A stretch of DNA of 64,000 nt from Aliarcobacter sp. (GTDB lineage Bacteria > Campylobacterota > Campylobacteria > Campylobacterales > Arcobacteraceae), in assembly GCA_028688995.1 (NCBI GenBank), contig JAQTXB010000003.1:186001-250000 (forward strand), read 5' to 3'. The first letter of the stretch is position 1; each line of letters opens with the position of its first letter. This document shows, piece after piece, positions 1-64,000 of the stretch. A program made the position numbers and the translations under genes. The notes beneath the pieces are model-generated. The model made no database searches and was not told the DNA's origin. It saw only the letters and a program-made list of their open reading frames with translations.

Positions 1-12
1 ATTATTAATAAT

Positions 13-981
13 TTAAACATATTCTATCTCCTTGTTATTTGGTTTATATTCGCCAATCATTATTTTTAGTATTATTGCTAATAAAACAATTGGAACAAAT
101 AAAATTAGATTAGCCAAAGCTACAAAAAGCCCAGCACCAGAAGCTACCCAACCAATAAAAATCATATAAAATGTAATTGTTCTAAAATCTTTTTTTACAA
201 TAGTTTGTAAAATTACAACGTTATAATATGATATTACTACTGGATAAATTATTGATAAAATAAATCCCTCCCTTAGAAAATAAAATAAATATGAAAGTGC
301 AAACAAACTTATAATTAATAGACTTTTTTGATTTTTTTCAATTTTGAAATATAGTGCAGAAAAAACTCCAACTACATGAAATAAAGCGATTTGAAAACTA
401 AAGCCATCTCTCCAAATAGAAAGAGTTACATCCCTTGAAAGTGATTCAAAAAGTGTAGAATCTAAAAATACCCATAAAACCATCATTAATATTGGAAACT
501 CTTGATTTGAGCTTTGATTTAGCTCTTCTTTTGGTAAAAATCTTGAAGCTATCAAGGTAATAGTTGTAAGAACAATTGCAATTATTCCTCTATCATCAAC
601 TTCATAATTAAACAAAAAAGTTCCAGTTACATACGAAAGACAAAGTGCAAATCCAAGTTCTAATAAAGTTGCTTTTTTTATCTCATTTATAATTAAAGGT
701 GCCATTGAACCAACTGCAAAGCCTAAAATAAAAAGTGTTAAAAAATTAAAATTTGGGTATAAAAAACTCATTATTAATTGAATAATTAAAAACGTAGAGA
801 TTTTATTTTTAACATCAATTTTTATATATGAAACAACAATTGAGCCAATAACTCCTCCAATTGGAAGTGGTGCAATTACAAATAAATTTGATGAAAAGTA
901 TTCAACAATTCCAGTTTGTGCAATTAGAAGATAATAACAAAGTTCACTTGCTATAAAAAGTATTAAGATTAATCTTTGCAT
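13..981 (-). CDS. polytopic membrane protein of unknown function
   Basis: 322-aa ORF, many hydrophobic helices; overlaps the start of the downstream-coordinate HCO-like gene (969..2543), so likely co-transcribed. Confidence 0.6.
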   Translation of the reverse strand: MQRLILILFIASELCYYLLIAQTGIVEYFSSNLFVIAPLPIGGVIGSIVVSYIKIDVKNKISTFLIIQLIMSFLYPNFNFLTLFILGFAVGSMAPLIINEIKKATLLELGFALCLSYVTGTFLFNYEVDDRGIIAIVLTTITLIASRFLPKEELNQSSNQEFPILMMVLWVFLDSTLFESLSRDVTLSIWRDGFSFQIALFHVVGVFSALYFKIEKNQKSLLIISLFALSYLFYFLREGFILSIIYPVVISYYNVVILQTIVKKDFRTITFYMIFIGWVASGAGLFVALANLILFVPIVLLAIILKIMIGEYKPNNKEIEYV

Positions 982-2543
982 AATTTATCCTTTTCATAGA
1001 AATAGATTAAGTAAATAAATACAAAAGTTAAATCAAATAGACAAATTGCTAAGGCTTCAAAACCTAGCTTTCCACTTGCATATAAAGCAAAAAACATGGA
1101 ACTTGCAAATACTCTAATAACTACACTAAGATTTGTTAAAACAATTTGGTTTGATAGATTTTTTAAAGCCATAAAATGAATTACTCCTGTCATACTAACA
1201 AAAGTAAAAACAACATATTCATAAACTCCACTAAAAGTAAAATCAACTAAAGGATATATGAAACTTGCAAGTAAAATTAAAAAAATTCCACCTAATCCAT
1301 CACTTAAAATTCCAGCGATGTTATAAAGTTCTATTTTTGAATAAGTTGTTTTCATTTTTATAAAAGCGAAAATAAAAATTAAAGCAAAAAATCCAAAGGC
1401 AGTTCTTAAAATCCATAACTTTTCAGTTGGAATATTTATAAATCCAGCTTGAACAAATCCAGAGATACTTAAAACTGCAAATATTCCAACAAGTGCAAAA
1501 AGGTATGAGTTTAAATAAATATCTTTTTGAAGCTCTTTTATATAAGAAATAAACATAGCAATAACCATAAAGAATACTGCAATTCCCATTGCCACATGTG
1601 CATGAGCAATGATTAAATCATTTCTATGAAAAAGCCATCTAATTTCAGGAATGAATATAATATTTCCCTCAACATCAACAAACAAAAAAGCTAATATAGA
1701 AATAAATAAAGCTTTTTTTGCATGTGGTTCAATATCGCTATCTTTAAACCATCTATATAAAAGAGGAACATATAAAAGTGTTAAATATTGTAAAAACCAC
1801 TCTTGATTGTAAGTTAGTGGTCCTAAAATGATTCTGTGTAATACTGAACCAAAATAAAAAATAGTTGGAATAATCCATAAAATATTCCATCTAGCTTTAA
1901 ATTCATTTATATTTAATAGTTTAATTATCAAGTAATAAATTGGAATTAAAGCTAAACTCATTCCTAAAGTATTATCACCATGAGGACCAGTAACTGTACT
2001 TTCAACTTGACCAATAATTGGATTCATTAGAATCAATAAAGCAATTGGCGCAATAATCACAACTCTTAAACACACTTTTATCCATAAAGGAAGAGTGTTT
2101 TTATAAAGTCTAATAAATTTATATAAAGCGATAATATAAAATATACCAGCAATTGCAAGTAAGAAATTTAATTCGTAAGCAAAATCATAAAAAGCCAAAC
2201 CTCTACTTTTCCCAAGAAGTAGTGAAACTACCATAAATACAAGAAATATAAACCAAATAATAGTATAAAGATTTAAATATCTTAATCCATCTTTATCAAA
2301 TCCAACTTCTTTATTTATTAATAAAAAAGGCAAATATGAAAGCATTAAAGGAACAAAACCATAAAGCATTAAAGAAATATGAATTGAACGCATATTTGCT
2401 GGATTTAAAGTTTCAGAATTTATACTAAAACCTAAAAGATTTATAGAATAAATTATTCCAAAAAATAGTCCAAGTGCAAAAAATGCTAGTGAAATTTTAA
2501 AGTTTCTAGTTATAAAATTGTTGAAATTATTTAAGTTTTCCAT
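969..2543 (-). CDS. heme-copper oxidase subunit I-like / NorB-like membrane protein
   Basis: 524 aa, ~12 hydrophobic segments; RSIHISLMLYGF (helix II-like His) and IIAHAHVAMG (helix X-like HxH) resemble CcoN/NorB ligand motifs. Confidence 0.55.
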   Translation of the reverse strand: MENLNNFNNFITRNFKISLAFFALGLFFGIIYSINLLGFSINSETLNPANMRSIHISLMLYGFVPLMLSYLPFLLINKEVGFDKDGLRYLNLYTIIWFIFLVFMVVSLLLGKSRGLAFYDFAYELNFLLAIAGIFYIIALYKFIRLYKNTLPLWIKVCLRVVIIAPIALLILMNPIIGQVESTVTGPHGDNTLGMSLALIPIYYLIIKLLNINEFKARWNILWIIPTIFYFGSVLHRIILGPLTYNQEWFLQYLTLLYVPLLYRWFKDSDIEPHAKKALFISILAFLFVDVEGNIIFIPEIRWLFHRNDLIIAHAHVAMGIAVFFMVIAMFISYIKELQKDIYLNSYLFALVGIFAVLSISGFVQAGFINIPTEKLWILRTAFGFFALIFIFAFIKMKTTYSKIELYNIAGILSDGLGGIFLILLASFIYPLVDFTFSGVYEYVVFTFVSMTGVIHFMALKNLSNQIVLTNLSVVIRVFASSMFFALYASGKLGFEALAICLFDLTFVFIYLIYFYEKDKLCKD

Positions 2544-3150
2544 CTTTTACCTCATAAGTTATGTCTGCTTTTAAAGCTAATTCTTTATCATGTGTTGCCA
2601 CAATTATTGTTGTTCCTTTTTTTGCCAAAGTTGAAAAAAGTTCGAATACATTTAAAGAGTTTTTTGAGTCCAAATTTCCAGTTGGTTCATCTGCAAAAAT
2701 TACTTTTGGATTGTTTATTAAAGCTCTTGCAATTGCAACTCTTTGTCTTTGTCCTCCTGAAATCTCATTTGGATATTTATCTATTAAATTTTCAATCCCC
2801 AAAAGTTTTAATAAATTAAAAATCTCTTCTTTTGAAGCTTTTTCATTAGCAAGATTTATATTTTCTTTAACACTTAGATAATTAATTAAATAATGAAATT
2901 GAAAAATAAATCCAATATTTTCACGTCTAAAAGTATCTATATTTTTAATATTTTTGTAATTTGTATTTTCATAGACAATATCTCCACTTGATGGTTTTAA
3001 TAGAGTTGATAAAATAGATAAAAGTGTAGATTTTCCACTTCCACTCTCTCCTATGATTGCAACAAATTCACCTTTTTTTATCTCTAAATTGATATTATCT
3101 AAGGCTAAATCTCTATTATAATAGTGAGTTAAATTTGTAATTTTTATCAT
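2527..3150 (-). CDS. ABC transporter ATP-binding protein (LolD/MacB-type)
   Basis: Walker A GESGSGKST, signature SGGQRQRVAIARAL, Walker B VIFADEPTGNLD. Confidence 0.9.
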   Translation of the reverse strand: MIKITNLTHYYNRDLALDNINLEIKKGEFVAIIGESGSGKSTLLSILSTLLKPSSGDIVYENTNYKNIKNIDTFRRENIGFIFQFHYLINYLSVKENINLANEKASKEEIFNLLKLLGIENLIDKYPNEISGGQRQRVAIARALINNPKVIFADEPTGNLDSKNSLNVFELFSTLAKKGTTIIVATHDKELALKADITYEVKDGKLK

Positions 3151-4229
3151 ATTTTATTTCCTTGAATTAACTCAACTGGGTCTGTTTTAGCAGCATTTAA
3201 TGCTGGAATTATTGAGCCAAAAATAGCCATAAAAATTGAAGTTACAAAGATATAAAATGCTAATTCATTTGAAATTTCGCCATTTACATAACCTTGTAAA
3301 GTTGAGGCATTTTTTATAAAATATAAAACTATGTTTGAAAAAATAAAAGCACTAATAAAACTAAAAACTCCCAAAATAAAACTCTCAATCATTATTGAAT
3401 AAACTATTTTAGAAGTACTTATTCCTAAAGCTCTTTTAATTCCAAACTCAGCTCTTCTTTGATTTATTGTGATACTCATTAAACTTACAATTCCCAACAA
3501 TCCCATAGAAAAAGCGATAAATGAAATAACATTTGATGAGGTTTTTATGATTTTAAATTGGTTGTAATTATCCACGAAGTTTTGAGTTGATTTAGCTTCA
3601 ATTTGTTCATCTAAAGCTTTGATATTTTTTATAATTTCATCTACATTTGAGTTTAGTGTTGTATTTACCATAATCATTGAAGCTGATTTATTGAAAATTT
3701 CTCCAGCATCATTAATTGTTAAAACCACTCCACCATTTTCAAAACCAATTTCACTTTTGAAAACTCCAGAGATTTTAAAATTTTTATTTGCTATTTGGAT
3801 TTCATTTTTATTTATTAATTGTTCAAAAATAGATTTTCCAACTATTACATCACCTTTTAATGGATATTTCCCCTCTATTAATTTATAATTTTTAAATCTA
3901 TTATCACTTGCTCCATAGATAGCAACAATTGGAAGTTTTTCAACGGGACTTGCTCCTACAATCAAAGCTGAAGCTTCTTTTACATCTTTGATTTGATTTA
4001 TCTTCTCTATTAAATTTATATTTACATTTGAAAAAAATGTATCTGAAATTTTTGCTTGGGTGATAATAATATCTCCATCACTTTTTAGCATAGATGAATA
4101 CATTGTTATTATTCCATTTGAAATGGAACTAATTAAAAAAATAGAAACTATTGAAAAAATTAGGCTTAGATAAATAAGTATAGTTTTTAATTTGTTAGCC
4201 ATCAAAGCTTTAAATGCAAATGCAATCAA
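3147..4229 (-). CDS. ABC transporter permease (FtsX/MacB-like)
   Basis: N-terminal TM, large periplasmic region, three C-terminal TMs with GIKRALGIS and PALNAAKTDPVELIQG motif. Confidence 0.85.
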   Translation of the reverse strand: MIAFAFKALMANKLKTILIYLSLIFSIVSIFLISSISNGIITMYSSMLKSDGDIIITQAKISDTFFSNVNINLIEKINQIKDVKEASALIVGASPVEKLPIVAIYGASDNRFKNYKLIEGKYPLKGDVIVGKSIFEQLINKNEIQIANKNFKISGVFKSEIGFENGGVVLTINDAGEIFNKSASMIMVNTTLNSNVDEIIKNIKALDEQIEAKSTQNFVDNYNQFKIIKTSSNVISFIAFSMGLLGIVSLMSITINQRRAEFGIKRALGISTSKIVYSIMIESFILGVFSFISAFIFSNIVLYFIKNASTLQGYVNGEISNELAFYIFVTSIFMAIFGSIIPALNAAKTDPVELIQGNKI

Positions 4230-4344
4230 GATTATCCTTTTATATTTTTTGTTAGTTTAATCTTTGAATATGAATTAAGAGTGAATTAAATATGAAGTTT
4301 TGTTCATAATTGGGTAGAATAACAAAAAAATAATTGGTTGGAAA

Positions 4345-5118
4345 ATGAAAAAAGAGTTAATAGAGATAATAAAAGAAGCTGGAAAGATTTTAAAAAAAGG
4401 GTATTACTCAAATAAAGATATTACTTTCAAAGCAAAAAAAGATTTAGTAACAGAGTTTGATGTAGCAGTTGAAACATATTTAAAAAAGAAATTCTCAAAG
4501 AAATTTAAAAAGTTTAATATAATCGCAGAAGAATCAGACAATGCAAATAAAGAGTTTAATAATTCAATAATAATTGACCCAATAGATGGAACAACAAATT
4601 TTGTAAATGGAGTTCCACATACTGCTATTTCAGTGGGTGTTTATAAAAATAAAAAACCATATTTAGCTGTTGTATATAATCCAATCTTAGATGAATTATA
4701 TACAGCAAAAATAGGAAAAGGTGCATTTTTAAATGGTAAAAAATTAAAAGTTAGCCTTGAAGATAATTTTCAAAAATCGCTACTTGCAACTGGTTTTCCA
4801 TATACAAGTGGAACAGATGAAAATGATTTAAATGATGTTGTTAAAAAAATAAAAGATGTACTTCCTTTATGTCAAGATTTAAGAAGATTAGGTTCAGCTT
4901 CACTTGATTTATGTTATGTGGCACGTGGCGTTTATGAGGGATATTATGAAATGAATTTAAAAGCTTGGGATGTAAGTGCTGGAATTTTAATACTTACAGA
5001 AGCAGGTGGAATTGTATCAAATATTAATGGAGAAGAATATACTTTATTTGAGGATAAATATATAGTTGCAACTAATGGTTTAATTCATAATGAACTTGTA
5101 AAAAGTTTGAACTTATAA
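4345..5118 (+). CDS. inositol monophosphatase family protein
   Basis: IIDPIDGTTNFVNGVPHTAISV and WDVSAGILILTEAGG motifs. Confidence 0.9.
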   Translation: MKKELIEIIKEAGKILKKGYYSNKDITFKAKKDLVTEFDVAVETYLKKKFSKKFKKFNIIAEESDNANKEFNNSIIIDPIDGTTNFVNGVPHTAISVGVYKNKKPYLAVVYNPILDELYTAKIGKGAFLNGKKLKVSLEDNFQKSLLATGFPYTSGTDENDLNDVVKKIKDVLPLCQDLRRLGSASLDLCYVARGVYEGYYEMNLKAWDVSAGILILTEAGGIVSNINGEEYTLFEDKYIVATNGLIHNELVKSLNL

Positions 5119-5198
5119 AATAACAAAAAAGTTGTGAAAAGTACATATTTAGTAACTATTAAATATAATATATATAATAAATTTAAAAAGGTTTTTTG

Positions 5199-7001
5199 AT
5201 GTGTGGAATAGTTGGTTATATAGGTAAAAAAGAGACTACAAAAATATTATTAGATGGTTTAAAAGAGTTAGAGTATAGAGGTTATGATAGTGCTGGAATA
5301 GCAGTTCTTAAAGATAATAAAATTGATGTTTTTAAAGCTTTAGGAAAACTTGTTAACCTTGAAGAAAAAGTAAATACTTTGGCATCAACTAATTATGAAT
5401 TAGGAATCGGACATACTAGATGGGCAACCCATGGAAAACCAACAGAATTAAACGCTCACCCCCATTTAGGAGAATACTCTTATGTTGTTCATAATGGAAT
5501 TATTGAAAACTATAAAGAGTTAAAAGAAGAATTAACAGCAAAAGGACATAAATTTGTATCTCAAACTGATACAGAAGTTATCGTTCATCTATTTGAGAAT
5601 TATTATAATAAATTAAATGATGCAACACAATCTTTTAAAAATACAATTTCAAGATTAGAGGGTGCTTTTTCTATTTTATTAATCACAAAAGCTGAACCAA
5701 CAAAGATATTTTTCTTTAAACATGGAAGTCCTTTAATTGTGGCAAAGGGAAATGAAAAAGATGAAGTTTTATTTGCTTCTTCTGATGCTCCTTTAATTGG
5801 TTTAGCTTCTAGTGTAGTTTATTTAGAAGATGGAATGGGTGGAGTTGCAAGTGCAAATTCTATTGAGTTTTTTAATGATAATTACTCTTGGTCAAACTTA
5901 CCAACTTCAAAACAATTTGCTCAAAAAGATGGATATAGATTTTTTATGGAAAAAGAGATTTATGAACAAAGTAATGTTGTTAGTGATTGTATGCTTGGAA
6001 GAATAAAAGATAATGAAATTTTATTTGATGAGATAGAGTCTTCAATAATTGAAGGAATCAATGAAATAAAAATTTGCGCTTGTGGAACTTCATACCATGC
6101 AGGATTAACAGCTTCATATCTGTTTGAAAGACTTTCAAAAGTTAAGTGTAATGTAGAAATTGCAAGTGAATTCAGATACAAAGATCCACTTTTAACAAAA
6201 GACATTTTATTTATCGTAATCTCTCAAAGTGGTGAAACTGCTGATACTTTAGAAGCTTTAAAAATGGCAAAAAAAGCAGGATTAAAAACTTTGGTAGTTT
6301 GTAATGTGGATAACTCTTCAATGACAAGAGTAGCTGATGCAACAATTCTTACACGTGCTGGAATTGAAAAAGGGGTTGCTTCAACAAAAGCATTTTCAAC
6401 TCAAACGGTTGTTTTATGGATGTTAGCTTTATATTTTGCAAAAGCAAAAAATATAATTTCAAGTGAACTTTTACAAAATGAGTTACACACTTTAAGAGAA
6501 GTTCCAAAAACGCTATGTATTAGTGATAAAGTTCATGAAAAAATGAAAAGATTATCAAAAAGATATTTACATGGTCATGGATTTTTCTTTATTGGAAGAG
6601 ATGTATTCTTTCCACTTGCTTTAGAAGGTGCTTTAAAATTAAAAGAGATTTCATATTTACATGCTGAAGGTTATCCAGCAGGTGAAATGAAGCATGGACC
6701 AATTGCCTTAGCTGATCCAGAACTTTTCACTATTGCATTAATGCCACAAAACTTACTTTATGATAAAATCAAATCAAATGTAGAAGAGTTAAGCGCAAGG
6801 GATAGTACAATTTGTGCAATTTCTCCCCTTGATTTTGATTTAGCAGATGATTTTGTAAAAATTAATAAAACAGACCATTATATGCTAGAGTTTTTTGAAA
6901 TGTTAGTTGTTTTACAACTTTTTTCAATGGAAATTTCAATAAGACTAGGAAATGATGTTGATATGCCAAGAAATCTTGCAAAATCAGTGACGGTTGAATA
7001 G
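5199..7001 (+). CDS. glmS: glutamine--fructose-6-phosphate aminotransferase (isomerizing)
   Basis: MCGIVGYIG N-terminal nucleophile Cys2; SIS domains; C-terminal PRNLAKSVTVE. ORF track begins at a TTG one codon upstream; ATG 5199 puts Cys at position 2. Confidence 0.95.
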   Translation: MCGIVGYIGKKETTKILLDGLKELEYRGYDSAGIAVLKDNKIDVFKALGKLVNLEEKVNTLASTNYELGIGHTRWATHGKPTELNAHPHLGEYSYVVHNGIIENYKELKEELTAKGHKFVSQTDTEVIVHLFENYYNKLNDATQSFKNTISRLEGAFSILLITKAEPTKIFFFKHGSPLIVAKGNEKDEVLFASSDAPLIGLASSVVYLEDGMGGVASANSIEFFNDNYSWSNLPTSKQFAQKDGYRFFMEKEIYEQSNVVSDCMLGRIKDNEILFDEIESSIIEGINEIKICACGTSYHAGLTASYLFERLSKVKCNVEIASEFRYKDPLLTKDILFIVISQSGETADTLEALKMAKKAGLKTLVVCNVDNSSMTRVADATILTRAGIEKGVASTKAFSTQTVVLWMLALYFAKAKNIISSELLQNELHTLREVPKTLCISDKVHEKMKRLSKRYLHGHGFFFIGRDVFFPLALEGALKLKEISYLHAEGYPAGEMKHGPIALADPELFTIALMPQNLLYDKIKSNVEELSARDSTICAISPLDFDLADDFVKINKTDHYMLEFFEMLVVLQLFSMEISIRLGNDVDMPRNLAKSVTVE

Positions 7002-8773
7002 TGAAGAAATATTTAGCATATATTCTATTAGTATTATTAGCTTATTTACTTTATATAAATCAAGACTCAAAATATATAATTGCAGGTGTTGGTATTTTCA
7101 TCATTGGAATGTATTTTATGGAGGAAGGATTTAAGCTTTTTAGTGGAGGGATATTAGAAAAAGTAATTTCAAAAAGTACTGATAATATTCCTAAATCTAT
7201 TGGATTAGGAGTAGTTGCAACTGCAATACTTCAAAGTTCATCATTAATCTCTATAATTGTAATCTCTTTTTTATCTGCAAAATTAATAAGTTTATCTGGG
7301 GCTATTGGAGTTGTTTTTGGCTCAAATGTTGGAACAACGGCAACTGCTTGGATAGTTTCATCTTTTGGTATGAAAATAGATATTGCAGCTTTTGCCTTGC
7401 CAATGATTATTTTTGGTGTGATTTTTAGATTTTTCAAACAAAAAAATATTCAAGGAATTGGAAATATATTTTTAGGTTTAGGATTTGTCTTTTTAGGTAT
7501 TGGCTATATGAAAGATGGGTTTGAAGATTTAAAACAAGGAATTGATTTAGCTCAATTTTCAGTTGAGGGATATTATGGAATTTTTATTTATATTGTTGTT
7601 GGTATTTTAGCCACAATTATTATTCAATCAAGTAGTGCAACTTTAGCTTTAACAATTACAGCACTAGCAGCTGGTCAAATTATATATATTAATGCAATTG
7701 CAATTGCAGTTGGAGCTAATATTGGTACTACAATAACTGCTGTTATGGGTGCAATAGTTTCAAATGCAAACAGCAAAAGAATGGCACTTTCATTACTTAT
7801 ATTTAATAGTGTTACAGCTTTTATTATTGTTATTATAATGTATCCTTTTATAGATTTTATAGATTATCTAGCAAAATTGTTAGGTATAAATAATGATGAT
7901 TATTCTATGAAATTATCACTTTTTCATACGGTATTTAATATTTTAGGATTAATGATATTTTCATTTTTTATTCCAAAATTAGTAAGTTTCTTAAAAAAAT
8001 TATTTGTTGAAGATGCTGAAGTTTATATTCAAAAAACAAAATATCTTGATATGCAAGTTGTAGCTGTTCCATTTGCTGCATTAAAAGCAACAAGAAAAGA
8101 GACAATTCATTTATATGATAATGCAACTGAAGTTTTAAGTCATGCTATTATGTTACATAGACATAGATATTTGGGTATTTCTAATTTATCTTTAGTTGTA
8201 AAAGAGTCAACAGATATAATAGAGTTAAATATTGAAGATTTTTATCAAACAAGAATTAAATCTCTTTATAGTGATATAATCGATTATACAACTTATTTTA
8301 TAAATGATTTAGATGATGTTGAAAAAATATATTTATATGATTTAAGAACTGCTTGTAGAGATATAGCTGAAGCTGTAAAAAATACTCAAGAGTTGCAAGA
8401 AAATATAAGTAAATATCTTTTAAGTGATAATAATTATATAAAAGATGAATACAACTATATTCGAGAAGCAATAGCTAAAACTATGAATACTATTAACGAA
8501 ATAAAAAATAGTAAAGATGAAATAGATGTTCTTGCTAAAGCTGAGTTGTTAAAAGAGTATTTAAAAAGTTTAGATGTTATTGCAACGGGAAGAATTGATG
8601 TATTAATTAGAGAAAAAAGAATTGATAAAAGAATGGCAACAACATTATTAAATGATAGTGCCCATGCAAATACTGTAATCAATAAGTTGATAAATGTTGC
8701 TAAAGTATTATGGATAGAAGATTTAACTATTAAACAATTAGGAGAAGATTATGAAGCTGGAAAAGATTTATGA
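7001..8773 (+). CDS. Na/Pi cotransporter family protein (NptA-like with PhoU-like C-terminus)
   Basis: QSSSLISI / QSSSATLALTI duplicated repeats, GANIGTTITA; GTG start overlapping glmS stop. Confidence 0.85.
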   Translation: MKKYLAYILLVLLAYLLYINQDSKYIIAGVGIFIIGMYFMEEGFKLFSGGILEKVISKSTDNIPKSIGLGVVATAILQSSSLISIIVISFLSAKLISLSGAIGVVFGSNVGTTATAWIVSSFGMKIDIAAFALPMIIFGVIFRFFKQKNIQGIGNIFLGLGFVFLGIGYMKDGFEDLKQGIDLAQFSVEGYYGIFIYIVVGILATIIIQSSSATLALTITALAAGQIIYINAIAIAVGANIGTTITAVMGAIVSNANSKRMALSLLIFNSVTAFIIVIIMYPFIDFIDYLAKLLGINNDDYSMKLSLFHTVFNILGLMIFSFFIPKLVSFLKKLFVEDAEVYIQKTKYLDMQVVAVPFAALKATRKETIHLYDNATEVLSHAIMLHRHRYLGISNLSLVVKESTDIIELNIEDFYQTRIKSLYSDIIDYTTYFINDLDDVEKIYLYDLRTACRDIAEAVKNTQELQENISKYLLSDNNYIKDEYNYIREAIAKTMNTINEIKNSKDEIDVLAKAELLKEYLKSLDVIATGRIDVLIREKRIDKRMATTLLNDSAHANTVINKLINVAKVLWIEDLTIKQLGEDYEAGKDL

Positions 8774-8981
8774 AAAAGCTAAAAGTTACTTGTCACTAAC
8801 TGATAAAGAGGATATAAAAGAAAAAAAGATAGAAAAACTTCGAGATAAAATTGAAGAAAAAATTTCAAAATTAGAGAAAAAAATCAGAGATACAAAAGAT
8901 ATTGAAGAGAAGTCTAAATTGAAAGAAGAGAAAGAGATGCTTAAAAATTTTAGAAAGCAATTAAAAGAAAAAAGTAAATAA
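8751..8981 (+). CDS. small Lys/Glu-rich coiled-coil protein
   Basis: 76-aa ORF overlapping the Na/Pi transporter 3' end; strongly charged heptad-like sequence. Confidence 0.55.
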   Translation: MKLEKIYEKAKSYLSLTDKEDIKEKKIEKLRDKIEEKISKLEKKIRDTKDIEEKSKLKEEKEMLKNFRKQLKEKSK

Positions 8982-9148
8982 CAGCTATCTTTAGCTAAAA
9001 TTAGAAACTTTTTGTCTTTATGACAAATTGAATTCTTTAAATTTTTATTTTAAATTTCTTAACAAATATAGAAAACAAAAAAATGGAAAACAAAAGATGG
9101 AAAACAACTCAAGCATAGCTTGTGGAAAACAAAGGATGGAAAACAAAA

Positions 9149-10360
9149 ATGGAAAAACAAACACAATACTTATTTACAAGTGAAGTAGTAAGCCCTGGAC
9201 ACCCAGATAAATGCGCAGATATAATAGCTGACTCTATCGTAGACAAATTAATTATTGCAGACAAAGATAGTAGAGTAGCTTCAGAGGTTTTTGTTGCAGG
9301 GAAACATGTTGTAATTGGTGGTGAAGTAAAATCATCAGCTCAATTATCAAATAAAGATTATGAAAAAATAGTAAAAGATGCATTAGCAAAAATCGGTTAC
9401 GATGGAAAATCAGCTTTTACAAAAGAACAATGTTTACATCCTGATGATGTACAAGTTCAAGTTTTATTAAATCAACAATCACCTGATATTAATCAAGGTG
9501 TTGACCAAGTTGATGGAGAAATTGGAGCTGGAGATCAAGGAATCATGTTTGGTTTTGCTTCAAGTGAAACAGCTGATTATATGCCAGCAGCCATTACATA
9601 CGCAAGAATGTTATGTGATAAAGTTTATAATTATGCTTTAAAACATAATCAAAAATTAGGTGTTGATATTAAAACACAAGTTACAGTTGATTATGGTACA
9701 AAAGCAAATTTTGAAAATTGTAATCCACAAAAAATTCATACAATAGTTGTAAGTGCACCTTCAGTTGAAGGAATGCCAATAGAAGAAGTAAGAGCATTAA
9801 TTCAAGGATTAATTGATGATGCAGGACTTCCATCAAATATGTATGATAAAAAATCTACAATTATTCATATTAATCCAACAGGAAGATATGTAAATCACTC
9901 ATCTTTACATGATAGTGGATTAACAGGAAGAAAATTAATTGTTGATTCATTTGGTGGATATTCGCCAATTGGTGGTGGAGCTCAAAGTTCTAAAGATTAT
10001 ACAAAAGTTGATAGATCTGGACTTTACGCAGCAAGATGGATTGCAAAACATATTGTTGCAGCTGGACTTGCGAAAAAAGCAGTTGTACAAATTTCATATG
10101 CAATTGGTGTTGCACGGCCAACATCTGTATCAGTTGATACAATGGGGTCTTATACAAAATTTGATGATGATAAATTATCACAATTTGTAATGGACACTTT
10201 CCCATTAACACCAAGATGGATTACACAAAAGTTTAATTTAGATAAACCAAGTGAACAAACTTTCCTTTATGCAGATGTAGCAGCACGAGGACAAGTTGGT
10301 CAAAGTGATTACCCTTGGGAAAAACTTGACGAATTAGAAAAATTTGAAAATATTCAGTAA
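9149..10360 (+). CDS. metK: S-adenosylmethionine synthase
   Basis: TSEVVSPGHPDKCADIIADSIVD, GAGDQGIMFGFA, GGGAQSSKDYTKVDRSGLYAARW. Internal ATG 9149 (MEKQTQYLFTSE) preferred over the GTG at 9122. Confidence 0.95.
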   Translation: MEKQTQYLFTSEVVSPGHPDKCADIIADSIVDKLIIADKDSRVASEVFVAGKHVVIGGEVKSSAQLSNKDYEKIVKDALAKIGYDGKSAFTKEQCLHPDDVQVQVLLNQQSPDINQGVDQVDGEIGAGDQGIMFGFASSETADYMPAAITYARMLCDKVYNYALKHNQKLGVDIKTQVTVDYGTKANFENCNPQKIHTIVVSAPSVEGMPIEEVRALIQGLIDDAGLPSNMYDKKSTIIHINPTGRYVNHSSLHDSGLTGRKLIVDSFGGYSPIGGGAQSSKDYTKVDRSGLYAARWIAKHIVAAGLAKKAVVQISYAIGVARPTSVSVDTMGSYTKFDDDKLSQFVMDTFPLTPRWITQKFNLDKPSEQTFLYADVAARGQVGQSDYPWEKLDELEKFENIQ

Positions 10361-10378
10361 ATTGATTAAAGGATTATT

Positions 10379-11245
10379 ATGGATTTAAGAAACTTATTTA
10401 GCAAAATATCTTTTGATACAAAATCAAAAGAACAGCCAACAAAAAAAGATGCACCAAGTCACTGGATTAAGTGTCCAGAATGTAATGCATTAATGTTTTT
10501 TAAAGAGGTGGAAGCTCAAGACAATATTTGTCCAAAATGTAATTTTCATATGAGAATTGGGGCAAAAAGAAGAATTGAAATTTTAACTGATAAAGATAGT
10601 TTTGTTGAGTTTGATGCTGAGTTAAAACCTAATGATCCTCTAAAATTTGTTGATAAAACTTCTTATAAAAAAAGAGTAGAAGAAGCACTTAAAAACACTG
10701 GACGTACATCTTCTGTTGTAAGTGGTGAAGCTACTATTAATCAAATTCCAGTTCAATTAGTAGTATTCGATTTTGCTTATATGGGTGGAAGTTTAGGTTC
10801 TGTTGAGGGTGAAAAAATTGTTCGAGCAGTAAATAGAGCTATTGAAAAACATCAAGGTGTTATTATTATTTCAGCTTCTGGGGGTGCTAGAATGCAAGAA
10901 TCAACATTTGCTTTAATGCAAATGGCAAAAACTTCAGCGGCTCTTAAAAAACTTGACCATGCAAAACTTCCATACATTTCTGTATTAACAGATCCAACAA
11001 TGGGTGGAGTTTCTGCTTCATTTGCATTTTTAGGTGATATTATTATGGCAGAGCCAGGTGCATTAATTGGATTTGCAGGACAAAGAGTTATCAAACAAAC
11101 AATTGGAGCTGATTTACCAGCAGGATTTCAAAGAGCTGAGTTCTTACTTAAAAATGGTTCAATTGATATGGTTGTAAATAGATCTGCTATGAAACAAACA
11201 TTAACAGATTTATTAAGTATGTTTAAAAAAGAAAAGATTAGTTAA
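10379..11245 (+). CDS. accD: acetyl-CoA carboxylase carboxyltransferase subunit beta
   Basis: Zn ribbon CPECNALMFFKEVEAQDNICPKCNFH; SGGARMQES; DPTMGGVSASFA. Confidence 0.95.
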   Translation: MDLRNLFSKISFDTKSKEQPTKKDAPSHWIKCPECNALMFFKEVEAQDNICPKCNFHMRIGAKRRIEILTDKDSFVEFDAELKPNDPLKFVDKTSYKKRVEEALKNTGRTSSVVSGEATINQIPVQLVVFDFAYMGGSLGSVEGEKIVRAVNRAIEKHQGVIIISASGGARMQESTFALMQMAKTSAALKKLDHAKLPYISVLTDPTMGGVSASFAFLGDIIMAEPGALIGFAGQRVIKQTIGADLPAGFQRAEFLLKNGSIDMVVNRSAMKQTLTDLLSMFKKEKIS

Positions 11246-11248
11246 TAA

Positions 11249-11860
11249 TTGATGTTATCAAATCTTGAAAAAGCTTTGGGTTTTAAACTTGAAGCTTTTA
11301 ATCTCTTATATGTTTTATGTGATTATGAAACACTTCTGAAAAAAAATATCTCACTAGAAAAATTTGTAGATTTATGTAAAAAAAAAGATGTAAAAATAGT
11401 TCAATACAGAGATAAAATTTCTTCTTTAGAAGAGCAAAAAACAAATCTTTTATATTTAAAATCAGAGCTTAATATTCCAATAATTATAAATGATAAAATA
11501 GAATTAATTGAGTTTGCAGATGGTTTACATTTAGGACAAGAAGATTTAGACAAAATTCATAAAGATAAGAAATTAGCAGTAAAACTTGTGCGATTAAAAA
11601 TAAAAGATAAACTTCTTGGCATTTCAACCCACAATGAATTAGAAATTTTAGAGGCTAACGAATTAGCAATTGATATGATTGGACTTGGTGCATATAAAAA
11701 TACGAGTACGAAAGATGTATCAACAATTTTAGGTTCTAAAATTTCATATTTAGCAAAAATTTCAAAACATCCAGTTTGTGCAATTGGTGGTGTAAAAATT
11801 GAAGATATTATAGAAAATATTAGATTTAATGTGGTAGGAAGTGGATTTTATGAAGATTAA
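11249..11860 (+). CDS. thiamine phosphate synthase family protein (ThiE-like)
   Basis: VQYRDK, IIINDKIELIEFADGLHLGQED, GLGAYKNTSTKD, CAIGGVKIEDI. Confidence 0.8.
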   Translation: MMLSNLEKALGFKLEAFNLLYVLCDYETLLKKNISLEKFVDLCKKKDVKIVQYRDKISSLEEQKTNLLYLKSELNIPIIINDKIELIEFADGLHLGQEDLDKIHKDKKLAVKLVRLKIKDKLLGISTHNELEILEANELAIDMIGLGAYKNTSTKDVSTILGSKISYLAKISKHPVCAIGGVKIEDIIENIRFNVVGSGFYED

Positions 11861-12305
11861 TATTTATTCAATAATTAAACCATCAAAAGATGAGTTTGAT
11901 GTTTTAATAAAAGAGTTTATAAAAATGTCTTCAAAATATGCAAAAGTTGAAGTATTTTATATATTTAATAAAAATATAGCAAAAGCACAAACCATTGGAG
12001 AAAAAGAGGCTCAACAATCTTATAGTGAAACCTATGAACCATTACTAAAAGGATACAATATTGCCCTTGATGTTCTTGGGAAAAAAGTTGATACCTATGC
12101 TTTTTCCTCACTACTTGAAGATAAAAATGAAGTTAACTTTTTCATTGGTGGGGCATATGGATTTCAAAGGGAATTTCTAACTAAATGTGATAGTGTAATA
12201 TCACTAAGCGATTTAACAATGGCACATAAAGTTGCTAATGTAGTTTTAACAGAACAGATATTTAGAGCATTAAGCATTCAAAATAATCATCCGTATCATA
12301 AGTAA
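11841..12305 (+). CDS. rlmH: 23S rRNA (pseudouridine1915-N3)-methyltransferase
   Basis: FFIGGAYGFQREF, ISLSDLTMAHKVANVVLTEQIFRALSIQNNHPYHK. Confidence 0.93.
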   Translation: MDFMKINIYSIIKPSKDEFDVLIKEFIKMSSKYAKVEVFYIFNKNIAKAQTIGEKEAQQSYSETYEPLLKGYNIALDVLGKKVDTYAFSSLLEDKNEVNFFIGGAYGFQREFLTKCDSVISLSDLTMAHKVANVVLTEQIFRALSIQNNHPYHK

Positions 12306-12367
12306 TTTATAAACATTTTTGTATAATGAAAAAATAAATAAGAGTTCATAATAAAAAAGGATAGAAA

Positions 12368-13381
12368 ATGGGTTTTAAGAAATATTTTATTTTCTCAATA
12401 ATCTTAATTGTAGCCGTATTTGGTTTTGCATATAGCTTAGAGTTAGGTGATTACAATTTTACAATGTTTGATTATTCACTTACGTTACCAGTTGCAGCGT
12501 GGTTAATAATCCCAATATCTTTATTAGCAATAGTTACTTTTGTACATATCTTATGGTATGGAATGATTAACTATTTTAAACATAGAGCTGTTCTAAAAGA
12601 CCATGAAACAATGATTAAAATGATTAAATCAAATCTACTAGAAAAAGATGAAACATATAAATTCAAAACAAAAGAGTTTAAAAATCTTTCTTCTATTCTT
12701 TCTCAACTAAAAATTGATGTTCAAGCTAATAGATTTACTTCTTCAGATGAAGAATTAAATAAAATAGTTGCTGGTGTTCAAGATATAAAAGATGGAAAAT
12801 ATGTAAGTGAAAAAGTAATTAAAATAAATGAAACTACAACACTAGCTAATTTAAACATGTTAAATAAAGTAAATGAGCAAATAGATTTTGCAGTTGATGT
12901 TCTTAAAAAACCAGAAAATTACTCTTCTAATGTAGTATTACAATCTTTTGAAAATGTATTAAAAGATAAAAGTATGACTACAATGAAAAAAGTATATAAA
13001 AATGTAAAACTAGACAAAGATATGGCAAAAAAACTTTTTGAAAAAGATGCTGCTAATAATGAATTTGGTTTTACAACTGAAGAGATTTTAAAAATTGTAA
13101 AAGATTTAGATTATAAAAAAGATGATTTTATAATGTTAGCAAAAAATTACGAAACAATTTTAAAACCTGACCAAATTATTGCATTATTTGAAAAACTATC
13201 ATCTGAAATTGAAGATGCAACGTCTGCATATTTACATGTATTATTTGAATATGAAATGATTACTAAAGCAAAAGAAGTTTTAGTTAATACAAAAGATGGT
13301 GAATATTCACCATTTAAAGCACTTTTAGATTTAAAAGAAGCTGGAAAACACTACAATTTAGAAGCGATATCTTACAAATAA
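12368..13381 (+). CDS. membrane-anchored protein of unknown function
   Basis: 337-aa ORF with two N-terminal TM segments then hydrophilic helical domain. Confidence 0.65.
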   Translation: MGFKKYFIFSIILIVAVFGFAYSLELGDYNFTMFDYSLTLPVAAWLIIPISLLAIVTFVHILWYGMINYFKHRAVLKDHETMIKMIKSNLLEKDETYKFKTKEFKNLSSILSQLKIDVQANRFTSSDEELNKIVAGVQDIKDGKYVSEKVIKINETTTLANLNMLNKVNEQIDFAVDVLKKPENYSSNVVLQSFENVLKDKSMTTMKKVYKNVKLDKDMAKKLFEKDAANNEFGFTTEEILKIVKDLDYKKDDFIMLAKNYETILKPDQIIALFEKLSSEIEDATSAYLHVLFEYEMITKAKEVLVNTKDGEYSPFKALLDLKEAGKHYNLEAISYK

Positions 13382-14313
13382 TGAATAAAAAACTTGATTT
13401 TAGCCGACCCCTTATGGTGTTGGCGCCACTTGCTGGTTATACTGATTTACCTTTTCGTTCTGTTGTTAAAAAATTTGGTGCAGATTTAACAATTTCTGAG
13501 ATGATTTCATCAAATGCTTTAGTTTATAAATCTGCAAGAACTCTTAAAATGATAGAAAAATCCCCAACTGAAGATCCTTATTTTGTACAAATTGCTGGAA
13601 ATAGTGTAGAACTTGTTCGTGATGCTGTTTTGCTTTTAAATGATGTTGAAGGAATTGATGGAATTGATTTAAACTGTGGATGTCCTGCTCCAAAAGTTTT
13701 TAATCATGGAAGTGGCTCAAACCTTTTAGGTGATTTAAAAAAACTTGAAGAGATTTTATCAACTGTAAAAAAATATTCAAAAAAACAATACACAAGTGCA
13801 AAAGTAAGAATTGGAGTAAATGATAAAATTCCAGTTGAAATTGGAAAAGCAGTTGAAGCTTGTGGAGTAGATTTTGTTTCAGTTCATGGAAGAACAAGAG
13901 CAGGAAAATATAAAGCACCTGTTGATTATGATGCAATAAAAGCTATGAAAGAGGCTATTTCAATTCCTGTAATTGCAAATGGCGATATTAAAGATTATGA
14001 TAAAGCTAAAGAAGTTTTAGCATACACAAATGCAGATGGTGTAATGATAGGTCGTGGTGCTATTGGAAAACCTTGGGTATTTTATCAATTAAAACATGGT
14101 ATTGAAGATATTTCAAGTGAAATGAAAAAAGAGATTATTTTAGAACACTTTGATGCTATGTTAAAATTCCATGGGCCTCATGGTGCTATTATGTTTAGAA
14201 AATTATTACACTCGTATTCAAAAGGTTACACAGGTGCCAATGAATTTAGAGATATTGTAAATAAAATCTCTGATATTGATGTTATGAGAGATATGATAGA
14301 AAACTTCTTTTAA
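13381..14313 (+). CDS. dusB: tRNA-dihydrouridine synthase
   Basis: MVLAPLAGYTDLPFR, GIDLNCGCPAPKV, SVHGRTRAGKYK, PVIANGDI. Confidence 0.9.
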   Translation: MNKKLDFSRPLMVLAPLAGYTDLPFRSVVKKFGADLTISEMISSNALVYKSARTLKMIEKSPTEDPYFVQIAGNSVELVRDAVLLLNDVEGIDGIDLNCGCPAPKVFNHGSGSNLLGDLKKLEEILSTVKKYSKKQYTSAKVRIGVNDKIPVEIGKAVEACGVDFVSVHGRTRAGKYKAPVDYDAIKAMKEAISIPVIANGDIKDYDKAKEVLAYTNADGVMIGRGAIGKPWVFYQLKHGIEDISSEMKKEIILEHFDAMLKFHGPHGAIMFRKLLHSYSKGYTGANEFRDIVNKISDIDVMRDMIENFF

Positions 14314-14401
14314 GCTTTTAATATAATTCAAAACTTATTTGGATAAAATATTACACTTTATATAAATAAAGAAATTATATATCGTTTAATAAAGGAAATA
14401 T

Positions 14402-15220
14402 TTGTCTAAATACTATTTTGAATTAACCCTTAAACCAGATAATAACTACGAACTTTTTTTAGATTTATTAAATGCCGTAACTACTGATGCTATTGAAGAA
14501 CTTGATGGAACTTTGATTGTAAGAAGTGAAGATGAGCTTGATGATTTAATTTTTGGTGTACAAGAGTTTATAATAGCACTAGATACAAAGTGTGAAATAA
14601 CTTATGAAAAAAAAGAGAATATAGATTGGATAAAACAGTACCAAGAATCAGTTAAAGCTGTTGAAGTTGGAAGTTTTTATATAAGACCTGAATGGGAAGA
14701 GAAAAAAAATGGTAAAATTGATATTATAATCAATCCAGCTCTATCTTTTGGTTCTGGTCACCATGAAACTACATCTTCTTGTATTGAAGCTATCGATGAA
14801 TTTGTAAATGATAAACAAACAGTTTTAGATGTTGGAACTGGAAGTGGGATCTTGGCAATTGCAGCTGCAAAAAAAGGTTGTATAGTTGATATTTGTGATA
14901 CTGATGAAGTTTGTGTTGTAGATACAAAATCAAATTTTGAATTAAATGGCGTAACATTTAATGATTCATGGGTTGGTTCAACAAATAAAACAACAAAAAA
15001 ATATGATGTGGTAATTGCAAATATTGTTGCTGATGTTTTAGTAATGATTGCTTCAGATTTAAAAAAATGTTTAAATGAGAATGGAATTTTGATAATTTCA
15101 GGTATATTAGATAAACATATTAATAGAGTTTTGAGTAAATTTAATGATTTAGAGCAAATCAAACTTATCCATAAAAATGAGTGGATGAGTGTTGTATTTA
15201 AAAATAATAAGGAGTTTTAG
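14402..15220 (+). CDS. prmA: ribosomal protein L11 methyltransferase
   Basis: NPALSFGSGHHETT, VLDVGTGSGILAIAAAKKG, DVVIANIVADVL; TTG start. Confidence 0.93.
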   Translation: MSKYYFELTLKPDNNYELFLDLLNAVTTDAIEELDGTLIVRSEDELDDLIFGVQEFIIALDTKCEITYEKKENIDWIKQYQESVKAVEVGSFYIRPEWEEKKNGKIDIIINPALSFGSGHHETTSSCIEAIDEFVNDKQTVLDVGTGSGILAIAAAKKGCIVDICDTDEVCVVDTKSNFELNGVTFNDSWVGSTNKTTKKYDVVIANIVADVLVMIASDLKKCLNENGILIISGILDKHINRVLSKFNDLEQIKLIHKNEWMSVVFKNNKEF

Positions 15221-15223
15221 TTT

Positions 15224-17272
15224 ATGGCTAAAAAACAACAAAATAATAACAATTTTAATAATAGTAACAACAATAATAAAAACAATGATAATGGAAACAA
15301 TTTTTTTAATAACAATCCATTATTAATTTTTGTAATTTTTTCTATAGTTACAATATTTGCATTTAAAGCTATTTTCCCAGAAGATCAAATGGGTGGTGAT
15401 GCTACAAATTCAAATATACAAGCATTTGGACAAACATCTAATAAAACAATTGCATATTCTGATTTGAAAACTTTAATTAGTTCTGGAAAAATAGATTATG
15501 TAGGTATTGGAAATACACAAATCAAAGCTATCTCAAAAGCTGGAACAGGTTCAATTACAACTTTTACAGCAAGAAGAGTAGTTCCTGATAATACTTTAAT
15601 TCCAGAATTAGAGAAAAATAATATATCTTATGGTGGAATAAACGAAGAAAATATCCTAGCTGATATTTTATTTGGATGGGTTTTACCTATATTTATTTTC
15701 TTTGCTATTTGGATGTTTATTGCAAAAAGAATGCAAAAATCTATGGGTGGAGGTTCAGGAGGAATTCTTGGAATTGGATCATCTAAAAAGATGATAAATT
15801 CTGAAAAACCAAATGTAACTTTTGATGATATGGCTGGAAATAAAGAAGCAAAAGAAGAAGTTCAAGAAATTGTTGATTTCTTGAAATCTCCAGATAGATA
15901 TGTAAGACTTGGAGCACAAATTCCAAAAGGTGTTTTATTAGTAGGACCTCCAGGTACAGGAAAAACACTTTTAGCAAAAGCAGTTGCTGGTGAAGCAAAT
16001 GTTGAATTTTTATCAGTTTCGGGTTCTGCATTTATTGAAATGTTCGTAGGAGTTGGAGCATCAAGAGTTAGAGATTTATTTGAGCAAGCAAAAAAAGTAG
16101 CACCTGCTATTATTTTTATTGATGAAATTGACGCTATTGGAAAAAGCAGAGCAAGTGGCGGTCCAATGGGTGGAAATGACGAAAGAGAACAAACATTAAA
16201 TCAGCTTTTAGCTGAAATGGATGGATTCTCAACTGAACATGCACCTGTTATTGTACTTGCTGCAACTAATAGACCAGAAGTTTTAGATCCAGCACTTTTA
16301 AGACCAGGTAGATTTGATAGACAAGTTTTAGTTGATAAACCTGATTATGAAGGAAGAATTGAAATTTTAAATGTTCATATCAAAGATGTAAAACTTGGGA
16401 AAAACGTAGATTTAAAAGAGATTGCAAAAATGACAGCAGGCCTTGCAGGTGCTGATTTAGCAAATATCATAAATGAAGCTGCACTTTTAGCTGGTCGTGC
16501 TTCAAAAGATCAAGTAGATCCAAGTGATTTTAAAGAGGCAGTTGAGAGACAAATTGCTGGTTTAGAGAAAAAATCAAAAAGAATTTCTCCAAAAGAGAGA
16601 AAAATTGTGGCGTACCATGAATCAGGTCATGCTTTAATTGCTGAAATTACAAAGGGCGCAAATAAAGTAAATAAAGTATCAATAGTTCCTAGAGGACTTG
16701 CTGCTTTAGGATATACTTTAAATACTCCAGAAGAGAATAAATACTTAATGCAAAAACATGAGCTTATTGCTGAAGTTGATGTTCTTTTAGGTGGAAGAGC
16801 TGCTGAAGAGGTATTTATTGGAGAAATTTCTACAGGTGCTGGAAATGACCTTGAAAGAGCAACTGGAATTATTAAATCTATGGCTACAATTTATGGTATG
16901 AGTGACATTGCTGGACTTATGGTTTTAGAAAAAAGATCTAATCAATTCTTAGGTGGTCAAACTCAAAAAGATTTCTCTGATGCAATGGCTAAAGATTTAG
17001 ATGATCATACTAAAAATTTATTAAATGAAAGATATGAAATTGTTTTACAAAAATTAAGAGACAATAGCGTTTCAATTGAACAAATGACAGCTGAATTATT
17101 AGATATTGAAGTTATTTCAGGTGAAAGAGTTAGAGAAATAATTACATTAAATGGTGGAGAAGTTTTCATTGATGGAGATTTACACTCAGATGCAATTGTT
17201 GAAACAAAACAACAAGAAACTGTAGTTGAAGATAGTTCAATTAACAGTGATGATACTACAGAAAATAAATAG
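15224..17272 (+). CDS. ftsH: ATP-dependent zinc metalloprotease FtsH
   Basis: GPPGTGKTLLAKAVAGEA, IIFIDEIDAIG, AYHESGHALIAE zinc-binding motif; Asn-rich N-terminus. Confidence 0.97.
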   Translation: MAKKQQNNNNFNNSNNNNKNNDNGNNFFNNNPLLIFVIFSIVTIFAFKAIFPEDQMGGDATNSNIQAFGQTSNKTIAYSDLKTLISSGKIDYVGIGNTQIKAISKAGTGSITTFTARRVVPDNTLIPELEKNNISYGGINEENILADILFGWVLPIFIFFAIWMFIAKRMQKSMGGGSGGILGIGSSKKMINSEKPNVTFDDMAGNKEAKEEVQEIVDFLKSPDRYVRLGAQIPKGVLLVGPPGTGKTLLAKAVAGEANVEFLSVSGSAFIEMFVGVGASRVRDLFEQAKKVAPAIIFIDEIDAIGKSRASGGPMGGNDEREQTLNQLLAEMDGFSTEHAPVIVLAATNRPEVLDPALLRPGRFDRQVLVDKPDYEGRIEILNVHIKDVKLGKNVDLKEIAKMTAGLAGADLANIINEAALLAGRASKDQVDPSDFKEAVERQIAGLEKKSKRISPKERKIVAYHESGHALIAEITKGANKVNKVSIVPRGLAALGYTLNTPEENKYLMQKHELIAEVDVLLGGRAAEEVFIGEISTGAGNDLERATGIIKSMATIYGMSDIAGLMVLEKRSNQFLGGQTQKDFSDAMAKDLDDHTKNLLNERYEIVLQKLRDNSVSIEQMTAELLDIEVISGERVREIITLNGGEVFIDGDLHSDAIVETKQQETVVEDSSINSDDTTENK

Positions 17273-17290
17273 ACTTCTATTTATATTTTA

Positions 17291-17316
17291 GGGTAAAAGA
17301 CTATAGTTTTTTACCC
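17291..17316 (+). terminator. putative rho-independent terminator after ftsH
   Basis: GGGTAAAA...TTTTACCC hairpin 19 nt past the ftsH stop. Confidence 0.6.
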
Positions 17317-17456
17317 ACTCTTAAACACTCTCAATCAAATATTATTTTTTATTAATTTAAGTTATAATTGAGTGTAATAACATTTATATAGGAACACAAT
17401 GCACAAATTTTTTTATATATTCTTTAATGAAAATATCAATTTAGAAGGTAATAATT

Positions 17457-18545
17457 ATGTCTAGAATATTTAGAAGAGTATTTATCTTAAATTTTATAAT
17501 ATCATTAATTGGACTTTTATTATATTCACAATTAACTTTAATGCCATTTGAAAAAGAGTTCATTTATTTAAGTATCATTTTAATTTTATCTTCAATAATA
17601 ATCTCTTTTTTAGTCTCTAAAATAGTAATTTTGCCAATAGTTTTAAATTTAAAGAATAATCAAAAAGAGTTTGAAAAATCTAATAATGATATGAAAAATA
17701 TTACTCATCAGAAATCTTTTGAATTAGAATTAGTAAACACAGCTTTACAAGAAAAATATAAAGAACAAAAAGAGTTAGCTGAATTTTTACAAGAAAAATT
17801 AACATTAGAAACTTTAAATAGAGAGAAAAAAGAAGAGTTATTAATTCATCAATCAAGATTAGCAGGAATTGGAAAGATTTCAATAAATATGCTAGATGAG
17901 TGTGAAGAATCAATTTCAAGTTTGAATTTTATTTTACAAAATATAAATACTATTCATAAACAAATAAATTTTAAAAATGAACTTGTAAATAAATCAATGG
18001 AACAACTATATAGAATAATAAATGAAATGCATTTGAAAAATGAAGAATTAAAAAATTTCATTAAACCAAATGAAGTGAAAAAAGAGTTTTATTTAGATGA
18101 AATTGTAATGGAATCTTTGTCAATGTTAGAAGAAACATTTATGAGTCATAATATAAAAATTGATTATAATTTTAGTAAATCAATTAATCTATTTGGTTTT
18201 CCAACAGAATTTTCACAAGTTATTTTTAATATTCTTCAAAATGCTAAAGATGCACTTATTGAAAAAAATATTACTCCTAAAAAAGTTTTTGTTAGTATAA
18301 AAAAAGATCAAGAGTTTGCTTATGTATATATTCTTGATAATGCTGGTGGAGTAGCTTCAAGTATTATTGATAGTATATTTGAACCATATTTTACAACTAA
18401 ATCATATAAAAAAGCTTCTGGTTTAGGACTTTTTATCTCCAAAATTATTATTGAAGAGAATATGCAAGGTAAATTAGAATTTGAAAATGCTAGTGAGGGT
18501 GCAAAATTTATCATAAAACTTCCTCTTTTCGATGAAGAAAAATAG
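17457..18545 (+). CDS. histidine kinase-like protein with HATPase domain; canonical phosphoacceptor His apparently absent
   Basis: Two N-terminal TMs, coiled coil, N-box ILQNAKDALIE, ILDNAGG, SGLGLFISKII. Confidence 0.75.
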   Translation: MSRIFRRVFILNFIISLIGLLLYSQLTLMPFEKEFIYLSIILILSSIIISFLVSKIVILPIVLNLKNNQKEFEKSNNDMKNITHQKSFELELVNTALQEKYKEQKELAEFLQEKLTLETLNREKKEELLIHQSRLAGIGKISINMLDECEESISSLNFILQNINTIHKQINFKNELVNKSMEQLYRIINEMHLKNEELKNFIKPNEVKKEFYLDEIVMESLSMLEETFMSHNIKIDYNFSKSINLFGFPTEFSQVIFNILQNAKDALIEKNITPKKVFVSIKKDQEFAYVYILDNAGGVASSIIDSIFEPYFTTKSYKKASGLGLFISKIIIEENMQGKLEFENASEGAKFIIKLPLFDEEK

Positions 18546-18573
18546 AGTTTTTTATAAAACTTTATTTTTAGTA

Positions 18574-18602
18574 TTGACAAATAAAAATTTATTAATTATA
18601 CT
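18574..18602 (+). promoter_or_regulatory. sigma70-type promoter upstream of leuA leader
   Basis: TTGACA (18574-18579), 17-nt spacer, TATACT (18597-18602). Confidence 0.75.
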
Positions 18603-18636
18603 TAAACACTTTAAAACAAAAAACAAGGAGAGATAT

Positions 18637-18714
18637 ATGAAAATATTTAATTTTTATAATAACCATTTCATCAAAAGTGTTAACTCTCTTCTGCTTCTTT
18701 CTTTTTCTCTCTAA
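18637..18714 (+). CDS. putative leucine-rich leader (attenuator) peptide for leuA
   Basis: AAGGAG RBS 6 nt upstream of ATG; MKIFNFYNNHFIKSVNSLLLLSFSL with CTT CTG CTT CTT ... CTC. Confidence 0.65.
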   Translation: MKIFNFYNNHFIKSVNSLLLLSFSL

Positions 18715-18816
18715 TTATAAATTTTTATAATTACAATCACAACAAAATAATCAAAACACAGTTTTTCTTTTTTTATTTAAAAAAAGATATAATAAATAAC
18801 ATTTTAAAAGGTTAAT

Positions 18817-20373
18817 ATGATGGATAAAAATAAAATTATAGTATTTGATACAACATTAAGAGACGGTGAACAAAGTCCTGGTTGTTCTATGAACACTGAA
18901 GAAAAAATTAAAATAGCTTTACAATTAGAAAAATTAGGTGTAGATGTAATTGAAGCTGGATTCGCTGCAGCAAGTCCAGGAGATTTTGATGCTGTTAGCA
19001 GAATTGCTGAAATTGTTAAAAATTCAAGTATCTGTTCATTAGCAAGAGCAATAGAAAATGACATTAAACAAGCTGGTTTAGCTGTTAAACATGCTCCAAA
19101 ACATAGAATCCATACTTTTATTGCAACTTCACCAATACATATGAAATATAAATTAAAAATGAGTGAAGAAGAAGTAATTAAAAGAGCAATTCATGCAGTT
19201 CAATATGCAAAAACGTTTGTTGATGATGTTGAGTTCTCTTTAGAAGATGCTGGAAGAAGTGAAATTTCATTTATGAAAGAAGTAATGGATGCAGTTATTG
19301 GAGCAGGTGCTAGAACTATTAACTTACCAGATACTGTGGGATATAGATTACCAACAGAATTAGGTGCAATGGTTAAAGAATTAAGTGCATATGCTGGTGA
19401 TAGAGCAATTATTTCAGTTCATAATCACAATGACTTAGGATTAGCAACAGCAAATACTTTAGCTGCTGTTTTAAATGGTGCTAGACAAATAGAAGTTACA
19501 ATAAATGGATTAGGTGAGAGAGCTGGTAATTCAGCTTTAGAAGAAGCTGTAATGGCAATTAAAACACGAAAAGATGCTTTTGGTGATTTATATACAAATA
19601 TCAACACACCTGAAATTTATGCAACTTCTAGATTAGTAGCAACTGTAACGGGAGTTGAGCCACAACAAAATAAAGCAATTGTTGGGAAAAATGCATTTTC
19701 ACATGAGAGTGGAATTCACCAAGATGGTGTTTTAAAACATCAAGAAACTTATGAAATTATGAAACCTGAAGATGTTGGAGTATTTAAAGATTCTACTTTA
19801 ATTTTAGGAAAACACTCAGGTCGAGCTGCATTTAGAGATAAAATTATTCATTTAGGATTTGATAAAGTAAGTGAGGAAGAGTTAAATGCTGCTTTTGAAA
19901 AATTCAAAAATTTAGCAGATAAGAAAAAAGACGTTACAGATGATGATATTAGAATGTTAATTACTGATGAATCGTTAAATCAAGATAAAACTTATGAGTT
20001 AATTGGATTACAAATATCAGATTGTACAGCAGGTGTTCCAACGGCTGCTGTTGCTATTAAATATAAAGATGAAATAATTAAAGATGCAGCAATTGGTGAT
20101 GGAACTATGGATGCTATTTTTAAAACTATTGATAGATTAACAGGTTACAATGGGGAATTAAAAGATTACAAAGTAACTTCAGTAACTGAAGGGAAAGATG
20201 CCCTTGCAAAAGTTACTACAAGAGTTTCTTTTGATCAAACAAGTCCTTCTTTTGTTGGACATGGATTAAGTATAGATACAATGCTTGCAACTGCGAAGGC
20301 ATATTTAGGAGCTTTAAACTCTTATCTTTCTCAAAAAGAGAGATTGTCTAAAAATAACGAACATCAAATCTAG
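18817..20373 (+). CDS. leuA: 2-isopropylmalate synthase
   Basis: [40 protein letters not shown]. Confidence 0.95.
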
Positions 20374-20377
20374 TAAA

Positions 20378-20404
20378 ATGTAAAGTAGTTTAACTACTTT
20401 ACAT
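20378..20404. repeat. perfect inverted repeat (12-bp stem) between leuA and the K+ channel gene
   Basis: ATGTAAAGTAGT-TTA-ACTACTTTACAT; no strong T-tail follows. Confidence 0.7.
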
Positions 20405-20413
20405 TAAGTTCCT

Positions 20414-21976
20414 ATGACTAAATATATAATTTCATTAGCATACAAACTAGAAACATCTACTAAATATAAGAGATTTAAAGAATTCACTTATAATATATTA
20501 GAAAATAATTCATATCACTATAAAAAATATTTTGATATGGTAATGATTTTTTTAGTTCTAAGTACTATTGGAATTTTGATATTTGAAGTAAATCATAAAA
20601 ACTTAAGATTATTAACTGATTATGAACTTTTTGCAGTCGTTATTTTTGCAATTGAGTATTTAGGACGTTTGTGGATTAGTTCAGATATGCACTCTATTAT
20701 CATAGAAGATTATGAAAATAATCAACTATTAAATAAAAAATATAAACTAAGTAAATCAATAAAAAAGATTATTTCAAAAAAAATTGATTTTATACTCTCC
20801 CCAATGGCAATAGTAGATTTATTAGCTATTTTACCTTATTATAGACCTTTGAGACTTTTAAGAATTCTTCTGATTTTCAGATTATTTAAAATTTTGAGAT
20901 ATGCAAACTCTCTAAAAGAATTTTTACAAGTATTTAAAGAGAGAAAGTTTGAACTTTTTACTCTAGGACTTTTATATGTAACTGTTGTATTTTTTTCATC
21001 AACTGTTATTTTTTTATATGAAGGACCAGAGGGTGTAAATCCAAATATTGTAGATTTTTTTGATGCAGTTTATTGGTCAATTATTACTATTTCAACGGTT
21101 GGTTATGGAGATGTTGTTCCAATAACTATTGAAGGAAAACTTGTTACTTTAGTTCTTGTAATTTCTAGTTTTTTAGTTATTGCTTTTGGTACATCAATTA
21201 TAACAACTGGTTTATCTGATAGAATGGAAATTATAAAAGAAAATAGAGTTCAATCAGAGACTTCAAAGATGAAGGATTTTGTTATTGTTTGTGGTTTTGG
21301 AATGATGGCAAAATATTTTTGTGATGAATTATTGAATGTTGGGAAAAAGTTTATAGTAATTGATAATGATAAAGATGCTGTAAATAGTGCAAAAAATCTT
21401 AATTATTTAGCAATTCATGCTGACGCTACAAATATGCAAACATTGGAAATGATGGGAATAAATAAAGGTGCAAATTCAGTTATTGCACTTACAAATGATG
21501 ATGCTGTGAATTTATCAATAGTTTTAAGTGCAAGAGCTTTAAATGAAAAAATAAAAATTATTTCAAGGGTAAATAAAAGCAATTCAAAAAAGAAATTTGA
21601 AATTGCAGGAGTAAATGAAACAATTTTATTTAATGATGTTACAGCTTTTGTTGCATCTCAATATTTAGGTCAACCTGTTGCCTTTGAGGCAATAGATGGA
21701 ATTTTGCTAAATAGAGATTTTGATGTAGTTATTGATGAAGTTGAAATACCTAGAAATTCTAAAATTTTTGGTAAAAATATAAATATAATAGATTTTAAAA
21801 ATTATAGTTTGACACTATTAGGTATTATTAATTTGGCCGATTTAAATGAATTTATTTTTAATCCTATAAATATTGAGTATAAAGTTCAAAGAAATGATAT
21901 ATTTGTAGTTATTGGTTTTAAAAGTGCAATTTCACAGTTAAAATCAGATTTAATAAATCTAGATTTCAAGGTTTGA
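20414..21976 (+). CDS. potassium channel with RCK/TrkA-N domain
   Basis: Six-TM ion channel with TISTVGYGDVVP selectivity filter followed by GFGMMAKYF NAD-binding RCK domain. Confidence 0.9.
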   Translation: MTKYIISLAYKLETSTKYKRFKEFTYNILENNSYHYKKYFDMVMIFLVLSTIGILIFEVNHKNLRLLTDYELFAVVIFAIEYLGRLWISSDMHSIIIEDYENNQLLNKKYKLSKSIKKIISKKIDFILSPMAIVDLLAILPYYRPLRLLRILLIFRLFKILRYANSLKEFLQVFKERKFELFTLGLLYVTVVFFSSTVIFLYEGPEGVNPNIVDFFDAVYWSIITISTVGYGDVVPITIEGKLVTLVLVISSFLVIAFGTSIITTGLSDRMEIIKENRVQSETSKMKDFVIVCGFGMMAKYFCDELLNVGKKFIVIDNDKDAVNSAKNLNYLAIHADATNMQTLEMMGINKGANSVIALTNDDAVNLSIVLSARALNEKIKIISRVNKSNSKKKFEIAGVNETILFNDVTAFVASQYLGQPVAFEAIDGILLNRDFDVVIDEVEIPRNSKIFGKNINIIDFKNYSLTLLGIINLADLNEFIFNPINIEYKVQRNDIFVVIGFKSAISQLKSDLINLDFKV

Positions 21977-21977
21977 T

Positions 21978-22673
21978 ATGTCAAAAGTAATAATTTATGG
22001 ATATAGTAATCTTGGAAGTAAAATTGCAAAGAGTTTAAAAAATTCAAAATTTGAAATAATTATTGTTGATTTCGATGAAGATAATTATAACAAAGCAATT
22101 ATTGATGGTTTTAATGCATTTCGTAAAGAGTTATTGGAAGATGAAGAATTAGTAGAAATTGGAATTAAAAATAATGTAAAAGCCTTTTATTGTGTAAGTG
22201 ATTCTTCAAATAATAATTTTTTTGTTACACTTTCAGCAAGAAATTTAAATAAAAATATTAAAATAATAGCAAAGGCTAATAGTAAATCTGATAGTAAAAA
22301 AATGTTATTAGCAGGTGCTACAAAAGTAATCAATCCTTATGAAATTGGCGCTTTAAGAATGTTTAGGTTATTAGACAAACCAATTATTTCCCACGTTTTA
22401 GATGAAATTCTTTTTGGTGATTCCTTATTAAATATTGAAGAATTTTCAATAATTGAGGGTTCTCATTTAGATGGTAAATATTTAAAAGATTTTGATTTTA
22501 GTAAAGAGTTTAATATTATAATAATTGGACTAACGAATAAAGAAGTAAACGATAATTTTATATTTAATTCACATTCAAAAAATCACAAAATTGATGCAGG
22601 AGATACTTTGGTTGCAATTGGTTACAAAGAAAATTTAGATAAATTTAACAAATTTATTAGGAGTATAAATTAA
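21978..22673 (+). CDS. soluble TrkA-N/RCK-domain protein
   Basis: GYSNLGSKIAKSL, VDFDEDNYNKA; RCK-like fold, no TMs; adjacent to channel gene. Confidence 0.85.
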   Translation: MSKVIIYGYSNLGSKIAKSLKNSKFEIIIVDFDEDNYNKAIIDGFNAFRKELLEDEELVEIGIKNNVKAFYCVSDSSNNNFFVTLSARNLNKNIKIIAKANSKSDSKKMLLAGATKVINPYEIGALRMFRLLDKPIISHVLDEILFGDSLLNIEEFSIIEGSHLDGKYLKDFDFSKEFNIIIIGLTNKEVNDNFIFNSHSKNHKIDAGDTLVAIGYKENLDKFNKFIRSIN

Positions 22674-22676
22674 TAT

Positions 22677-24701
22677 ATGATGCAGTTTAACTTTTTTTTA
22701 AAGCTTTTAAGAGACTCCTTTAGAGATTTACTTCCTATTATTATAGTTATTCTTTTTTTTCAATTGGCAATTATTCAATCTGTGCCAGAAGGTTGGGTTG
22801 GCACTGCAATTGGTTTAGGAATTGTGGGTGTTGGTCTTGCTATATTTTTACAAGGTCTTGAAATTGGGATATTTCCAGTTGGTGAGGGATTAGCAAGAGA
22901 TTTTGCGAAATCTGGTTGGACTACATGGATTTTAATCTTTGGATTTTTAATTGGTTTTGGAACAACTATTGCTGAACCAGCTCTCTCAGTTATTGCTGAT
23001 AAAGCAGCATCAATTTCAAGTGGAAGAATAGATGCTACGGTTCTTCGATTTGTAGTTGCGGGTTCTGTTGGTTTTGCTATTTTATTGGGTGTATTTAGAA
23101 TTATAAAAGGTCATCCAATTCACTATTATATAATTGCTGGATATTTAATAGTTGTATCAATTACATTTTTTGCACCACCTGAAATTATTGGATTATCTTA
23201 TGATTTAGGAGGAGTTACAACTTCAACTGTTACAGTTCCCTTAGTAGCAGCTCTTGGAATTGGACTTGCTTCAAATATAAAAGGAAGAAATCCAGTTATT
23301 GATGGATTTGGATTAATCGCTTTTGCTTCATTAACTCCAATGATTTTTGTACAAATTTATGGAATTGCTGTTTATAATTTTGTAGATGCACAAAATGTAG
23401 CTAATGTTTTAATAAATCCTGTTGTTTCTGTTCCAACTGAAGTTACAGTTTTGAGTGTAATTACTGGATTAACATCAGTTATAAAAGATGTATTCCCAAT
23501 TTTAGCAATTATTCTATTTTTTCAATATGGTGTATTAAAACAACATATTCATAATATAAAAACAGTATTTTTAGGATTTATTTTAGTAATTGTAGGTTTA
23601 TATGCTTTTATTTTAGGTCTAGAAATGGGATTATTCTCACTTGGTGAGACTATGGCTTATGAACTTACAAAATCAAATTCAATTTTAATGATATATGTAT
23701 TTGCTTTTGCAATTGGTTTTTCTACAACTATGGCTGAACCTGCTCTTATGGCAATTGCTAAAAAAGCAAAAGAGATTAGTGATGGAAAAATTAATGATTT
23801 TATATTAAGACTTTTTGTTGCTCTTGGTGTTGCAATTGGTATTGCTCTTGGAGCTTTTAGAATTGTTGATGGTGGACATATTCACTATTATATTATTGTT
23901 GGATATTTAGTTGTAATAATTTTAACTTTTATTGCACCCAAATATATTATTCCTATTGCTTATGATAGTGGAGGAGTTACAACTTCAACAGTAACTGTTC
24001 CTTTAGTTGCGGCTCTTGGAATCGGACTTGCTTCAAATATTGAAGGAAGAAGTCCTTTAATTGATGGATTTGGTCTAATTGCTTTTGCTTCACTTTTTCC
24101 AATGATTACAGTAATGCTTTATGGTATTATAATTGAAAAAATTGGAATTAGATCTAACTCTCAAATAGTAAAAGATGAGTTATTAAAAGATGGTATAGAA
24201 GATGTTAATAACATGGATTTATCAACTGTAAATATTGATGGTTCAAAAGTACGACACTCTTTAACTTTGCAGTTTTCAGCTGTTGTTATAATAATTCCAG
24301 AAGATAAAAAACTAGATGCAATTGCAGCTGCTCATAAAGCTGGGGCTTCAGGAGTTACTGTTTTAAAAGCAGATGGAATTGGACTTGGGGAAATGGAGAA
24401 TTTTTATAGAACATCTTTTGAAGCAAATGATGCTTTATTATTATTCTTATTACCACAACATTTAGTAAATGAAGTTATAAAATCAATTATTCATACACTT
24501 CATATTACAACAACTGGACAAGGTGTTGCTTTTGCATTCCCATTATCTCATATGAAAGGAATATCACTTTCAAAAGAGGCAATTTTTAGAGAAAAAGCAT
24601 ACCAAGTAAATATAAATAAAGAGCAGCCAATAAAATGTGCTGGCGATGATTTGGAGGATGATTTTGATACAAGTTACGAATCTGAATCAATTACAAAATA
24701 G
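22677..24701 (+). CDS. DUF1538-type duplicated membrane protein with C-terminal PII-like/ACT-like domain
   Basis: Two internal repeats each with GGVTTSTVTVPLVAALGIGLASNI(K/E)GR(N/S)P(V/L)IDGFGLIAFAS. Confidence 0.8.
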   Translation: MMQFNFFLKLLRDSFRDLLPIIIVILFFQLAIIQSVPEGWVGTAIGLGIVGVGLAIFLQGLEIGIFPVGEGLARDFAKSGWTTWILIFGFLIGFGTTIAEPALSVIADKAASISSGRIDATVLRFVVAGSVGFAILLGVFRIIKGHPIHYYIIAGYLIVVSITFFAPPEIIGLSYDLGGVTTSTVTVPLVAALGIGLASNIKGRNPVIDGFGLIAFASLTPMIFVQIYGIAVYNFVDAQNVANVLINPVVSVPTEVTVLSVITGLTSVIKDVFPILAIILFFQYGVLKQHIHNIKTVFLGFILVIVGLYAFILGLEMGLFSLGETMAYELTKSNSILMIYVFAFAIGFSTTMAEPALMAIAKKAKEISDGKINDFILRLFVALGVAIGIALGAFRIVDGGHIHYYIIVGYLVVIILTFIAPKYIIPIAYDSGGVTTSTVTVPLVAALGIGLASNIEGRSPLIDGFGLIAFASLFPMITVMLYGIIIEKIGIRSNSQIVKDELLKDGIEDVNNMDLSTVNIDGSKVRHSLTLQFSAVVIIIPEDKKLDAIAAAHKAGASGVTVLKADGIGLGEMENFYRTSFEANDALLLFLLPQHLVNEVIKSIIHTLHITTTGQGVAFAFPLSHMKGISLSKEAIFREKAYQVNINKEQPIKCAGDDLEDDFDTSYESESITK

Positions 24702-24993
24702 TATAAATTCTGGAAATCCTACATTAGTATATTTTTCTGGTGAAAATTGTTCTGTTTGTAAGGTTTTAAAACCAAAAATTGAAGAGGAAATAAAAAAAGC
24801 TTTTCCTAAATTTGAACTTTTTGAAGTCAAAACAGATTTAGATAAAGAGATTACAGCTAATTTTATGATATTCTCAATTCCTACAACACTTATATTTTTT
24901 GATTCTAAAGAGTTTAAAAGATATGGCAGAAATATGAGTGTACCTTTGTTTATCGAAGAGTTAAAAAGACCATATAATTTAATGTGTGAGTAA
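24658..24993 (+). CDS. thioredoxin-like protein (CSVC active-site variant)
   Basis: VYFSGENCSVCKVLKPKIEEEI, FSIPTTLIFFDSKEFKRYGR; overlaps the 3' end of the upstream gene. Confidence 0.8.
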   Translation: MILIQVTNLNQLQNSINSGNPTLVYFSGENCSVCKVLKPKIEEEIKKAFPKFELFEVKTDLDKEITANFMIFSIPTTLIFFDSKEFKRYGRNMSVPLFIEELKRPYNLMCE

Positions 24994-24996
24994 AAT

Positions 24997-25419
24997 ATGA
25001 AAAGAGCCTTATTAATATTATTTATTATATTTGTTGTTATGCAATTTATTCGTCCTAATAAGGAAAATTTTGTTGTACAAAAAGAGTTAGAGATAAAAGC
25101 TAATGAAGAAGTGATGACTATGTTAAAAACTTCTTGTTTTGATTGCCATTCAAATGAAACAGTTTGGCCTTGGTATTCACAAATTGCACCATTTTCATGG
25201 GTGATTTCAACCCATGTAAATAATGGAAGAAAAGCTTTAAATTTTTCTATTTGGGAAAATTATACTCCTGAACAAAAAGAAGAAAAAACTAAAGCTTTAT
25301 TTAGAACAGCATATGCAGCAATGCCTTTACAAAGTTATTTATATATTCATGAAGATGCAAATTTAACTAAAGAGCAAAGAAAAATCATAAGAGATTGGAC
25401 AGGAGTTAAATCTAAGTGA
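24997..25419 (+). CDS. membrane-anchored heme-binding domain protein
   Basis: N-terminal TM, CFDCHSNETVWPWYSQIAPFSW heme-binding-domain signature. Confidence 0.85.
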   Translation: MKRALLILFIIFVVMQFIRPNKENFVVQKELEIKANEEVMTMLKTSCFDCHSNETVWPWYSQIAPFSWVISTHVNNGRKALNFSIWENYTPEQKEEKTKALFRTAYAAMPLQSYLYIHEDANLTKEQRKIIRDWTGVKSK

Positions 25420-28370
25420 GAGAGCAAGTAGCAGAACTTTTAGCTAATAAAAAAGATTTATTAACAATTACCTATTTTAAACTTCAAAAATTATTTGAAA
25501 AAAAGTATGGAATAAATACAGTAGTTCTTATGGAAATAGGAACTTTTTTTGAAGTTTATGAGGTAAATAATGATGAAGAAAAAATAGGAAAAGCAAAAGA
25601 GATTGCAGAACTTTTAAATATTCAGCTTACTAGAAAAAATAAAGCAATTTTGGAAAACTCAAAAGAGAATCCAATTATGGCTGGAGTTCCTGCAATTTCA
25701 CTTGAAAAACATTTAGCTAGAATTATTGCTGAGCAAAAATATACAGTTGTTTTAATCAAACAAAAGGGAATCCCACCAAATGTTACGAGATATTTGGACA
25801 CGGTTGTAAGCCCTGGAACGAATTTTGATTTTGTACTTGACCAAGATGAAAATAATATTACTTCCCTTTTAATTGACCAAATTAGAGGAATTTATCTTGT
25901 TGGTTATAGTGCTATTGATGTAACAACTGGAAAGTGTTATTACAATGAGATTCATGGAACAAGCGAAGATAAATTTTTCGCTTTAGATGAAGTATTTAAT
26001 TATATGAATATGCACAAAACAAATGAAATAATTGTTAGTTTTGCAGATAAAAATATAAACCAAAAAGAGGTTATTGATTATTTAGAACTCTCTTTAAAAA
26101 CTTTTCATATTGGACATTTTAGACCAAAAATCTCTTATCAAAATGAGTTATTTAAAAATGTATTTAATATTCAATCACTTTTAACATCAATTGAACATCT
26201 TGATATGGAAAGAGTTCCACTTAGTACGGAATCCCTTGCAGTATTAATTGATTTTGTAATAGGACATGATTCAAATATTGTTCAAAAACTCTCACATCCA
26301 CAAAAACTTGATGTTAGCAGATATATTTATTTGGGAAACAATGCCTTAGAGCAACTAAATGTAATAGAAACAACACACAATCCAAGCTTAATAAAACTAA
26401 TAAACAATACTTCAACAGCAATGGGAAAAAGACTTTTAAAAGAAAGACTTACTCATCCTGTAAAAGATAGCAAAGAAATTTTACGAAGACTTGCCCTTTC
26501 AAAAGAGTTGTATGATTATCACGCTCCAATTGAAAATGAGTTGGCAAATATTTATGATATTGAAAGACTCACACGTAGAATAAAACTTAATCGTCTTCAT
26601 CCTTTTGAGTTAAATTACTTATATGATTCACTTTTAAGTATCAAAGAAGTTGTAACTTTTATGGAGAATTATAAGTTTATAACTCCACCTTGTTCAAGTG
26701 CTGATTTAACGCTTTTTATTCAATCTATTGATTCAACATTTGATTTAAGTATTAGTGGAAAATATATGCTAAAAGATGTTGAAGTAAATATGATAAGTGA
26801 GGGAATAAATACCCAAATTGATGAATTAAATATTCAAAATGAGATTTTATATTCAAAACTAGAAATCTTACAAAAACATATATTATCTTATATAAAATCT
26901 GATGATTCAAATTTTGTTGGAATAAATAGACTTGATAAAGAGGGATTTTTTATAACTTTAACAAAAAATAGATTTAATTCAATCAAAGAAGAGTTATTAA
27001 ATTCTCACTTGATTGTAGATGATGAATTATATTTATTCAAAGATTTTGCAGTTAGAGTTCAAACAAACTCTGTGAAGATATTTTGTAAATTAACAGAAGA
27101 TATTTCAGATAAATATGTGCATAATTTACGAAAAATAATAGAGTTAAATAAACTTGTATTTAAAGAAAAGATTCTTGAATTTGAGAAAAAATTTGCAAAT
27201 TTACTTGAAGAGTTAGTGCAATTTATTGCAGAAGTTGACTTAACAGTTTCAAATATAAAAACAGCAAAAAAATACAATTACTCTTGTCCAAAAATAGTAA
27301 AAACAAAAGATAATGAAAACTTTTTAGAACTTATTGATTTACGACATCCAATAATTGAAGCAAATGAAGACCAAGGTATTTATGTTCCAAATGATATTAT
27401 TTTAGGAGAACTTAGCCTTGCTTCAAAAGAGTATAAAGATAATGTAATTATCAAAAATTCAAATCCTATAAATATGTTTGATAATAAAATGCATGGAGTT
27501 TTACTTTATGGAATAAACTCATCAGGTAAATCTTCACTAATGAAAGCAATTGGAATTTCTGTAATCATGGCACAAGCAGGATTTTATGTACCATGTAAAT
27601 CTATGAGATTTTCTATTTTTGATGCGGTTTACACTAGAATTTCAGGAGCTGATAATATTGCAAAAGGTTTATCTTCATTTGCCGTTGAGATGTTGGAGTT
27701 AAAAAATATCTTTAATCGAGCTAGTAAAAACTCACTTATTTTAGGTGATGAAATCTCTCATAGTACAGAAACTATGAGTGGATTAAGTATTGTTGCTAGC
27801 TCAATTCTAAAACTTTCAAAACTAGAAGCTATTTTTGTTTTTGCAACACATTTACATCAACTTCCAGAAATTGAAGAGATTCAAAAACTAAAAAATATTA
27901 TTGCACTTCATTTATCTGTTATGTATAAAGATGATGAAGATAAACTTATTTTTGATAGAAAGTTAGCCTATGGAAGTGGTTCATCTATGTATGGTTTAGA
28001 GTATGCAAAATCACTTCACATGGATAAAGAGTTTTTATCTGTTGCAAATGAAATAAGAAAAAAATTAACTGATGATTACTCTTCAATTGAAAGATTGTCA
28101 CAAAGAAAAACTTCAAAATACAATAATAATGTATTCGCCTCAACTTGTATAATTTGTGGACGAGCATGTGATGATGTTCATCATATAAAAGAACAAGCAA
28201 GGGCAAATAAAGATGGCTTCATTGGACATATAAATGCAAATCATAAATATAATTTAGTTCCTTTATGTAAAGAACATCATAAAATGGTACATGATGGAAC
28301 TATAAATGTAAATGGTTTTGTTTCAACTTCTAAAGGTTTAGAGTTACATTATACGATGGTGGAAAAGTAA
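25416..28370 (+). CDS. MutS family DNA mismatch repair protein with C-terminal HNH endonuclease domain (MutS7-like)
   Basis: IGTFFEVYE (FxE motif), GINSSGKSSLMKAIG Walker A, LGDEISHSTE, C-terminal CIICGRACDDVHHIKEQ...NLVPLCKEHHKMVH. Confidence 0.9.
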   Translation: MREQVAELLANKKDLLTITYFKLQKLFEKKYGINTVVLMEIGTFFEVYEVNNDEEKIGKAKEIAELLNIQLTRKNKAILENSKENPIMAGVPAISLEKHLARIIAEQKYTVVLIKQKGIPPNVTRYLDTVVSPGTNFDFVLDQDENNITSLLIDQIRGIYLVGYSAIDVTTGKCYYNEIHGTSEDKFFALDEVFNYMNMHKTNEIIVSFADKNINQKEVIDYLELSLKTFHIGHFRPKISYQNELFKNVFNIQSLLTSIEHLDMERVPLSTESLAVLIDFVIGHDSNIVQKLSHPQKLDVSRYIYLGNNALEQLNVIETTHNPSLIKLINNTSTAMGKRLLKERLTHPVKDSKEILRRLALSKELYDYHAPIENELANIYDIERLTRRIKLNRLHPFELNYLYDSLLSIKEVVTFMENYKFITPPCSSADLTLFIQSIDSTFDLSISGKYMLKDVEVNMISEGINTQIDELNIQNEILYSKLEILQKHILSYIKSDDSNFVGINRLDKEGFFITLTKNRFNSIKEELLNSHLIVDDELYLFKDFAVRVQTNSVKIFCKLTEDISDKYVHNLRKIIELNKLVFKEKILEFEKKFANLLEELVQFIAEVDLTVSNIKTAKKYNYSCPKIVKTKDNENFLELIDLRHPIIEANEDQGIYVPNDIILGELSLASKEYKDNVIIKNSNPINMFDNKMHGVLLYGINSSGKSSLMKAIGISVIMAQAGFYVPCKSMRFSIFDAVYTRISGADNIAKGLSSFAVEMLELKNIFNRASKNSLILGDEISHSTETMSGLSIVASSILKLSKLEAIFVFATHLHQLPEIEEIQKLKNIIALHLSVMYKDDEDKLIFDRKLAYGSGSSMYGLEYAKSLHMDKEFLSVANEIRKKLTDDYSSIERLSQRKTSKYNNNVFASTCIICGRACDDVHHIKEQARANKDGFIGHINANHKYNLVPLCKEHHKMVHDGTINVNGFVSTSKGLELHYTMVEK

Positions 28371-28371
28371 A

Positions 28372-29208
28372 TTAAATAGTATGTAAAAAGCTATTATTTA
28401 TTTTTGATAATCCTATAAATTGAGCATATTCTTCTGCTTCAAAAAGAAAATTTTTTGGAGTTTTTGAAGTAAAACTTTTAAATTCTTTAATAAAATGAGA
28501 TTGATCTGTATAGTTATTTTTTTGTGCAATATGTGCAAATTTCATATCTTCAGAGTTATATCTATATTCAGTTAGTACATTGTAGAATCTTGCTATTTTA
28601 CTTATTTCTTTTGGGGATAATCCTGTAAATTCTTTTACTTTTCTTTGAATTTGTCTTATTGATAATTTTTGTTCATAGAAAAAATTATCAAGATTTCCTT
28701 TTTTATATAAATCAGATAATCCTATTATTAAACTATCTTTTTGAAAATCTTTTTTATAAAAAAGTTCAGTAAAGTAATTATTTAATAGTTTAATCATTAA
28801 ATATTTATTATTAAGACAAGAGAATAATTGCCCAATTATTGAGTAGTCAAAATTTAACGAAAGCTCTTTTATATCATAAAATTTCAATTCTAACTTTTCT
28901 ACAGGAATATTAAATAGTTTTGTAAAAATTCCTGGTTTTAATTGTATATCAATAATACAGCTATCTTTTGAAATATGAGTCTTATGAAATTTAGAAATAG
29001 GTGGAACTACATATATTCCTTTTGCCACAGTTGAATTATATTCTTCAACATACATATCACCTTTTAATATAAAAAGAATAGTAGCGCAACCATCTGGTAA
29101 AATTAGTTTTGATTGGATTGGGTCATTAATATCACTTTCCATAAACCAAAATACTTTTATCCAATCTTGTAAAATTGTGCTTGGTAAATACATTTTAGAT
29201 GTAATCAC
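28372..29208 (-). CDS. AraC family transcriptional regulator (QhpR-like candidate 1)
   Basis: C-terminal HTH: LSIRQIQRKVKEFTGLSPKEISKIARF ... DQSHFIKEFKSFTSKTPKNFL. Confidence 0.88.
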   Translation of the reverse strand: MITSKMYLPSTILQDWIKVFWFMESDINDPIQSKLILPDGCATILFILKGDMYVEEYNSTVAKGIYVVPPISKFHKTHISKDSCIIDIQLKPGIFTKLFNIPVEKLELKFYDIKELSLNFDYSIIGQLFSCLNNKYLMIKLLNNYFTELFYKKDFQKDSLIIGLSDLYKKGNLDNFFYEQKLSIRQIQRKVKEFTGLSPKEISKIARFYNVLTEYRYNSEDMKFAHIAQKNNYTDQSHFIKEFKSFTSKTPKNFLFEAEEYAQFIGLSKINNSFLHTI

Positions 29209-29309
29209 TCACACTCCTCTTTTTAACGAATTGTAACATCTATAAATATTTCATAGCTCTATAAAGAGTATATTTTATATACAACATATATGTTCTATTA
29301 TCTAATATC

Positions 29310-29327
29310 TGTCGTTTTTTTACAATA
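29310..29327 (+). promoter_or_regulatory. conserved motif copy 1, upstream of porin
   Basis: TGTCGTTTTTTTACAATA; TATATT -10-like element at 29345. Confidence 0.65.
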
Positions 29328-29380
29328 AACAATTTCTACTACTTTATATTATTACATTAATCAAAATTTTAGGAGAAAGA

Positions 29381-30448
29381 ATGAAAAAAAAGTATATTAG
29401 TGCAGGAGTAGCATCTTTGATAATTGGATTGTCTTTAAATGCACAAACAATTAATGAAAATATGAGTGCAGATGTGGAATTAGGATTCTTAAATAAACAA
29501 TATGATTCACCAAGTGATGATAAAAACTTTAGTACAGGAATTGTTAATTTAACTTTAGAAAATAAATTTAATGATGAGTTAAAAGTAAATTTAGGATTTA
29601 GAACTAATCAAAAATTATACCAAACTGATAATTATTATGATGATACTCATAAAGAGACTTCAATACTTTATGATGGAAATATCACTTATGAAAATGATTT
29701 AGTAAATGTAATTGTAGGTAGACAATGGATTGATATGGAGTGGCTTGGATATATCCATGAAGCAGCACTTGCAACTCTAAAAACTATACCTGATACCTTA
29801 GTTACTGTTGGATATACAAGTAGAATTAGTTTTACTGATGAGGATGAAATAGGAACTTTTAATAAAGATTTTGGAGATGCTGGTGCGTATATATTTAATA
29901 CAAATTATCAAGGAATTAAAGATACATCAACAGAATTATTTTATCTTGATGCACCAGATTTATTTAATGCATATGGTTTGAAATTAGATTATACAAACAG
30001 TATATTTGGTTTAACTGGAAGATATGCTCAAACAAATGAACAAAATTCAAATGTTGATGGAGATGTATATCATTTTGAGGGACGATACACAATCTCTGAT
30101 TTAAATTTAAAAGCTGGATATTTAGTAACTGATAAAGATGGAGGAGCTGGAAGCCTTAGAAAATTAGGTGGAAATTTAGTTCCATTTTTTGAAGAGGGGT
30201 ATCAAATTTATGAAGTTGATGCAAAAACAGCATATTTTGGAGCAGATTATACATTTAATGACTTAGAGTTAATTGCTTTATATGGGCAAACTGATTATAG
30301 AAATAACCATGCAGATGAATTAAATCTAAAATTTAATTATCCAATAACAAGTAAATTAACATTATCTCCTGTTTACGCAAATATAAATTCTAATGAAAGT
30401 TCTTATGATTATGATATTTTTAAAACATATATCACATATAAATTTTAA
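29381..30448 (+). CDS. outer-membrane porin (major outer membrane protein-like)
   Basis: Signal peptide, beta-strand pattern, terminal Phe (TYITYKF); GRQWIDMEWLG resembles the porin at 55354 (GRQAIDLEWLG). Confidence 0.8.
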   Translation: MKKKYISAGVASLIIGLSLNAQTINENMSADVELGFLNKQYDSPSDDKNFSTGIVNLTLENKFNDELKVNLGFRTNQKLYQTDNYYDDTHKETSILYDGNITYENDLVNVIVGRQWIDMEWLGYIHEAALATLKTIPDTLVTVGYTSRISFTDEDEIGTFNKDFGDAGAYIFNTNYQGIKDTSTELFYLDAPDLFNAYGLKLDYTNSIFGLTGRYAQTNEQNSNVDGDVYHFEGRYTISDLNLKAGYLVTDKDGGAGSLRKLGGNLVPFFEEGYQIYEVDAKTAYFGADYTFNDLELIALYGQTDYRNNHADELNLKFNYPITSKLTLSPVYANINSNESSYDYDIFKTYITYKF

Positions 30449-30492
30449 TTTGTATATTTAATAAACAAGAAAAATAAACAGAATATATAGAA

Positions 30493-30510
30493 TGTCGCTT
30501 TTTTACAATA
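30493..30510 (+). promoter_or_regulatory. conserved motif copy 2, upstream of qhpA copy 1
   Basis: TGTCGCTTTTTTACAATA. Confidence 0.65.
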
Positions 30511-30564
30511 TGAAAAAAAAGCAAAAGACTAAACTTACAACATATTTCAATAAAGGAGAATAAC

Positions 30565-32166
30565 TTGAATTATAAAAAGTTTTCTAAATTAGGATTAGGG
30601 GTACTATTATCATCAACAGTCTCTCTTTTTGCAGTTGATGCAAAAACAGGTTCAGAAATTATCAATACAAAATGTGTTGCCTGTCATACTGGAAATCTTG
30701 AAAAAGGTCTAAGTAGAATTTCTGATTTAAGAAAAACCCCAGAGGGTTGGTTGTTAAGTGTAAGCAGAATGCAAAATAGTCATGGTTTACAATTAACAAA
30801 AAGTGAAGAATCAGATGTAGTAAAATATTTATCTGATAATCAAGGTTTAACTCAAGATGAAATTAAACCTTTTAAATATATTCTTGAAAAAGAACCAAGT
30901 AAACATGAAATAAATGATAGTGAATTATTAACACAAATGTGTAATAGATGTCATTCAAATGCAAGAATTGGTCTTGAAAGAAGAACAAAAGATGAATGGG
31001 AAACACTTATCCATTTTCATATTGGACAATTTTCAAATATAGAAGCAAATGCAATGGCGAGAGACAGAGATTGGTTTGGAATCGCGACAAATCAAATTGT
31101 GCCAATGTTAGCTGAGAAATTTGGAAAAAATGAACAAGTTTGGAAAGATTATAAAAAATCTATTGCAAATTATAAACTTCCAACTAAATGGATAATGTCA
31201 GGACATACACCAGGTCTTGGTGATTTTAAAGCAACTTATAATCTTCAAAAAATATATGAAGATACTTATAAAGTTGTAATGAATAGTGAATATACAAATG
31301 GTTTGAAATTTGAAGCAAAAGGTGAAGCTATTGTTTATAGTGGTGGAGAATTTAGAGCTAACTTAGTACAAAACAGTATTGAGTTTAAACAAGTTCTTCA
31401 CATTGATGCTAAAGAAAATATTCTTGAAGGAAGAATGTTTGAAACACTTCATAGTGAAAATGGAAGTACACTAAAAGCAGTTCCTTTAGATAAAAAAGAG
31501 CTAACAATTGCAGGAGTTTATCCAAGTGCAATAAAAGCTGATGCTAAAACAACTTTAACAATAGTTGGTTCGAACTTAGAAGGAGATGTTAAGTTACCAA
31601 AAGATATTAAATTACTTAAAACTTTAAAACACACAAGTAATGAAATTATATTAGAAGTTGAAACTTCAAAAGATTTAAAAACATCACAAAATAGTCTAGT
31701 TATAGGTAATAAAACTCTTAACAATAGTATTACATTATTTGACAAAGTGGATTATATGAATATTACACCTGATTATGCACTAGCAAGAATAGGTGGTGAA
31801 GATTATGAAAATATTCCTAAACAATATGCGACTTTTGAAGCAATTGGTTATTCAAATGGAGCTGATGGTATTAAAGGCACAAGTGATGATATTAATTTAG
31901 GAGTTCTTCCTGTTACTTGGAATTTGGATGATTTCAATGAAGAGACAAAAAATGACCATGACTTACAATATATGGGAAGTATCAATAGATACACTGGAAA
32001 ATTTACTCCAAGTGAAGCTGGATTAAATCCAAAAAGAAAATCTTCAACAAATAATGTAGGAAAAGCAAGTGTAATTGCAACATATAAAGTTTTGGGAAAT
32101 GAAGTAGAAGCAAAAGCAGAATTAGTTTCAACTGTTCCAAAATATGTGAATCCACCAATAGATTAA
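30565..32166 (+). CDS. qhpA: quinohemoprotein amine dehydrogenase alpha subunit, copy 1
   Basis: Signal peptide, two CxxCH heme sites (CVACH, CNRCH), Ig-like domains; adjacent CTQ gamma subunit and rSAM; TTG start. Confidence 0.92.
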   Translation: MNYKKFSKLGLGVLLSSTVSLFAVDAKTGSEIINTKCVACHTGNLEKGLSRISDLRKTPEGWLLSVSRMQNSHGLQLTKSEESDVVKYLSDNQGLTQDEIKPFKYILEKEPSKHEINDSELLTQMCNRCHSNARIGLERRTKDEWETLIHFHIGQFSNIEANAMARDRDWFGIATNQIVPMLAEKFGKNEQVWKDYKKSIANYKLPTKWIMSGHTPGLGDFKATYNLQKIYEDTYKVVMNSEYTNGLKFEAKGEAIVYSGGEFRANLVQNSIEFKQVLHIDAKENILEGRMFETLHSENGSTLKAVPLDKKELTIAGVYPSAIKADAKTTLTIVGSNLEGDVKLPKDIKLLKTLKHTSNEIILEVETSKDLKTSQNSLVIGNKTLNNSITLFDKVDYMNITPDYALARIGGEDYENIPKQYATFEAIGYSNGADGIKGTSDDINLGVLPVTWNLDDFNEETKNDHDLQYMGSINRYTGKFTPSEAGLNPKRKSSTNNVGKASVIATYKVLGNEVEAKAELVSTVPKYVNPPID

Positions 32167-32170
32167 TATT

Positions 32171-33556
32171 ATGACAAAATTAATGAATAATAAAAAATAT
32201 AACCTTCTAAGAATTAATTACAATATCTTAGAAGTGGATGGTAAAAAGTATATGTTTCATATACCAAGTTCATCAATATTTGAATTATCAGCTGAAAGTC
32301 TTTTAGTTTTAAATAAACTTGAAAATGATGAAGATATTGAGAGTTGTAACAGCGAGATTATTGAAGAATTTATTGATATGGAAATTATAGGTTCTTTTTT
32401 TAAGCAAAAAGAAAAAGATGTAAAGATTGAGAATTTCCCTGCAAAAGCATTAATTTTAAATGTAACTTCAGGGTGTAATCTTAGTTGCACATATTGCTAT
32501 AAAGAGGATTTAACATCTTTAAAGAATAGTGGGCAAATGACTTTTGAAATTGCAAAAGATGCAATAGATATGTTTTTTAAAGAATCACCATATTTAAAAG
32601 AGTATTCAATTACTTTTTTTGGTGGTGAACCAATAAGTAATTTACCTTTAATCAAAGAAATTATCTCTTATGCGAATAGTTTCTTTGGAGAAAAAGGTTT
32701 AAAAATTGGCTATTCAATGACAACAAATGCAACACTTTTAACAAAAAGTATTATTGAGTATTTATATGAAAATAGAGTTGATATTACAGTTAGTATGGAT
32801 GGACCAGAAGCATTACACAATAAAACAAGAGTTTTTGAAAATGGTAAGGGAAGTTACGAAAAAGTAGCAAAAAATGTAGCTTTATTATTATCAATTTATA
32901 AAGACAGAGTCGTAGCAGCAAGAGTAACACTCACAAGAGGAGTTACAGATATATTAAAAATTTGGGATCATCTAAAAAATGATATTGGTTTCAAAGAGAT
33001 TGGTTTTGCTCCTGTAACTTCTGGTGAAAAAGAGTTTTTTAATTTAAGTGTTTTTGAACAACAAAAGGTTTTTGAAGAATTTAAAATTTTAGGTGAACAT
33101 TACATTCAAAATGCAATTAATGGAAAACTTAATGGTTTTTCAAATTTACATAGAACTGTAATTGATATTCACGAAGGAAGAAAGAAAAAACTACCTTGTG
33201 GAGCAGGAGTTGGACTTTTATCTGTTTCATATAAAGGTGATATAGATTTATGTCATAGATTTACAGGTTCTGATTTTCAATCTTTTGGAAATATAGAACA
33301 AGGGCTTGATAAACCTGCCTTGTCTAAATTCCTAGAAAAAAGAGCTAATGAAAAAGATGGAAGTTGTCAAACATGTAGAGTTAGATATTTATGTGCGGGT
33401 GGTTGCTACCATGAGAGTTATATAAAATCAGGAAACCCTGAAAACTCAGTTTCACACTATTGTGATGATCTTAGATCATGGATTGATTATGCAATAACTG
33501 CATATATTAGAATAAAAAATTCTAACCCAGATTTTTTTAATAAATTTATAAAATAA
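32171..33556 (+). CDS. qhpD: radical SAM / SPASM peptide-modifying maturase, copy 1
   Basis: CNLSCTYCYK, FFGGEP, C-terminal CQTCRVRYLCAGGCYHES SPASM Cys cluster. Confidence 0.93.
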   Translation: MTKLMNNKKYNLLRINYNILEVDGKKYMFHIPSSSIFELSAESLLVLNKLENDEDIESCNSEIIEEFIDMEIIGSFFKQKEKDVKIENFPAKALILNVTSGCNLSCTYCYKEDLTSLKNSGQMTFEIAKDAIDMFFKESPYLKEYSITFFGGEPISNLPLIKEIISYANSFFGEKGLKIGYSMTTNATLLTKSIIEYLYENRVDITVSMDGPEALHNKTRVFENGKGSYEKVAKNVALLLSIYKDRVVAARVTLTRGVTDILKIWDHLKNDIGFKEIGFAPVTSGEKEFFNLSVFEQQKVFEEFKILGEHYIQNAINGKLNGFSNLHRTVIDIHEGRKKKLPCGAGVGLLSVSYKGDIDLCHRFTGSDFQSFGNIEQGLDKPALSKFLEKRANEKDGSCQTCRVRYLCAGGCYHESYIKSGNPENSVSHYCDDLRSWIDYAITAYIRIKNSNPDFFNKFIK

Positions 33557-33564
33557 AAGGAGAA

Positions 33565-33888
33565 ATGATGAAACATTTTAAGCCAATGACACCAAAAGCA
33601 GAACTTTTAAGTGAAGCTATGAAAAATGGTAATAGTGAAGAAGTTATAGCAATGTCAAGTGTTGTAGGATGTACAACAACTTATGATCCTGGATGGGAAG
33701 TTGGATTTGATGGAGGTTTTGCAACACTTTGTCAACCAATGGAAGCTGATTTATATGGTTGCTCTGATTCTTGTTGGTGGCCAGCACAAGTTCCAGATAC
33801 AGGTTCAAGTTATCAATCTTGGACAGATAAAGCACCATCAAGTAAAGATAATTGGAGAGAGTTTGAAAATACTCACTCTAAGAAATAA
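33565..33888 (+). CDS. qhpC: quinohemoprotein amine dehydrogenase gamma subunit precursor (CTQ protein), copy 1
   Basis: VVGCTTTYDPGWEV...LCQPMEADLYGCSDSCWWPAQVPD: all Cys-to-Asp/Glu and Cys-Trp crosslink residues present; leader ~30 aa without Sec signal. Confidence 0.95.
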   Translation: MMKHFKPMTPKAELLSEAMKNGNSEEVIAMSSVVGCTTTYDPGWEVGFDGGFATLCQPMEADLYGCSDSCWWPAQVPDTGSSYQSWTDKAPSSKDNWREFENTHSKK

Positions 33889-33901
33889 TAGGAGTTAAAT
33901 T

Positions 33902-35026
33902 ATGATAAATAAAAAACTTACAAAAAAATGTTTTACACTACTGTCTTTTTCAATGATTTTCTCAATGGCTAATACAATAAGTGCAAATGAGATTAAATTA
34001 AAAGCAGATAATGACTATCTTGTTACTTCATCAAGACCTGGAAATATTCTTGTGGTTGATTTAAAAACAAATGAAGTTGTAAATAATTGTAAAACAGATG
34101 AAAAATATAACCATGGAGTTTTATTATCTCCTGATTACAAAACAGCTTTTATTTTAGGTAATGGTTGGGAAGAAATAGGTGGATACAATATAGAAACTTG
34201 TAAAAAAGTATTTCATACTAATCTTTCAGCAGGGAATATTAAAGGTAAATCAACAGATGGTCTTGCAATTAGTAGTGATGGAAAAGAGTTATATGCCACA
34301 TATAATAGAGTTGAACTAGGAAGTGATAGATATACAGTAAAAGACCCATATCTTTCAGTTTATAATATAAGTGATGGCTTAAATGCTAAACCTATAAAAA
34401 ACATTACAATGCCAAGACAAATGTGTACAATAAGTGCTGCTGATAATGGAAAAATATATGGAACAGGTGCGCACTTTTATGAGATTGACCCAAAGGCTGG
34501 AACAGTTGAAATTGCAAAAAAAATGAGAGATTGGGATAGACCAGGATATAGTAATCCAGATTTCTTTTCGCCTTTTATTACGGGGCAAACGACAAAAGAG
34601 TATAGTATTCTTCACTCTGTATTTAAGTTTAAAGATGAAAAACAAAATATGGATGAAGCTACTCCTTATGTTGGAATCACAACAATTGATTTAACAGATG
34701 GAAAAATAACTCAAAGTGAATTTACTATTTTTGAAACAATAATGTTTACAGCTATGCATAATCCTAAAGATAAAAATATACTTTATGGAGTTTTAAATGA
34801 TTTAAGTATGTTTGATTTAAAAAATAAAAAACTTTTAAAAAGAGTTCCTGTTGATCATACTTATTATAATGTTGCAGTTTCTCCTGATGGAGAAAAAGTT
34901 TATACAGGTTCAACACTAAATGATATTTCAATTTATGATGCTAAAACATTAGATAAATTAGGAAATATTCAATTACCAGAAGGTGATATGGGTGGAGGTT
35001 CTCTTCAAATTTTCCATAATATTTAA
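33902..35026 (+). CDS. qhpB: quinohemoprotein amine dehydrogenase beta subunit, copy 1
   Basis: Signal peptide, beta-propeller repeats (LSPDYKTAFILG, VSPDGEKVYTG). Confidence 0.9.
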   Translation: MINKKLTKKCFTLLSFSMIFSMANTISANEIKLKADNDYLVTSSRPGNILVVDLKTNEVVNNCKTDEKYNHGVLLSPDYKTAFILGNGWEEIGGYNIETCKKVFHTNLSAGNIKGKSTDGLAISSDGKELYATYNRVELGSDRYTVKDPYLSVYNISDGLNAKPIKNITMPRQMCTISAADNGKIYGTGAHFYEIDPKAGTVEIAKKMRDWDRPGYSNPDFFSPFITGQTTKEYSILHSVFKFKDEKQNMDEATPYVGITTIDLTDGKITQSEFTIFETIMFTAMHNPKDKNILYGVLNDLSMFDLKNKKLLKRVPVDHTYYNVAVSPDGEKVYTGSTLNDISIYDAKTLDKLGNIQLPEGDMGGGSLQIFHNI

Positions 35027-35052
35027 TATAAATAATATGGTAAAAAAGTATG

Positions 35053-35077
35053 TCTTCTCTTAAAATCTAAGAGAAGA
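35053..35077. terminator. bidirectional terminator hairpin between qhpB1 and convergent araC2
   Basis: TCTTCTCTTA-AAATC-TAAGAGAAGA perfect stem. Confidence 0.7.
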
Positions 35078-35870
35078 TATTACATTTATATTGAAGAAAA
35101 TTATCAGAGTTTTCTAAAAATTGTTTAGGTGTAAATCCAGTAAAGAATTTGAATTCTTTAATAAAAGAAGATTGGTCATAAAAGTTGTTTTCCGTTGCAA
35201 TATTTCCAAAATCTACAATATTCTTATTGGTTTTTATAGTTTTTAATGTGTTGTAAAATCTATTTATTTTTTGAATATCTTTTGGTGTTATTCCTGTGAA
35301 CTCTTTAACTTTTCTTTGTACTTGTCTTACTGATAATCTATTTTGTAGGTAAAAATTATCTAAATTATAATTTTTTGTTAATTGATATATATTCATCAAA
35401 ATAGAATCATCATTATTGATATTATTGAAGATTTTAAAGAAGTAATTATTTAGATAATTAACTGTAGTTTGGATGTTCTCTTTTATGTCATATAAAGTTT
35501 CAAGTATTGATAAATCAAAATTTAAAGATAACTCATTTATTTCATAAACTCTATCTTCTAATTGTGAAACAGGAATTCCAAATAATTTATAAAATACTCC
35601 AGGATACAAAGATATATCAATGTAGTAGGTATTTTCATCAAATTTTAGAATTTGTCTATTCATTGATGGTGGGCAAATATATATTCCACTTTTTTGTGAA
35701 GAGTTTAAATTTGAGTTATTAATTTTAAATAATAGGCATACATTATCATATGGAATAACTATTTTTTCTTGGATAGCAGTTTCATTTATTTTTTTATAGT
35801 CAACAATCCAATAGGATTTTATCCATTTTTGTAATTTTATATGTGGTTCGAAAGTTTTAAAGCTAAACAA
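35067..35870 (-). CDS. AraC family transcriptional regulator (QhpR-like candidate 2)
   Basis: C-terminal HTH: LSVRQVQRKVKEFTGITPKDIQKINRF; paralogue of 28372..29208. Confidence 0.88.
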   Translation of the reverse strand: MFSFKTFEPHIKLQKWIKSYWIVDYKKINETAIQEKIVIPYDNVCLLFKINNSNLNSSQKSGIYICPPSMNRQILKFDENTYYIDISLYPGVFYKLFGIPVSQLEDRVYEINELSLNFDLSILETLYDIKENIQTTVNYLNNYFFKIFNNINNDDSILMNIYQLTKNYNLDNFYLQNRLSVRQVQRKVKEFTGITPKDIQKINRFYNTLKTIKTNKNIVDFGNIATENNFYDQSSFIKEFKFFTGFTPKQFLENSDNFLQYKCNIFS

Positions 35871-35964
35871 TATTTAATCCTTTTTAATTAGCTGAATTCT
35901 AACATTTATTACTTAATAGAGTAATTTAAAAAAACAAAATATCTGTATAAAAAATATACATATT

Positions 35965-35982
35965 TGTCGTTTTTTTACTATA
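35965..35982 (+). promoter_or_regulatory. conserved motif copy 3, upstream of qhpA copy 2
   Basis: TGTCGTTTTTTTACTATA followed 19 nt later by TATAAT (36002-36007). Confidence 0.65.
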
Positions 35983-36065
35983 CAAAAAAAGCTTATGAAT
36001 CTATAATTCGGCAGACACTTACAAGAAATTAAATAGTGTAAGAAATTTTATATGAGGAGCAAATC

Positions 36066-37667
36066 TTGAACTATAAAAGATTATCTAAAATTGGACTTGG
36101 AGCTTTATTATCTTCATTACCATTATTCGCAATTGATGCACAAGTTGGTAAAGAGATTATAAATAGTAAATGTACTGCCTGTCACGTGGGCAATTTAGAC
36201 GATGGTTTAAGCAGAATATCTGACCAAAGAAAAACACCTGAGGGTTGGTATATGACTGTTAAAAGAATGCAAAGGGAACATGGTTTATCAATCACAAAAG
36301 ACCAAGAAACAAATGTAATAAAATATTTATCTGATTATCAAGGATTAACACCTGATGAGATTAAACCTTATGCTTATACTTTGGATAAAACACCAAATGC
36401 TACAGAAGAAGGAAAAGATGATTTATTAGTTGAAATGTGTGTTAGATGTCACTCTGAATCAAGAATTGGTTTACAAAGAAGAACAGCAGTTGAATGGAAA
36501 AAATTAGTTCATTTTCATGTTGGACAATTTACATCATTTGAGATTCAAGCAAAATCTAGAGATAAAGATTGGTTAGGTGTTGCTGAAAATGAGATTGTTC
36601 CTTATTTAGCTGAAAATTTTGGAAAAGACAAAGAGAAATTTGATAAATATAAAAAATCTATAAAAGATTATAAATTACCATCAAAATGGATTACTTATGG
36701 ACATACTGCTGGTAAGGGTGATTTTACTGCAACAATTACATTATTAAATAGTAGTGATGAATCATATGCTTTAATGATGGATTATAAATATGCTTCTGGT
36801 GAAGAATTGCAAGCAAGGGGAATTGCTGTTGTTTATGGTGGAACAGAAGTGAGAGGTTCATTTGTTCAAAATGGTGTTAAATATAGACAAATCTTACATA
36901 TTGACCCTAAAACAAACACATTTGAAGGAAGAATGTTTGAATCTTTACATGATGAAAATGGAAGTATTTTAAAAGGTATTGCTAAAAATTCAAAAGAAGT
37001 TTCAATTGTTGGAATTTATCCAAGTGCTGTAAAAGCAGGAGAAAAAGCAACTATTTCTATTGTTGGAACAAATTTATCTGGTGAAGTTAAATTACCTTCA
37101 GGTTTAAAAGTTTTAAAAACAGTTAAACATACAGAAAATGAAATTGTTCTTGATGTTGAAGCAAATACAAAAGCTAAATCATTATTAGGAAATATCCAAG
37201 TTGGAAGCAAAGTATTCAAAAATAGCTTGGCTGTATATGATAAAGTTGATTATTTAACAGTAATGCCAGAGTATGGAACAGCTAGAATTGGTGGAGATGA
37301 TGGTAAAGATAAAATTCTAAAACAATACACAACATTTGAAGCAATTGGATTTACAAATGGTAAAGATGGTAAAAAAGGTACAGCTGATGATATTAATTTA
37401 GGTGTTTTACCTGTTAAATGGAGCCTTGAAGCATTTGATGAAGTAGCACATGAAGAAAAAGATTTAGATTATGCTGGTGTAATTGATGCAAATACTGGAA
37501 AATTCACTCCAAGTATATCTGGACCAAATACACAAAGAAAATTAATGACTAATAATGCTGGAAATTTAAGTGCAGTTGCAACATATAAAGATGGAAAAGA
37601 AGAATTAAGTGAAAAAGCTCATTTAATGGTTACTGTTCCAAAATATGTGAATCCACCAATTAACTAA
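36066..37667 (+). CDS. qhpA: quinohemoprotein amine dehydrogenase alpha subunit, copy 2
   Basis: CTACH and CVRCH heme motifs; co-linear with copy 1 (both 533 aa); TTG start. Confidence 0.92.
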   Translation: MNYKRLSKIGLGALLSSLPLFAIDAQVGKEIINSKCTACHVGNLDDGLSRISDQRKTPEGWYMTVKRMQREHGLSITKDQETNVIKYLSDYQGLTPDEIKPYAYTLDKTPNATEEGKDDLLVEMCVRCHSESRIGLQRRTAVEWKKLVHFHVGQFTSFEIQAKSRDKDWLGVAENEIVPYLAENFGKDKEKFDKYKKSIKDYKLPSKWITYGHTAGKGDFTATITLLNSSDESYALMMDYKYASGEELQARGIAVVYGGTEVRGSFVQNGVKYRQILHIDPKTNTFEGRMFESLHDENGSILKGIAKNSKEVSIVGIYPSAVKAGEKATISIVGTNLSGEVKLPSGLKVLKTVKHTENEIVLDVEANTKAKSLLGNIQVGSKVFKNSLAVYDKVDYLTVMPEYGTARIGGDDGKDKILKQYTTFEAIGFTNGKDGKKGTADDINLGVLPVKWSLEAFDEVAHEEKDLDYAGVIDANTGKFTPSISGPNTQRKLMTNNAGNLSAVATYKDGKEELSEKAHLMVTVPKYVNPPIN

Positions 37668-37676
37668 GAGTTTATT

Positions 37677-39050
37677 ATGAGTATTAATAATTATAGTTTA
37701 ATAAAAACTAATTATCACATTTTAAATGTTGATTCAAAAGAGTTCTTATTTCATATTCCAACTTCTTCAGTATTTGAACTTTCACCTGAGAGTTCAAAGC
37801 TGTTGAAACAAATAGAAAATAATGAAGAGATTTTTAAATATGACCAAGAAATAGTGGAAGAGTTTAAAGAGTTAAATATTTTAGGTGGAAAGTTTTTTGC
37901 AAAAGCCGAAGATACAAAAATCGAAAAATTTCCTGCAAAAGCTTTGATTTTAAATGTAACATCTGGATGTAATCTTAGTTGTACATATTGCTATAAAGCA
38001 GATTTAACTTCTTTAAAAAATGGTGGACAAATGACATTTGAAATAGCAAAAAGTGCTATTGATATGTTTTACAAAGAATCACCACATTTAAAAGAGTATT
38101 CAATTACTTTTTTTGGTGGAGAACCAATTAGTAATTTACCTTTAATAAAAGAGATTATTACCTATGCAAATGAGTTCTTTGGAAGTAAAGATTTAAAAAT
38201 TGGTTATTCAATGACAACAAATGCAACACTATTAACTGAAGAGATAATTCACTATTTACATGATAGTAGAGTTGATTTAACAGTGAGTATTGATGGACCA
38301 GAAGCTTTACATAATAAAACAAGAGTTTATGAAAATGGTAAGGGAAGTTACGAAAAAGTTGTTAAAAATGTAGCTAAATTACTCTCAATTTATAAAAATA
38401 GAACAGTAGGAGCAAGGGTTACACTTACAAAAGGTGTAACAGATATTCAAGCAATTTGGAACCATTTAAGATATGACTTGAATTTTAAAGAAGTAGGTTT
38501 TGCACCTGTAACTTCAGGTGATAGTGATTTTTATAACTTATCAGATAATGATTTAGCAAAGGTTTTTTCTGGATTTAAAGAACTAGGTGAAGATTATATA
38601 AATGAGGCTATAAAAGGTAATTTTAATGGTTTTTCAAATTTACATAGAACTGTAATTGATATTCACGAAGGAAGAAAGAAAAAACTACCTTGTGGAGCAG
38701 GAGTTGGACTTTTATCTGTTTCATATAAAGGTGATATAGATTTATGTCATAGATTTACAGGTTCAGATTATCCATCATTTGGAAATATAGAAAAAGGCCT
38801 TGATAAATTAGCTTTAGGTACTTTTTTAGAAAAAAGAGCAAATGAAAAAGATACAAATTGTCAAACATGTAGAATTAGAAATTTATGTGCTGGTGGTTGT
38901 TATCATGAAAGTTATATAAAGTATGGAACACCAGAAAAATCAGTATTGCACTATTGTGATGATATGAGAAATTGGATTGATTTTGCAGTAGAAGCATATA
39001 TTAGAATTCAAGCAGGAAATCCAGAATTCTTTACAAAATATTTTAAATAA
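37677..39050 (+). CDS. qhpD: radical SAM / SPASM peptide-modifying maturase, copy 2
   Basis: CNLSCTYCYK; CQTCRIRNLCAGGCYHES. Confidence 0.93.
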   Translation: MSINNYSLIKTNYHILNVDSKEFLFHIPTSSVFELSPESSKLLKQIENNEEIFKYDQEIVEEFKELNILGGKFFAKAEDTKIEKFPAKALILNVTSGCNLSCTYCYKADLTSLKNGGQMTFEIAKSAIDMFYKESPHLKEYSITFFGGEPISNLPLIKEIITYANEFFGSKDLKIGYSMTTNATLLTEEIIHYLHDSRVDLTVSIDGPEALHNKTRVYENGKGSYEKVVKNVAKLLSIYKNRTVGARVTLTKGVTDIQAIWNHLRYDLNFKEVGFAPVTSGDSDFYNLSDNDLAKVFSGFKELGEDYINEAIKGNFNGFSNLHRTVIDIHEGRKKKLPCGAGVGLLSVSYKGDIDLCHRFTGSDYPSFGNIEKGLDKLALGTFLEKRANEKDTNCQTCRIRNLCAGGCYHESYIKYGTPEKSVLHYCDDMRNWIDFAVEAYIRIQAGNPEFFTKYFK

Positions 39051-39060
39051 AGGAATAAAA

Positions 39061-39381
39061 ATGAAACATTTAAAACCAATAACACCAAAAGCAAAACTTT
39101 TTGATGATGCCGTAAAAGAGGGAACTACCGATGAAGTTATTGCAATGTCAAGTATAGTTGGTTGCGTAACTACATTTGACCCAGGATGGGAAGTTGATAG
39201 TGATGGAGGACTTGCAAGTTTATGTCAACCATTAGAAGCAGATTTATATGGTTGTTCAGACCCTTGCTGGTGGCCAACTCAAGTTCCTGACACATCATCT
39301 AGTTATAAAAAATGGGCTGATAAAGCGCCATCTAGTAAAGATGATTGGCGAGAACTAGAAAATGTATATCCAAAAATATAA
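39061..39381 (+). CDS. qhpC: quinohemoprotein amine dehydrogenase gamma subunit precursor (CTQ protein), copy 2
   Basis: IVGCVTTFDPGWEV...LCQPLEADLYGCSDPCWWPTQVPD. Confidence 0.95.
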   Translation: MKHLKPITPKAKLFDDAVKEGTTDEVIAMSSIVGCVTTFDPGWEVDSDGGLASLCQPLEADLYGCSDPCWWPTQVPDTSSSYKKWADKAPSSKDDWRELENVYPKI

Positions 39382-39395
39382 GTAAAGGTTAAAAT

Positions 39396-40523
39396 ATGTT
39401 AAATAAAAAAATAATAAAAAATAGTTTAGGATTATTGACTTTTTCATTAGTATTATCGTCATCTATTACTACAAATCTAAATGCTGCTAATGTGAAATTA
39501 GAGTCAGACCATGATTATTTAGTTGCGGAAACAAGACCTAATAATATAGTTTTAGTTGATTTGAAATCTAATAAAGTAATTAATGAATGTAAAACAGATG
39601 AAAGCTTTTCTCCTGGTGGAATAGTTTTATCACCTGATTATAAAATTGCTTATGTTTTGGGGGGATACGGGGAAGAGATTGGTGGATATGAAGTTGAAAC
39701 TTGTAAAAAAGTTTTCCATACTTCTTTAACACAAGGAAATGTAAGAGCTAAATCACTATCTGGAATTGCAGTTAATGAAGATGGAAAACAAGTATATGCT
39801 ATTTATAATAGAACAGAAATGGGAAATGATACATATACAGTTCTTGATTCTATGTTTTCAGTTTATAATGTAGCAGATGGATTAGATGCAAAAGCTGTAA
39901 AAAGCTTTAAAATTCCAAGACAAATGACAATGATTTCAACAGCAACTGATGGAACTGTTTTTGGAGCAGGAAGCCATTTATATGAGATAAATCCAAAAAC
40001 AGGTGATATTAAAATTGCTAAAAAAATGAGAGACTGGGGGAAAGAAGGATATAGCAATCCTGATTCATCAGCTACATATTTAATTGGTCAACAACAAGGT
40101 GAATTAACAGCTTTATATACAACTGAGAAAAAAGATGAAACTAAGCCAGAAGAAGAGCCTATTCTTTATTGGGGGATTACAAGTGTAGATTTAAAAACTA
40201 AAGCTATAACTCAAGTTGAATTTACAGAGTATGAAACTTTAATGTTTACCGCAATTAGAAGTCCAAAAGACCCAAATATTTTGTATGGTACATTAAATGA
40301 CTTAACTAAGTTTGATATTAAAGAGCAAAAAGTTTTAAAAAGAGTTTTAAATGATCATACATATTATAGTGTTGTTCCATCAGCTGATGGTGAGAAATTA
40401 TATCTTGGTGGTTGTTTAAATGATATCGCAATTTATGATGCAAATACATTAGAAAAATTAGGAAAAATTTATCTAAGTGGTGATATGGGTTCTGCTGCAC
40501 TTCAAGTATTTCACACAAAATAG
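39396..40523 (+). CDS. qhpB: quinohemoprotein amine dehydrogenase beta subunit, copy 2
   Basis: Signal peptide, beta-propeller, paralogue of 33902..35026. Confidence 0.9.
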   Translation: MLNKKIIKNSLGLLTFSLVLSSSITTNLNAANVKLESDHDYLVAETRPNNIVLVDLKSNKVINECKTDESFSPGGIVLSPDYKIAYVLGGYGEEIGGYEVETCKKVFHTSLTQGNVRAKSLSGIAVNEDGKQVYAIYNRTEMGNDTYTVLDSMFSVYNVADGLDAKAVKSFKIPRQMTMISTATDGTVFGAGSHLYEINPKTGDIKIAKKMRDWGKEGYSNPDSSATYLIGQQQGELTALYTTEKKDETKPEEEPILYWGITSVDLKTKAITQVEFTEYETLMFTAIRSPKDPNILYGTLNDLTKFDIKEQKVLKRVLNDHTYYSVVPSADGEKLYLGGCLNDIAIYDANTLEKLGKIYLSGDMGSAALQVFHTK

Positions 40524-42175
40524 TGACTAAAAACAAAATGTTTAAAAATACAATTTATCCTCTCTTAAAAGAAAATAAGAGAGGATTTTTTATCATCTTT
40601 TTCTTTTCAATTATTGTTTCTTTAGGTGGAGCATTACAACCATATATTATGCAACATATAATTGATAATGCAATTTTAATTTCAGATGTAAATCAACTTT
40701 TTATTTTAGTTGCAATTTCATTTTTCCTAACAATTTTTATAATGATAATAAGTAGTGTAAATGAGATATATTACACTTCAAACTCTATGAATATTTTATT
40801 TGAGTTTAGAAAAAGAGTATTTAATAAACTATTTTTACATAATAAAAGTTTTATGACGCGATACCATTCAGCTGATTTAATGTCTAGAGTTCAAGGTGAT
40901 ATTAGTGAACTTCAAAGATTTTATACTGATTCATTGTTTGCAATATTTTCAACTATCATTAGTCTTGTATTTATCTCATTTATTATCTACTCATATAATA
41001 TAAAACTAATGATACTTATTTTAATTTTTTTACCAATAGAGTTTTTTTGTCTAAAACCTCTTTATCCATATATGCACGATAGTACAAAAAATATGAGAGA
41101 AAGCACTTCAAATATTGGTAAATTTTTTATTGAGAGTTTTAGATATATTTTAGTTCTAAAAAATCTTGGTGCAAAACAAATGACAATTTCAAAACTTGAT
41201 GTTATTCAAGAAGATTATAAAAAAGTTGTTATCAAAAATAAAAAATTAAATCTAATTTTTACACAAGTTCCTGCACTTATTTCCTTACTTGGAAAAACAA
41301 TAATCATCTCTTATGGAGGATATTTAACAATTACAAATGAGTTAAAACTTGGTGAATTAATGGCTTTTTTAACATATTTTGGAATGATTTTAGCTCCTGT
41401 TCATACAATCTTAGGAGTTATAAATAATCTTCCAAAAGTAAAAGTAAGCCTAAATAGAGTCCTAGAAATATTACCAAAAGATGAAAAAATAGAGATATTA
41501 AAAACTATTAATTATGATATTAGTGTAAAAGATTTGAGTTTTTCATATGGCAATAATCAAATTTTTAACAAATTAAATTTAAAGATAAAACAGAATAGTA
41601 AAATTGCAATTATAGGAAAAAATGGAGTAGGAAAAAGCACCTTTGGAGATTTACTTTGTGGTTTACAAAGTGCTCAAAGTGGAACTATATTTTTAGGAAA
41701 TGAACAAATAGGAAAAAATGATTATTCGAATTTCTCAAACTATATTGTAAAACTCGAGCAAACGCCAATAATTTTTGATGATACATTAAGAGGAAATCTA
41801 CTTTTAGCAAAAATAGATGCTACTGATGAAGAACTTATAAGTGCTTTGAAACTAACTGGTATGAACTCTTGGTTTGAAAATCTAAAAGATGGACTAAATA
41901 CAAATATCTATGAATCAGGGGATAACATCTCAGGTGGTCAAAAACAAAGAATTGCACTATCAAGAATAATTTTACTAAAACCAAAGGTGATAATACTTGA
42001 TGAATTTACCTCTTCAATAGATGAAAAAGATACTCTTTGGTTTTATGAAAATATCGCAAAACTTTTTCCAAATTCAACTATTATTGCTATTACTCATCAT
42101 CTTAATATGTTAAATAATTTTGAAAAAGTTTATTTATTAGAGAATCAAAATCTAAGGGAGTATCAAAATGCCTAA
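40523..42175 (+). CDS. qhpF: ABC transporter (fused TM + ATPase), gamma-subunit exporter
   Basis: N-terminal TMs; IGKNGVGKSTFGDLLCG, SGGQKQRIALSRIILLKPKVIILDEFTS; position in qhp operon. Confidence 0.88.
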   Translation: MTKNKMFKNTIYPLLKENKRGFFIIFFFSIIVSLGGALQPYIMQHIIDNAILISDVNQLFILVAISFFLTIFIMIISSVNEIYYTSNSMNILFEFRKRVFNKLFLHNKSFMTRYHSADLMSRVQGDISELQRFYTDSLFAIFSTIISLVFISFIIYSYNIKLMILILIFLPIEFFCLKPLYPYMHDSTKNMRESTSNIGKFFIESFRYILVLKNLGAKQMTISKLDVIQEDYKKVVIKNKKLNLIFTQVPALISLLGKTIIISYGGYLTITNELKLGELMAFLTYFGMILAPVHTILGVINNLPKVKVSLNRVLEILPKDEKIEILKTINYDISVKDLSFSYGNNQIFNKLNLKIKQNSKIAIIGKNGVGKSTFGDLLCGLQSAQSGTIFLGNEQIGKNDYSNFSNYIVKLEQTPIIFDDTLRGNLLLAKIDATDEELISALKLTGMNSWFENLKDGLNTNIYESGDNISGGQKQRIALSRIILLKPKVIILDEFTSSIDEKDTLWFYENIAKLFPNSTIIAITHHLNMLNNFEKVYLLENQNLREYQNA

Positions 42176-42809
42176 AGATATTTTTGTAGCTTTAATAGAT
42201 AGTGGTTGCACTTTTAAAACCCATGAAAAGCTTGCAATAAAAGTTGAGAATAATAAAATTATTACAACAACTCAAAATGAAATTAAATACAAACATGGAG
42301 ATGTTATTGGACAAATAATATCTTCTAATGAAAATATAAAACTATATGATATTCAAGTATTTGATGAAAATCTAAGAACAACTCCTTCACATATTATTGG
42401 AGCTTTAACTTATCTTTTAGATAAAAAAGTAGATGTAATAAATATGAGTTTAGGACTTAAAACAAACTATAAAGAGATAGAAGATATATGTAAAAAACTA
42501 AGTTCAAAAGGAGTTACAATAATTTCATCTTTCCCAAGAAGTGGAGCTGATTTTGTATTTCCAGCATCTTATGATGAGGTAATTAGTGTAACTTCTGATG
42601 GAAAGTGCCAAGAGAATGAAATTAGTTGTATAGATTTAGAGAAATCACTTTTTGGTGCAAATCCATTTTCAAAGGTTGAGGGTGTTGGAGGTTCTAGTGT
42701 TGCTGTTGCAAAATTCACAAAATATTTTTGTGAACAGTTACAAAAAGAATTAAATAAAGAAGAAATTTTAACTGAAATAAAAAGAGGTTGTAACAATGAA
42801 TCAAAATAA
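42168..42809 (+). CDS. qhpE: subtilisin-like serine protease for gamma-subunit leader removal
   Basis: VALIDSGC (Asp), KYKHGDVIGQI (His), VGGSSVAVAKF (Ser) triad motifs; overlaps qhpF and qhpG. Confidence 0.85.
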   Translation: MPKDIFVALIDSGCTFKTHEKLAIKVENNKIITTTQNEIKYKHGDVIGQIISSNENIKLYDIQVFDENLRTTPSHIIGALTYLLDKKVDVINMSLGLKTNYKEIEDICKKLSSKGVTIISSFPRSGADFVFPASYDEVISVTSDGKCQENEISCIDLEKSLFGANPFSKVEGVGGSSVAVAKFTKYFCEQLQKELNKEEILTEIKRGCNNESK

Positions 42810-44121
42810 AACAATAGTAGTTTTAGGAGCTGGAATTGCTGGAGTTACAACAGCAATTGGTCTTAAAAAACTTGGATTTAATGTAAAGATTTTTTATAAA
42901 CCAAGACCATTTATATCATATGAGGGATTTAGTGAAAAAACAAAAGATGGATTAATCTCTAGTTCTTGCATAAGAGCATCACAACTAATAACAGAACAAT
43001 CTATGCGAAATTCAAATTGGGCTAATAATTCAAAAAATGTAAATTATGAGTATGTAGTTTGCAGAGCTAATTTAGATGAAGCTTTACTTGAAGATGCAAA
43101 AGATAATGGAATTGAACTAATAGAAGCAAGAGTAATTGGTTCGATTGATTATAGTGAAGAAAAACCAAAAGTTATTTATAAAATAGATGAAGATAAATTA
43201 CAAGTTTATGCTGATTTTGTAGTTGATGCAAGAGGAAGATTTACTCCTTTTAAAGATGAATATATAAATGGTCCAAAAAGTTTTTCTCTTCTTCAAGAGT
43301 TAGAGATGGATAGTTTTTCACAAAATAGAACTTCAATTGATTCAACAATAGATGGTTGGATTTGGCAAGCTTATGTGGGGAATAAAAAAGGTTATATTCA
43401 ATTTACTTGTGATGAAGAGTTAGCAGTAAAAATAAATGATTTCGATGAATTATTAGAAATTTTGAAAGAACAAAAGGCAGATTTTTGGAGTTTACAAAAT
43501 GCCAAACCAGTTGGAAAAATTGTAAAAAGAGACTCATACAGTAAAATCCACAAAGAGATAATCAACACTAAAATGATTTTAATAGGAGATAGTGCTTCAA
43601 GTGTTGATCCACTTTCCGGAAATGGAGCTTTTCAAGCAATGAGTATGTCAAGTATTGCACCTTATGTAATTAATACAATTATAAATAAAAATGAGATTGA
43701 ACAAAAAGTAGCTATAAATTTCTATAAAAGTAGGGTGCAATTTATTTTTGATAAATTTTCAAAAGTTGGTAAAGAGTTTTATTTATTAGAAAAAAGATAC
43801 ACAAGTGATTTTTGGCAAAAAAGACAAAGTTGGCCAAATGAAAAAATAAGTGATGTAGAAAATTTGCCAAGAATAGAAGAAAAAGCGATAGTTAATGAAC
43901 AATATGTATTGGCACAAGATGTGGTTGTTACAAAAAATAATCCGATGGGTGTTTGGTGTTATGGAAAAATAGAAGTTGTAGAATTAGCAAAATATTGTAT
44001 TGAAAATAAACTAGAAAAATCATTGGATTATTTTGATGAGTTTTGCAAGAAAAATGATGTTTCTATGGGATTATATAACTCTTTAAAAAGATGGTGTATA
44101 GAGCAGGAGATTTTGAACTAA
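42796..44121 (+). CDS. qhpG: FAD-dependent monooxygenase of CTQ biogenesis
   Basis: VVLGAGIAGVTTAIGLKKLGF, GDSASSVDPLSGNGAFQAMSM. Confidence 0.88.
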   Translation: MNQNKTIVVLGAGIAGVTTAIGLKKLGFNVKIFYKPRPFISYEGFSEKTKDGLISSSCIRASQLITEQSMRNSNWANNSKNVNYEYVVCRANLDEALLEDAKDNGIELIEARVIGSIDYSEEKPKVIYKIDEDKLQVYADFVVDARGRFTPFKDEYINGPKSFSLLQELEMDSFSQNRTSIDSTIDGWIWQAYVGNKKGYIQFTCDEELAVKINDFDELLEILKEQKADFWSLQNAKPVGKIVKRDSYSKIHKEIINTKMILIGDSASSVDPLSGNGAFQAMSMSSIAPYVINTIINKNEIEQKVAINFYKSRVQFIFDKFSKVGKEFYLLEKRYTSDFWQKRQSWPNEKISDVENLPRIEEKAIVNEQYVLAQDVVVTKNNPMGVWCYGKIEVVELAKYCIENKLEKSLDYFDEFCKKNDVSMGLYNSLKRWCIEQEILN

Positions 44122-44123
44122 AA

Positions 44124-44150
44124 CTTCTGCATATAAAATATATGCAGAAG
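44124..44150. terminator. bidirectional terminator hairpin closing the qhp operon
   Basis: CTTCTGCATATA-AAA-TATATGCAGAAG, 12-bp perfect stem between convergent genes. Confidence 0.75.
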
Positions 44151-44157
44151 AGAGATT

Positions 44158-46014
44158 CTAATAATTATCTTTGTCTGTACCTTTTAGTAGGTCACTTGTA
44201 AATCTTATAACTTTATTTCTTCCAGTCTCTTTTGCTTTATAAAGACATAAATCAGCATATTTAATACATTTCCAAATTTGGTCAGTATCAAGTGGAAAGA
44301 ATGCATATCCAATACTTACAGTTTTACTAAATGAATCATTATTAAATGTAAATACAAGTTTTGCAAACTCTTCATTTATTTTTGTTGCTAATTCATTTGC
44401 ACTCTCAGGAGTTGGATTTTTCATGATAATTAAAAACTCTTCTCCACCAAATCTAATGATAAACTCATTTTCACTAATTGAGTCTTTCATTGTCATTGAA
44501 AGTTTTTGTAAAATTGCATCACCAGCATCATGCCCATAAGTATCATTTACCATTTTAAAGTAGTCAATATCTAAGAACATAATTGCATAAGTTGTCCCTT
44601 TTGCTAATTCATGGTGCATTTTTTTATCAATAAATTCATCTAAATATTTTCTATTGTAAAGACCTGTTAATCCATCAACTAAGTTTCTTTCCCTTAGAAC
44701 ATCCATTAACATTCTACTTTCTAAAATAGGTTTTGTCTCTTCAAGATATTTTTTAATTATTCCAATTTGATATTTAATATGTTTTAAACACTCTTTATCT
44801 TGGCATAAAATGTGAACAGTTACACTTTTTTGTTCATTTATTAAAAATGGAATACAAATATAATCAGTACAATTCTTACAAGTTGCAACTCTACAAATTT
44901 CAGGGAAATTTTCAGATAAAACAACAGTATCTGTTCTTTCTGCTCTACATCCTTCTTTTACATTTCTTAAAACTGAACAACAAGGTTTTGTATCTTTTGT
45001 AGAAAAAATTATACTTCTTTCATCTTTTACTAAATCATTTTCAAAAATATAAAAGGCTTTAATATGTAATTTATCTTTTAATACTTGAACTAATCTGTAA
45101 TAAATATCATCTTTTGTTAAATCAGTCTCTATTGTTTTTTTGTAATTATAGATTTCAGAAATATCTTCAATAATCTCTTTTGCTGTTAATAACTTATCAT
45201 TATTTACATTTGATGCTCTATTATGAACAAAGGCTGTTAGATTTTTCTCAATTCCAGTTAAAACAGTTTCAAGTTTTTCTATAAGTTCATTTAACCATAA
45301 AGAAGCTTCTTTATCCTCTTTTAAAACACCTTCTTTTGCACGTACTGAATAATCACCATCGTGAACTTGTTTTAAAACTTCAGTTATTGCATCAAATGAA
45401 CTTGTATATGGTTTTATTTTTCTACTAATATAAATTAATATAAAAATTAAGAAAAGAGAGATAATTGCTATTACATTTAGTAAAATTGCAATACTTGAAA
45501 TTCTGTCGTCCTGAATATCGAATTTTAAAGAAATAGCACCTAATACTTGACCCTCTTTTGCATCATGGCAAGATAAACAATTTGGTTTATCTAGTGCTGA
45601 TGCTGTGTAAGGAATAGTAATTCTTAAAGATGCATCTCTTAATGATTCATTGATAATAACTTTTTCTACCCCTGTTACTAAAACTTCTTCATCAACAGAA
45701 TCCCTTGGAGTTTCATTACCTAAATTAGATTTACCAAACTGTTCACTAACAGCTTTTGATCTAATAATCCATAAATCATTTACCTCTTTTAGTTGAGACA
45801 TACTACTTAAGAAAACGTCTCTTTGATTCATGTTTCCATTAATCATATGAGATGTTAGGGACTTTTTAACTATATCAGCTGTTAAATAAGCTCTTTTCTT
45901 TGCACTATCATAACCTGTTTGCCTAGAACCTAAAGCAACTAGAGCGACTATTACAATAGTTAACACTGTAACCATAGTAAAGATTATAATAGTTATTTTT
46001 TTGTTAGAGTTCAT
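44158..46014 (-). CDS. diguanylate cyclase with periplasmic CxxCH-containing sensor domain
   Basis: N-terminal TM, PNCLSCHDAKEGQVLGAISLKF, second TM, GGDEF domain with FGGEEF. Confidence 0.88.
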   Translation of the reverse strand: MNSNKKITIIIFTMVTVLTIVIVALVALGSRQTGYDSAKKRAYLTADIVKKSLTSHMINGNMNQRDVFLSSMSQLKEVNDLWIIRSKAVSEQFGKSNLGNETPRDSVDEEVLVTGVEKVIINESLRDASLRITIPYTASALDKPNCLSCHDAKEGQVLGAISLKFDIQDDRISSIAILLNVIAIISLFLIFILIYISRKIKPYTSSFDAITEVLKQVHDGDYSVRAKEGVLKEDKEASLWLNELIEKLETVLTGIEKNLTAFVHNRASNVNNDKLLTAKEIIEDISEIYNYKKTIETDLTKDDIYYRLVQVLKDKLHIKAFYIFENDLVKDERSIIFSTKDTKPCCSVLRNVKEGCRAERTDTVVLSENFPEICRVATCKNCTDYICIPFLINEQKSVTVHILCQDKECLKHIKYQIGIIKKYLEETKPILESRMLMDVLRERNLVDGLTGLYNRKYLDEFIDKKMHHELAKGTTYAIMFLDIDYFKMVNDTYGHDAGDAILQKLSMTMKDSISENEFIIRFGGEEFLIIMKNPTPESANELATKINEEFAKLVFTFNNDSFSKTVSIGYAFFPLDTDQIWKCIKYADLCLYKAKETGRNKVIRFTSDLLKGTDKDNY

Positions 46015-46157
46015 AAAATAGCCTTTATATATTTATTTAAATTATAATATCATAAAATAATTTTTATGTATAGACTTTTTAAAATAAATTTATAAATTTT
46101 AAAGGCTAAAAACAGCCATAAAATAAGACTTGAAGAATAAAATTATCTTTAAATAAT

Positions 46158-46307
46158 TTATTGTTTTTTAGATTTTATAATATTTCTTGTCATTAATAAA
46201 ACAAAAAATAAAGCAATGGATAGATTAATATAAAAGCCTTGCATATTTCCATCTTGAAAAAATGTATATGCTAAGGCAAAAAATACCAGTGAGATTACTA
46301 GACACAC
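46158..46307 (-). CDS. small hydrophobic protein (49 aa), not in ORF track
   Basis: GTG start 7 nt after hisA stop; translation (M/V)CLVISLVFFALAYTFFQDGNMQGFYINLSIALFFVLLMTRNIIKSKKQ, two TM segments. Confidence 0.5.
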   Translation of the reverse strand: MCLVISLVFFALAYTFFQDGNMQGFYINLSIALFFVLLMTRNIIKSKKQ

Positions 46308-46314
46308 TTTTTTA

Positions 46315-47028
46315 TTACTTTTCTAAAACTTTAAAAGCCTCTTCTAAGTCTAAAGTTCCTTCATAAAAAGCTTTTCCAACAATTACACCTGCAATATTTC
46401 CATTTGCTTTACAATTTATGATGTCATTTATATCTTTAACACCACCACTTGCAATTGTATCAACCTTTGAAGCAAGAGCGATTGATTCTGTAAATTCAAC
46501 ATTTACTCCACAAAGCATCCCATCTTTACTTATATCAGTACAAATAATTGCAAGAACACCTGCATTTGCAAACTCTTGAGCTAAATCAGTTGCTTTCATA
46601 GTTGAAACTTCTGCCCAACCCTCAACAGCAACCATTCCATTCATTGCATCAATTCCAACTGCAATTGGATATTTAGCAGCCATATCTTTTACAAATTGTG
46701 GATTTTTTACAGCAATTGAACCTAAAATTAATCTATCAACCCCAAGTTCAACATACATTTTGATAGTCTCTTCATCTCTAATTCCACCACCAAGTTCGAT
46801 TTTAAGATTACAGTTTTCTCTAATTTTTTTAATTTGTTCTAAGTTTGCTGGTTTCCCTGCAAAAGCACCATTTAAATCTACAATATGAACCCATTTTGAA
46901 CCTAACTCTTCAAATCTTTTAGCAACTTGCCAGGGCTCATCTGAATAGATTTTAGCACTATCCATCAAACCTTTACTTAGTCTTACAGCTTTCCCATCTT
47001 TTAAATCAATCGCTGGTAAAATATCCAT
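46315..47028 (-). CDS. hisA: phosphoribosylformimino-5-aminoimidazole carboxamide ribotide isomerase
   Basis: [38 protein letters not shown]. Confidence 0.95.
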
Positions 47029-47041
47029 ATATTAATCCTCG

Positions 47042-47893
47042 TTATTTACATAAATTTTCTATTGTTTCTTCAATGGTTTTAAATTTAAATTCAAAACCTA
47101 AATCTAATAATTTTTTAGGAACTGCACTTTGTCCATCAGTTAAAACACGTGCTCCCTCACTAAAAATAAGATTTAAAACAAATTCTGGAACTGGAAGTAT
47201 AGTAGGTCTTTTTAGTGTTTTTCCTAAAGCAAGGGTTAAACCTTTGTTTGTTGTTGGAACGGGTGCAGTTAAATTAAATATTTCTTCAAAGCAATTTTCA
47301 ATAACAAACTTATAAGCACTCATTAAATCATCTAGGTGAATATAAGAAAATGCTTGTTTCCCACTTCCAATAACTCCCCCAAGTCCTAGTTTAAAAGGAG
47401 TAATCATTTTTTGTAAAGCTCCACCATCTTTACCCATAATAATTCCAAATCTAAAAATAGAGACTTTTGTAGTTTCGTTTTTTGCTTTTAAAGCTTCTTT
47501 TTCCCAATCTTGGCATAAAGATGAAAGAAAATCATTTGAAAAAGAACCGTTTTCATCATAAGTAGTTTTATTGTCATAAATACCAACAGCAGATGTTGAA
47601 ATAAGAAGTTTTGGTTTATTTTGTACACTATTAATTGCATTTACAATTTTTGAAGTTGTATCAATTCTACTTGAATAAAGAAGTTTTTTGTAAGATTCAC
47701 TCCATCTGTTTATAATGTTTGCACCAGCAAGATTAATAACAATCTCACTTGAATTTAGAACCTCTTCAAGTTTTGATTTATTATTTAAAATTTCCCTTGA
47801 AATAGGAATGATTTTATATCCTAAATCAGAAAAATATTTTGTTAAACTTGTTCCTACAAAACCATTTGCACCTGTAATTGCTATAGTTTTCAT
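47042..47893 (-). CDS. TIGR01777-type NAD-dependent epimerase/SDR protein
   Basis: ITGANGFVGTSLTKYF, NLAGANIINRWSESYKK, DGQSAVPKKLLDLGFEFKF. Confidence 0.88.
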   Translation of the reverse strand: MKTIAITGANGFVGTSLTKYFSDLGYKIIPISREILNNKSKLEEVLNSSEIVINLAGANIINRWSESYKKLLYSSRIDTTSKIVNAINSVQNKPKLLISTSAVGIYDNKTTYDENGSFSNDFLSSLCQDWEKEALKAKNETTKVSIFRFGIIMGKDGGALQKMITPFKLGLGGVIGSGKQAFSYIHLDDLMSAYKFVIENCFEEIFNLTAPVPTTNKGLTLALGKTLKRPTILPVPEFVLNLIFSEGARVLTDGQSAVPKKLLDLGFEFKFKTIEETIENLCK

Positions 47894-47903
47894 GGATTAT
47901 CCT

Positions 47904-48512
47904 TTATTTTAAATTTATAAAGTTCTTTAAAATTCTAAGTCCATTATCATGAGATTTTTCAGGGTGTGGTTGGAAACCATAAATATTATCTTTGTTTACA
48001 GCACTTGTAAATTCATAACCATAAGTTGTTGTTCCTATGATATTTTTTTCACTTGTAACCGCATGAAAAGAGTGAACAAAATATAAATAAGGATTATGTA
48101 AACCCTCAAATAATGGATGCTCTTTATTTACAATTGTATTCCAACCCATGTGAGGAATTTTGAAATCTTCATGCATTTTTGACTTATCAAATTTTATAAC
48201 TTCTCCGTCAATTAAACCTAGACCATCTGTATGTCCAAACTCTTGAGAACTTTCAAATAAAAGTTGCATTCCAAGGCAAATACCAATCATTGGTTTTCCA
48301 CTTTTTGCAAACTCATAAACAGCTTCATTCATACCTGTTTTGATTAAATGCTCCATTGCATCTTTATAAGCTCCAACACCTGGAAGTATAACTCTATTAA
48401 AATTTTTTAAATCTTCAGGATTTTTAACTATAGTTGCTTTTGCATCTATTAATTTACAAGCATTGTAAACACTTGCTAAATTTCCCATGTTGTAATCAAT
48501 AATTCCTATCAC
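47904..48512 (-). CDS. hisH: imidazole glycerol phosphate synthase subunit HisH
   Basis: IIDYNMGNLASV, GICLGMQLLFESS, FQPHPEKS. Confidence 0.95.
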   Translation of the reverse strand: MIGIIDYNMGNLASVYNACKLIDAKATIVKNPEDLKNFNRVILPGVGAYKDAMEHLIKTGMNEAVYEFAKSGKPMIGICLGMQLLFESSQEFGHTDGLGLIDGEVIKFDKSKMHEDFKIPHMGWNTIVNKEHPLFEGLHNPYLYFVHSFHAVTSEKNIIGTTTYGYEFTSAVNKDNIYGFQPHPEKSHDNGLRILKNFINLK

Positions 48513-48542
48513 TGTGTTCCCTTTAGTAAAAAATAAATTATA

Positions 48543-49115
48543 CTAAAGTTTTGCATCAGCTAGGGTTAAAGAAAATATCACTTGATTATTTTTTTTCTCA
48601 AGAGCCCTTTTGGCTTCCCTAATTGTAGCACCTGTTGTGATTAAATCATCACATAAAATTGTCATTTGATTGGATATATTTGTAAGTTTAAATTTTCTTG
48701 GATTTTTTTGTCTAAATTCCAAATCTTTTCCCGCATATTTGACTATATTCGAAGCTTTTAAACAGTTATATTTTGGAGTGATAAATTGTGATTTTAGATG
48801 TTTTGCAAGAATAGCAGTATGGGAAAAATCATGTCGTGTGTGGTCATCAATTGGAATTGCAAAAACTTGGTTTGAAAAAGTGAAATTTTGAGCAAATTTA
48901 GCAAAAGATAGTTTTGCCAGGATATTAAAAACTCTATCTCCATGAAAATAGTATTTTGAAGAGATTAAATCTTCAAGTTCTGAAAGAGTATAAAAAGAGT
49001 AGTTGAAAAATCCATCTTCTATTTCTCTTTTGTGGAAAGAGGGGATTAAAAGATTATTTTGACAATCTTTACAAATAATTTCAAATGATAGGTTTTTACA
49101 GGTTAGGCACAACAT
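48543..49115 (-). CDS. ComF family phosphoribosyltransferase-like protein
   Basis: N-terminal CLTCKNLSFEIICKDC; ILCDDLITTGATIREAKRAL PRT motif. Confidence 0.85.
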   Translation of the reverse strand: MLCLTCKNLSFEIICKDCQNNLLIPSFHKREIEDGFFNYSFYTLSELEDLISSKYYFHGDRVFNILAKLSFAKFAQNFTFSNQVFAIPIDDHTRHDFSHTAILAKHLKSQFITPKYNCLKASNIVKYAGKDLEFRQKNPRKFKLTNISNQMTILCDDLITTGATIREAKRALEKKNNQVIFSLTLADAKL

Positions 49116-49137
49116 GAAAATAATAATATCATAAATT

Positions 49138-49318
49138 ATATATTCTTTTCTTTTTAGTAAAGAAAAGAACCAAAAGAAAAGCGTTCGCAGGGATTCAAAA
49201 TAGCTAAAAAATATATCTAAATTCTAAAATTTGAAAACTCGGTTCCGTTCCTCCACCTCAAACAGTTCAAATTTCTTTACGAATTTAGATAGATTTTTCT
49301 TTACGCTATTTTGAAAAT
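49138..49318. repeat. structured intergenic element with long imperfect inverted repeat
   Basis: TTCAAAATAGC...ATCTAAATTC near 49195 versus GAATTTAGAT...GCTATTTTGAA near 49280-49315. Confidence 0.55.
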
Positions 49319-49380
49319 GCTCACATTTAAGAGTGTAGTTCAGATTTTGATATAATGGCTAAATTATTAGAAGGAAGTCT

Positions 49381-49785
49381 ATGGATATTACAATAATTGG
49401 AACAGCCTTTTCACATTTAAAAACATCAATGGATATTGCAAAACTTATTAGCGATAGTGCTAGTTCTTTAAGTGAAGCAGAAACAAAATTGAAATTGGCA
49501 GAATTGATTAGTTCTTTAGCAGATTTAAAAATGGAATTAGCAGATATTAAAGTGGATTTAATTGGTAAAGATGATGTGATTAGAGAATTAAAGAATAAAA
49601 TTGAAGAAAAAGAATCCTTGCTTTTTGATGGTAAGTTTTATTTAAAAGAAGGTGATAAAATACCATTCTGCCCAACTTGTTGGGAATCAAATAAAAAAGC
49701 AATTCATTTAATATTTAAAAATTATCAATCTTTTGGAAAATGTCAAGAGTGTGAAGTATGTAAAACAAAATATTCTGTAGAATAA
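49381..49785 (+). CDS. hypothetical protein with C-terminal Cys-rich (zinc-ribbon-like) motif
   Basis: FCPTCWESNKKA...CQECEVCKTKYSVE. Confidence 0.7.
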   Translation: MDITIIGTAFSHLKTSMDIAKLISDSASSLSEAETKLKLAELISSLADLKMELADIKVDLIGKDDVIRELKNKIEEKESLLFDGKFYLKEGDKIPFCPTCWESNKKAIHLIFKNYQSFGKCQECEVCKTKYSVE

Positions 49786-49840
49786 TAAAGATAATAAATA
49801 GGTTTTGAAAATAGAGTTTTAGATTTTGAGTGAAGTTCAA

Positions 49841-49925
49841 GGAAAAGAGAGAATTTAAAGCGCAGCGTACTATAAGTACGTGAGCATTTAAATTATTGAT
49901 TTGACGCAGAAATTCGCCAAAAGAT
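49841..49925. repeat. intergenic palindromic element
   Basis: AATTTAAAGCGCAGCGTACTATAAGTACGTGAGCATTTAAATT: nested CGTACT/AGTACG and AATTTAAA/TTTAAATT arms. Confidence 0.6.
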
Positions 49926-49929
49926 GAAA

Positions 49930-51717
49930 TTATATTTTTAAAACTGCCATGAATGCTTCTTGAGGTACATTAACCTTTCCAATTGCTTTCATTCTTTTTT
50001 TACCAGCTTTTTGTTTTTCTAGTAATTTTCTTTTTCTTGTAATATCCCCACCGTAACATTTTGCAGTAACGTTTTTACCTGTTGATTTTACAGTTTCTCT
50101 TGCAATTACATTGTTTCCAATACTTGCTTGAATTGCTACTTCAAAAAGTTGTCTTGGAATTAGCTCTTTTAGGGCTTTGATAAATTCTCTTCCTTTTGTA
50201 AGTGCTTTATTTTCAGGTACGATAATTGAAAGTGCATCGACAACTTCACCAGCAACTTTAATATCAAGTTTTTGTAAAACACCTGGTCTAAATCCAATTG
50301 GTTCATAATCAAAAGAAGCATAACCTTTTGTTGTTGATTTTAATTTATCATAAAAATCCATTACAATTTCATTCATTGGAATATCATAATCAAGTAAAAC
50401 TCTTTTTCCAATATAATCCATTTTATTTTGTACAGCTCTTTTGTCATTTAGAAGTTTGATAACATTTCCCAAAAATTCATCAGGCACTAAAATTGTAGCT
50501 TTTACATAAGGTTCAAAAATTGTATCTATGTAGTTTGGCGCTGGTAATTCACTTGGATTTTGAATCGAAATTCTTGTTCCATCAGTTTTTAAAATTTCAT
50601 AAATAACAGTTGGTGCAGTTGCAATTAAATCTAAGTCAAATTCACGTTCTAGTCTTTCTTTGATTACTTCCATATGAAGCATTCCTAAAAATCCTGTTCT
50701 AAATCCACTTCCAAGAGCAGCTGAACTTTCTGGTTCAAATGAGATTGAACTATCGTTTAATTGAAGTTTATTTAATGCATCTCTTAAATCTTCAAATTTA
50801 TCTGTTTCAATTGGATAAATTCCTGCAAATACAAATGGTTTTGCTGGTTCAAATCCATCAATAACTTCAGCAGTTGGTTTTTTTGCATCAGTTATCGTAT
50901 CACCAACGGCAATACTATTTACAGTTTTAAGTCCTAAAACAACGATTCCAATTTCACCTGTTTCAATAACATCAGTTTTTGTTGGTTTTCTAGGATGTGG
51001 ATACATTAAACTAAGAACTTGATGTTCCTCTTTTGTATTCATCATTCTAAGCATTTGACCTTTTTTGATACTTCCATCATAAACTCTAACAAGTGCTAAT
51101 GCTCCTAAATAGTTATCAAACCAAGAGTCATAAATTAAAGCTTTTGTTGGGGCATCTGTATCACCAACTGGTGAAGGAACTCTATCAACGATAGCATCAA
51201 TTAAAGCTTTTACACCTTGACCTGTTTTTGCACTAATTAAGTTGCTTTCTGTACAATCAATTCCAATAGCTTCTTCAACTTCTTCTAAAACTCTATCTGG
51301 ATCTGCACTTGGTAAATCAATTTTATTTACAACAGGAAGAATCTCTAAGTCATTTTCCATTGCAATATAAACATTTGCAATAGTCTGCGCTTCAACACCT
51401 TGTGTTGCATCAATAATTAAAAGTGCACCATCTGAAGATGCAAGTGAACGGCTTACTTCATAAGAGAAGTCAACATGGCCTGGAGTATCAATCAGATTTA
51501 AAATATAAGCTTGTCCATCTTTTACATAATTAAGTCTTACACTTTGAGCCTTAATTGTAATCCCTCTTTCTTGTTCAATGTCCATTGTATCCATCATTTG
51601 TGCAGATAAATCTCTTTCTGCTACAGCTCCACACTCTTGAATAATTCTATCGGCAAGTGTTGATTTTCCATGGTCAATATGAGCAATAATACTAAAGTTT
51701 CTAATATTTTTTTGCAA
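49930..51717 (-). CDS. lepA: elongation factor 4
   Basis: [36 protein letters not shown]-terminal [14 protein letters not shown]. Confidence 0.97.
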
Positions 51718-51822
51718 GGGTTATTCCTATCATTTGTTATTGTTTTATTTATTATATCGCGATTGTATCTAAAGTTATGTAAGTTTATAGTTAAATGGGA
51801 ATTTGTAGAAATTTTATAAAAA

Positions 51823-51850
51823 AAGATTTAGAGTTTTAACTCTAAATCTT
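51823..51850 (-). terminator. terminator of the OmpA-family gene at 51859
   Basis: AAGATTTAGAGT-TTTA-ACTCTAAATCTT, T-rich on the minus-strand 3' side. Confidence 0.75.
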
Positions 51851-51858
51851 AGGAGTGA

Positions 51859-52917
51859 TTATTGATTTAATAAAGCTGTTACTCTTCGATTAAGAGATTT
51901 TCCTTGTTCATTTTCATTTGTAGCAATTGGTTGAGTTTCACCATAACCTATCGCTTTTAATCTTGTCGAGTTAATATTGTATTTTTTTAAAGCATTAACT
52001 ACTGAAATTGCTCTTCTATCTGATAATGTTTGGTTATATGAATCACTTCCTTTTGAATCTGTATGTGCTTCAATCACCGCTGTTAGATTTTTATTATTTT
52101 GCATAATTTTTGCAAATGTTGCAAGTTTTTCATTGTAAGTATTTTTAATTTCTGATGAGTTATTATCAAAATTAATATTTAGATTAATAGTTTCAACACA
52201 ACCATCAGTATTTACTTTTACACCTTTTGTAGTGTTAGGACATTTATCTAATTTATTTATAACACCATCTTGGTCATCATCTTCTGGTGAAACTAAAGTT
52301 TTCTCAACTTTTGGAGCAAGAATTTCTTTTTTTTCTTCATTTACAATAGGAACAGTTGCTTTAATATCATCACTATATTTTTTTCCTAAAGGCATAGCTA
52401 AACCTAATGTATACATTAGGTCATTTTCATTATTTTGTGTTGCTATTAAATGTCTTACATCACTTTTTACAGAAATTCCATAATAAGGAATATCATATCT
52501 TAATCCTAAACCATAATTTAAGATAGCTGAATCTTTGTGTTCAAAGGCTTCATGTGTAACATCTTGATAACCAAGACCAGCTAATGCGTAAGCTGAAAGT
52601 TTTTCATTTAAAGGGAAGTTTTTTACAGCATTTAAAAATAGTCTATTTACATGAGTACTTCCAGTTGAATCTTTATATTTAAGATTATCACTTCGTAGAT
52701 AAGCAACTTCAATTTGATCAATAAAAGTATCATCTAAATTTTTACCAAGAGAAATTCCAGCATTAAAATAATTTTTATCATCTAAACCTGCTTTGCTATC
52801 TGTTAAAATACCTGCTGCAAAAGGAGTGATTTCATAACTATATTCTTTACTTGGATTACTAGCAGCAAATAATATCATAGTGGATAATAGGGAACTTACT
52901 AAAATTTTTTTCATCAT
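51859..52917 (-). CDS. OmpA family outer membrane protein, paralogue 1
   Basis: Signal peptide, beta-barrel, DDDQDGVINKLDKCPNTTKGVKVNTDGC, C-terminal EAHTDSKGSDSYNQTLSDRRAISVVNAL. Confidence 0.9.
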   Translation of the reverse strand: MMKKILVSSLLSTMILFAASNPSKEYSYEITPFAAGILTDSKAGLDDKNYFNAGISLGKNLDDTFIDQIEVAYLRSDNLKYKDSTGSTHVNRLFLNAVKNFPLNEKLSAYALAGLGYQDVTHEAFEHKDSAILNYGLGLRYDIPYYGISVKSDVRHLIATQNNENDLMYTLGLAMPLGKKYSDDIKATVPIVNEEKKEILAPKVEKTLVSPEDDDQDGVINKLDKCPNTTKGVKVNTDGCVETINLNINFDNNSSEIKNTYNEKLATFAKIMQNNKNLTAVIEAHTDSKGSDSYNQTLSDRRAISVVNALKKYNINSTRLKAIGYGETQPIATNENEQGKSLNRRVTALLNQ

Positions 52918-53006
52918 TTTTCCTTATAATAAATAATTTTATTTATTATAACATAAAAATAATTTAAATTATTAAATAAAACATATTATTTTATTTTGGA
53001 ATAAAA

Positions 53007-53036
53007 AAAAGGGTTGAGATTACTCTCAACCCTTTT
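53007..53036 (-). terminator. terminator of the OmpA-family gene at 53061
   Basis: AAAAGGGTTGAGA-TTAC-TCTCAACCCTTTT. Confidence 0.8.
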
Positions 53037-53060
53037 CAAAGAAAAATAATTTTAAAAAAA

Positions 53061-54083
53061 TTATTTAACCATTATAGCTTCAACTCTTCTGTTTTCAGCT
53101 CTACCTTCAGCAGTTGTATTTGTAGCAACTGGTTTAGTTTCACCATATCCAGTAGCAGTAATTTTTGAAGGATCAACTTTTAATGCTTTTAATGCTTCAA
53201 CAGTTGATGCAGCTCTTCTTTCTGATAATTTTTGATTATAAGCATCAGAACCAACAGAATCTGTGTGAGCAGCAATAGTTGCTTTTAATTTTGGATTAGC
53301 TTTCATCATGTTTGCAAATTCAACAATTCTAGTATTGTAAGAATCTTTAATTACTGATTTATCAGTATCAAAATTGATATTTAAGTTTACTAAAGTCATA
53401 CATCCAACAGAGTCAACTTTTGCTTTAGCCATTGTATTTGGACATTCGTCTAATGAATCGATAACACCATCACCATCAGAATCTTTTGGAGCTTGTGCAA
53501 CTGGAGCTGGTTTAGCAACAACTGGAGCTGGAGCTTCAACAACTGGAGCTGGTTTAGAAACTTCACCAAATGGAATAGCAAATCCAACGTTATATAATAA
53601 GTTGTTATCTCCATGGTCTGCTTCAATTAAATGTCTAACATCAAATTTTAAAGCAAAATTATCAGCAACTTTATATTTTACACCCGCACCATATTCACCA
53701 AAGATACCATCTTGGTTTCCATTATCTTCAGTATCAAAAATTTCAACACCAGCACCAACTAATGTATATAAAGATACATCTGAAGTTAATTCATACTCTT
53801 TTACTAAGTTAGTGAAAATTCTTGTAATCCCAGTATCAGAATTTGTACCTTCATAGTCTACATCTTCAATTGATCTTAAAAAACCTAGTTCTACTTGATC
53901 AATAAAAGAGTCAAATTGATTAAAACCTAAACTTAATCCACCATTTGCATAATTTCTATCTAATCCTAAATTACCTTCAGTTAAAGCTCCACCAAATGTA
54001 GGAGTAATTTCATATTTGTAATTTGAGTTAGCAGCTAGCATCATAGTTGCACATGCAACAGTTGATAATAATATTTTTTTCAT
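53061..54083 (-). CDS. OmpA family outer membrane protein, paralogue 2
   Basis: Signal peptide, Pro/Ala/Val linker, DSDGDGVIDSLDECPNT, AAHTDSVGSDAYNQKLSERRAASTVEAL. Confidence 0.9.
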   Translation of the reverse strand: MKKILLSTVACATMMLAANSNYKYEITPTFGGALTEGNLGLDRNYANGGLSLGFNQFDSFIDQVELGFLRSIEDVDYEGTNSDTGITRIFTNLVKEYELTSDVSLYTLVGAGVEIFDTEDNGNQDGIFGEYGAGVKYKVADNFALKFDVRHLIEADHGDNNLLYNVGFAIPFGEVSKPAPVVEAPAPVVAKPAPVAQAPKDSDGDGVIDSLDECPNTMAKAKVDSVGCMTLVNLNINFDTDKSVIKDSYNTRIVEFANMMKANPKLKATIAAHTDSVGSDAYNQKLSERRAASTVEALKALKVDPSKITATGYGETKPVATNTTAEGRAENRRVEAIMVK

Positions 54084-54141
54084 TGTTTTTCCTTTTTATT
54101 AAATAATCACGCGAATTATACCAAAATTTTGCTAATTTGCA

Positions 54142-55074
54142 TCACGCAGTAAAAATAGAATTAACAGATTCATTATTGTGAATTCTTCTAATAGCTTCAC
54201 CAATCATAGTTGAGGCTGTTAATACTGTTATCTTTTTAGCATCTTTTCGTGTAGGAATTGTGTCTGAAATAACTAATTCATCCAATTCACCTTTCTCAAT
54301 TCTTTCATATGCAGGTCCACTTAAAACTCCATGAGTACAACATGCCATTACAGAATTTGCACCTTTTTTCTTTAAAACTTCAGCAGCTTTTACTAATGTT
54401 CCAGCAGTATCAACCATATCATCTACTAAAATAACATCTTTACCTTTTACTTCACCAATGATATTCATAACTTCAGAAACATTTGCTTTTTCTCTTTTTT
54501 TATCAACTATAACTAAATCATAACCTAGTTTATCAGCATAAGATCTAGCACGTGTTACTCCACCAATATCAGGACTTGCAATGATTGGATTAGCTAAGTT
54601 TTTAGATTTAATATAATTTTTGAATAAAATAGATCCAAATAAATTATCTGCTGGAATATTAAAAAAACCTTGAATTTGAGCTGCATGTAAATCAATAGTT
54701 ACAACTCTTGAAATACCAGCCTTTTCTAAAATATCAGCAACTAATTTTGCAGTTATTGGAACTCTTGGTGCTGCTTTTCTATCTTGTCTTGCATATCCAT
54801 AATATGGAATAACTGCAGAGATTGTTTTTGCACTTGATCTTTTTAGTGCATCAACCATAATTAATAGTTCCATTAAATTGTCATTTGTTGGAGCGCAAGT
54901 TGGTTGAATTATAAATACATCTTGACCTCTTACACTTTCTGTAATTTGAACAGAGATTTCTCCATCACTAAATTTATTAAGTGTTGCATTTGATACATTC
55001 ATACCTAAATATTCCGCTACTTTTACTGCAAATTCAGGATTAGCTGAACCACTAAAAAGTTTAAATGTTGACAT
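54142..55074 (-). CDS. prs: ribose-phosphate pyrophosphokinase
   Basis: FSDGEISVQITESVRGQDVFI, YYGYARQDRK, VDDMVDTAGTLVKAAEVL. Confidence 0.96.
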   Translation of the reverse strand: MSTFKLFSGSANPEFAVKVAEYLGMNVSNATLNKFSDGEISVQITESVRGQDVFIIQPTCAPTNDNLMELLIMVDALKRSSAKTISAVIPYYGYARQDRKAAPRVPITAKLVADILEKAGISRVVTIDLHAAQIQGFFNIPADNLFGSILFKNYIKSKNLANPIIASPDIGGVTRARSYADKLGYDLVIVDKKREKANVSEVMNIIGEVKGKDVILVDDMVDTAGTLVKAAEVLKKKGANSVMACCTHGVLSGPAYERIEKGELDELVISDTIPTRKDAKKITVLTASTMIGEAIRRIHNNESVNSIFTA

Positions 55075-55161
55075 AAAAATTCCTTACATTTTATTGATTT
55101 CGAATATTATCTAAAGTGTACTTAATGAATATTAAGTTAATCATAAATTAATATAAATATT

Positions 55162-55180
55162 ATTATAATAATGATTATCA
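55162..55180. promoter_or_regulatory. candidate Fur box-like sequence
   Basis: ATTATAATAATGATTATCA; core ATAATGATTATCA close to the classical GATAATGATAATCATTATC. Confidence 0.3.
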
Positions 55181-55353
55181 ATAAAATTTTTAAAAAAGTA
55201 AGCAGATTGTATTTTAAATTATGTATATAAAATATACAGTATGCTTGTTTATTTTGAATTTTGTTGATGTTATAATTCTATTGTTCTTCTAAAATGAAAA
55301 ACTATTAACGCGATGATAGTGATTCAAAATATATTTATTTACAAGGAAAAAAA

Positions 55354-56460
55354 ATGAAAAATCTATTAACAGGTAAGACATTAAGCTTAGCAGCTTGTGG
55401 ATTATTATTAAGCACATCTATGGCTTTTGGAGCGAATACAATCGATTCAGCATTTAAAGAAGGTAAAGTTTCAGGAAGTGTAGCTCTATATGGTGAAAAA
55501 CATGACAACAAAAATGGAAATTTAGATTCTGGTTTTGGAAATGGTAATGCTACTGTAGCTTATGAAACTGCATCATTTTATGGATTAAGTGCAAAAGCTG
55601 AATTTAAAGGAAATCTTTATTTAGGTGAAATTGAAAAAGCTGATCATGATAATGCTTATACAAATAACTCTTTAATGACAGAAGCATATATTAAATATGC
55701 AATGGATGGTTTTTCATTAACTGCTGGTAGACAAGCTATTGATTTAGAATGGTTAGGTGATTACAATGAGGCTGTAGTTGCTGCTATAACTGCAATTCCT
55801 GATACAACAGTTGTTATAGGATGGGCGGATAGACAAGCTGAATCTGGAATTGATTTAAGTGAAGATTTTACTGATCTTAATGGAAACAAAGGTGCATATG
55901 TGCTAGATGTTAAATATGCAGGTTTACAAGGTGTAGAATTTAACCCTTATGCATATTCAGCTCCAGAAGTTGCTGATTGGTATGGATTAAAAACAACATT
56001 TACAGCTGATTATTTTGGTGCAATTGCACATTATGCTGTATCAGATGAAGATACACAAACTGATGGATCAATTGGACATGTTGAGTTAAATACAACTTTA
56101 GCAGGAATTTCTGGTGCTGTTGGTTATATTAAAACTGATAAAGATGTTGGAGCTGGAAGTATGACTGTAGCTGGTGATAATATCTCTCCATTTGATACAG
56201 GACTTAATACATATTCTGCAGATGCAAAAACAGTGTATGGTTCTTTAGGATATACAATTGTAGATGTTGAATTAGGTGCATTATATGGTGAAACTAAATT
56301 TGGTACAGATTATAAAGAGAAAGAGTTAAATTTAACTGCTTCTTATCCAATTACTGAGTCTTTAGCTACTTCTGTTTTATATGGAGAAGTTAATGCAGAT
56401 GAAGCAAATGGAGATTCTGACGATAACTATGTATTAGCAAGTGTAGAATATACATTCTAA
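55354..56460 (+). CDS. outer-membrane porin (major outer membrane protein-like)
   Basis: Signal peptide, GRQAIDLEWLGDYNEA, terminal VEYTF. Confidence 0.85.
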   Translation: MKNLLTGKTLSLAACGLLLSTSMAFGANTIDSAFKEGKVSGSVALYGEKHDNKNGNLDSGFGNGNATVAYETASFYGLSAKAEFKGNLYLGEIEKADHDNAYTNNSLMTEAYIKYAMDGFSLTAGRQAIDLEWLGDYNEAVVAAITAIPDTTVVIGWADRQAESGIDLSEDFTDLNGNKGAYVLDVKYAGLQGVEFNPYAYSAPEVADWYGLKTTFTADYFGAIAHYAVSDEDTQTDGSIGHVELNTTLAGISGAVGYIKTDKDVGAGSMTVAGDNISPFDTGLNTYSADAKTVYGSLGYTIVDVELGALYGETKFGTDYKEKELNLTASYPITESLATSVLYGEVNADEANGDSDDNYVLASVEYTF

Positions 56461-56497
56461 TATAAACATAATTTAGGAGTTAACTCCTAAATTATAA

Positions 56498-56529
56498 AAC
56501 TAAATAAATCTTTTCAGATTTATTTAGTT
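56498..56529. terminator. hairpin between convergent porin and mnmA
   Basis: AACTAAATAAATCT-TTTC-AGATTTATTTAGTT; preceded by a second palindrome ATTTAGGAGTTAACTCCTAAAT at 56471-56492. Confidence 0.65.
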
Positions 56530-57554
56530 GACTCTATCCAAGCACTTCCAATTACTTTTTGTCCATCATAAAATACAGCTAATTGTCCAGCCGCAACTCC
56601 AAAAGCAGATTCTTTTAAAGTTATATAAGCTTTTCCATTTTCTATTTTTACATCACATGGTGTTGATGTTGATCTATATCTTAGTTTTACAGTACATGAA
56701 AATTCTGTATCATCAATAAACATATTTAAATCTTTTGCAATAACTTCATTTACTTCTAATGCTTCTTTTTTACCTACAACAATAGTATTATCTTTTGGAT
56801 TTAATTTTGTAACAAAATGTGGATCATGAGCTCCATGAACTGTAAATCCTCTTCTTTTTCCTATTGTGTAGTGTGCATAACCTTTATGTTCACCTACAAT
56901 ATTTCCATTTTCATCTAAAACATTTCCAGGCATATCAATATTTGCATGTCTTTTTACAACATCTGTATAAACTGTTTCAACAAAACAAATTTCTTGAGAT
57001 TCACTTTTTTCTGTAATTCTTTTATATGCAGAATCCAATTCAGCACCAAATTTTACAATATCTTCTTTTTTATAAGTACTAAGAGGAAACATCATATATG
57101 GAAGAGCTTCTTTATCTACTTGAGATAAAAAATAGCTTTGATCTTTTGTTTTATCATCAGCTTCATAGAAGAATTTACCGTCAGTTTTTGCATAGTGTCC
57201 AGTTGCTAAAAAATTAGCTCCATGTTCTTGAGCAAACTTTAACATAGCACCAAATTTAATTTGTTTATTACATTTAACACAAGGGTTTGGAGTTGTTCCT
57301 TGTAAATAAGAATCTACAAAATAGTCATAAATTTCAGCTGTAAATTTATCAGCTAAATCTAATATATGATATTTAATATTTAAAAACTTAGCTACATCTT
57401 CTATATAACCTAAATTTCTCTCGTGATAACCATCAGTTCTATTATGAAGTTTTAAGTAAACACCCTCAACTTCATATCCATCTTTTTGTAGCATATAAGC
57501 AGTTACTGAAGAATCAATCCCACCACTCATACCAACCATTACTTTTTTTTGCAT
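56520..57554 (-). CDS. mnmA: tRNA 2-thiouridine(34) synthase
   Basis: VMVGMSGGIDSSVTAYML, TPNPCVKCNKQIKFG, SQEICFVE. Confidence 0.95.
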   Translation of the reverse strand: MQKKVMVGMSGGIDSSVTAYMLQKDGYEVEGVYLKLHNRTDGYHERNLGYIEDVAKFLNIKYHILDLADKFTAEIYDYFVDSYLQGTTPNPCVKCNKQIKFGAMLKFAQEHGANFLATGHYAKTDGKFFYEADDKTKDQSYFLSQVDKEALPYMMFPLSTYKKEDIVKFGAELDSAYKRITEKSESQEICFVETVYTDVVKRHANIDMPGNVLDENGNIVGEHKGYAHYTIGKRRGFTVHGAHDPHFVTKLNPKDNTIVVGKKEALEVNEVIAKDLNMFIDDTEFSCTVKLRYRSTSTPCDVKIENGKAYITLKESAFGVAAGQLAVFYDGQKVIGSAWIESTK

Positions 57555-57556
57555 TG

Positions 57557-58033
57557 TTACATCCTTTTTAAAGGAATAATCACTGACTCTCTATTTGCCC
57601 AATTTTTGTGAGGAATAATTAAATTTTCTGTATTTATTTTTTTATTATCAAAAAATATTATATCTATATCCAAGGTTCTAGGCGCATCTTGAAAGGATCG
57701 CTTTCTTCCGAATTTATTTTCATATCTTTGCATTGCTTTTAAAAAAGCATTAGGAGAAAGATTTGTTTTGAGCGAAATTATACCATTTAAAAAATCACTT
57801 TGCTCTAGGAATCCAAAGGGAGGATTTTGTAATAGTGGCGAAGTCATAAGTAAAGTAAATCTTGCATCTTTTTTTAAACATAAGATTAATTTATCAAATA
57901 TTCTTTTTGAATTTCCAATATTTCCCCCAATTCCAATGGTTACACTATATTTCTTTTTTGAAATAAGATTGAATTTTTTAGGAAAATTACTAGAATAAAA
58001 AAGTGTTAAAGTAGGGGATAATTTTTTTTTCAA
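57557..58033 (-). CDS. folK: 2-amino-4-hydroxy-6-hydroxymethyldihydropteridine pyrophosphokinase
   Basis: IGIGGNIGNSKRIFD, APRTLDIDIIFFDN, IIPHKNWANRESVIIPL. Confidence 0.9.
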   Translation of the reverse strand: MKKKLSPTLTLFYSSNFPKKFNLISKKKYSVTIGIGGNIGNSKRIFDKLILCLKKDARFTLLMTSPLLQNPPFGFLEQSDFLNGIISLKTNLSPNAFLKAMQRYENKFGRKRSFQDAPRTLDIDIIFFDNKKINTENLIIPHKNWANRESVIIPLKRM

Positions 58034-58106
58034 ATTTCTCTCTTTTTGAGCAAAAAAATAAACCTGATAAAATAAATCAAGATTTATTTTTTACTATTTT
58101 TTTGTT

Positions 58107-59132
58107 TTATAGGATTATTGCTTTCCCATTTTGCATTACAACTGTATCTTCAATTCTAACACCAAATTCATCTGGGAGATAGATACCTGGTTCTATTGTA
58201 AATACCATATTATCCTCAATTATAACATCTGATTTAGAATTAATAACTGGAAACTCATGAATATCAAGTCCTACCCCGTGACCAGTGCTGTGAACAAAAT
58301 ATTTTCCATATCCAGACTTATCAATTACATCCCTAGTTAATTTGTCAATTTGAGATGCTTTCATTCCAACTCTTGCTTTTTCAATTGCATTTAGTTGAGC
58401 TTTTAAAACAATATCGTATACTTTTTGATGTTTTTCATTTTTGAATTTTTGCTCTCTTTTAAAATTAAAATTCTCAAAATCAACATGACTTGTACAAGTT
58501 CTATCAGAACAATATCTTTTATATTTAATTCCTGCATCAACTAACAATAAATCATGTAGTTTTAATTTTTTTGAAGTAGGCAGTGCATGGGGTTTTGCAG
58601 CATTTTCATTTATTGCAACAATTGGTTCAAAAGAGATATTAAGTTTACCTATTTGACTCATTTTTTCAAATGCTTTAAAATATAAAAATTGTTCAGTTTG
58701 ATTAAAACCATTTTTTCTAATGAATTTTGCTAACTCTTTAAAACCCTCACGTCCAGCAACGGCGGCTTTTTTTAATAAGATAATCTCTTTATCGCTTTTT
58801 ATCACTCTTTTTAGTTTTGAGAAATTTGCTTTTGCAATAAATTGAGTTTTTAAAGCCTCTGTTAAATTTGTATATGTAGAATAAGTGAAATCATTTGGAT
58901 CAAAGACTATTTTTTTAATTTTATTTTTTCTTAGAATCTCTTTTGTTGTTTCTATTAAGTTTGATGATTGAACTACTTCACAATTTTTTGCATACTCTTT
59001 TGCTTCGATGATATATCTGGCATCTGTTATAAAATATTTTTCTTCACCAAGATTTAAAAAAATAACATTATCACAAGAAAATTTGCATTCAAAATATATT
59101 GCATTCTCATTTTGAAGAATAAAGTTTTTCAT
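58107..59132 (-). CDS. M24 family metallopeptidase (Xaa-Pro aminopeptidase-like)
   Basis: LLVDAGIKYKRYCSDRT, HSTGHGVGLDIHEFP, FTIEPGIYLPDEFGVRIEDT. Confidence 0.9.
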   Translation of the reverse strand: MKNFILQNENAIYFECKFSCDNVIFLNLGEEKYFITDARYIIEAKEYAKNCEVVQSSNLIETTKEILRKNKIKKIVFDPNDFTYSTYTNLTEALKTQFIAKANFSKLKRVIKSDKEIILLKKAAVAGREGFKELAKFIRKNGFNQTEQFLYFKAFEKMSQIGKLNISFEPIVAINENAAKPHALPTSKKLKLHDLLLVDAGIKYKRYCSDRTCTSHVDFENFNFKREQKFKNEKHQKVYDIVLKAQLNAIEKARVGMKASQIDKLTRDVIDKSGYGKYFVHSTGHGVGLDIHEFPVINSKSDVIIEDNMVFTIEPGIYLPDEFGVRIEDTVVMQNGKAIIL

Positions 59133-59208
59133 AAAAAGCCTTTAATTTGGTATTGTTTAACATAAATTTAATTATAATCTTACCTAAAATTTATAAAAGG
59201 AATATAAT

Positions 59209-59679
59209 ATGAAAATTGCCGTAATCCAAGGCCCAAACTTAAATATGTTAGGAATTAGAGAACAACACATTTATGGTTCAATGGGATTGGAACAAATTCA
59301 TGAACAATTAAAAGCAGCAGCTACTCAAAATGGGGTTGAAATAGAGTTTTTTCAATCAAATTTAGAAGGTGAAATTGTTGATAGAATTCAAGAGTGTTTA
59401 GGAACAGTTGATGGAATTATGATAAATCCAGCTGCTTATTCTCACACATCAATAGCTATAAAAGATGCTTTAAGTGCGGTATCTATGCCAGTAGTTGAAG
59501 TACATATTTCAAACATTTATAAAAGAGAAGAGTTTAGACAAAAATCAATAACTGCGGGTGCTTCAACAGGTGTTATTTCTGGATTTGGACCATTTGGTTA
59601 TCATATGGGTTTAATTGCTTTAATGCAAATAATTTCTGAAGTTAAAGCAATCTCTGAAGCTCAACAAAAAAATGCTTAA
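59209..59679 (+). CDS. aroQ: type II 3-dehydroquinate dehydratase
   Basis: [46 protein letters not shown]. Confidence 0.95.
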
Positions 59680-59691
59680 TAGCCAAAAATT

Positions 59692-60915
59692 ATGAAAATA
59701 ATAAGTGCTAATTGGGTTATAACTTGCGACGAAAACAATAGTATCATTAAAAATGGTGCTGTTGTTTATGATGAAAAAATTCTAGAAATAGATACCCTTT
59801 TTAATATAGAAAAAAAATATCCAAATATTCAAATCTTAAAACTTGAAGATAACTCAGTTTTAATGCCTGGCCTTATAAATTCCCATGTACATTTAGAATT
59901 TAGTTCAAATACAACAACTTTAAAATATGGTAATTTTATGTCATGGTTAAACTCTGTGATTAAAAGTAGAGATGATTTAATAAATAAAGCTGACAAAAAA
60001 CTAATCTCTACAAAACTAGATAGAATGAAAAAAACAGGAACTACAACAATTGGAGCCATATCTTCTTACTCTTTTGATATGGAGCCATGTGTAAAAAGTC
60101 CAATTAATACAGTATTTTTTTGTGAAGTAATTGGTTCAAAAGGTGATATGGTTGATACTTTATTTGCTGATTTCAAAGATAGATTAAAAAATGCAAAAAA
60201 ATTTAAATCAAAAAGTTTTATACCAGCAATTGCAATTCATTCACCATATTCAGTTCACCCTTTTTTAGTAAGGGAGAGTTTAAATCTTGCACGTATAGAA
60301 GATTTAGCTGTTAGTTCACATTTTTTAGAATCACCTGAAGAGTTTTCTTGGCTTCATAAAGATGAAGGATCTTTTTTAGATTTTTTTAAAAACTTTTTAG
60401 GACAAGAAACAGCAGTTTCAAAACCTATGGAATTTTTAAATCTATTTTCAAATATTAAGAATCTCTCTTTTACGCACTGTGTGGAAGCTAGTGTTGATGA
60501 TTTATCAAAAATTAGAAGTTTAGGCGCAAGTATAAATCACTGTGTTACTTCAAATAGAGTTTTAAATAATAGTAAATTAGATTTATCAAAACTGGAAGAT
60601 ATTCCATTTACTATTGGAACAGATGGACTTAGTTCTAATAACTCTTTATCAATGTTTGATGAATTAAGAAATGCTTTAATGATTCATTTTCAAGAGAATG
60701 TTGTGGATTTTTCAAAGATTTTATTAAAAGCTGCTACTGTAAATGGAGCAAAGGCTTTGGGTTTGAATAAAGGAATAATCAAAAAAGATTTTGATTCAGA
60801 TATGATAGCTTTTACTTTACCTGATGAAGTGGAAGATATGGAAGATTTACCAATGCAAATTATTTTGCATACAAAATTCGTAGATAAAGTAATAATAGGA
60901 GGAGAGTTTGTTTAA
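59692..60915 (+). CDS. amidohydrolase (candidate aminofutalosine deaminase of menaquinone synthesis)
   Basis: MPGLINSHVHLEFS metal-binding HxH; FTIGTDGLSSNNSLSMFDELR; deaminase-family architecture. Confidence 0.75.
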   Translation: MKIISANWVITCDENNSIIKNGAVVYDEKILEIDTLFNIEKKYPNIQILKLEDNSVLMPGLINSHVHLEFSSNTTTLKYGNFMSWLNSVIKSRDDLINKADKKLISTKLDRMKKTGTTTIGAISSYSFDMEPCVKSPINTVFFCEVIGSKGDMVDTLFADFKDRLKNAKKFKSKSFIPAIAIHSPYSVHPFLVRESLNLARIEDLAVSSHFLESPEEFSWLHKDEGSFLDFFKNFLGQETAVSKPMEFLNLFSNIKNLSFTHCVEASVDDLSKIRSLGASINHCVTSNRVLNNSKLDLSKLEDIPFTIGTDGLSSNNSLSMFDELRNALMIHFQENVVDFSKILLKAATVNGAKALGLNKGIIKKDFDSDMIAFTLPDEVEDMEDLPMQIILHTKFVDKVIIGGEFV

Positions 60916-61792
60916 TTTTTTTAGAGTACTTTTTTCACCAATAATTGCTATTTTAGATTTTATTACTAAATATTTTAAAACAATTGTTTTTTTAACAATT
61001 ATATATTTTATAGTAGTTCCCTCAGATGAAAATTTAACTGATACTAATAGTCATACAAATTTACAAAAAATAGAATTAACTGGTCCAATAATGGATGTTT
61101 CAAAAACATTAGAAGAGATTCAAAAAGCAAAAGAGAATAAAAATATAAAAGGTGTTTTATTTGTTGTAAATTCTCCAGGAGGTGCAGTTGCTCCATCTGT
61201 TGAGTTAGCTTATGCAATTAAAGAGTTAAAAGAGATTAAACCAGTTGTTGTATATGCAAGTGGAGTGATTGCAAGTGGAAGTTATTATGCTTCTATTTGG
61301 GCAAATAAAATTATTGCAAATCCTGGAAGTATGGTAGGTTCTATTGGGGTTATTATGCAAGGTGTAAATGCTGAAGAACTTATGCAAAAAATTGGAGTTT
61401 CAACTCAAACTGTAAAAGCAGGAAAGTATAAAGAGTCAGGAACACCAACAAGAAAATGGTTTGATTATGAAGAAAAACAACTTCAAAGTGTAATTGATGA
61501 TACATATAATATGTTTGTATCAGATGTTGCAAGTGCAAGAAAGCTTGATGTAAAAAATCAGACAATATTTGCTGATGCAAAAATATTTACTTCAAAACAA
61601 GCAAAAGAAGTTGGTTTAGTTGATGAAGTTGCAACTTTATCTTATGCTCAAAATAGTTTGATAACTCTTAGTGAAGTTAAAAATCCAGTTTGGAATAAAG
61701 AAGATAAATTTGAGAAATTTATGGATAAATTAATTAGTGAAGCAGTTTCAAATATAAGCATGAATTTAGTTAGTGGATTAAAAGCGTATTAA
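60908..61792 (+). CDS. sppA: signal peptide peptidase SppA
   Basis: VNSPGGAVAPSVELAYAIKEL, YASGVIASGSYYASIWANKIIANPGSMVGSIGV. Confidence 0.93.
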   Translation: MFNFFRVLFSPIIAILDFITKYFKTIVFLTIIYFIVVPSDENLTDTNSHTNLQKIELTGPIMDVSKTLEEIQKAKENKNIKGVLFVVNSPGGAVAPSVELAYAIKELKEIKPVVVYASGVIASGSYYASIWANKIIANPGSMVGSIGVIMQGVNAEELMQKIGVSTQTVKAGKYKESGTPTRKWFDYEEKQLQSVIDDTYNMFVSDVASARKLDVKNQTIFADAKIFTSKQAKEVGLVDEVATLSYAQNSLITLSEVKNPVWNKEDKFEKFMDKLISEAVSNISMNLVSGLKAY

Positions 61793-61814
61793 TTTAGATT
61801 TTAAGATAAAGGAT

Positions 61815-61840
61815 AAAGGTGAAGTTTTTACTTCACCTTT
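61815..61840 (+). terminator. rho-independent terminator after sppA
   Basis: AAAGGTGAAG-TTTTTA-CTTCACCTTT followed by TTTT. Confidence 0.85.
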
Positions 61841-61850
61841 TTTTATGAAA

Positions 61851-63050
61851 TTATTTCTCAATTCCTGATACAATTTTATAAGTATCATTTGCAATAACGA
61901 ACTCTTCATTTGTAGGAATAACAAAGATTCTAGCAGCTGAACTATTTGTAGCAATGTCTCTAGCAACAGATCTTCTTTTGTTATTTTTTGTAGGGTCAAT
62001 GATTAATCCCATTCCATCAAGACCAGCACAAACAATCTCTCTGATTAACGATGAATTTTCACCAATTCCACCTGTGAAACATAATGCATCAACACCATCA
62101 AGTGCTGCAACATAAGCTCCAACATATTTTTTAATATTATATGCAACCATTTCAACAGCTAATCTACATCTATCATCACCATCTTGCATACCTTGTAAAA
62201 CTTCTCTTAAATCTGATGATTTTCCAGAAATTCCTAAAATACCAGATTTTTTGTTCATAATATCCATAATTTGGTCAATATCAAGACCTTCTTGTTTCAT
62301 CATATATGAAACTGCACCTGCACCAACATCTCCACATCTTGTTCCCATCATTAAACCTTGAACAGGAGTAAGACCCATAGAAGTATCAATACATTTACCA
62401 TTTAATACAGCACTTACAGAAGAACCATTTCCTAAGTGACAAACAATAACTCTTGTATTATGTTTTTTATCTAACATTCCTCTTGCTTCATTTGATACAA
62501 AGTAGTGACTTGTTCCATGGAAACCATATTTTCTAATACCATGTTTTGCATATTGCTCATAAGGTAATGCATACATATAAGCATAATCAGGCATAGTTTG
62601 GTGGAATGCAGTATCAAATACAGCAACATTTGGTTTACCAGGCATTAATTCTTGACAAATTTCCATACCCATGATATTTGCAGGATTGTGTAAAGGAGCT
62701 AATGGAATTAATTCTTTCATTTTTTCTATAACTCTTGGAGTTACCATAACAGATGAAGCGAACTCTTCTCCACCATGAACAGCTCTATGTCCAATAGCAT
62801 CAATATCATCAATAGAATTAATAACTTTACCTTCACTCTCAACTAATGTTTTTAATACTAATTCAATAGCTTCTTTATGAGTTGGCATTGAAACTTCTAA
62901 AGTTAATTTGTTTTCACCAAATTCATGTTTTAAAACTCCATCAATTCCAATTCTTTCACATAAACCAGTAGCTAAAACTTCTTTTGAAACTGGATTCATT
63001 AATTGATACTTTAGAGATGAGCTTCCTGCATTTAAAATAAATACTAACAT
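61851..63050 (-). CDS. ackA: acetate kinase
   Basis: VFILNAGSSSLKYQL, FDTAFHQTMP, HLGNGSSVSAV, FTGGIGENSS. Confidence 0.97.
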   Translation of the reverse strand: MLVFILNAGSSSLKYQLMNPVSKEVLATGLCERIGIDGVLKHEFGENKLTLEVSMPTHKEAIELVLKTLVESEGKVINSIDDIDAIGHRAVHGGEEFASSVMVTPRVIEKMKELIPLAPLHNPANIMGMEICQELMPGKPNVAVFDTAFHQTMPDYAYMYALPYEQYAKHGIRKYGFHGTSHYFVSNEARGMLDKKHNTRVIVCHLGNGSSVSAVLNGKCIDTSMGLTPVQGLMMGTRCGDVGAGAVSYMMKQEGLDIDQIMDIMNKKSGILGISGKSSDLREVLQGMQDGDDRCRLAVEMVAYNIKKYVGAYVAALDGVDALCFTGGIGENSSLIREIVCAGLDGMGLIIDPTKNNKRRSVARDIATNSSAARIFVIPTNEEFVIANDTYKIVSGIEK

Positions 63051-63076
63051 AATACTTTCCTTTTTTTGAGTTTAAA

Positions 63077-64000
63077 TTATTTGATTTGAGTTGCTGTAAT
63101 TGCAACTAAGTTTGCTATATCTTCTACTGAACAACCTCTTGATAAGTCATTTACAGGTTGATTTAATCCTTGAACAATTGGTCCATGAGCTTCAGCTCCT
63201 GCAAATCTTTGAACAAGTTTATAACCAATGTTTCCAGATTGTAAATCAGGGAATACTAAAATATTTGCATGTCCTGCTACTTTTGAACCTGGTGCTTTTT
63301 TAGCTCCAATAGCTTCAACGATTGCAGCATCCGCTTGTAATTCACCATCAAAAGAGAAAGTTACATTTCTATCTTCAAGAATTTCACAAGCAAATTGAAC
63401 TTTATCAACTAATGGATGTTTTGCACTTCCTTTTGTAGAAAAAGATAACATTGCAACTCTTGGATCAAGTCCAACAACACTTGCAGCAGTTGCAGCAGTT
63501 GCACAAGCAATATCAGCTAATTGTTCTGCATTTGGTTCAGGAATTACAGCGCAATCTGCAAATAATATTAAACCATTATCACCAAATTTACCATCAGCAG
63601 TTTCCATAATAAATGTAGATGAAACTGTATTAATTCCAGGAGCTGTTTTAATAACTTGAATAGCAGCTTTTAAAACATCAGCTGTTGGAGAGTTTGAACC
63701 AGCAACTAATCCATCTGCATCACCAAGTCTTACCATCATACAACCAAAAAATCTTGGTTCAGTTGTCATAATTTCAGTAGCTTCTTCTTTTGAAAGATTT
63801 TTTGCTTTTCTTAACTCAACTAACTCATCGATGTATTTGTCTATGTTATCAAATTGCTTAGGATCAATTATAGTTGCACCCTCAATATTAGCGCCACATT
63901 TAGCTGCATCAGCTTTGATAGTTTCAACATTTCCAATTAGAACAATTTTCGCAGTCTTCTCTTCTAAAACTTGTTGAGCAGCTTTTAAAACTCTCTCATC
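63077..64000 (-). CDS. pta: phosphate acetyltransferase, 3' part (N-terminus beyond window)
   Basis: Reading frame stays open from the 63769 ATG to 64000 (DERVLKAAQQVLEEKTAKIVLIGNVETIKADAAKCGANIEG...), so that ATG is internal; MVRLGDADGLVAGSNSPTADVLKAAIQVI. Confidence 0.93.
   Translation of the reverse strand, partial: DERVLKAAQQVLEEKTAKIVLIGNVETIKADAAKCGANIEGATIIDPKQFDNIDKYIDELVELRKAKNLSKEEATEIMTTEPRFFGCMMVRLGDADGLVAGSNSPTADVLKAAIQVIKTAPGINTVSSTFIMETADGKFGDNGLILFADCAVIPEPNAEQLADIACATAATAASVVGLDPRVAMLSFSTKGSAKHPLVDKVQFACEILEDRNVTFSFDGELQADAAIVEAIGAKKAPGSKVAGHANILVFPDLQSGNIGYKLVQRFAGAEAHGPIVQGLNQPVNDLSRGCSVEDIANLVAITATQIK

Follow-up and report, generated by a model that had tools for sequence, protein, structure and literature searches.

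Several described systems bear on the locus analyzed here. At the araBAD promoter of Escherichia coli, the I2 site of AraC, which overlaps the –35 element, extends from –51 to –35 (PMC11434276). The Pseudomonas regulator ArgR, also of the AraC family, recognizes boxes of the form TGTCGCN6GNAA, which are arranged in tandem with a 5-bp gap and hence with a 21-bp period (PMC10963909). The qhp genes are under the control of an n-butylamine-inducible regulator (PMC7876137). As for nitrogen control, the NtrC site is a 17-bp dyad, TGCACCAnnnTGGTGCA (PMC8743547), and NtrC proteins devoid of the GAFTGA motif are known to act at sigma70 promoters (PMC10274813).

Our window, a stretch of 64,000 nucleotides from an Aliarcobacter sp. 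(contig JAQTXB010000003.1, positions 186,001 to 250,000), contains duplicated genes for quinohemoprotein amine dehydrogenase (QHNDH), with a porin gene preceding qhpA1 (Table 1). In the first set, the assignment of the radical SAM protein and the beta subunit is based on gene order and on homology with other qhp loci. The two divergent AraC-type regulators both carry a DUF6597 (PF20240) N-terminus, and the C-terminal domain encoded by the adjacent AraC-family gene has two helix-turn-helix (HTH) elements, as expected for the AraC/XylS family. An 18-bp motif occurs ahead of the porin, qhpA1 and qhpA2. We consider it very probable that this motif is a class II operator of the neighboring DUF6597-type regulators, that the three promoters form one amine-utilization regulon, and that a palindrome upstream of the motif adds nitrogen control.

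Table 1. Genes and predicted regulatory elements in the window (positions in the window; a dot marks a feature given without strand)
Feature	Position	Strand	Basis
AraC1, DUF6597 + HTH_18 regulator, divergent from porin	28372..29208	-	
Nitrogen-box-like palindrome AGTATATTTTATATACA, 1 mismatch, 43 bp upstream of TGTCG (porin)	29267..29283	.	
Predicted AraC site ahead of porin, TGTCGTTTTTTTACAATA	29310..29327	+	sequence inspection, genome scan
Predicted –10 of porin promoter, TATTAT, 37 bp from TGTCG start	29347..29352	+	inferred from spacing conserved elsewhere
Porin (Porin_4)	29381..30448	+	
Nitrogen-box-like palindrome TGTATATTTAATAAACA, 1 mismatch, 42 bp upstream of TGTCG (qhpA1)	30451..30467	.	
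Predicted AraC site ahead of qhpA1, TGTCGCTTTTTTACAATA	30493..30510	+	sequence inspection, genome scan
Predicted weak –10 of qhpA1 promoter, TAAACT	30530..30535	+	
First qhp set: qhpA1, radical SAM, gamma subunit, beta subunit	30565..35026	+	
AraC2, DUF6597 + HTH_AraC regulator, divergent from qhpA2	35067..35870	-	
Putative nitrogen-box palindrome (17 bp) TGTATAAAAAATATACA, 21 bp upstream of TGTCG (qhpA2)	35944..35960	.	
Predicted AraC site ahead of qhpA2, TGTCGTTTTTTTACTATA	35965..35982	+	genome scan; conserved in 14 proximal promoters
–35-like hexamer of qhpA2, TATACA, overlapping the last 4 motif bases, 17-bp spacer to –10	35979..35984	+	
Predicted –10 of qhpA2 promoter, TATAAT	36002..36007	+	
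Second qhp set: qhpA2, radical SAM, gamma, beta, ABC transporter, S8 protease, FAD protein	36066..44121	+	
Putative nitrogen-box palindrome ahead of a second porin-like gene (55354-56460), without TGTCG site; –10 TATAAT at 55271-55276	55222..55238	.	

The resemblance to AraC at araBAD lies in the family of the regulator and in a proximal site of about 17 bp over the –35 region (here about –49 to –32); unlike in E. coli, the sensor domain here is DUF6597, the site has another sequence, and the upstream site resembles the operator of another protein. With the ArgR box, the motif shares the TGTCG core, a similar length and the 21-bp period between neighboring boxes, whereas here there is a T-tract with an AC(A/T)ATA end, a palindrome lies upstream, and the regulated process would be amine oxidation.

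As with QhpR in proteobacterial qhp operons, an AraC-family gene lies within the qhp cluster. The preliminary description had called the regulators QhpR-like; this could not be upheld as orthology, since the AraC protein of the Paracoccus qhp locus (assumed from gene order to be the tested QhpR) possesses an Arabinose_bd domain (PF12625) instead of PF20240 and gave no BLASTP alignment with AraC1. The motif was searched for in the Paracoccus qhpA upstream regions and was not found there. A scan of contigs for QhpA returned four loci, the two betaproteobacterial ones being without a DUF6597-type homologue or the motif. Near the qhp clusters on one Pseudomonas and one Cupriavidus plasmid we found a sigma54-dependent, Fis-type regulator.

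The NtrC proteins of Rhodobacter capsulatus and Caulobacter that lack GAFTGA and act at sigma70 promoters resemble our candidate for nitrogen control, also an NtrC-like protein of nitrogen genes, with a 17-bp dyad and no GAFTGA. The present protein differs in being 253 residues long, with no receiver domain found, and the dyad that it would bind reads TGTATA-N5-TATACA.

The 18-bp motif and DUF6597-type AraC genes

The sequences and coordinates of the three sites proved to be exact, on the plus strand, as reported in the preliminary description, and its statement that the window holds no further copy was borne out even when three mismatches were allowed. It had also proposed a genome-wide scan. 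Over the 2,952,537 bases of the genome (G000), we obtained three exact matches to TGTCGNTTTTTTACNATA, all of them the window sites, none at one mismatch and eight at two mismatches. Weak matches in the genome (up to three mismatches) were fewer for the motif than for a reversed control pattern. Under a first-order Markov model derived from the window, 0.001–0.002 exact copies would be expected per genome. A test within the window at three mismatches (3 found vs 0.9 expected, with 6 of 100 shuffles reaching three matches) is too lax for judging exact matches; the genome-wide test was used instead, and the strength of the evidence comes from the exact matches. Two contigs of the assembly (C8 and C11) showed an identical series of weak matches with identical spacings, suggesting a duplicated stretch.

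QhpA was detected in 12 of 107 genomes of the family, with 15 genes in total. The motif, with 0–2 mismatches, was present upstream of all 15 qhpA genes, and an AraC1- or AraC2-like gene was close to every one of them; these genomes are related, so the counts are not independent. When 14 proximal promoters were aligned on the motif, TGTCG was the best-conserved block (2.5 bits per base), followed by the AC.ATA end (1.3), the palindrome (1.2) and the –10 region (0.9); values were 0.37 for the spacer and 0.27–0.41 for the outer flanks.

A search for DUF6597 proteins in 400 genomes of the order gave 20 above the Pfam cut-off. At 17 of these 20 DUF6597-AraC loci the motif was found with at most two mismatches (mean of 0.13 in 30 rounds of dinucleotide shuffling), and in 15 a –10 element lay exactly 19 bp downstream of it (N19), an arrangement that the shuffles never produced. 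Seven of the ten loci without qhp genes had the motif. Outside qhp, in scans of the family and of the 400 genomes, the motif with a –10 at N19 lay at or just past the 3' end of AraC-type genes, and the genes behind it were unrelated ones, encoding DUF2867, polyketide-cyclase-like, MauE/DoxX-like and other proteins. In some cases (L028-L031, L069-L071) the site falls at or inside the last AraC codons, so that operator and coding sequence overlap. A coding coincidence (MSFFYN) was considered for these matches, which lie in genomes without qhp; it is opposed by the exact N19 spacing of the –10 and by the recurrence in several families, and for these reasons we argue that they are real promoters.

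Among the exceptions, L129 has a site with three mismatches and TATACT at N19, while in G060 and G069, whose regulators align well with AraC1 (41–43%), the second HTH reads NHSHF instead of the otherwise conserved DQSHF. Loss of the site and change of the recognition helix thus coincide, a correlation seen in two related genomes. Matches at L032-L038, in genomes without qhp, lay in unrelated DNA with no adjoining AraC gene and were taken as background, as were the many one-mismatch composite matches of the order-wide scan.

As far as sequences can tell, the occurrence at every qhpA gene, the pre-eminence of TGTCG and the unrelated DUF6597-AraC operons with the same N19 spacing support the AraC-site reading of the preliminary description.

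The upstream palindrome and a 253-residue NtrC-like protein

Upstream of the motif we noticed a palindrome, TGTATA-N5-TATACA, which the preliminary description had missed. In the proximal qhpA promoters it starts 21 bp before TGTCG (in L026 it is degenerate). Searched alone, with one mismatch allowed, the palindrome is hardly over-represented genome-wide (49 matches vs 41 in the control). The composite pattern GTATA-N5-TATAC-N{28,48}-TATAAT gave 26 matches in five genomes of the genus, against 4 for the reversed pattern. With a gap of 31–33 bp to TATAAT, the palindrome precedes two amtB genes, gltB, eutB, porin genes, a gene for a conserved 489-residue protein and the operon encoding the 253-residue protein and glnD (amtB, gltB and eutB were named from reading of translated sequences, glnD by Pfam). 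In G000, those at the amtB genes, eutB, gltB and the glnD operon are on contigs C13, C15, C19 and C27. The gap is 42–43 bp at qhpA and, from the coordinates, 63–64 bp at qhpA1 and the window porin; the three classes differ by about whole helical turns. The palindrome near the second porin gene was also seen in six relatives.

Its repeated occurrence ahead of amtB, gltB, eutB, the glnD operon and porin genes makes the palindrome look like a nitrogen box. Like NtrC-type boxes, it is a 17-bp dyad ahead of nitrogen-assimilation genes, at a fixed distance from a TATAAT –10, and it probably reports nitrogen shortage.

The 253-residue NtrC-like protein is encoded before glnD (L122:7966-8727, i.e., G000:C13:7966-8727) and is present in 84 of the 107 family genomes, many of them without RpoN. 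It gave a marginal match to Sigma54_activat and weak, below-cut-off matches to the Fis-like HTH_50 and HTH_8; the lack of a detectable receiver domain and of GAFTGA in its sequence sets it apart from NtrC proper. A PDB sequence search with this protein returned no match. Its own promoter has the palindrome at a gap of 31 in 10 of 12 genomes examined. The tight box-plus-TATAAT pattern was found in 76 of the 84 genomes with the protein vs 2 of the 23 without it (Fisher p = 9e-14, a value that overstates independence, the genomes being related). We detected RpoN in no more than 34 of the 107 genomes, one of them G000, so that the protein cannot generally need sigma54. Many protein-bearing genomes have no RpoN, but the notion that the protein exists because RpoN is absent fails for G000, which has it.

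The palindrome could instead be part of the AraC site, a single dimer using it as distal and TGTCG as proximal half-site, with the 21-bp period seen for AraC I1-I2 and for the ArgR boxes. In the proximal promoters its TGT does lie exactly 21 bp before that of the motif, and ArgR boxes are in tandem, the second being less conserved. We nonetheless regard this arrangement as unlikely. The palindrome occurs without TGTCG, at its fixed 31–33 gap to TATAAT, at amtB, gltB, eutB, the glnD operon and porin genes; most genomes that have no NtrC-like protein do not contain it; DUF6597 loci outside qhp possess the motif without a palindrome in the 21 bp upstream; and at the porin and qhpA1 the two elements are 42–43 bp apart.

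Promoter geometry and mode of action

Of the –10 hexamers initially proposed, TAAACT at 30530 and TATAAT at 36002 (37 bp from TGTCG) were retained, whereas TATATT at 29345, ahead of the porin, would be only 35 bp from TGTCG. Reading the porin –10 as TATTAT at 29347 gives 37 bp at all three window promoters. All three then have a 17-bp spacer, counted from a hexamer that shares four bases with the end of the motif and that reads TATACA in many proximal qhpA promoters. The 14 proximal qhpA promoters have in common the palindrome, the TGTCG block and TATAAT, the latter starting 37 bp (12 of 14) or 38 bp (2 of 14) after the T of TGTCG. If the –10 is taken to occupy –12 to –7, the motif extends from about –49 to –32, and transcription is predicted to start near 29359, 30542 and 36014. 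Given the poor –10 of qhpA1, its transcription may come partly from read-through from the porin gene. A possible short inverted repeat was spotted by eye at 36014-36050, where the qhpA mRNA is predicted to begin, and likewise at the corresponding position in L018, L020 and L027.

A site of about 17–18 bp, overlapping the –35 region and at a fixed distance from the –10 (in 15 of 20 DUF6597 loci and in the 14 proximal qhpA promoters), is what characterizes class II activation, and the class II placement initially suggested finds support in this sequence arrangement. We infer that a regulator monomer would bind TGTCG-(T)7-AC(A/T)ATA at about –49 to –32 and, when triggered by an amine or an amine product (probably sensed by the regulator), would touch sigma70 RNA polymerase at the overlapping –35. 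Such operators would make the porin, qhpA1 and qhpA2 a single amine-utilization regulon. The palindrome, on the same helix face and centered at about –62 (qhpA2) or –83 (porin, qhpA1), would add control by nitrogen supply; the best candidate for its binding is the 253-residue protein, which would act at a sigma70 promoter.

In several relatives (L018, L023, L024, L026 and L027) a second, distal AraC site lies 70–99 bp upstream of the proximal one and has no –10. These solo sites are possibly looping or autoregulatory sites. Their presence in relatives with AraC1-type regulators would suit an alternative in which either AraC1 or AraC2 acts at these sites by repression or looping instead of activation. 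The placement of the proximal site, however, which reaches into the –35 from upstream and lies close to where AraC I2 does, suits activation, and we rate repression or looping as distinctly improbable. The porin promoter of the window may derive from a distal site of this kind, as suggested by comparable spacings from the divergent gene (102 bp for the porin site, 109–125 bp for the distal sites of relatives). In relatives L018 (3969-4643), L023 and L025, a Gcw_chp-family gene for a putative outer-membrane protein precedes the AraC1-like gene; its counterpart in the window is the Porin_4 gene, on the other side of AraC1.

Campylobacterota promoters are T-rich upstream of the –10, as a general promoter element (a T-rich –35 region) would require; this explanation of the motif can for practical purposes be considered refuted, given that G000 holds three copies only, that the best-conserved part is the G/C-bearing TGTCG, and that occurrence tracks one regulator subfamily. 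A recent promoter duplication along with the qhp genes, with the copies kept by descent rather than function, would fit the two tandem qhp sets and the palindrome at 42/43 bp shared by the porin and qhpA1 promoters; it is extremely improbable, as the motif is exact in three sites whose flanks cannot be aligned with one another, and conservation in distant genera already speaks against it, the site being kept at qhpA genes merely 44–56% identical to qhpA1 and at unrelated genes.

Implications for amine oxidation and nitrogen sensing

If DUF6597-type regulators use the motif as their operator and the palindrome is a nitrogen box, the qhp and porin promoters could be AND-type switches, in which an amine-specific AraC site is combined with a nitrogen box read by a mini-NtrC lacking receiver and GAFTGA and working with sigma70. 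General nitrogen regulation would then fall to this protein throughout the family, its many members without RpoN included. We find the case for and against this composite scheme evenly poised.

The motif offers a candidate operator code for AraC regulators of the DUF6597 branch, a domain named by no paper among those listed in our literature search, and for Arcobacter-type amine oxidation. How Arcobacter-type bacteria sense nitrogen shortage was unclear, as neither NtrBC nor RpoN had been reported in the genome paper on A. butzleri (PMC2147049). The palindrome and the 253-residue protein point to a way in which such a shortage may be perceived.
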